Virus record (IMG/VR): IMGVR_UViG_3300009285_001160
Location: 1 to 23,349 of that record
Direction: 5' to 3' (one strand)
Length of the DNA: 23,349 bases
Origin: a virus
Positions 1 to 23,349 of this stretch are shown one piece after another (position 1 is the stretch's first letter; every line of letters begins with the position of its first letter). The position numbers and the translations under genes are program-made. A model generated the notes under the pieces. That model was not told where the DNA came from. It saw nothing but the letters and a program-made list of their open reading frames with translations, and did not search any database.

Positions 1-1
1 C

Positions 2-94
2 ATCCAACCGGGGAACACGGGTTGCATTACTTATTTGCGCAAGGCAAATACTGACATCGTTGCAGGTTTGGTTGAATACTCGGACGCTGACTAA
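2..94 (+). CDS. C-terminal end of a truncated upstream protein
   Basis: An open frame runs in from the left edge and ends at TAA 92-94, leaving about 30 residues that finish with the peptide GLVEYSDAD. The fragment is too short to assign to a family. Its position directly before a scaffold and capsid gene pair would suit a portal, a head protease or a decoration protein, but that is inferred from gene order only. The 102-base gap before the next gene holds nothing convincing. Confidence 0.4.
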   Translation: MQPGNTGCITYLRKANTDIVAGLVEYSDAD

Positions 95-196
95 ACAAAC
101 GCGGTTATCTCTTCCGCCCAAAAAGGAAGCCGTATCATTCCGGCAGAATGAATAATGGTTCTCAATCCTCAAAATTGAATAATCCCACTCTCATTT

Positions 197-796
197 ATGG
201 AAATAAAAAATGACCCTGTAGTAGACGATGTATTGGTAGAAGAAGATTTATCAATACTCGATGATACTACTGATTGGAAGGCAAAGGCAACGGAAATCGA
301 GCAGAAACGCCGAGAGGACGGCATAAAGCAAAGAGAGCGTACTAAGGCGCTCAAAGAGCGACTTGCCACAATCGAAGCGACTGTAAAACCTCCAGAAGAG
401 AAAGAAGAAGAAAAGAAAGCAGAAGAAAATGTTCTATTGCAAAAGTTGGAGAGAATGTCTTTGCGACAAGCGGGGATAACTCACCAAGACGATATAGAAC
501 TTGCCAAGACGACCGCGAAGAAGTGGGGTATGGATATTGATGAAGTTCTTGTAGATGATGATTTCAAGGTAAAACTTGAAAAACAACAGACAACAAGAGC
601 CAATACCCTTGCCACTTCTGGTGTGAGAGGAGGCGGAGGCGGTGGAAGTGAGGCTAAAAACAGTCCCGATTATTGGATTGCGAAAGGCACACCACCTACT
701 CCCGCAGATGTTCCTGACCGTAAAACACGGGCAACTATTATACGAACTATGATGAAAACTGCCGGTACAAGTGGTAAGAAGTTCTATAACGATTAA
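197..796 (+). CDS. Probable capsid scaffolding protein (module 1)
   Basis: A 199-residue, highly charged protein. Residues 1-25 are acidic, residues 30-85 are a strongly predicted helix or coiled coil rich in K, E and R, and the middle is helical. A glycine run (GGGGGG) near residue 145 is followed by a basic C-terminal tail. This layout, with an acidic helical body and a basic capsid-binding end, is typical of phage scaffolding proteins, and the gene sits 52 bases before the capsid gene, the usual position. I recognise no sequence family, so the call rests on composition and context. A structural protein with another role is the main alternative. There is no Shine-Dalgarno sequence before ATG 197. 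Confidence 0.6.
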   Translation: MEIKNDPVVDDVLVEEDLSILDDTTDWKAKATEIEQKRREDGIKQRERTKALKERLATIEATVKPPEEKEEEKKAEENVLLQKLERMSLRQAGITHQDDIELAKTTAKKWGMDIDEVLVDDDFKVKLEKQQTTRANTLATSGVRGGGGGGSEAKNSPDYWIAKGTPPTPADVPDRKTRATIIRTMMKTAGTSGKKFYND

Positions 797-848
797 AGGT
801 TGGGCGTAGACATTTCTTCTGAATTACTAAAGCTAACAGAAATTCAAA

Positions 849-2640
849 ATGAGTATTGCAAATACTGTTACTTACGAAACAGTCTACGAAGAAATTTTGC
901 AAGACAGGCTTAACTAATCGGGTCTGTATAAATCTCTTTTAATTGACTTGGACTTCCTAGCAAAGGATAACAAGGGGCAAGCAGGGAAACCGTGCAGCCT
1001 GAACGACTAAACAAAGAGACCTCATAAGAGGAATTGATAGTCTGAACTCTGCAAATAATTGCACATTGAAAATCTAATTAAGAATATTCTCTTGTAGTCT
1101 CCTTCACGTTGTGGTAGGATAATTCAGACATGACAGAAGAAAGAAGAAGGAAAAAATTAGAATATAATAGGGCATATTATCTGAAGAACAGAGATATTTT
1201 TCTTGTACAGAAACGACAATATCGGGAAGAGAATCGTGAAAGACTTAGAAAAAAACAAGAATTATATCGTAACCAAAATAGAGATTTGGTAAATGTTAGG
1301 AAAATGGATTCCTATTATAGATATCGTGATGAGATTTGTGAGAGAAGACGAAAGAAGTACGAACTGAATCGTGAGAAAATTCTTGAGGGAAGACGACAAT
1401 ATACCAAACTAAACAGAGAGAAGATAAGAAAACATGAACGAGAGAGATACAATACAGATTTAGAGGTTAGAATAGCTCGAGTCTTGCGTTCTAGGATTAG
1501 AGAGGCGTTGAAGAATGGAAGCAAGTCGGCTAAAACAGAACTATTGCTGGGAATCTCTATCTTAGATTTTAAGATATTCGTTGAAAGACAGTTTGGTATT
1601 GGTATGACTTGGGAAAATTACGGTAAATGGGAAATAGACCATATTCGTTCTCTTTCTAGTTTTAACTTGACGAAGCCGAGAGAACAATTTAAAGCGTTTC
1701 ATTATACAAATATGCAACCTTTATGGATGAAAGAAAATCGGCAAAAGTGGGCAAAGATTCTTAATTAAATTATTTTAGAAAGCAGAGAGAGTTCTCCGAA
1801 GCGGGGACTCCCCTTGAAAAAGGAGTAACAACGGGCGATCACCCAACAACTTGGAAAGAAATGTGCGATGTCAAAATCAAGGACGTCAAAATCACTTCTA
1901 CCTCGTATATGTCCACCACGCCTACCGTAACAACGGTAACGCGCGGTACGGGACTTGTCGGTTCAACCTTTGCGGAAACTGCACAGACGCTTGACATCGC
2001 TACAGGACGAGACCTTGGCCTCTTTGTTGACTTGGCTGATTTAGCACAGAGTCCGTGGACAAAACCTGCGGAACTCTTCGACCGAATCGGCGCTCTTCTC
2101 AATGAGTTCGTTGAGACGGATGTTCTTGCACAGCATGGTTCTTGGACAGACTTCGATAATGCGTCAATCGGTGGAGCCGCTGGAAACATCACTGTTTCCG
2201 CTTCTAACGTTGACGATATCATCCGAGGTGTGAAGCGTGAGATTCGTGAAGCAAACGGAGGGTCAATGATGAAGTCAAAGGGTGTCGGGTTCGTGTGGCG
2301 TGCGGCTGACTTCGAGTATCTCGAAGCATTCGTACAAGCCAATGGTACGATGACTGCCGATAAGTTCCTTATTGAAGGAACATTGGAGGGTCTTCGGTAC
2401 ATGGCTTGCGACCACTATTGGTCTAACGACCATACGTCAGGACACTTGTTCGCGGGCGTGAAGAAAATCCAAGTGTTGGGTATTCTTCGCGGAACGTACG
2501 GACAGGCGCATACGATTCCGTTCCCTGCGGCTGATACAAACACCTTCCTTTCAGGGAAAGCGTTTTACAGTCGTGTGGACATTGGACATTTAACCCCGAC
2601 GGCACATGCTGGTCTAACATTCGACGTTTTGGTGGTGTAG
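849..2640 (+). CDS. Major capsid protein (module 1), interrupted by a group I intron
   Basis: Exon 1 (849-910) encodes MSIANTVTYETVYEEILQDR plus two bases of a codon. Exon 2 (1836-2640) completes a Leu codon and continues DHPTTWKEMCDVKI. The joined coding sequence is 867 bases, or 288 residues plus stop. Exon 2 alone can be read from an internal ATG at 1861 but would lack the first 29 residues. The protein has the mixed alpha/beta composition, STTPT segment and size expected of an HK97-fold capsid subunit, and it lies between a scaffold-like gene and a head-tail adaptor-like gene. The capsid call is therefore by context and general resemblance. Without splicing, translation of exon 1 stops at TAA 915-917, just inside the intron, so virion production should depend on intron removal. 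Confidence 0.75.
911..1835 (+). ncRNA. Group I self-splicing intron in the capsid gene
   Basis: The 5' exon end CAGGCU (905-910) pairs with GGUCUG (921-926) to form P1, with the required U-G wobble at the splice site. The adjacent AUCG (917-920) pairs with the first four bases of exon 2, CGAU (1836-1839), as P10. The last intron base is G (1835). P7 is visible as GACTA (1005-1009) with TAGTC (1038-1042), flanking a P8 hairpin, CCTC-ATAA-GAGG (1020-1031). The sequence between 970 and 1003 looks like a P4-P6 core. Further hairpins lie at about 1789-1830 near the 3' end. The predicted length is 925 bases, with a homing endonuclease gene in the 3' half. Splice sites are inferred from pairing and frame, not from RNA. 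Confidence 0.85.
1130..1768 (+). CDS. Intron-encoded HNH homing endonuclease
   Basis: A 212-residue, strongly basic protein. Residues 1-108 are tandem lysine/arginine/tyrosine-rich helical repeats (NREKIL, NRERLR, NRDIFL spacing), a DNA-contacting region seen in many phage free-standing and intron HNH proteins. The catalytic HNH region is near the C-terminus: WEIDHI (Asp170-His171), HYTN (Asn194) and ENRQK (Asn203), together with the PLW motif. The expected role is to cut intron-less capsid alleles and so spread the intron. It lies wholly inside the intron after the P7/P8 core. It is AT-rich compared with the capsid exons, which suits a separately acquired selfish gene. It appears intact. Confidence 0.9.
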   Translation: MTEERRRKKLEYNRAYYLKNRDIFLVQKRQYREENRERLRKKQELYRNQNRDLVNVRKMDSYYRYRDEICERRRKKYELNREKILEGRRQYTKLNREKIRKHERERYNTDLEVRIARVLRSRIREALKNGSKSAKTELLLGISILDFKIFVERQFGIGMTWENYGKWEIDHIRSLSSFNLTKPREQFKAFHYTNMQPLWMKENRQKWAKILN

Positions 2641-2649
2641 TTTTCCAAT

Positions 2650-2680
2650 CCAATTTCTCATCTTGTGAATGGGGAATTGG
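2650..2680 (+). terminator. Hairpin after the capsid gene
   Basis: Twelve paired positions (CCAATTTCTCAT with ATGGGGAATTGG, two of them G-U) close a seven-base loop, ten bases after the capsid stop. No U-tract follows, so this may be an attenuator, RNA-stability element or processing site rather than an intrinsic terminator. T7-like phages also have a terminator just after the capsid gene. Confidence 0.4.
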
Positions 2681-2710
2681 GCTTGGTAAATTAAAAGTAA
2701 CTAAACATTC

Positions 2711-3445
2711 TTGAATATTGCCGACATAAATAGTGAAGTCCGTGATTTGACTGATTCGGACACGACATCATATACCGCAAGTGCGCTTCTTCGTCGTGTG
2801 AATATGGCTTTGGAAAAAGTCGTTGCATGGATACTTAATGCTGATGGAACTTGGCAATTTGATGATACAAATTATACCGACCTTCCCGTAGGTACTGGAG
2901 CTTTGGTGAGTGGCCAATCAAGTTACTCATTTGCTTCGGAGTATTTAGATATTCTTGAAGTAATGATTTTAACGACAGGTGGAAAGTACATACGAATTAA
3001 ACCGTTTGACCCTGACGAGATTGGTATGTCATTTGATGAGTGGACAAATTCTACTAATGGTACACCTCCTAATGGTTTTCCTCTTTATTACGACAAAGTA
3101 GGCGATAGTATCAGATTAAGTGCTTCCCCTACGGCTACCTACGTTACGCTTGCCGCGGGTCTTAAAGTTCGCTTCAAGAGGACTGCCGACCTTTTTACCT
3201 CCTTACAAGTAACTACTGGTACGAAAGAGCCGGGCTTTGCTTCCCCATTCCATATCATCATCTGCTATATGGCGGCGGAACCTTACTGCGCGAAGTATAA
3301 GAAAGACCTTGTGCCATGGTTACGAGAGAAGATTGGCGATGTAGACCCTGCAAAAGGATTAAAGAAAGAAATCCTGAAACACTACGCTTTGCGGGAAAAA
3401 GATAAACGCCACATTATGCGACATCGCAGAATATCCTATGTATGA
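2711..3445 (+). CDS. Head-tail adaptor-like protein
   Basis: A 244-residue protein starting with TTG at 2711; the next in-frame ATG (2804) would remove a plausible N-terminal helix. The N-terminus is helical (residues 1-45, including a LLRRVNMALEKVVAWIL segment), the middle is beta-rich with YSFASEYLDILEV and KYIRIKPFDPDE, and the C-terminal half returns to helices ending in a very basic tail (KDKRHIMRHRR). Helical bundle, beta insertion and basic end resemble the adaptor or gatekeeper proteins that sit below the portal in short-tailed phages. The position right after the capsid supports this. The family assignment is by shape, not by a clear motif. Confidence 0.5.
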   Translation: MNIADINSEVRDLTDSDTTSYTASALLRRVNMALEKVVAWILNADGTWQFDDTNYTDLPVGTGALVSGQSSYSFASEYLDILEVMILTTGGKYIRIKPFDPDEIGMSFDEWTNSTNGTPPNGFPLYYDKVGDSIRLSASPTATYVTLAAGLKVRFKRTADLFTSLQVTTGTKEPGFASPFHIIICYMAAEPYCAKYKKDLVPWLREKIGDVDPAKGLKKEILKHYALREKDKRHIMRHRRISYV

Positions 3446-3633
3446 GCATCAGCATTTCCAACGAAAGCAAAAGCAGTTTGTCTATTACTAACGAAAGTAA
3501 GGGGTCTGATTTGACATGGGACGAGGCGACATTTACTTGGGATGAGGCAACAGGAACATGGGAAGTACCCGGACTTGTAATTGCTAGGGAATCAAAGAAC
3601 TCGCTTTCCATCACTAACGAAGCAAAGAACTAA
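3442..3633 (+). CDS. Small internally repetitive protein
   Basis: A 63-residue protein whose ATG overlaps the stop of the adaptor-like gene (ATGA), suggesting translational coupling. It is almost entirely repeats: SISNESK and SITNESK at residues 4-20, SITNEAK at 56-62, and two copies of TWDEAT at residues 25-30 and 32-37. There is no signal peptide and no membrane segment. The serine/threonine repeats would suit a short extended fibre or cement peptide on the virion, but I do not recognise a family and the function is unknown. Confidence 0.55.
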   Translation: MSISISNESKSSLSITNESKGSDLTWDEATFTWDEATGTWEVPGLVIARESKNSLSITNEAKN

Positions 3634-3634
3634 A

Positions 3635-4798
3635 ATGCAGATTCTACTCACAACTCTTCTTTCAATAGCCGTCGCGGTTGCGACCATGTTTGGTGTCTAC
3701 AATTTCGTTCCATTAAGTACCATTGGTTTTGAACACGAAGGAGTACAAAAGTTTGGCGCGACCATCACGACTATTGCGGCGAGCGACACATTGAAAAACT
3801 CCCGTACAACTATTAACGACAACTTCACCGCGCTCAATGACGGCAAGATAGAGAATTCGACTACTTCGGTAGCGGCGATTACGACGCTCTCAAATCTGAC
3901 TACGGCGGGGAGTTTGGCGACGGTAGGGACTATAACCTCTGGCACTTGGACTGGTTCTGTTATAGATGTTGCAAGGCAAGGCACAGGGACGACTTCACCT
4001 TCGTTGTATCGAGTTGTATTAGGTAATGGTTTACAAGGTTTCACAATTGCTTCTGGTACGGGTTCATCGGGACAGTTTCTGACTTCAAATGGAGCAACTG
4101 CGTATCCCAGTTGGCAGACATCTTCGGTGAATCAGGGAGATAATTATTCATGGACTGGTACGCACAATTTCACAGGAACTACATATATTAAGAATCTTAA
4201 TGCTTCTTCGACTTCCGCCAATCCTCTCACTCTCAATGGACTAACTTACAACTTGAAATCCACTCGTTCCGCTTCGTCTACTGTTCTTCAAGAAGACGGT
4301 TCGGGAAATCTTCTCTTTGACAAAGTTGATTTCCAACAACTCTGCGAGCAGATTCTAACTTCAAACAATGCCACCTCCACCTGCTCTTGGACAGGTTCGG
4401 CTACGGATTTACTTATTGTCTTTGATGTAGTCGGAGCATCTGGGGGCGATTATCCACAACTTACCTTTAATACTGACTACACAGGAAATGGGATGAACTA
4501 TGGATATCAAGTATTCTTAAACTATGTTTCTAATGATTCTTCGGGCGCGACAAAAGCGGTTATCTTTGCTGCGGGAGCAACGACAACCGCTCAATCTTTT
4601 CAGATAGCTGTTACAAACACAGCAACTCGTTCAAAGTTAGTGAACTGGGACGGCGGTTCAAAGAGTACCAAGAATACAGGGATAGGAGCTTGGAATAATA
4701 CGACTGACCAGATTACGCAGGTGAATCTTCGTACAAACACCGTCAGTCAGACTTGGACAAGCGGGACTCGTCTTTCTGTTTATGGGAAAAGAAATTGA
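3635..4798 (+). CDS. Exported fibre-like protein with an N-terminal membrane segment
   Basis: A 387-residue protein; I chose ATG 3635 because it directly follows the previous stop and begins a hydrophobic segment (residues 2-20). Residues 45-125 have short repeating beta turns (SRTTINDNFTALNDGKIE, TTLSNLTTAGSLATVGTI, GTWTGSVIDVARQGTGTTSP), a type common in trimeric fibre shafts. The C-terminal 150 residues are Thr/Ser/Asn-rich and probably a beta-sandwich tip. Its place between adaptor and nozzle genes indicates a virion or surface fibre. An N-terminal export or anchor segment on such a protein is unusual. It shares the GTTSP element with the large fibre gene at 10.8-13.6 kb. Confidence 0.6.
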   Translation: MQILLTTLLSIAVAVATMFGVYNFVPLSTIGFEHEGVQKFGATITTIAASDTLKNSRTTINDNFTALNDGKIENSTTSVAAITTLSNLTTAGSLATVGTITSGTWTGSVIDVARQGTGTTSPSLYRVVLGNGLQGFTIASGTGSSGQFLTSNGATAYPSWQTSSVNQGDNYSWTGTHNFTGTTYIKNLNASSTSANPLTLNGLTYNLKSTRSASSTVLQEDGSGNLLFDKVDFQQLCEQILTSNNATSTCSWTGSATDLLIVFDVVGASGGDYPQLTFNTDYTGNGMNYGYQVFLNYVSNDSSGATKAVIFAAGATTTAQSFQIAVTNTATRSKLVNWDGGSKSTKNTGIGAWNNTTDQITQVNLRTNTVSQTWTSGTRLSVYGKRN

Positions 4799-4799
4799 T

Positions 4800-6335
4800 A
4801 TGGGTAAAGTCATAGAAACAATCATTAATCGGTTTGACGGAGGAATGGTAAATGACCCCCGTGATACAAGCGAAGCTACTTGCAGGGTAGTGACGAATTT
4901 TGATGTGCTTACGAATCCGGGAAAGATGACACCGTATTACAATAGTACAAGCGGGGATAGTGCGAGCGCGACTACTTTCAAAAAGAATTTTTGTATAGCC
5001 AATAGAACTGGGACTATTTACAAATTATATGCTCTTGGTGTTCAGACAGCTTCAACAACAAGAGCGAAGGTTTATGTCAAAGACCCGCTTAATACCGTCG
5101 ATGATTATTCAAACGCGACTTGGCAAGAACCGTCAAATGGAGAGTCTTCAACTAATGATACGGCGTTTGATTTGTTTGTTTATTACGCAAAGAGAGACCG
5201 TATCTTTGGTGCAGAAAACGGAGCAAAGATTTGGAGTTTTGACCCCGATAGCAGTTCTACTTGGGACGATGAAGGAGTGGCTTTGACTTATACCACGATA
5301 CGGCAAGGATTGGTACATTCTAAAGATGACATCTTGTATATTCCTTATGACAACAAAATCGCAAAGAATGATAACAGTAGTTGGACGACTGCGGCTTTAA
5401 CTCTTCCTACTAATTACCAAATAGAATCAATTTGCGAATATGGAAATTATCTTGCTATCGCCGCTTCGGAGATAAATGCTTTGTCGGGGACTTCAAAAGT
5501 ATTTCTCTGGGATAGGGACTCAACATTAGTCACTCTCTCTGAAACGATAGATTGGGGTAGTGGGATATTAAAAGTCATTGAAATCATTGACGGTATTCTT
5601 GTTGGTATCTCTGTTTTGGGAGGTGCTTCTTTAATCTTAAATAATCAGGATAGACTTATATTTCGGTATCTTTCTGGCTCTATTGCAATTAAGTTTGCGG
5701 AGTTCATAGGAAGCATGGGAACGATTGGGAATTCATTTCCTAGAGCAAAACAAGTAAACGATAATCGTTTGTATTTTATGTGCGCGATTACTCTCAATGG
5801 AACACGGAGAGAGGGAGTTTGGAGCGTGGGACGAGCTTCTGGAGGCGGATTCTCCATTGTCCACGAGCGAACGCCAAATAATACAACCGCGATGACTACG
5901 GGGACATTGTATAACTTCATCTTTGTTGGCGACTACCTATTTCAAGCGTATGACCCGAGTGGCTCTGCTCATGCGATGTCAATGACCGACGACGCTCTTT
6001 CATTTACCAGCAATTCAGCTATTTATGAATCAAAGATATTCAATCTTGGAGACAGTTCAATTACCAAAAAACTTATCGGCGTAACGGTGATGACTGAATA
6101 CCTGCCTTCGGGAACAGAGTATACTTTTAAGTATCGTATCAATGAAGAAACAACTTATACAACCATCTTCACGGAATCAACAGATAATTCAATATCTCAT
6201 TCAGCGATTAACATTGAGAGTTCTGGTGCTACTTTGCCTGAATACAAGGAGATTCAATTTCAGATTTTGAGTACGGGAGCGGTCATTACGGGTTTTTCAT
6301 TTAAGTCAGAAGTTATAGATAAACGACTCTACTAA
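4800..6335 (+). CDS. Tail nozzle-like (tail tubular protein B-like) structural protein
   Basis: A 511-residue protein. ATG 4800 lies one base after the previous stop; an in-frame ATG at 4782 would add six residues and overlap that gene. The N-terminus (INRFDGGMVNDPRDT, followed by TNFDVLTNPGKMTPY) resembles the opening of phage nozzle and beta-propeller tail proteins, which begin with a short GG motif and list a first strand ending in a K/R-P turn. The rest is beta-rich with repeating aromatic strands (IYKLYALG, IFGAENGAKIWSF, ILYIPYDNKI), as expected of a propeller. Gene order (adaptor, fibre, nozzle) fits a short-tailed virion. The assignment is tentative because no definitive motif is present. 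Confidence 0.5.
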   Translation: MGKVIETIINRFDGGMVNDPRDTSEATCRVVTNFDVLTNPGKMTPYYNSTSGDSASATTFKKNFCIANRTGTIYKLYALGVQTASTTRAKVYVKDPLNTVDDYSNATWQEPSNGESSTNDTAFDLFVYYAKRDRIFGAENGAKIWSFDPDSSSTWDDEGVALTYTTIRQGLVHSKDDILYIPYDNKIAKNDNSSWTTAALTLPTNYQIESICEYGNYLAIAASEINALSGTSKVFLWDRDSTLVTLSETIDWGSGILKVIEIIDGILVGISVLGGASLILNNQDRLIFRYLSGSIAIKFAEFIGSMGTIGNSFPRAKQVNDNRLYFMCAITLNGTRREGVWSVGRASGGGFSIVHERTPNNTTAMTTGTLYNFIFVGDYLFQAYDPSGSAHAMSMTDDALSFTSNSAIYESKIFNLGDSSITKKLIGVTVMTEYLPSGTEYTFKYRINEETTYTTIFTESTDNSISHSAINIESSGATLPEYKEIQFQILSTGAVITGFSFKSEVIDKRLY

Positions 6336-6336
6336 T

Positions 6337-6672
6337 ATGGATGAACAACGCATAAGACAAATCATCCGAGAAGAATTGAGTTCACTTATACGAAGTGATA
6401 GGTACACTTTTCATAAGTTGATTCAGATTCTTGATGGAAGAAATATCCAGCTTGGAGTTACTACCGGCACAAAAATCGGGACAGCGACAACGCAAAGACT
6501 TGGTTTCTTTGGTACAACTCCTGCTGTTCAGCCTCTTGCTCCCGTAACCAGAACGCAAGCGACCATAAGTGGGACTGGCGATGATGCCGATATTACTGCA
6601 AATTTTAGTTCACTTAATTCATGGGCTGACGATATCGAACAAGCATTAGCAGATTTAGGATTAACTGCGTAA
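6337..6672 (+). CDS. Small virion fibre or connector protein
   Basis: A 111-residue protein. Residues 1-33 form a charged helix (DEQRIRQIIREELSSLIRS). The centre carries GRNIQLGVTTGTKIG, TQRLGFFG and TPAVQP, a beta-turn signature I have seen at the ends of many phage fibre and spike proteins. The C-terminus is a short helix (SLNSWADDIEQALADLG). A helix joined to a short beta fibre suits a trimeric head or tail fibre. It starts one base after the stop of the nozzle-like gene, so it is probably co-translated. The exact role is not known. Confidence 0.6.
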   Translation: MDEQRIRQIIREELSSLIRSDRYTFHKLIQILDGRNIQLGVTTGTKIGTATTQRLGFFGTTPAVQPLAPVTRTQATISGTGDDADITANFSSLNSWADDIEQALADLGLTA

Positions 6673-6713
6673 CATGACACTGGAAGGATTTATTAAAGGT
6701 TCAGTTTGATTAT

Positions 6714-8393
6714 ATGGCACGTTCACAAGAGGAAATTGACTACATAAAGCAGAATCAAGCAGGGACACTTGCTGGTAGAACGCTTGTGGGTAATCCAAAT
6801 GATGAATTTATTTCGTCAAGTATTCTTGCTCCTACACCGTCTATCACGCTTCCACCGTATCCTGAAGATTTAACGAATTATGGAGCTACTATTGCGGGGA
6901 CTATTCCTACTCCTTTTACAAGCAAAGTAGAGAAGACAACAACTGATATTGAGAGTCTTTTGGGACAATTATCTGGCAAAGAATCATACTCACAACAGCA
7001 AGAAAATCTCGCAGGAGTAGATGAACTACAAGCAGAACAAGACTCTCTTACCGCGCAGATAAAAGCTCTTAACACCCAATCGCAGAATCTTCAAAAGCAA
7101 TCTGAAGTTGATATTCCTAATCAAATGCAATTGGAATCGGAAGGCAGAGGAAGGACTGTTGGTGGGTTAGCTCCTTTAACGGCAGGGGCATTACGAATAA
7201 ACCAGATAAAACAAGGTCAAATCGCGACACAAGCATTAACTCTTTCAGCTACTTATGACCTAAACGCAGGTCGTCTTAAATCAGCACAAACAAAGGCGCA
7301 GAAAGCCGTGGATTTGAAATATAAGCCGATTGAAGAAGCAATAGACAGGAACGCAAAGTTACTCGAACTTTATATGCCATTTTTCAATAGAGAAGAAAAG
7401 AAGAGAGCAGAAGCACAACAATTGGCTAATGAAGAAAAGAAAACAGCAGTAGCTGATAAGAAGAAATTGCAACAGGATATCATCAATATAGCGCAGGCGA
7501 ATGGTGATAGCAGTATTGCTTCCCTTGCGATGCAGTTAGACCCTAATTCGAGCACTTTTGTGCAAGACTTATCTGCGTTACAAGCAAAGATTAAGCCAAA
7601 ACCCGTTGGCCAAAGCGACTTTGAACAGGCGTTCTTGCGCGATAAAGGATATTTGCCCTCTGTGAATGACATATTGGATTACAAGGCAAGAGAGGCGGCA
7701 GCGGGGAGAGCGCCAGCGAAAGGAGGAATAACTGTCCCAATTACAGCGACGAACAAACCTTATATTGATGCTTTTAATAGCGCAGTAACGGGTATGCCTG
7801 CTAATAGAATTGAACAAGCACAAACGACTTTTAGTCAATTATTAAGTTCAGGAGATACAGAAGGGGCTAAAAGCTATATCGTTCGCACAGCGATGGCAAA
7901 CGCGGGAGTAGACCAACAGAATCAAGCTATCGGCAGGACACAGGCGATTGCAGCCATGAATGATATAGAGAATCTACTTAAACAAGCAAAAGAAAAAGGG
8001 GCAAATACTAATATTCTTACAGGTACTTTAGTAAATATCGGAAATAGACTTGGAGCAAGTCCGAATACAGATTTGTCTTATATCGGCTCTCGGATTATGC
8101 AAGCTCTTATCGTTTACCGAAAGGGTATGACTGGTGTTGCTTTTGGAGCGCAAGAAGCCAAAGATTACAAAAAGATATTCTCTGATATTACAAATATAGA
8201 ATCTCTTAACACTGCAAAAATCAGTGCTTTGCGAGATGCACTTAACTCAAATAATCGGGCAGCACTTGCTTTTTACATTGGAGATACAAATTACGAGAAA
8301 CTCTTTGGTAAAGAACAAACATCGCAGTTACCTTCAAGTGGCGGAACTTCAGGTGGAACGATTGATTTATCAGGTTTAGATTTCAAATTCTAA
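6714..8393 (+). CDS. Large helical virion protein, possible DNA-ejection protein
   Basis: A 559-residue, alanine/glutamine/lysine-rich protein. Residues 80-150 and 180-260 are long coiled-coil stretches (for example QAEQDSLTAQIKALNTQ and REEKKRAEAQQLANEEKK). There is no signal peptide, transmembrane helix or known enzyme motif. The C-terminus has a Ser/Gly linker and ends GLDFKF. In short-tailed phages, large helical proteins encoded after the nozzle are usually internal virion proteins that form the ejection channel. This order and composition suggest the same here, by inference. A tape-measure protein is less likely because no long-tail genes follow. The next gene overlaps its stop (TAATG). 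Confidence 0.5.
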   Translation: MARSQEEIDYIKQNQAGTLAGRTLVGNPNDEFISSSILAPTPSITLPPYPEDLTNYGATIAGTIPTPFTSKVEKTTTDIESLLGQLSGKESYSQQQENLAGVDELQAEQDSLTAQIKALNTQSQNLQKQSEVDIPNQMQLESEGRGRTVGGLAPLTAGALRINQIKQGQIATQALTLSATYDLNAGRLKSAQTKAQKAVDLKYKPIEEAIDRNAKLLELYMPFFNREEKKRAEAQQLANEEKKTAVADKKKLQQDIINIAQANGDSSIASLAMQLDPNSSTFVQDLSALQAKIKPKPVGQSDFEQAFLRDKGYLPSVNDILDYKAREAAAGRAPAKGGITVPITATNKPYIDAFNSAVTGMPANRIEQAQTTFSQLLSSGDTEGAKSYIVRTAMANAGVDQQNQAIGRTQAIAAMNDIENLLKQAKEKGANTNILTGTLVNIGNRLGASPNTDLSYIGSRIMQALIVYRKGMTGVAFGAQEAKDYKKIFSDITNIESLNTAKISALRDALNSNNRAALAFYIGDTNYEKLFGKEQTSQLPSSGGTSGGTIDLSGLDFKF

Positions 8394-9994
8394 TGTCAGT
8401 TATAGATTCAATAGCACAAGCACGGGCAAAGGGAGCTTCTGACGATATGATTGTCGCGGAGATTCTTAAACAAAATCCGGCAAAGGCCTTGGTTTTTCAG
8501 GAAGCAAAGAAACGAGGCGCTGATTCTGCGACTATTTTGAATGAGATTACGAAGCAGAATATGTCTGCATCTACTCCTGATTCTATCGTTCCTGAAAAAC
8601 AAGGTTTCTTTAAGAGTGTTGTTCAAAACCTTTTTGGCGGTTCGGCAAACCTTGCTACTCGTCCCGGACAGCTTTTAGGTGTTGGGGTTGCTAAAACAGC
8701 CTCTGCGATTACTGGGAATCAAGAATATTATGACAGAGCGTTGTCTTCGTTAGATAAACCATTCAAATCAGCTATTGGAACAGATGTAAAACCAATATCA
8801 CAAGAAACTGCAAAGTCTGTTACGGGTGAAGCCCTAGGTACAGTCGCTTTTGGCGTAGGTTCTCCTATTATTGGAGGGGCTTTGTTAGGAGCTTCGGTAG
8901 GACTTGAAAAAGATGGTAGTGCTGGTGAAGTAACGTTGGATGCGGTTGTAGGTGCTGTTACGGGCAAGGTCTTTGAAGTTGGTTTCAAAGCGGCAAGTCC
9001 ATATATTACGAAAGCTATTGCTAAATACGGTACTCCTGCTTTAGAGCAATTACAGAAAGCTCTGCCTGATTACGCAAAACCATATCTTGATGACCTGATA
9101 AAGTCAGGAAATGTTGCCATACAAAGAGAAAGCCTAAAACAGATTGATAGTATTTCTCAAAAGAGTATGGAGGACGCTCTTGGCTTTGTAAAAAAACGAG
9201 ATGCAACTCCTACGGAGATGAAGCAAGCCTTTATTGAAGGTAGAGCAAAGACTAACGCAAAAGGACAACAGGAACTCATTACTACTCCGCAACAGCAAAA
9301 ACAAGCAGAAGCATTACAACCGCTTATTGAAAGTGGAGATTTGAAACCTTCTAAAACTGGTTTACCTACACCAGAACAAAGGGACATTGTAATTCAAAGA
9401 GTTGAACAATTGAATCAGGGATTAAAAACAATGGTTTCTAATCCCAAATATAATCAACCATTTAATGACAGACAGCTCATTGAAGCATTAAACAAGACCA
9501 AGAAAGACACTGCTATTATTTTCGCTTCTGACCCGACTATTGAAAAAACTTACAATGCTCTTATTGATGTGGCTTATGAAGCTGTAAAGACAAATAATGT
9601 GGCAGGTTTATTAGAGGCTCGGCAGATATTTGATAAATTACCTGCAGTTAAAAAGTTGCTTGATAGTGCAAAAGGTACAGGAGTAGAAAATTTAAGAAGG
9701 GAAGGAATACTTGCTATACGAGGAGCATTAAACAATTTTGCCGCTGATTTGTTAAGTAAGGGAGGGGTTGGCGGTACTCCTGCAGGAAAAGCATTTCTTA
9801 AAACACTTAGAACAGAATCGGATTTACTAGGTGCTGTTAAATCTATGTCAGATAACTATCCTACAGCTTTTGTAGAGTCTAACAAAACTTTCTTCCAAAA
9901 ACATCCAATACTAAAAAATGCCGCTTGGTGGGTTGGTGGCATAGGTACAGCAGGATTAGGAATACCTGCTGTTAAGGGTATTTTTAATGATTAG
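8393..9994 (+). CDS. Helical protein with hydrophobic segments, possible ejection protein
   Basis: A 533-residue protein whose ATG overlaps the previous stop by one base. Residues 1-60 hold two similar repeats with ARAKGASDDMIVAEILKQNP and KKRGADSATILNEITKQN, a short tandem motif. Residues 75-200 are rich in glycine and alanine with several hydrophobic stretches (VTGEALGTVAFGVGSPIIGG, TLDAVVGAVTGKVFEVGF) that could insert into membranes. The rest is helical, with a final hydrophobic patch WWVGGIGTAGLGIPA. Membrane-active glycine-rich helices in a large protein next to another helical virion protein fit an ejectosome component that helps DNA cross the host envelope. No family is recognised. 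Confidence 0.5.
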   Translation: MSVIDSIAQARAKGASDDMIVAEILKQNPAKALVFQEAKKRGADSATILNEITKQNMSASTPDSIVPEKQGFFKSVVQNLFGGSANLATRPGQLLGVGVAKTASAITGNQEYYDRALSSLDKPFKSAIGTDVKPISQETAKSVTGEALGTVAFGVGSPIIGGALLGASVGLEKDGSAGEVTLDAVVGAVTGKVFEVGFKAASPYITKAIAKYGTPALEQLQKALPDYAKPYLDDLIKSGNVAIQRESLKQIDSISQKSMEDALGFVKKRDATPTEMKQAFIEGRAKTNAKGQQELITTPQQQKQAEALQPLIESGDLKPSKTGLPTPEQRDIVIQRVEQLNQGLKTMVSNPKYNQPFNDRQLIEALNKTKKDTAIIFASDPTIEKTYNALIDVAYEAVKTNNVAGLLEARQIFDKLPAVKKLLDSAKGTGVENLRREGILAIRGALNNFAADLLSKGGVGGTPAGKAFLKTLRTESDLLGAVKSMSDNYPTAFVESNKTFFQKHPILKNAAWWVGGIGTAGLGIPAVKGIFND

Positions 9995-10056
9995 CCTTTT
10001 AACGCCTGTTGGAAACAAAAACCTGCGATACCCAACATAATCAGTCCAAATAACAT
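9991..10056 (-). CDS. Possible 21-residue hydrophobic peptide on the opposite strand
   Basis: On the minus strand, ATG 10056 to TAA 9991 encodes MLFGLIMLGIAGFCFQQALK plus G, a clean single membrane span. It fills most of the only near-100-base gene-free gap in module 1, and its stop overlaps that of the + strand gene. A purine-rich stretch (AGGATAGGGG) directly precedes its ATG. Everything else in the window runs the other way, so this may be chance. Confidence 0.2.
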   Translation of the reverse strand: MLFGLIMLGIAGFCFQQALKG

Positions 10057-10091
10057 ACCCCTATCCTATCACACTCCCCTAAACTAATCAA

Positions 10092-10829
10092 ATGAACGAG
10101 AAACTGCAAAAGAATTTAGAACTCATGGTAGATACCTTGCAAAAGGGAGCTGTTCAGCCTGCTGAACTAGCACAAGTAGTCAAAGCTCTTTTGGGAGTAG
10201 TAAGAACTGTAAGAAGTCAGCTTGAAGACTATGTAAAAGAAGCAGGAAAAGTGATAAAAATAGATGTGGAAAGTGAGGTTTCTAAAATTGCTCAAAAGCT
10301 TCAGAAAGAAATGGATAAAATGCGAGGCATGATGCCCGAAATGCCCGACCTTTCTATCCTTGAAGCAGATATTGAAGAACTAAAAGCAAAGGATATCCCC
10401 ACTAAAAATGCTATAATTGAAGCAGTTGAGAAAGATATTCCTCAACTTGGTTTGCCTATCCGTGATTCGCTGGAGCTTTTGCAGGGAAATGAACGATTAG
10501 AACGTAAAGCGATAAAAGGAATAGATGAGTTGGAAAAGACATTAAATGCTAAAATAGACGCAGTGCCAAGAGGAGGAGGGGGAGGCGGGGGTCTTATGCG
10601 AGGAGCAACTAAATACTACAAACTTACTCCTGATGGCACGACTAAGATATTCAATGTTCCCAAAAGTGTAACCTCTATCATCTTTATGTCCGATTTTCCA
10701 AGTGTACTTTTTGAAAATAACGGTTTTACGCTTAATGCGAGCAGAACACAAGTAACCCTTACCGTTACTGATGCTCCCAGCACGAGTTCTCAACTTGTTT
10801 ATTCCTATAGTCCAATGTTTGGTTTTTGA
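10092..10829 (+). CDS. Coiled-coil and beta fibre protein
   Basis: A 245-residue protein in two parts. Residues 1-150 are helical and heptad-like (VVKALLGVVRTVRSQLEDYV, VSKIAQKLQKEMDKMRGMM, ERKAIKGIDELEKTLNAKI). A glycine linker (GGGGGG, near residue 162) leads to a C-terminal beta domain of about 75 residues containing YYKLTPDGTTKIFNVPKS and ending SYSPMFGF. Such a domain, opening with a DGTTKxFNVPK-type strand, is common at the tip of phage fibres. The likely role is a trimeric tail or head fibre. It is separated from the ejection-like genes by a 97-base gap and from the next fibre by one base. Confidence 0.55.
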   Translation: MNEKLQKNLELMVDTLQKGAVQPAELAQVVKALLGVVRTVRSQLEDYVKEAGKVIKIDVESEVSKIAQKLQKEMDKMRGMMPEMPDLSILEADIEELKAKDIPTKNAIIEAVEKDIPQLGLPIRDSLELLQGNERLERKAIKGIDELEKTLNAKIDAVPRGGGGGGGLMRGATKYYKLTPDGTTKIFNVPKSVTSIIFMSDFPSVLFENNGFTLNASRTQVTLTVTDAPSTSSQLVYSYSPMFGF

Positions 10830-10830
10830 T

Positions 10831-11577
10831 ATGAACACTTTTAGACACATATTCATCGCTTCGGTATCCTACTTCTTCATCTTTGGAGGGATTGCTCTTG
10901 CATTGCCGTTCTTTTCTCAAACCCAGTCTATGGTTCCCGGACAGGATAATTTATACAATATAGGTACAACAAGCCCAACCGTTCTCACTTACAAGACTCT
11001 CTTTGTTCAAACCGCTTCCACTTCAAACTTGACCGTTTCGGCTCTGAACTCCGCAAATTGTGATGTGAAAAGCACCAACGGCGTATTTAGTTGCGGCACT
11101 GACGCTACGGGCGGCGGGGGCGGCTCTGGCACCGGTTGGGCTTCCACCACCGACGCATTCTCTATTTACTTCACGGGCAGGGATTATGTGGGCATCGGCA
11201 CCACCTCTCCCGCCGCGAAGCTCTCGGTTGAGCAGGGAAGCGCCACCACGCTCGGAATGTATCTCGCGGGCTACGCCAACGCAACCGCTGACCTCTTCAG
11301 AATCTCCACCTCCACCCTCACCTCAACCTCCACCGCCTTTGTGATTGATTCCAATGGCAAGGTGGGGGTGGGGACGAGTACGCCTTACACACAAATGAGT
11401 GTCGCTGGCGGAATTGCGGGGGATTTTATTCAAGCAAACCAAACCACGGCGACTTCTTCGTTTGCGGGCGGCGCGCTCTTTGCGACGGGTGGGGGAGTAG
11501 TTGGCGTTGGAACAACGAGACCACGGCGACTTCTTCGTTTGCGGGCGGCGCGCTCTTTGCGACGGGTGGGGGAGTAG
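10831..11577 (+). CDS. 5' part of a large repeat fibre with signal peptide, frameshifted
   Basis: ATG 10831 sits one base after the previous stop. It opens a typical signal peptide (residues 1-26, ending FGGIALALP with an ALA cleavage site). The mature part has the repeat VGIGTTSPAAKLSV at residue 120 and VGVGTSTPYTQMSV at residue 178, plus the LTVSALN/CDVKSTNGVFSCG block. The frame is lost inside a 77-bp tandem duplication (11443-11596): the shifted tail reads RRLLRLRAARSLRRVGE and stops at 11577. Deleting one 77-bp copy joins this frame exactly to the gene starting downstream, giving one protein of about 901 residues. It is either a recent inactivating duplication, a phase-variable site or an assembly error. 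Confidence 0.7.
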   Translation: MNTFRHIFIASVSYFFIFGGIALALPFFSQTQSMVPGQDNLYNIGTTSPTVLTYKTLFVQTASTSNLTVSALNSANCDVKSTNGVFSCGTDATGGGGGSGTGWASTTDAFSIYFTGRDYVGIGTTSPAAKLSVEQGSATTLGMYLAGYANATADLFRISTSTLTSTSTAFVIDSNGKVGVGTSTPYTQMSVAGGIAGDFIQANQTTATSSFAGGALFATGGGVVGVGTTRPRRLLRLRAARSLRRVGE

Positions 11578-12149
11578 TTGGCGTTGGAACAACGAGTCCT
11601 TCCGGTTCAAACGCTTTGGCGGTATCAGGCAACTCTTACTTTTCGGGTAATGTGGGGATTGGGACAGCGGCGCCGGGGGGTAAACTCGAAGTAATAACTG
11701 GCGGGTATTCCGCAAACACTGGTTTTAGATTTGATAGCAATGCTTCCGGTTATGCGCGAATCACCGCATTAAACTCTAATGCGGTCATAGACTTTGCGCA
11801 ATCGGACTCTGCTACAACTGAAGTTCGGGTAAATAATAACACTATGTTTTATGTTCAAACAGCCAATTTGATTAGTCCTAACCTTATCACCGCACGCAAT
11901 GGTATTGGGAATGATAGTGCCACTTACTTGACTATAAATGGTGGGACAAGTGGCTATACATATTTTAACGGCAATGTCGGCATCGGCACCACCTCTCCCG
12001 CCGCCAAGCTCTCGGTGAACGCCGCCTCAAACGCGCTTGGGTTCTACATGGCGGGGTATGCGAACACGACGGCCGACCTCTTCAGGCTCTCCACCTCCAC
12101 GCTTACCGCCACCTCCACCGCCTTTGTGATTGATTCAAAGGGACGGGTG
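11188..12149 (+). repeat. Diverged direct repeats within the fibre gene
   Basis: Three pairs of segments recur within the gene at clear nucleotide similarity: 11188-11361 with 11976-12146 (GGCATCGGCACCACCTCTCC is identical in both), about 11011-11118 with about 12196-12301 (CDVKSTNGVFSCGTDATGGG in both proteins), and about 11128-11200 with about 12708-12781 (DAFSIYFTGRDYVGIGT in both). The order differs between copies, so this looks like repeated internal duplication and shuffling rather than a simple tandem array. Confidence 0.8.
11443..11596 (+). repeat. Perfect 77-bp tandem duplication causing a frameshift
   Basis: Copies at 11443-11519 and 11520-11596 match along their whole length, starting ACCACGGCGACTTC and ending GGAACAACGAG. 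Because 77 is not a multiple of three, the fibre reading frame switches. The upstream frame and the downstream frame become the same frame once one copy is removed. Confidence 0.95.
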
Positions 12150-13613
12150 GGTGTCGGCCTCACTTCTCCGACCGCCCAGCTTGAAGTGGTCGGGATTGCG
12201 TCCTCTACTAACCTCACCGTGTCTGCGCTCAACGCCGCAAGTTGCGATGTGAAGTCTACCAATGGGGTATTCTCTTGCGGGACGGATGCGACAGGAGGAG
12301 GGTCTAGCGTTGTCTCAACTTCTACAAATGAAACGGCGGGCAGACTTGCGTATTGGACTTCAAACTCCGCAACTCCCGCCTTATTGGGCGAAGTCGCCAC
12401 AACTTCTATCACTTGCACTGGCCTTTTAACTTGCACAGGATTTAATGCGTTCGGTGCGGCTTCAAGCATCAATCTAGCGGTGGCGAGCGCGAATACTGTT
12501 TTGGTGAACGAAACGAGCGGTTCTGCCGTACCGACATTTCAAGCCACAAGTACATTTGGGACTAATCTTTTCGGCAACGGCACGGCAGGACAGGTGCTTG
12601 CATGGTCGGGGTCTGCTCCCATCTGGGCTTCTACCTCTACCTGCGCGGCTATAACAGGCAGTGCTGACCTTTGCGATGGTGGCGATGCCACAGGCGGGGG
12701 CGGCGGTGGAACGGGGTGGGCGAGCACAACAGACGCATTTTCCATTTATTTCACGGGGAGAGATTATGTGGGTATTGGGACGTCCACTCCATACGCTCCG
12801 CTTTCAGTGGCAGGTTCAAGAGGAATCGTTGCAGGCAAAATCCACGCCACCTCTACAACCGATACTTCCACATTTGATACCCCTCCAACATTCTCCACTC
12901 TTACATCAGCACTCATTCTCACGGGTTCGGGAGGGCTTACCGCAGAATACGCTGGTGCGACGGCATGCACCAATCAATTCGTAACCACTATCAGTGCTCT
13001 CGGAGCGACAACCTGTGCCTCAATAAACAACGCCCAATGGTCTGGCACTGACCTTTCTGTCGCAAACGGAGGCACGGGGATTTCCACTTTCGGAGGAACG
13101 AACACCATCTTGTTCACAACTGCCGCAGATACGCTATCGTCTGAATCAACTTTTGTTTACAATTCTACGACTGATGATTTGGGAATCGGGACATCAACAC
13201 CCAATAGCAGGCTTTCAGTTCACGGCAACACCCTAGTATCGGGTACAACCACTTCTGCTGCGTTTGTCGCCACATCCACCTCCCTATTCGCAACTGTGGC
13301 AGGCCAAGTTGGTATCGGCACTACTTCTCCTTACGCAAAACTTTCTGTAGCAGGATTCGGCTTGGTTGAATATCTGAACACCTACTCTGTTTCGGCTACT
13401 TCCACATTCGCTGGTCATGTTCAAACTAAGACTTTGACAGTAGATAACGGAGCGAGTTCGGCCACATCGACACTCACAATAGGAGATGCAGGCAGGAGTT
13501 TGCGTGGGTGTATCAATATGGTCTATCAAAACGGAGCAACTTACGCCACTTCTAGCTTCTATATCGGTTCCGCAGGGACAAGTTTAGTGGTGGAATCGAA
13601 CGCATGTAAATGA
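11616..13613 (+). CDS. 3' part of the large repeat fibre
   Basis: A 665-residue open frame whose first ATG is probably internal to the original gene, since the same frame is open back into the 77-bp duplication (VGVGTTSPSGSNALAVSGNS). GIGT-type repeats occur near residues 14, 121, 178, 385, 522 and 565 (VGIGTTSPAAKLSV, VGVGLTSPTAQLEV, VGIGTSTPYAPLSV, LGIGTSTPNSRLSV, VGIGTTSPYAKLSV). They are separated by Thr/Ser-rich beta segments and a second LTVSALNAASCDVKSTNGVF block. The protein is probably a trimeric beta-helical adhesin shaft. The usual C-terminal S74 peptidase chaperone is not seen; it ends with LRGCINMVYQNGATY and VVESNACK. The region is more GC-rich than module 1. The next gene overlaps its stop (ATGA). 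Confidence 0.7.
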   Translation: MAVSGNSYFSGNVGIGTAAPGGKLEVITGGYSANTGFRFDSNASGYARITALNSNAVIDFAQSDSATTEVRVNNNTMFYVQTANLISPNLITARNGIGNDSATYLTINGGTSGYTYFNGNVGIGTTSPAAKLSVNAASNALGFYMAGYANTTADLFRLSTSTLTATSTAFVIDSKGRVGVGLTSPTAQLEVVGIASSTNLTVSALNAASCDVKSTNGVFSCGTDATGGGSSVVSTSTNETAGRLAYWTSNSATPALLGEVATTSITCTGLLTCTGFNAFGAASSINLAVASANTVLVNETSGSAVPTFQATSTFGTNLFGNGTAGQVLAWSGSAPIWASTSTCAAITGSADLCDGGDATGGGGGGTGWASTTDAFSIYFTGRDYVGIGTSTPYAPLSVAGSRGIVAGKIHATSTTDTSTFDTPPTFSTLTSALILTGSGGLTAEYAGATACTNQFVTTISALGATTCASINNAQWSGTDLSVANGGTGISTFGGTNTILFTTAADTLSSESTFVYNSTTDDLGIGTSTPNSRLSVHGNTLVSGTTTSAAFVATSTSLFATVAGQVGIGTTSPYAKLSVAGFGLVEYLNTYSVSATSTFAGHVQTKTLTVDNGASSATSTLTIGDAGRSLRGCINMVYQNGATYATSSFYIGSAGTSLVVESNACK

Positions 13614-15469
13614 AAACGATACCTTCTATCGTCATAGGATTGGTTGCTCTCGGAACAGGCATTGCTCCCGTAATTCCTGTGTCTGATGGATATTATATTA
13701 GAGTAGCTCCTGAAACCCAAGCACAATTCTCAAAAGTAGAAAGAATCTCCAATATCGCAGGATTGAAAGAAGCACACATCATCGGTTCAGCTTGCTACGA
13801 CCGGTTCATTGACCCTGCTAAAAAATTAGAGCCGATACGAAAGAGAATAGATTGCGAAGAATATTGGAAAAGAGCTAATACTCCAAATTATCCGACTCCG
13901 AAGATAGAAGGAATGGTTTGGGGAAGCTATGTTACGCATCTTTTTGATACTCCCTCTGGAGATTTAGACGAAGGCTACTATGCAAAAACTGACGACATTG
14001 TTGAGATTTCCGCAGCGCAGTATCTTTTGGAGCAAACACCTGTCGCTGATGCAGCGATCTCTCTTGATGCTGTGTCCGATCAGACAACAGATTCAACCGC
14101 AGTATCATCATTGAGTTGGACACATACCGTTTCCGCTTCCGCCTCCACAACTGTTCTTATTGGTGGGGTGGGAATGGGAGACGCAACAGACGCAGACCGA
14201 ACAGTTAATGCTTTCACTTTTAATGGTGATTCTTTATTCAAAGTTAGAGAAGACGATGAGAACACTGATAACATGTCGACAGCTGTGTGGCAACTTCCCG
14301 ACCCCGACTTGGGTGCTTTAACAATAACAGCAACACTTAACGGTTCTAATACTGTTGCTGATGGAGGGGCTTTGAGTATTCACGGGGTAGACCACTATAC
14401 TATTGACGCACAAGCATCGAGTGCTGATGTGGGAGGTTCAGTCGCTGGTCAAGTGACAACGGTGGCAAACAATTCTTGGATATTCGTTGCTGGAGCTACC
14501 ATTGCCTACTCTTCCGCTAACGCCGCGTACACAATCAAACTTGGTGGTGTAGAAATAGGAAACTTTGAAGATATCACTGCGGGTGCAATCCTAACAGGAT
14601 ATTTCGGCCCCCAAGTAACAGCTGGGGTAGCAAGCACTACATGGACGTGTTCGGGTATCTCGTGTGCTACGAACGACTGGATTACCTCAAACGTATCCTT
14701 TGACCCAAACTGCAATGCCGAAGGAGATATTTGCTCTCAACTCTGGCGAGCTTCCGGCACTTGGGTTGCGCCAGCCAATCTTACTTCTGTAGACGTAGCA
14801 TGTTGGGCGGGAGGTGGCGGAGGCGGCACTGATAGCGGAGGCACTAGTGGAGCTGGAGGTGGTGGGGGTTCTTTTGCTTCTTCCACGGTCTCGATAACAG
14901 CAGGAAACAGTTACGCGATTGTTGTGGGTACAGGAGGTGCTGCTGATACTGTCCAAACCACGGCGACGTCCTCTTTTAATGGCACATCTGTCGTCGCTGA
15001 TGGTGCTCTGGGAAGTGATGGCAAGACAGGGGCGCGTGGGGGTCTTGCATCTCTATCTACAGGTACTGTAAAATTCAACGGAGGAACTGGCGGTAATGCC
15101 TCTGCCGACGCCCCGGGGGGCGGAGGCGGTGCCGGGGGCAACCACGGAGCAGGGAATAATGGAGCGAACTCGCCTGCGACTGGCGGGAGTGGTGATGCTG
15201 GTTTTGGCGGTGCGGGTGGGGCTGCAGGAACAGCTGGTGGTTCGTCTCTTCTTGGTGGTGGCGGTGGTTCCCAAGGTCCTAATGGGAAAGGTGGGGTTAT
15301 AGGTGGCGGTGGTGGAGGTGGTGTTGATGCTGGTGCTGGCACTGTCGGTGCCCCCGGCGCATGCCTCCTCACTTGGACATATCCTAGTGCAACAGTAACC
15401 ACCATCTCTTCTCCTAGAGCAATCATAAATAGCTTCTTAAACATTATTGGAAATATGATTATTGAATAA
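13610..15469 (+). CDS. Exported glycine-rich adhesin-like protein
   Basis: A 619-residue protein coupled to the fibre gene by an ATGA overlap. Residues 1-24 form a hydrophobic leader (MKTIPSIVIGLVALGTGIAP). Residues 145-370 are a beta-rich domain (SLSWTHTVSASASTTVLIGG, NNSWIFVAGATIAY). From about residue 378 it enters a glycine-rich domain, opening WRASGTWVAPANLTSVDVAC followed by WAGGGGGG, then many GGGGG blocks to about residue 590. This opening is the hallmark of Gly-rich fibre domains, and the polyglycine blocks recall polyglycine-II sandwich adhesins such as phage S16 gp38. The expected role is host-surface binding. The export leader is unusual for a phage tail protein and is discussed in the findings. 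Confidence 0.65.
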   Translation: MKTIPSIVIGLVALGTGIAPVIPVSDGYYIRVAPETQAQFSKVERISNIAGLKEAHIIGSACYDRFIDPAKKLEPIRKRIDCEEYWKRANTPNYPTPKIEGMVWGSYVTHLFDTPSGDLDEGYYAKTDDIVEISAAQYLLEQTPVADAAISLDAVSDQTTDSTAVSSLSWTHTVSASASTTVLIGGVGMGDATDADRTVNAFTFNGDSLFKVREDDENTDNMSTAVWQLPDPDLGALTITATLNGSNTVADGGALSIHGVDHYTIDAQASSADVGGSVAGQVTTVANNSWIFVAGATIAYSSANAAYTIKLGGVEIGNFEDITAGAILTGYFGPQVTAGVASTTWTCSGISCATNDWITSNVSFDPNCNAEGDICSQLWRASGTWVAPANLTSVDVACWAGGGGGGTDSGGTSGAGGGGGSFASSTVSITAGNSYAIVVGTGGAADTVQTTATSSFNGTSVVADGALGSDGKTGARGGLASLSTGTVKFNGGTGGNASADAPGGGGGAGGNHGAGNNGANSPATGGSGDAGFGGAGGAAGTAGGSSLLGGGGGSQGPNGKGGVIGGGGGGGVDAGAGTVGAPGACLLTWTYPSATVTTISSPRAIINSFLNIIGNMIIE

Positions 15470-15489
15470 TTATTAGTAAGTAAAAAACC

Positions 15490-15816
15490 ATGGCAACAGA
15501 ATACATAAAAGACGAAGAAGGGAAAGTGAGGGTCGTTGAAACAGTGGCAAAAGAAGTGGTGAAAGACTTGTATCAGCTCAAACAAAGAAAAGCCGAGATA
15601 GAGAATACGCTTATCGGCTGGCATGAGAGGTTCGTGGAGCAGAAGCGGATAGAGCTTGAAAGAGCAGGAGCGCAGATGAACGAAGAAATGACTGCTTTGC
15701 AGACCGAATTAGACCAGCTTAATCTTGATATTATTGGCGCGGAAAGTATTGGTGTAGTTGAGGTGATTCCTCCGCCTGAACCTGAACCGAAACCCGAAGA
15801 ACCGATAGTTGAATAA
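15490..15816 (+). CDS. Small coiled-coil protein
   Basis: A 108-residue protein with no membrane segment. Residues 18-85 form a long amphipathic helix (KDLYQLKQRKAEIENTL, EEMTALQTELDQLNLDII). The C-terminus is a proline/glutamate tail (PPPEPEPKPEEP). It lies 20 bases after the glycine-rich adhesin and two bases before a small membrane protein. Possible roles are a fibre assembly helper, a virion component or a lysis regulator, and the sequence does not decide between them. There is no Shine-Dalgarno sequence before the ATG, which lies in ACCATGG. Confidence 0.55.
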   Translation: MATEYIKDEEGKVRVVETVAKEVVKDLYQLKQRKAEIENTLIGWHERFVEQKRIELERAGAQMNEEMTALQTELDQLNLDIIGAESIGVVEVIPPPEPEPKPEEPIVE

Positions 15817-15818
15817 CT

Positions 15819-15968
15819 ATGGACATCCAACCATCACAACTCAAAGAGTGGATAGAATTCCTAGGAAGGCCAACGTTAGCGGTGATTATGATATTCGTGT
15901 TAGTGGTATACCGAAAGACGGTCGTGGATTTCTTTGAGACGATTTTCAGCTGGTTAAAACGCAAATGA
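15819..15968 (+). CDS. Small single-span membrane protein, holin candidate
   Basis: A 49-residue protein, MDIQPSQLKEWIEFLGR followed by a hydrophobic span (residues 18-30, PTLAVIMIFVLVV) and a basic end (FSWLKRK). It starts two bases after the previous stop, and its own stop overlaps the next start (ATGA). A short membrane protein with a charged C-terminus, followed by another membrane protein and a peptidase, matches a lysis cassette layout, so holin or anti-holin is plausible. No holin family is recognisable at this length. Confidence 0.5.
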   Translation: MDIQPSQLKEWIEFLGRPTLAVIMIFVLVVYRKTVVDFFETIFSWLKRK

Positions 15969-16279
15969 ACTTCACCACAATACTCACATTTATAAATATC
16001 CTGACAATGGGCGCAGTTGGCGTTGGTTTCATCTACACTAAAACAGACGCGGCAAAGTTTGACCCTGTGCCAATGCAGAGAGAGATTGCCGATATAAACA
16101 GCAAAAATGCCGTGCAAGACAATGATATTCAAACACTGAAGACGGATGTGAAAGAAATTAAGACGGATGTAAAAGAAATCTTAAAGACATTGCGGCCGAA
16201 TGATTACAAACCAGCCGTTAAAAACGCTCCGTTAGTCGGCGGAGTGGATAGTAAAACGGGAGAACCGATTTCAGAATAA
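15965..16279 (+). CDS. Membrane-anchored coiled-coil protein, possible holin or spanin-like
   Basis: A 104-residue protein with an N-terminal membrane span (residues 3-24, FTTILTFINILTMGAVGVGF). A coiled coil follows from about residue 37, including two exact heptads KTDVKEI, and then a polar tail. The start overlaps the previous stop (ATGA). N-terminal anchor plus coiled coil is the layout of phage inner-membrane spanins and of some phage holin-associated proteins. The position between a tiny membrane protein and a peptidase supports a lysis or envelope role. No family is assigned. Confidence 0.5.
   Translation: MNFTTILTFINILTMGAVGVGFIYTKTDAAKFDPVPMQREIADINSKNAVQDNDIQTLKTDVKEIKTDVKEILKTLRPNDYKPAVKNAPLVGGVDSKTGEPISE
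16139..16180 (+). repeat. Two 21-base in-frame tandem repeats
   Basis: Two copies of AAGACGGATGTRAAAGAAAT plus a final base occupy 16139-16159 and 16160-16180, differing at two positions. Each encodes the heptad KTDVKEI, so copy number changes would lengthen the coiled coil without shifting frame. Confidence 0.85.
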
Positions 16280-16291
16280 TGCAAACGATAA

Positions 16292-17146
16292 ATGAAAGAA
16301 ATTAAAGGAGGACTGAAAGAAAAGACAGAGGATAAACGCGACCTTAAAGTCGGGGCCATTTTCTCGCTTCCTGCTTTGAAAGATATTCCCGTCTCTTTTA
16401 AGTTGGAGAATATTTTCACGGCAAAGAATCAGGCAGATAGCGATTTCTGTTCTGCATATTCTCGCGTCGGTATGTCGCAACTTCAAGAGGGGGTGGAGCT
16501 CTCCCCAAAGATTGCCTTCGGTTTCTCGAAGTATCTTACGAAAGACCCGGATGAGTGGGGCCAGCAGATGAGAGACGCGATGAAAGCGAGTGTAAAACTA
16601 GGAGATGTCGAGAAGAATGATGAACCGATTGATTTATCTTTTGACAGCGCGCGCAGAGTTTACGAACGGCCTGATTTTGAGGAATTGAAAAAGAAAGCGG
16701 AGAAGCATAAGAAACAAACATATTTTGATGCAACCGGGCAGTATAATTCCTTCGACGATCTTCGCGCTACTATTTGGAAGTTCCGCGACAAGAAAGTTGC
16801 GGTGGCCATTGGAATAAAATTCAATTATCCGCTTTCGGATATTGTCTTACGGGATGTTGTTGAAGATGGTTTCGGTCATATGTTGTATGTCTACGGTTGG
16901 GAGGGTGATTATCTCCTTGTCCGCAACTCCTACGGACCCGAAGCCGGCCGGAATGGAGACCATCTCATACATCGTGATATTATCAATAAATGGGTACCAA
17001 TTTTCGGAGCGATGTGTCTTTTGGATATGCCACGGGAAGAAGCGGAATATAGACGGGATAACAAGATAAAGGAAAATGACTGGTGGATTGTGGGTGTCTT
17101 CAAGGCGCTTCTTTGGAGCATCTTATCCACATTCAGGAGGGCTTGA
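16292..17146 (+). CDS. Papain-like (family C1A) cysteine peptidase with C-terminal anchor
   Basis: A 284-residue protein. The active-site segment NQADSDFCSAYS places Gln47 six residues before Cys53, the spacing of the papain oxyanion Gln and catalytic Cys. GHMLYVYGW gives His196, and VRNSYG gives Asn212, sixteen residues later, again the papain spacing. All four catalytic positions are therefore present. There is no signal peptide or pro-domain of normal size. Residues 263-280 (DWWIVGVFKALLWSILST) form a hydrophobic helix that may anchor the enzyme in the membrane. It directly follows two small membrane proteins, so it may act in lysis or on surface-layer proteins. A role as a virion maturation protease is an alternative. 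Confidence 0.8.
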   Translation: MKEIKGGLKEKTEDKRDLKVGAIFSLPALKDIPVSFKLENIFTAKNQADSDFCSAYSRVGMSQLQEGVELSPKIAFGFSKYLTKDPDEWGQQMRDAMKASVKLGDVEKNDEPIDLSFDSARRVYERPDFEELKKKAEKHKKQTYFDATGQYNSFDDLRATIWKFRDKKVAVAIGIKFNYPLSDIVLRDVVEDGFGHMLYVYGWEGDYLLVRNSYGPEAGRNGDHLIHRDIINKWVPIFGAMCLLDMPREEAEYRRDNKIKENDWWIVGVFKALLWSILSTFRRA

Positions 17147-17182
17147 CTTTATCTTTCATTTTTTAGTGGTATACTTTCTTTA
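17143..17182 (+). promoter_or_regulatory. Extended -10 promoter with predicted leaderless start
   Basis: TGGTATACT (17167-17175) matches an extended -10 element. A TTGACT at 17143-17148 is 21 bases upstream, too far for an ideal -35, but TTTATC at 17148-17153 has a 16-base spacer. The expected start of transcription, seven bases after the -10, falls on the A of the next gene's ATG (17182). Confidence 0.6.
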
Positions 17183-17349
17183 TGAACAAACCTCAAGAAC
17201 GATATTGGATTCTCAAAGCGGCTACCGTGGAGGAGCTTGAATCTCTTGTAGATGATGCTATGCAAAGTGACTGGAATCCGATTGGTGGAGTTTCTGTTTC
17301 TGTAGTTAATGATGTTGAAGAATTTTTTCAAGCCACTACACATCCGTGA
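17182..17349 (+). CDS. DUF1737-like small protein
   Basis: A 55-residue protein. The pattern is an opening strand (RYWILKA), a helix of the type VEELESLVDDAM, then WNPIGGVSVSV and a closing EEFFQATTHP. This matches what I remember of DUF1737: a first strand, a helix with EEL..LV, a W.P.GG turn, and a final F.QA motif. The function of that family is unknown. The gene has its own promoter and probably starts at the very 5' end of its transcript. It looks unlike the surrounding virion genes and may be a small host-derived or early-expressed gene. Its stop overlaps the next start (TGATG). Confidence 0.65.
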   Translation: MNKPQERYWILKAATVEELESLVDDAMQSDWNPIGGVSVSVVNDVEEFFQATTHP

Positions 17350-17612
17350 TGCACTCAATGAAAATAGAGCAAGAGAAGTCTTTGGAAGCAGTACCGGAGA
17401 TGCCGATGTTTCCTTCTGTGTATGTAGACCACAAGCAATTTCCGGAAATTGAGAGTTGGTCTGTCGGGAAAGAATATACTCTAAAGAATGTGAAAGTACG
17501 GATGGCGAGTAAGGAGGCGAGCGAGGGGAAAGAAGGGAAGAGACTTAGCGCGCGAATGGAGTTAATGGGTTATGATTCAGATGAGAAGCATGATAAAAAG
17601 GAATTTGACTAG
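17349..17612 (+). CDS. Unknown small protein
   Basis: An 87-residue protein from ATG 17349. GTG 17346 and ATG 17358 are other possible starts. The N-terminus is acidic and disordered. The core contains FPSVYVDHKQFPEIESW and a strand pair (EYTLKNVKVRM, RLSARMELMGYDS), compatible with a compact beta domain of about 60 residues. The tail is charged (DEKHDKKEFD). It is coupled to the DUF1737-like gene and lies upstream of module 2, so it may be a small head protein or a regulator. I recognise no family. Confidence 0.55.
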   Translation: MHSMKIEQEKSLEAVPEMPMFPSVYVDHKQFPEIESWSVGKEYTLKNVKVRMASKEASEGKEGKRLSARMELMGYDSDEKHDKKEFD

Positions 17613-17907
17613 GCTTCTTTTCTGGCTAGTCGATGTCCCCACTTCACAGGATGATGACGAAGCGGTACAATTATGGTTAGCACAATGTTGGGAGCACCCG
17701 GCAAGTAGAAGATATTTGCAAAACAGAATTCAGACGATTAAAGATTCATTGGCTGGTGGTATCGGCATGACGGAACTTCCGAGAGACGGTTATGTGCGAC
17801 AAATAGGACAGAGAATGGAGGTATTATTTTTCTCTCATAAATGCAAGACAGCTTCCGAGAAATTGGCGAGAGCAAGAAAAGAGAAACTTGAAAATACAAA
17901 AGAGTGA
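17590..17907 (+). CDS. Unknown small helical protein
   Basis: A 105-residue protein from ATG 17590; in-frame ATGs at 17572 and 17581 would lengthen it by six or three residues. All three overlap the end of the previous gene. It is helical, with SRRYLQNRIQTIKDSLAGG and a lysine-rich end (EKLARARKEKLENTKE). The N-terminal LLFWLV patch is short and not a clear membrane span. It is the last gene before a structured intergenic region and terminator. No function can be assigned. Confidence 0.5.
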   Translation: MIKRNLTRLLFWLVDVPTSQDDDEAVQLWLAQCWEHPASRRYLQNRIQTIKDSLAGGIGMTELPRDGYVRQIGQRMEVLFFSHKCKTASEKLARARKEKLENTKE

Positions 17908-17950
17908 AGATTGGGTGTGTTGTAGCTCCCACATGTTGTGAACTGATTTA

Positions 17951-18024
17951 ATGTCCCAACTTTGGTTATAAATGGCGCTACCTCAAGGGCAAGATTTATA
18001 AACTACAACCCAAAGTTGGGACAT
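17951..18024 (+). repeat. Long imperfect inverted repeat, structured RNA or DNA element
   Basis: ATGTCCCAACTTTGG (17951-17965) is perfectly complementary to CCAAAGTTGGGACAT (18010-18024). Directly inside, TTATAAAT (17966-17973) pairs with ATTTATAA (17994-18001). The 5' arm is therefore 23 continuous bases, and the 3' arm is split by an eight-base bulge (ACTACAAC). The apical loop is 20 bases. It lies in the 175-base gap between 17907 and 18083, which holds no gene I can support. Confidence 0.7.
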
Positions 18025-18025
18025 G

Positions 18026-18050
18026 AAACCGGCGCACAACGCCGGTTTTA
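18026..18050 (+). terminator. Probable intrinsic terminator
   Basis: AAACCGGCG (18026-18034) and CGCCGGTTT (18040-18048) form a nine-base, GC-centred stem with a five-base loop. The stem ends in a short run of T (18046-18049) followed by A. It directly follows the long inverted repeat and separates the upstream genes from module 2. The T-tract is short, so termination may be partial. Confidence 0.6.
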
Positions 18051-18082
18051 TCAACCGTTTATGCTTACGAGACACAAAGTAT

Positions 18083-18715
18083 ATGGGTAACGAAGACCTT
18101 AACCTGGAAGTCACACCAGAGACAATAAATGAGACACCCGAATCGACGCCGGGAGAAGCGCCGAAAGAGGAGAAAGGACAAGCGCCTGATTCGGTCAAGT
18201 TCGAAGACATCGACAAGATTACTGACCTTGAGCAACTCAAAAAGATTGCAAAGGACCAGTACGCGATTCGAGTGCGACTCGGGAAGAAACTTGAAAAGTC
18301 TCCTGTTTCAAAGATTTCTGAACCTGCCGATCCGATTACGAAACGGGATTTTCATAAAATAAACGAGAAGGAAGCCATCGAACAGGTGACGACCATTCTT
18401 GATACCGATTCGGAAGAGGTGAAGCAGGTAAAGAAGGATTTGAACGAACATTGGAACGACATCAAAAAGCACTACAAAGCCACATCAGGCAAGGATCGTG
18501 CGAAAGATATTGCGGAGGACATCTTTGACGCTCACGCATCGTGGAAGCGACGCGGAGGCGGCAAAGCTCCCGATACTTCAAAGGAGACTGCGGCCGAGCT
18601 CGCCAGAAACGCTGGCAAGCCGGGCGGAGGGAAACCTACCGCTCCGGCGGGAAAGCCATCGTCCACAATTCCAAGACCTGTGCAGATGAAAGACTGGTTT
18701 GCTCCAAAGAAGTAG
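18083..18715 (+). CDS. Probable capsid scaffolding protein (module 2)
   Basis: A 210-residue protein. I chose ATG 18083 because the longer frame from 18023 would start inside the terminator hairpin. The N-terminus is acidic and disordered (residues 1-45), a helical core follows (ITDLEQLKKIAKDQYAIRVR, EEVKQVKKDLNEHWNDIKKH), and the C-terminus is a Gly/Pro/Lys-rich tail ending VQMKDWFAPKK. An acidic start, helical middle and basic end suit a capsid scaffold, and the next two genes are decoration-like and capsid-like. It shows no obvious sequence similarity to the scaffold-like protein of module 1. Confidence 0.6.
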   Translation: MGNEDLNLEVTPETINETPESTPGEAPKEEKGQAPDSVKFEDIDKITDLEQLKKIAKDQYAIRVRLGKKLEKSPVSKISEPADPITKRDFHKINEKEAIEQVTTILDTDSEEVKQVKKDLNEHWNDIKKHYKATSGKDRAKDIAEDIFDAHASWKRRGGGKAPDTSKETAAELARNAGKPGGGKPTAPAGKPSSTIPRPVQMKDWFAPKK

Positions 18716-18746
18716 TTCCAATGCATTATTAGTTAGCAGAACTATT

Positions 18747-19157
18747 ATGGCATTCAAGCCAGAACAATACGATTCCGGCAAGCTCGTTTACCTCAAAGCC
18801 GCAAACACGCAGACCTTTGCGAAGTTTGGCGCGGTAAAGAATGCTTCCGGGTATATTACTCCCGCGGCATCGGGAGACAATACTGACGTAAAATACGTCT
18901 CGATGGAAGCGATTACCACCAGCGGAACCGATGGTGACCTTGTCCTCTGCCTTCGTATCGGTGGAGTCACTATCGTTGCAGATACAAGCAACACTCCAAC
19001 CCAAGCGCAAATGATGACGGCTGTAGATCTTTCAGCGGTGAATACCATTGATACGAGTGCTGTCACAGACCAAGTATTCTTCGCAGAATCGATCGTTGGG
19101 GCGGCAGCAGACAAGAAGGTTCGAGGATGGTTCCTTGAAGGTGTTGTGAACTCCTAA
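18747..19157 (+). CDS. Capsid decoration-like protein (module 2)
   Basis: A 136-residue protein from ATG 18747. It is beta-rich and begins MAFKPEQYDSGKLVYLKAAN, followed by FAKFGAVKNASGYITPA and a repeated strand pattern up to GWFLEGVVNS. Its size, small beta content and position between scaffold and capsid match head decoration or stabilising proteins of HK97-type phages. No signal peptide is present. The family is not confirmed by a motif. There is no Shine-Dalgarno sequence; the start lies in ATTATGG. Confidence 0.6.
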   Translation: MAFKPEQYDSGKLVYLKAANTQTFAKFGAVKNASGYITPAASGDNTDVKYVSMEAITTSGTDGDLVLCLRIGGVTIVADTSNTPTQAQMMTAVDLSAVNTIDTSAVTDQVFFAESIVGAAADKKVRGWFLEGVVNS

Positions 19158-19188
19158 TTATTAGAATCCGACCTAATTACCAACTTAT

Positions 19189-20166
19189 ATGGCAATTACA
19201 ACAGAAGACTTTCCCGCACTCACCGACTATCTCAATGAGATATACAATGAGGCGGCAAGTCAAAAGGTGGCGGATATGGGAGGTCTCAAGCTCTTTGATG
19301 CTTCCGACTATCCATTCCAAACCTTCGATTGGTTGAATCTGCATGGTTCAGCCGGTATCACGGAAGTGACTCCCGGTGCCGACTTGCCGACCATCAACAA
19401 CGTTGAAGGTGACAACTTGACGGTTACACAGAAATACTACGGTGGGAAAGTTTCCGTCACAAAGGCGATGCGACTTTTTGACCGCTGGGACAAGATTGAA
19501 TCGGTGGCAAAAAGCATCACTGATGACGGCTTTGATAACCTTGACCAGAGTTACGCGGATGTACTCTTGTACGCGGCTTCGACCTCATACACGGATGTGT
19601 GGGGGTCTACCAAGACCTCTACCGGTCCCGATGGTGTTGCCCTCGCTTCGGCTTCCCACTCGAACAACATCAACTTGACGGTGTTCTCAAACCTTATCCG
19701 AAACGCAGCGGCGACCACCAACGTAGCGCTTGCGCGCGACCCGATTGTGACGACCCGAGCAGCAGCCCTTAAATGGACTGACCCGAACGGTCTCACTCGT
19801 CCGATTAAGTTGAATACCGTCCTTGTTGGACCTTCAAATGAGGACTTGGCTGAGCGTCTTATTCTCTCCTCGAATCTTCCCGGTTCACAGAATAACGATA
19901 TCAACCCGCTCAAAGGGCGATTCGCCATTCAGATGTGGGAGAGGCTCGACCTCCGCTCTGATGCGACATCAACCACGGCATACTGGTATATGTACGACTC
20001 GAGCAAAATCAAAGAGACGTTCAAGGCGAAGTTCGCTGAACGGCCGAGTCTCGATGCTCCTGAGCAGGTATACGCGAATAAGAACTGGGACTGGACTCTG
20101 GACTTCTTCTACGCGTGGGGATTCTTTGCTCCTCAGTATTTATATTGTTCGACCGGCGTGAACTGA
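19189..20166 (+). CDS. Major capsid protein (module 2)
   Basis: A 325-residue protein with the layout of an HK97-fold capsid subunit: an N-terminal helix (ALTDYLNEIYNEAASQKV), a beta region (LTVTQKYYGGKVSVTKAM) where the E-loop would be, a long central helix (DDGFDNLDQSYADVLLYAAS), and a C-terminal beta domain with KLNTVLVGPSNEDLAERL and FAIQMWERLDLRSD. It ends with WDWTLDFFYAWGFFAP. The combination of a YYGGKVSVT strand and a VLVGPSN strand recalls gpT-like capsid proteins. It differs in length and sequence from the capsid at 849-2640, and it has no intron. It lies 31 bases after the decoration-like gene. Confidence 0.8.
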   Translation: MAITTEDFPALTDYLNEIYNEAASQKVADMGGLKLFDASDYPFQTFDWLNLHGSAGITEVTPGADLPTINNVEGDNLTVTQKYYGGKVSVTKAMRLFDRWDKIESVAKSITDDGFDNLDQSYADVLLYAASTSYTDVWGSTKTSTGPDGVALASASHSNNINLTVFSNLIRNAAATTNVALARDPIVTTRAAALKWTDPNGLTRPIKLNTVLVGPSNEDLAERLILSSNLPGSQNNDINPLKGRFAIQMWERLDLRSDATSTTAYWYMYDSSKIKETFKAKFAERPSLDAPEQVYANKNWDWTLDFFYAWGFFAPQYLYCSTGVN

Positions 20167-20187
20167 TTTATCAGCTAATTTGAACCT

Positions 20188-20556
20188 ATGTCAAACGGAC
20201 CAAATTGGGCACGACTGTTGGTACAAAATCGCTGTAAGGCGATAGGGGTTTCGTGGACAGAAGAAGAGCTCCACGCTATCCACCAGCTCAAAGTGCCAGC
20301 TGATTATGTTAGGCGCGGGTGTCTGACGTTCGAGGAGTACGAAGCGAAGGTAGCAGCTGATCAAGCCGCTACGGAAGAGAAGGGAGAAGCACCTCTCGCA
20401 TGTCTAAAGAAGACAGAACTAATCGTCATTGCAGAGAAGCTCGGGATTGAAGTTACCGATGCGGCAAATAAAGCTGAACTTATTGACTTAATCGAAGTTG
20501 CGCGGGAGAAGTCGGCCAGCGCAGGAGATAACGACAACCAACATGGAACAGAATAA
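20188..20556 (+). CDS. Head protein with HeH/Rho-N-like domain
   Basis: A 122-residue protein. Residues 1-50 are a small helical region (NWARLLVQNRCKAIGVSW, EEELHAIHQLKVP). Residues 73-107 (LKKTELIVIAEKLGIEVT, then ANKAELIDLIEVAREK) fit a HeH/LEM or Rho N-terminal helix-extended-helix fold, which many phages encode just after the capsid gene. The tail is polar. It may bind nucleic acid or act in head completion. The following gene starts inside its last codons, so they are probably co-translated. Confidence 0.6.
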   Translation: MSNGPNWARLLVQNRCKAIGVSWTEEELHAIHQLKVPADYVRRGCLTFEEYEAKVAADQAATEEKGEAPLACLKKTELIVIAEKLGIEVTDAANKAELIDLIEVAREKSASAGDNDNQHGTE

Positions 20557-21178
20557 AACAAATATCGTCATCGGTATTATCGCAGTTGCGGTTCTGCTCC
20601 TGTCGCTTGTTGCGGTATTCAAGGAACAAAAAGTTGTTGTCAATCTCCCTGCAAGTTCGCTTGGCGCGACTTCTCGCGTTGCGGGAACGGTATCGGACTA
20701 CACTTCTCTCTTCAACAACTTCACGGGGCAGATAGAGGTGGACGGAGCTTCACTTCTTACTGGTACGACCACGGTAACGCAGTCGGTAGACGGAATCGTG
20801 GTAGGAGGCACCGTTACTTCGGTTTCGACAACTTCGGTGAAGTATGTGTACACCAATACGACAGGCCCGAAGGCTTGCTCGTCGGGTTCGCCGAGTTATG
20901 TGAGACAACTCAAGAGTGGAACATTTGCACCTTCAGTTAATCTTGCTGTGGGGACTTCTACAGCTTCGGGTGCGGTGACCTTGAGCTTGCTTGCCACGAC
21001 AACTACGGCGACATCAAGCTCACAGTTTCTTACTCTGACCGAAAGAAGGTTCCTCTTGGATAATAATGACCAACTTGTTGTTCAAATTGCTGACAGTCAG
21101 GCCAACACATCTTCTTCAACATATTACAGCAATCTGAATTACGAACTGGGAATTTACTGTCAAGACGCATCAATCTAA
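20543..21178 (+). CDS. Membrane-anchored beta-rich surface protein
   Basis: A 211-residue protein. I chose ATG 20543 because a membrane span (residues 8-27, IVIGIIAVAVLLLSLVAVF) follows a short basic end; an upstream in-frame ATG at 20498 would add 15 polar residues. The rest is a Thr/Ser-rich beta segment (SLLTGTTTVTQSVDGIVVGG, TTTTATSSSQFLTLTERR). The start lies within the last codons of the previous gene. A membrane-anchored protein with an external beta domain is unexpected within a head operon. It could be displayed on the infected cell or belong to the virion. Confidence 0.55.
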   Translation: MEQNKTNIVIGIIAVAVLLLSLVAVFKEQKVVVNLPASSLGATSRVAGTVSDYTSLFNNFTGQIEVDGASLLTGTTTVTQSVDGIVVGGTVTSVSTTSVKYVYTNTTGPKACSSGSPSYVRQLKSGTFAPSVNLAVGTSTASGAVTLSLLATTTTATSSSQFLTLTERRFLLDNNDQLVVQIADSQANTSSSTYYSNLNYELGIYCQDASI

Positions 21179-21188
21179 CGCCTCTACT

Positions 21189-21215
21189 CGTCCGCTTACT
21201 TGTGATAAGCGGACG
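21189..21215 (+). terminator. Perfect ten-base hairpin between genes
   Basis: CGTCCGCTTA (21189-21198) and TAAGCGGACG (21206-21215) pair perfectly around a seven-base loop, ten bases after the stop at 21178. No U-tract follows (CAATAGGG), so it may be a partial terminator, a processing site or a stabilising stem rather than a strong terminator. Confidence 0.45.
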
Positions 21216-21245
21216 CAATAGGGACATTAAAACTAATCAATATCT

Positions 21246-21761
21246 ATGACTAAAAAGATTCTCTACTCTCTCATTATCCTCGTTCTCGGATTCTCTGTCG
21301 GGTATCACTATCGTGCTCCAATTGCGGAGGCGTATGCGGCATACACGACTTATATGCGTTCGGCTTCTGCTACGACCACCCCGACGTATCTTGTTTGGGG
21401 TTCAGCGACTTCAACGCGAGTCGTTCCGACCAACAATGTTGGCAACTTGGAAGTATCTATCTTGGCCACCGCTTCAAGTTCAAACCCGACCAACTTTGAC
21501 CTCACTTTCCTTACTTCAGAGGATAACATTGACTACTATCCGATGTTGATGCCGATAGCAAACGTAACGGCTTCAACTTCTGTGAGTATAAATACTTCGG
21601 GGACGGTCTATAGTTTCAATCTCGCCACTGCCGCAACCACTTCGCTTCCCGTCATCTCTATCACGCCCACAGGCGCGTTTACCAAAGTACAGGTAACGGT
21701 TGGAACGACAACCAACGCGACTTCTAAAGGTGCTGTTCATGTAAAGATTGGACAAAGATAA
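21246..21761 (+). CDS. Exported beta-sandwich protein
   Basis: A 171-residue protein with a good signal peptide: a basic start (MTKK), a hydrophobic core (ILYSLIILVLGFSVG) and a candidate cleavage site at AEA-YA near residue 28. The mature part of about 140 residues is a Thr/Ser-rich beta domain (SILATASSSNPTNFDLTFLT, TGAFTKVQVTVGTTT). The composition is close to the protein at 20543-21178, and both lie between capsid and adaptor genes. A surface or fibre role is likely. I recognise no family. Confidence 0.55.
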   Translation: MTKKILYSLIILVLGFSVGYHYRAPIAEAYAAYTTYMRSASATTTPTYLVWGSATSTRVVPTNNVGNLEVSILATASSSNPTNFDLTFLTSEDNIDYYPMLMPIANVTASTSVSINTSGTVYSFNLATAATTSLPVISITPTGAFTKVQVTVGTTTNATSKGAVHVKIGQR

Positions 21762-21770
21762 TTCCATGTC

Positions 21771-23324
21771 ATGCAACCACGCATTTATAGCCGAAATCGC
21801 CTCTTGGAGATTGACACGAGCGCGCTTGTAGCGAACGCGCTGGAGATAACTGAACTCACCGCAGACGCGGCTATCGGGACGACCCTTACCGTCAAAAACA
21901 TAAACGGCTTCGCTATAAACCAAAATCTCCTGCTCGGAGAACTTGGAGATGAAGACGCGGAATTTGCAAAAACGCATACCGCCACCGCACCTAGCGGTAC
22001 GACCATTACGCTCCTCGCAGCTTCCATTCGCGCTCACGGCGCGGGTACGAAGGTGTATCTTGTAAAATACAATGCGGTAGAACTCACTACCGCAACTACC
22101 GCAACAGGCACAAAGTCCGTCCTCACTACTTCCACCGGCAACGGACTCCTTTCTCTGCAAGCGGATGAGAAACGGCAAATCTATAGCGAACTGGAAAAAT
22201 CCAGCGGCTTCTACTTTGGGCGGTTTGTGAATGATATTGGCGCGACCTTTACCATTTCGGGCGATACGCTCACTTCTACCGCGCACGGATTGGTAAATGG
22301 AGAGACGGTCAAACTCATCGCGGCGACCACCATGCCTGCGGGACTCACGACCTACACGCTGTACTACGTCGTGGAAAAGGCGGCAAACACATTCAAGGTC
22401 TCGCTCACGGAAGGCGGCACGGCTATCACCTCAACCGATGGCGGAAGCGGAACGCTTACATGGTATCGTTCCTCTGCGTTTTCGGATGCGATTGCGTACG
22501 GCAAGATGGACAGGAATACGGTTGCATACATTATTGATTACGCCCTGAAACGAAACGGGATGAGTAGTCTAAATACGACCATCACGCAGGAATTTTGTTT
22601 TGATGAGATTGATGCCTGCATCCAGTTAATTCAGAACAAGCAACTTCGCTTTGACGATTTTCAGTCTCTCGGTACTGTGCTCGGACAGACTTCCGCAGGG
22701 TCTTTCATAACAGCATTACCAAGCGATATCTATGACAATGACTCCAATAAGTCGCTTACAGCCGTCAGAATAGGACATGGTGATAATCTAACCTACCAAG
22801 ACAATAGGGAGTTCGACGACCTGAATGAGAACATGGTGTATACGCAGGTCACAACGGCCGCTTCCGCCGCGCAGACAACTCTTGCCATCGATAACAGTTA
22901 CGATTTTGATGATTCTGGTACGGTAGTGGTCTATGTGAGCGGTACGAAGTATTCCATAACCTATACGGGCGTGACGCGGTCCGCTACCGCGGGCGTGCTT
23001 ACGGGGGTGCCAGCTTCCGGCTCGGGTTCTATAACCGTCACCATCCCAGTTGATACCTATGTGTATCAAGATGGCATATTTGGAGAGCCAAAGTATTACA
23101 CAGTACGCGGGGGGAACCTTGAGATTACTCCCGTGCCGGACGGTAGTTGGGACAATCAAAACATTCAGGGCGATTATTGGAAGGTACTTACGCGCGTAGA
23201 TAGCTTCGGAGATACGGTTGAACTTACCCGCTACGAACTCATAAAGAACTGGCTGACATGGAAAATTCGGTGCCAGAAAGAAAGGAACGGGAAGCTGGAT
23301 TTTTCAGGACTTCGAAATTTATGA
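21771..23324 (+). CDS. Adaptor-like head completion protein with inserted beta domains
   Basis: A 517-residue protein. After a short helical start (PRIYSRNRLLEIDTSALVA), residues about 27-112 form an Ig-like beta domain. Residues about 155-240 contain STAHGLVNGETVKLIAAT and YTLYYVVEKAANTFKVSL, which resembles the FCCH-type beta domain found in phage structural proteins. From residue 248 helices appear (RNTVAYIIDYALKRNG, EIDACIQLIQNKQLRFDDF). Another beta insertion spans about 357-425, before a C-terminal region ending RYELIKNWLTWKIRCQKER. Alternating helices and beta insertions suggest a head-tail adaptor with decorations. It is about twice the size of a typical adaptor. The next gene overlaps its stop (ATGA). 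Confidence 0.5.
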   Translation: MQPRIYSRNRLLEIDTSALVANALEITELTADAAIGTTLTVKNINGFAINQNLLLGELGDEDAEFAKTHTATAPSGTTITLLAASIRAHGAGTKVYLVKYNAVELTTATTATGTKSVLTTSTGNGLLSLQADEKRQIYSELEKSSGFYFGRFVNDIGATFTISGDTLTSTAHGLVNGETVKLIAATTMPAGLTTYTLYYVVEKAANTFKVSLTEGGTAITSTDGGSGTLTWYRSSAFSDAIAYGKMDRNTVAYIIDYALKRNGMSSLNTTITQEFCFDEIDACIQLIQNKQLRFDDFQSLGTVLGQTSAGSFITALPSDIYDNDSNKSLTAVRIGHGDNLTYQDNREFDDLNENMVYTQVTTAASAAQTTLAIDNSYDFDDSGTVVVYVSGTKYSITYTGVTRSATAGVLTGVPASGSGSITVTIPVDTYVYQDGIFGEPKYYTVRGGNLEITPVPDGSWDNQNIQGDYWKVLTRVDSFGDTVELTRYELIKNWLTWKIRCQKERNGKLDFSGLRNL

Positions 23325-23349
23325 TAGCCGTTGCTGGAATATTGGTTCT
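23321..23349 (+). CDS. Start of a gene cut by the window edge
   Basis: ATG 23321 overlaps the previous stop (ATGA) and opens MIAVAGILV before the window ends. Nine residues are too few to assign; a hydrophobic start would suit another exported or membrane protein. Confidence 0.35.

Follow-up and report, generated by a model that had tools for sequence, protein, structure and literature searches.

The window analysed here is a whole virus record of 23,349 bases. On its plus strand, a major capsid gene of an uncultured phage is divided into exon 1 (849–910; codons 1–20 and the first two bases of Leu21) and exon 2 (1836–2640) by an insert of 925 nt (911–1835, last base G1835), and the insert contains a gene for an HNH (endonuclease VII-like) protein of 212 aa (1130–1768, plus strand). 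Unspliced, the frame opened by the ATG at 849 reads MSIANTVTYETVYEEILQDRLN and ends at a TAA stop codon (915–917) after 22 codons. Joining 849–910 to 1836–2640 gives an open frame of 288 aa in which CT and C combine into Leu21, and 1835 is the sole 3′ end finishing in G beside AGTAACA that keeps this frame open. Almost certainly the insert is a group I intron that carries an HNH gene and interrupts the major capsid gene of a phage: its removal would restore a conserved capsid protein, and a covariance model trained without it recognizes its core.

Relatives of the capsid were searched with the downstream part alone (1861–2640) as the query, and the first round returned 29 viral contigs. The exon 1 peptide MSIANTVTYETVYEEILQDR(L) is kept in all 29 intact relatives, and each of them is uninterrupted at the exact junction codon, reading through QDRL|DHPTTWKE as LQDRLDHPTTWKE or near variants. 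The empty site in the relatives thus coincides with both splice sites and with the codon-21 position assigned in a preliminary description made from the sequence. That description had regarded capsid homologs starting at the Met encoded at 1861, with nothing similar to the exon 1 peptide, as evidence against an intron; the relatives carry the peptide. Most are 67–82% identical across the full spliced protein, and the intact homologs show the same range of identity over exon 2. Splicing makes Met 1861 the 30th residue, so a capsid annotated from this codon would lose 29 residues. The intron call therefore corrects the annotation of a gene that would otherwise appear as two fragments or start 29 residues late.

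The spliced capsid protein belongs to no Pfam family and has only weak links to major head proteins in PHROGs, and no relatives of the intron-split capsid were found in the annotated phage collection. An AlphaFold model of an intact homolog (L001, pLDDT 79.5) matched HK97-fold phage capsids in Foldseek with an E value of 1e-10, and TM scores against HK97 Head II were 0.66/0.72. The modelled structure places the protein in the HK97 fold and bears out the earlier designation of the gene as a capsid gene. The capsid of L025/L112 appeared to be split as well; a plain change of frame and no intron was seen there.

The anatomy of the intron can be followed from one splice site to the other on the plus strand. 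By sequence reading, P1 is formed by 904–910 with 921–927, so that the pairing originally described (905–910 with 921–926) is extendable by A904–U927, and it places a U910·G921 wobble at the 5′ splice site. The same U|..G geometry is present in related introns at four other sites. The P10 guide AUCG (917–920), likewise read from the letters only, would pair with the exon 2 bases CGAU (1836–1839). The catalytic core (933–1043), which is supported by covariation, comprises P3 (933–939/1013–1019), P4 (947–950/971–974), P5 (955–958/964–967), P6 (976–978/997–999), P6a (981–985/990–995), P7 (1003 and 1005–1009/1038–1043), and P8 (1020–1023/1028–1031). P7 has a single bulged position, C1004, a feature of the guanosine-binding site of group I introns. 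One kind of IA group I introns has P7.1/P7.2 helices; the intron in the window would not be of this kind because only 1010–1012 lie between P7 and P3, which leaves no space for them.

Folding of the ORF-less intron with RNAfold pairs the 5′ strand of P9 (CUCUGC, 1047–1052) with 1782–1787, and the HNH gene sits in the P9 loop, at a place where relatives have a closed short P9 hairpin. The 3′ domain (1782–1835, RNAfold) consists of the 3′ strand of P9, P9.1 (1789–1797/1803–1810), P9.2 (1812–1815/1820–1823), AGUAACA, and the terminal G1835. Both AGUAACA and P9.1-like hairpins are found again in related introns, which likewise end in G. The positions given in the preliminary description for P1, P10, P7, P8, G1835, and the exon join thus hold. 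Six of the eight related introns read in the capsid family of the window begin with UAA or UAAC directly after the 5′ splice site, and translation of the unspliced RNA therefore stops within a few codons. In L038, L087, and L147, the endonuclease ORFs lie upstream of P7 (P5–P6 region) and not in P9, and the cores are otherwise similar.

A search of the intron against Rfam, which the preliminary description had proposed with Intron_gpI as a check, returned no match at E ≤ 10 with either gathering or loose thresholds; a match to this model (RF00028) helps to recognize group I introns but does not define them. The same library also misses two known capsid introns, the annotated one of Tuc2009 and the RT-PCR-proven one of LittleE; the negative result is therefore uninformative, and the core was tested directly. 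One sister intron, which shares the P7 strands, was matched by Rfam Intron_gpI below threshold (26.9 bits). With blastn, 106 nt of the core were 75% identical to a stretch within the split P22-like coat gene of phage MW202674. Two pattern scans provided further viral loci with the same core. Covariation was assessed on 25 aligned cores over the 33 pairs of P3, P4, P5, P6, P7, and P8. The proposed helices are paired in 95.1% of cells, compared with 38–45% when the 3′ strands are slid, and both-sided changes occur at 22 of the 33 pairs, in all six helices including the P3/P7 pseudoknot. The outer pair of P7 varies among A-U, G-C, and C-G, and the inner pair among A-U, G-C, and U-A. None of the shuffles reached any of the five measures.

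A covariance model was built from which the window was left out, as were the L052 and L056 introns, which belong to the same capsid family. It matched the window at 929–1046 with 124.7 bits (E 2e-25) as its sole match there, and few cores of the family score as well. Together with the covariation in every core helix, this score sustains the group I assignment made earlier. Weak matches of the same model (22–29 bits) fell on the Tuc2009 and LittleE introns, where these are annotated, and on a single position in Twort. The intron lineage of the window is missed by Rfam and easily found by a small covariance model.

The ORF at 1130–1768 matches phrog_1035 (endonuclease VII) with an E value of 3.5e-7, and its IDH ... 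HYTN.QP.W...N motif is invariant in six relatives, with D170, H171, N194, and N203 all kept. Two of the six (L052 and L056) sit in introns of the capsid family of the window. The protein stays under every Pfam cut-off, and its AlphaFold model is poor over the nuclease part and too weak to use. The motif residues and the PHROG match support the HNH gene reported in the preliminary description, and its product is a putative homing endonuclease.

We propose a pathway in which the RNA would form P1 where exon 1 ends, a P7-bound guanosine would attack after U910, and exon 1 would then attack after G1835, guided by P10. Self-splicing of this kind, read from the anatomy of the intron, would join CT and C into Leu21 and restore the HK97-fold capsid protein, and the formation of virions would depend on it. 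When another phage with an intron-less capsid allele co-infects, the HNH protein encoded in the P9 loop presumably cuts that allele, and repair of the cut allele would copy the intron in.

Alternatively, the ribozyme might be degenerate, so that the insert splices no more and the two parts of the capsid gene have either lost their function or serve apart from each other, perhaps because a second capsid gene (19189–20166) took over. The presence of this second, unrelated capsid gene near the right end of the contig fits such a history, but each exon has an open frame and is conserved, the insert has kept P1, P7, P10, and the terminal G unbroken, and the core is among the best-scoring of its family; we regard loss of splicing as very improbable. 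The insert could also be of another type, such as a group II intron, an intein, or a plain HNH gene insertion, and the missing group I match in Rfam would agree with this. However, Rfam gave no group II match either, and the group I core with covariation and the U|...G| boundaries speak against it, so that the chance of another insertion type is close to negligible. An intein is excluded because a stop codon lies three codons into the insert, and this stop right past the 5′ splice site also rules out a simple gene insertion.

Scanning the capsid relatives with the covariance model and reading the junctions revealed related introns elsewhere in the capsid family, at four sites besides that of the window and thus at five in all. 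They are located after Ala4 (L088 and L087, and also L119, a shorter member, after the equivalent Ala2), within codon Tyr9 (L105 and, by sequence, L098), within codon Leu21 (the window), after Ala185 (L052 and also L113, where the contig ends), and after Ala189 (L056). The remark in the preliminary description that phage introns often occupy conserved positions did not apply here, as the introns in relatives sit at other positions. In seven introns, including that of the window, a G end beside AGTAACA leaves exactly one frame-open join, and this join restores the capsid. The intron ORFs are endonuclease VII-like in the window, L052, and L056, and of another HNH type in L087, L088, and L105. 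That of L147, which has a more distant capsid, is labelled HNH by PHROGs and reads as LAGLIDADG-like, and the 206-nt intron of L119 has no ORF. Across 24 whole contigs of the phage family of the window (approximately 720 kb), the covariance model detected just four introns, each of them in the capsid gene. In a tree built from 52 cores, 30 of the 49 inner branches are weak, and a single origin of the introns of this capsid family was not separated from several (AU p 0.29). This recurrent invasion of one capsid gene family is the more interesting part of the finding.

Searches that started from nothing but the intron core yielded 36 loci, of which 33 lie in major capsid genes. At 29 loci the exons next to the intron belong to TIGR04387, the N4-gp56 major capsid family (L054 by position only), two loci belong to the capsid family of the window, one (L038) matches a major head PHROG, and one is an annotated P22 coat gene. 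Of the remainder, L039 is in a portal gene, and the host genes of L031 and L044 were not assigned to capsid. Approximately six to seven of the 36 loci are near-duplicates, so that roughly 27 of 30 independent loci are capsid genes, and this bias applies to close kin of the window intron only because the seeds came from that intron. The N4-gp56 capsid genes of L037, L047, L049, L064, L065, L066, L067, and L069 are each interrupted by two or three related introns of the group I type, and the positions recur.

We tentatively suggest, as a possibility that we would not yet favor, that one group I ribozyme lineage is specialized for phage major capsid genes and has repeatedly entered different capsid families while swapping endonuclease types, possibly because these genes have high transcription and occur in common among phages that compete. 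The span of such a lineage would include at least five sites in the capsid family of the window, several introns per gene in N4-gp56, and endonuclease VII-like, other HNH, and LAGLIDADG-like ORFs. If the bias holds more widely, the question of why capsid genes attract mobile introns becomes testable, as does the role of intron endonucleases in phage–phage competition, in this case among phages whose hosts may be candidate-phylum bacteria.

Introns in capsid genes, and even more than one in a gene, have been published before (PMC3706429, PMC7886860), and the intron in the window adds to a known kind. Splicing of the capsid intron of LittleE (mycobacteriophage cluster J) was proven by RT-PCR and N-terminal sequencing (PMC3706429). 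Like the window, LittleE has a group I-type intron with an endonuclease gene in the major capsid gene, with a 5′ exon ending in U and an intron ending in G, whereas its capsid belongs to another family, its endonuclease gene is on the opposite strand, and its intron scores 23.9 bits with the covariance model. The mp4 capsid intron of Lactococcus phage Tuc2009 (AF109874) is also of group I, contains an ORF, and interrupts the major head gene, but the ribozyme is distant (22.1 bits) and the capsid gene is different. CrAss-like Zeta/Delta phages have several group I introns per major capsid gene (PMC7886860); these are different phages, and the likeness concerns the location in capsid genes and the number of introns per gene. 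The core in Caudoviricetes ctn9Y15 (MW202674), the blastn match described above, also lies in a coat gene, but its insert is too short for an endonuclease gene, the coat is of another family (P22-like), and it is not annotated as an intron. In the record (L030, 2488–2605), the two exons are instead entered as P22 coat proteins in their own right, and the ribozyme core is covered by a hypothetical protein.

A literature search of limited reach turned up nothing on group I introns in phages that infect candidate-phylum bacteria. The CPR host proposed in the preliminary description is weakly suggested by one relative contig in a Parcubacteria MAG; another one is binned in an unclassified MAG. The right end of the window (18023–23324) contains a second, unrelated capsid module with a scaffold-like ORF, a PHROG 1731 virion protein, and a Phage_capsid_4 major capsid protein (19189–20166). 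The module is absent from 20 contigs of the phage family of the left capsid, and a pattern search of viral contigs found no relatives of the second capsid. The contig is either a chimeric assembly or has two capsid modules. A protease-like ORF (16292–17146) is present in three of those 20 contigs, and the GC content climbs from approximately 0.42 to approximately 0.49 near 10.5 kb of the contig.
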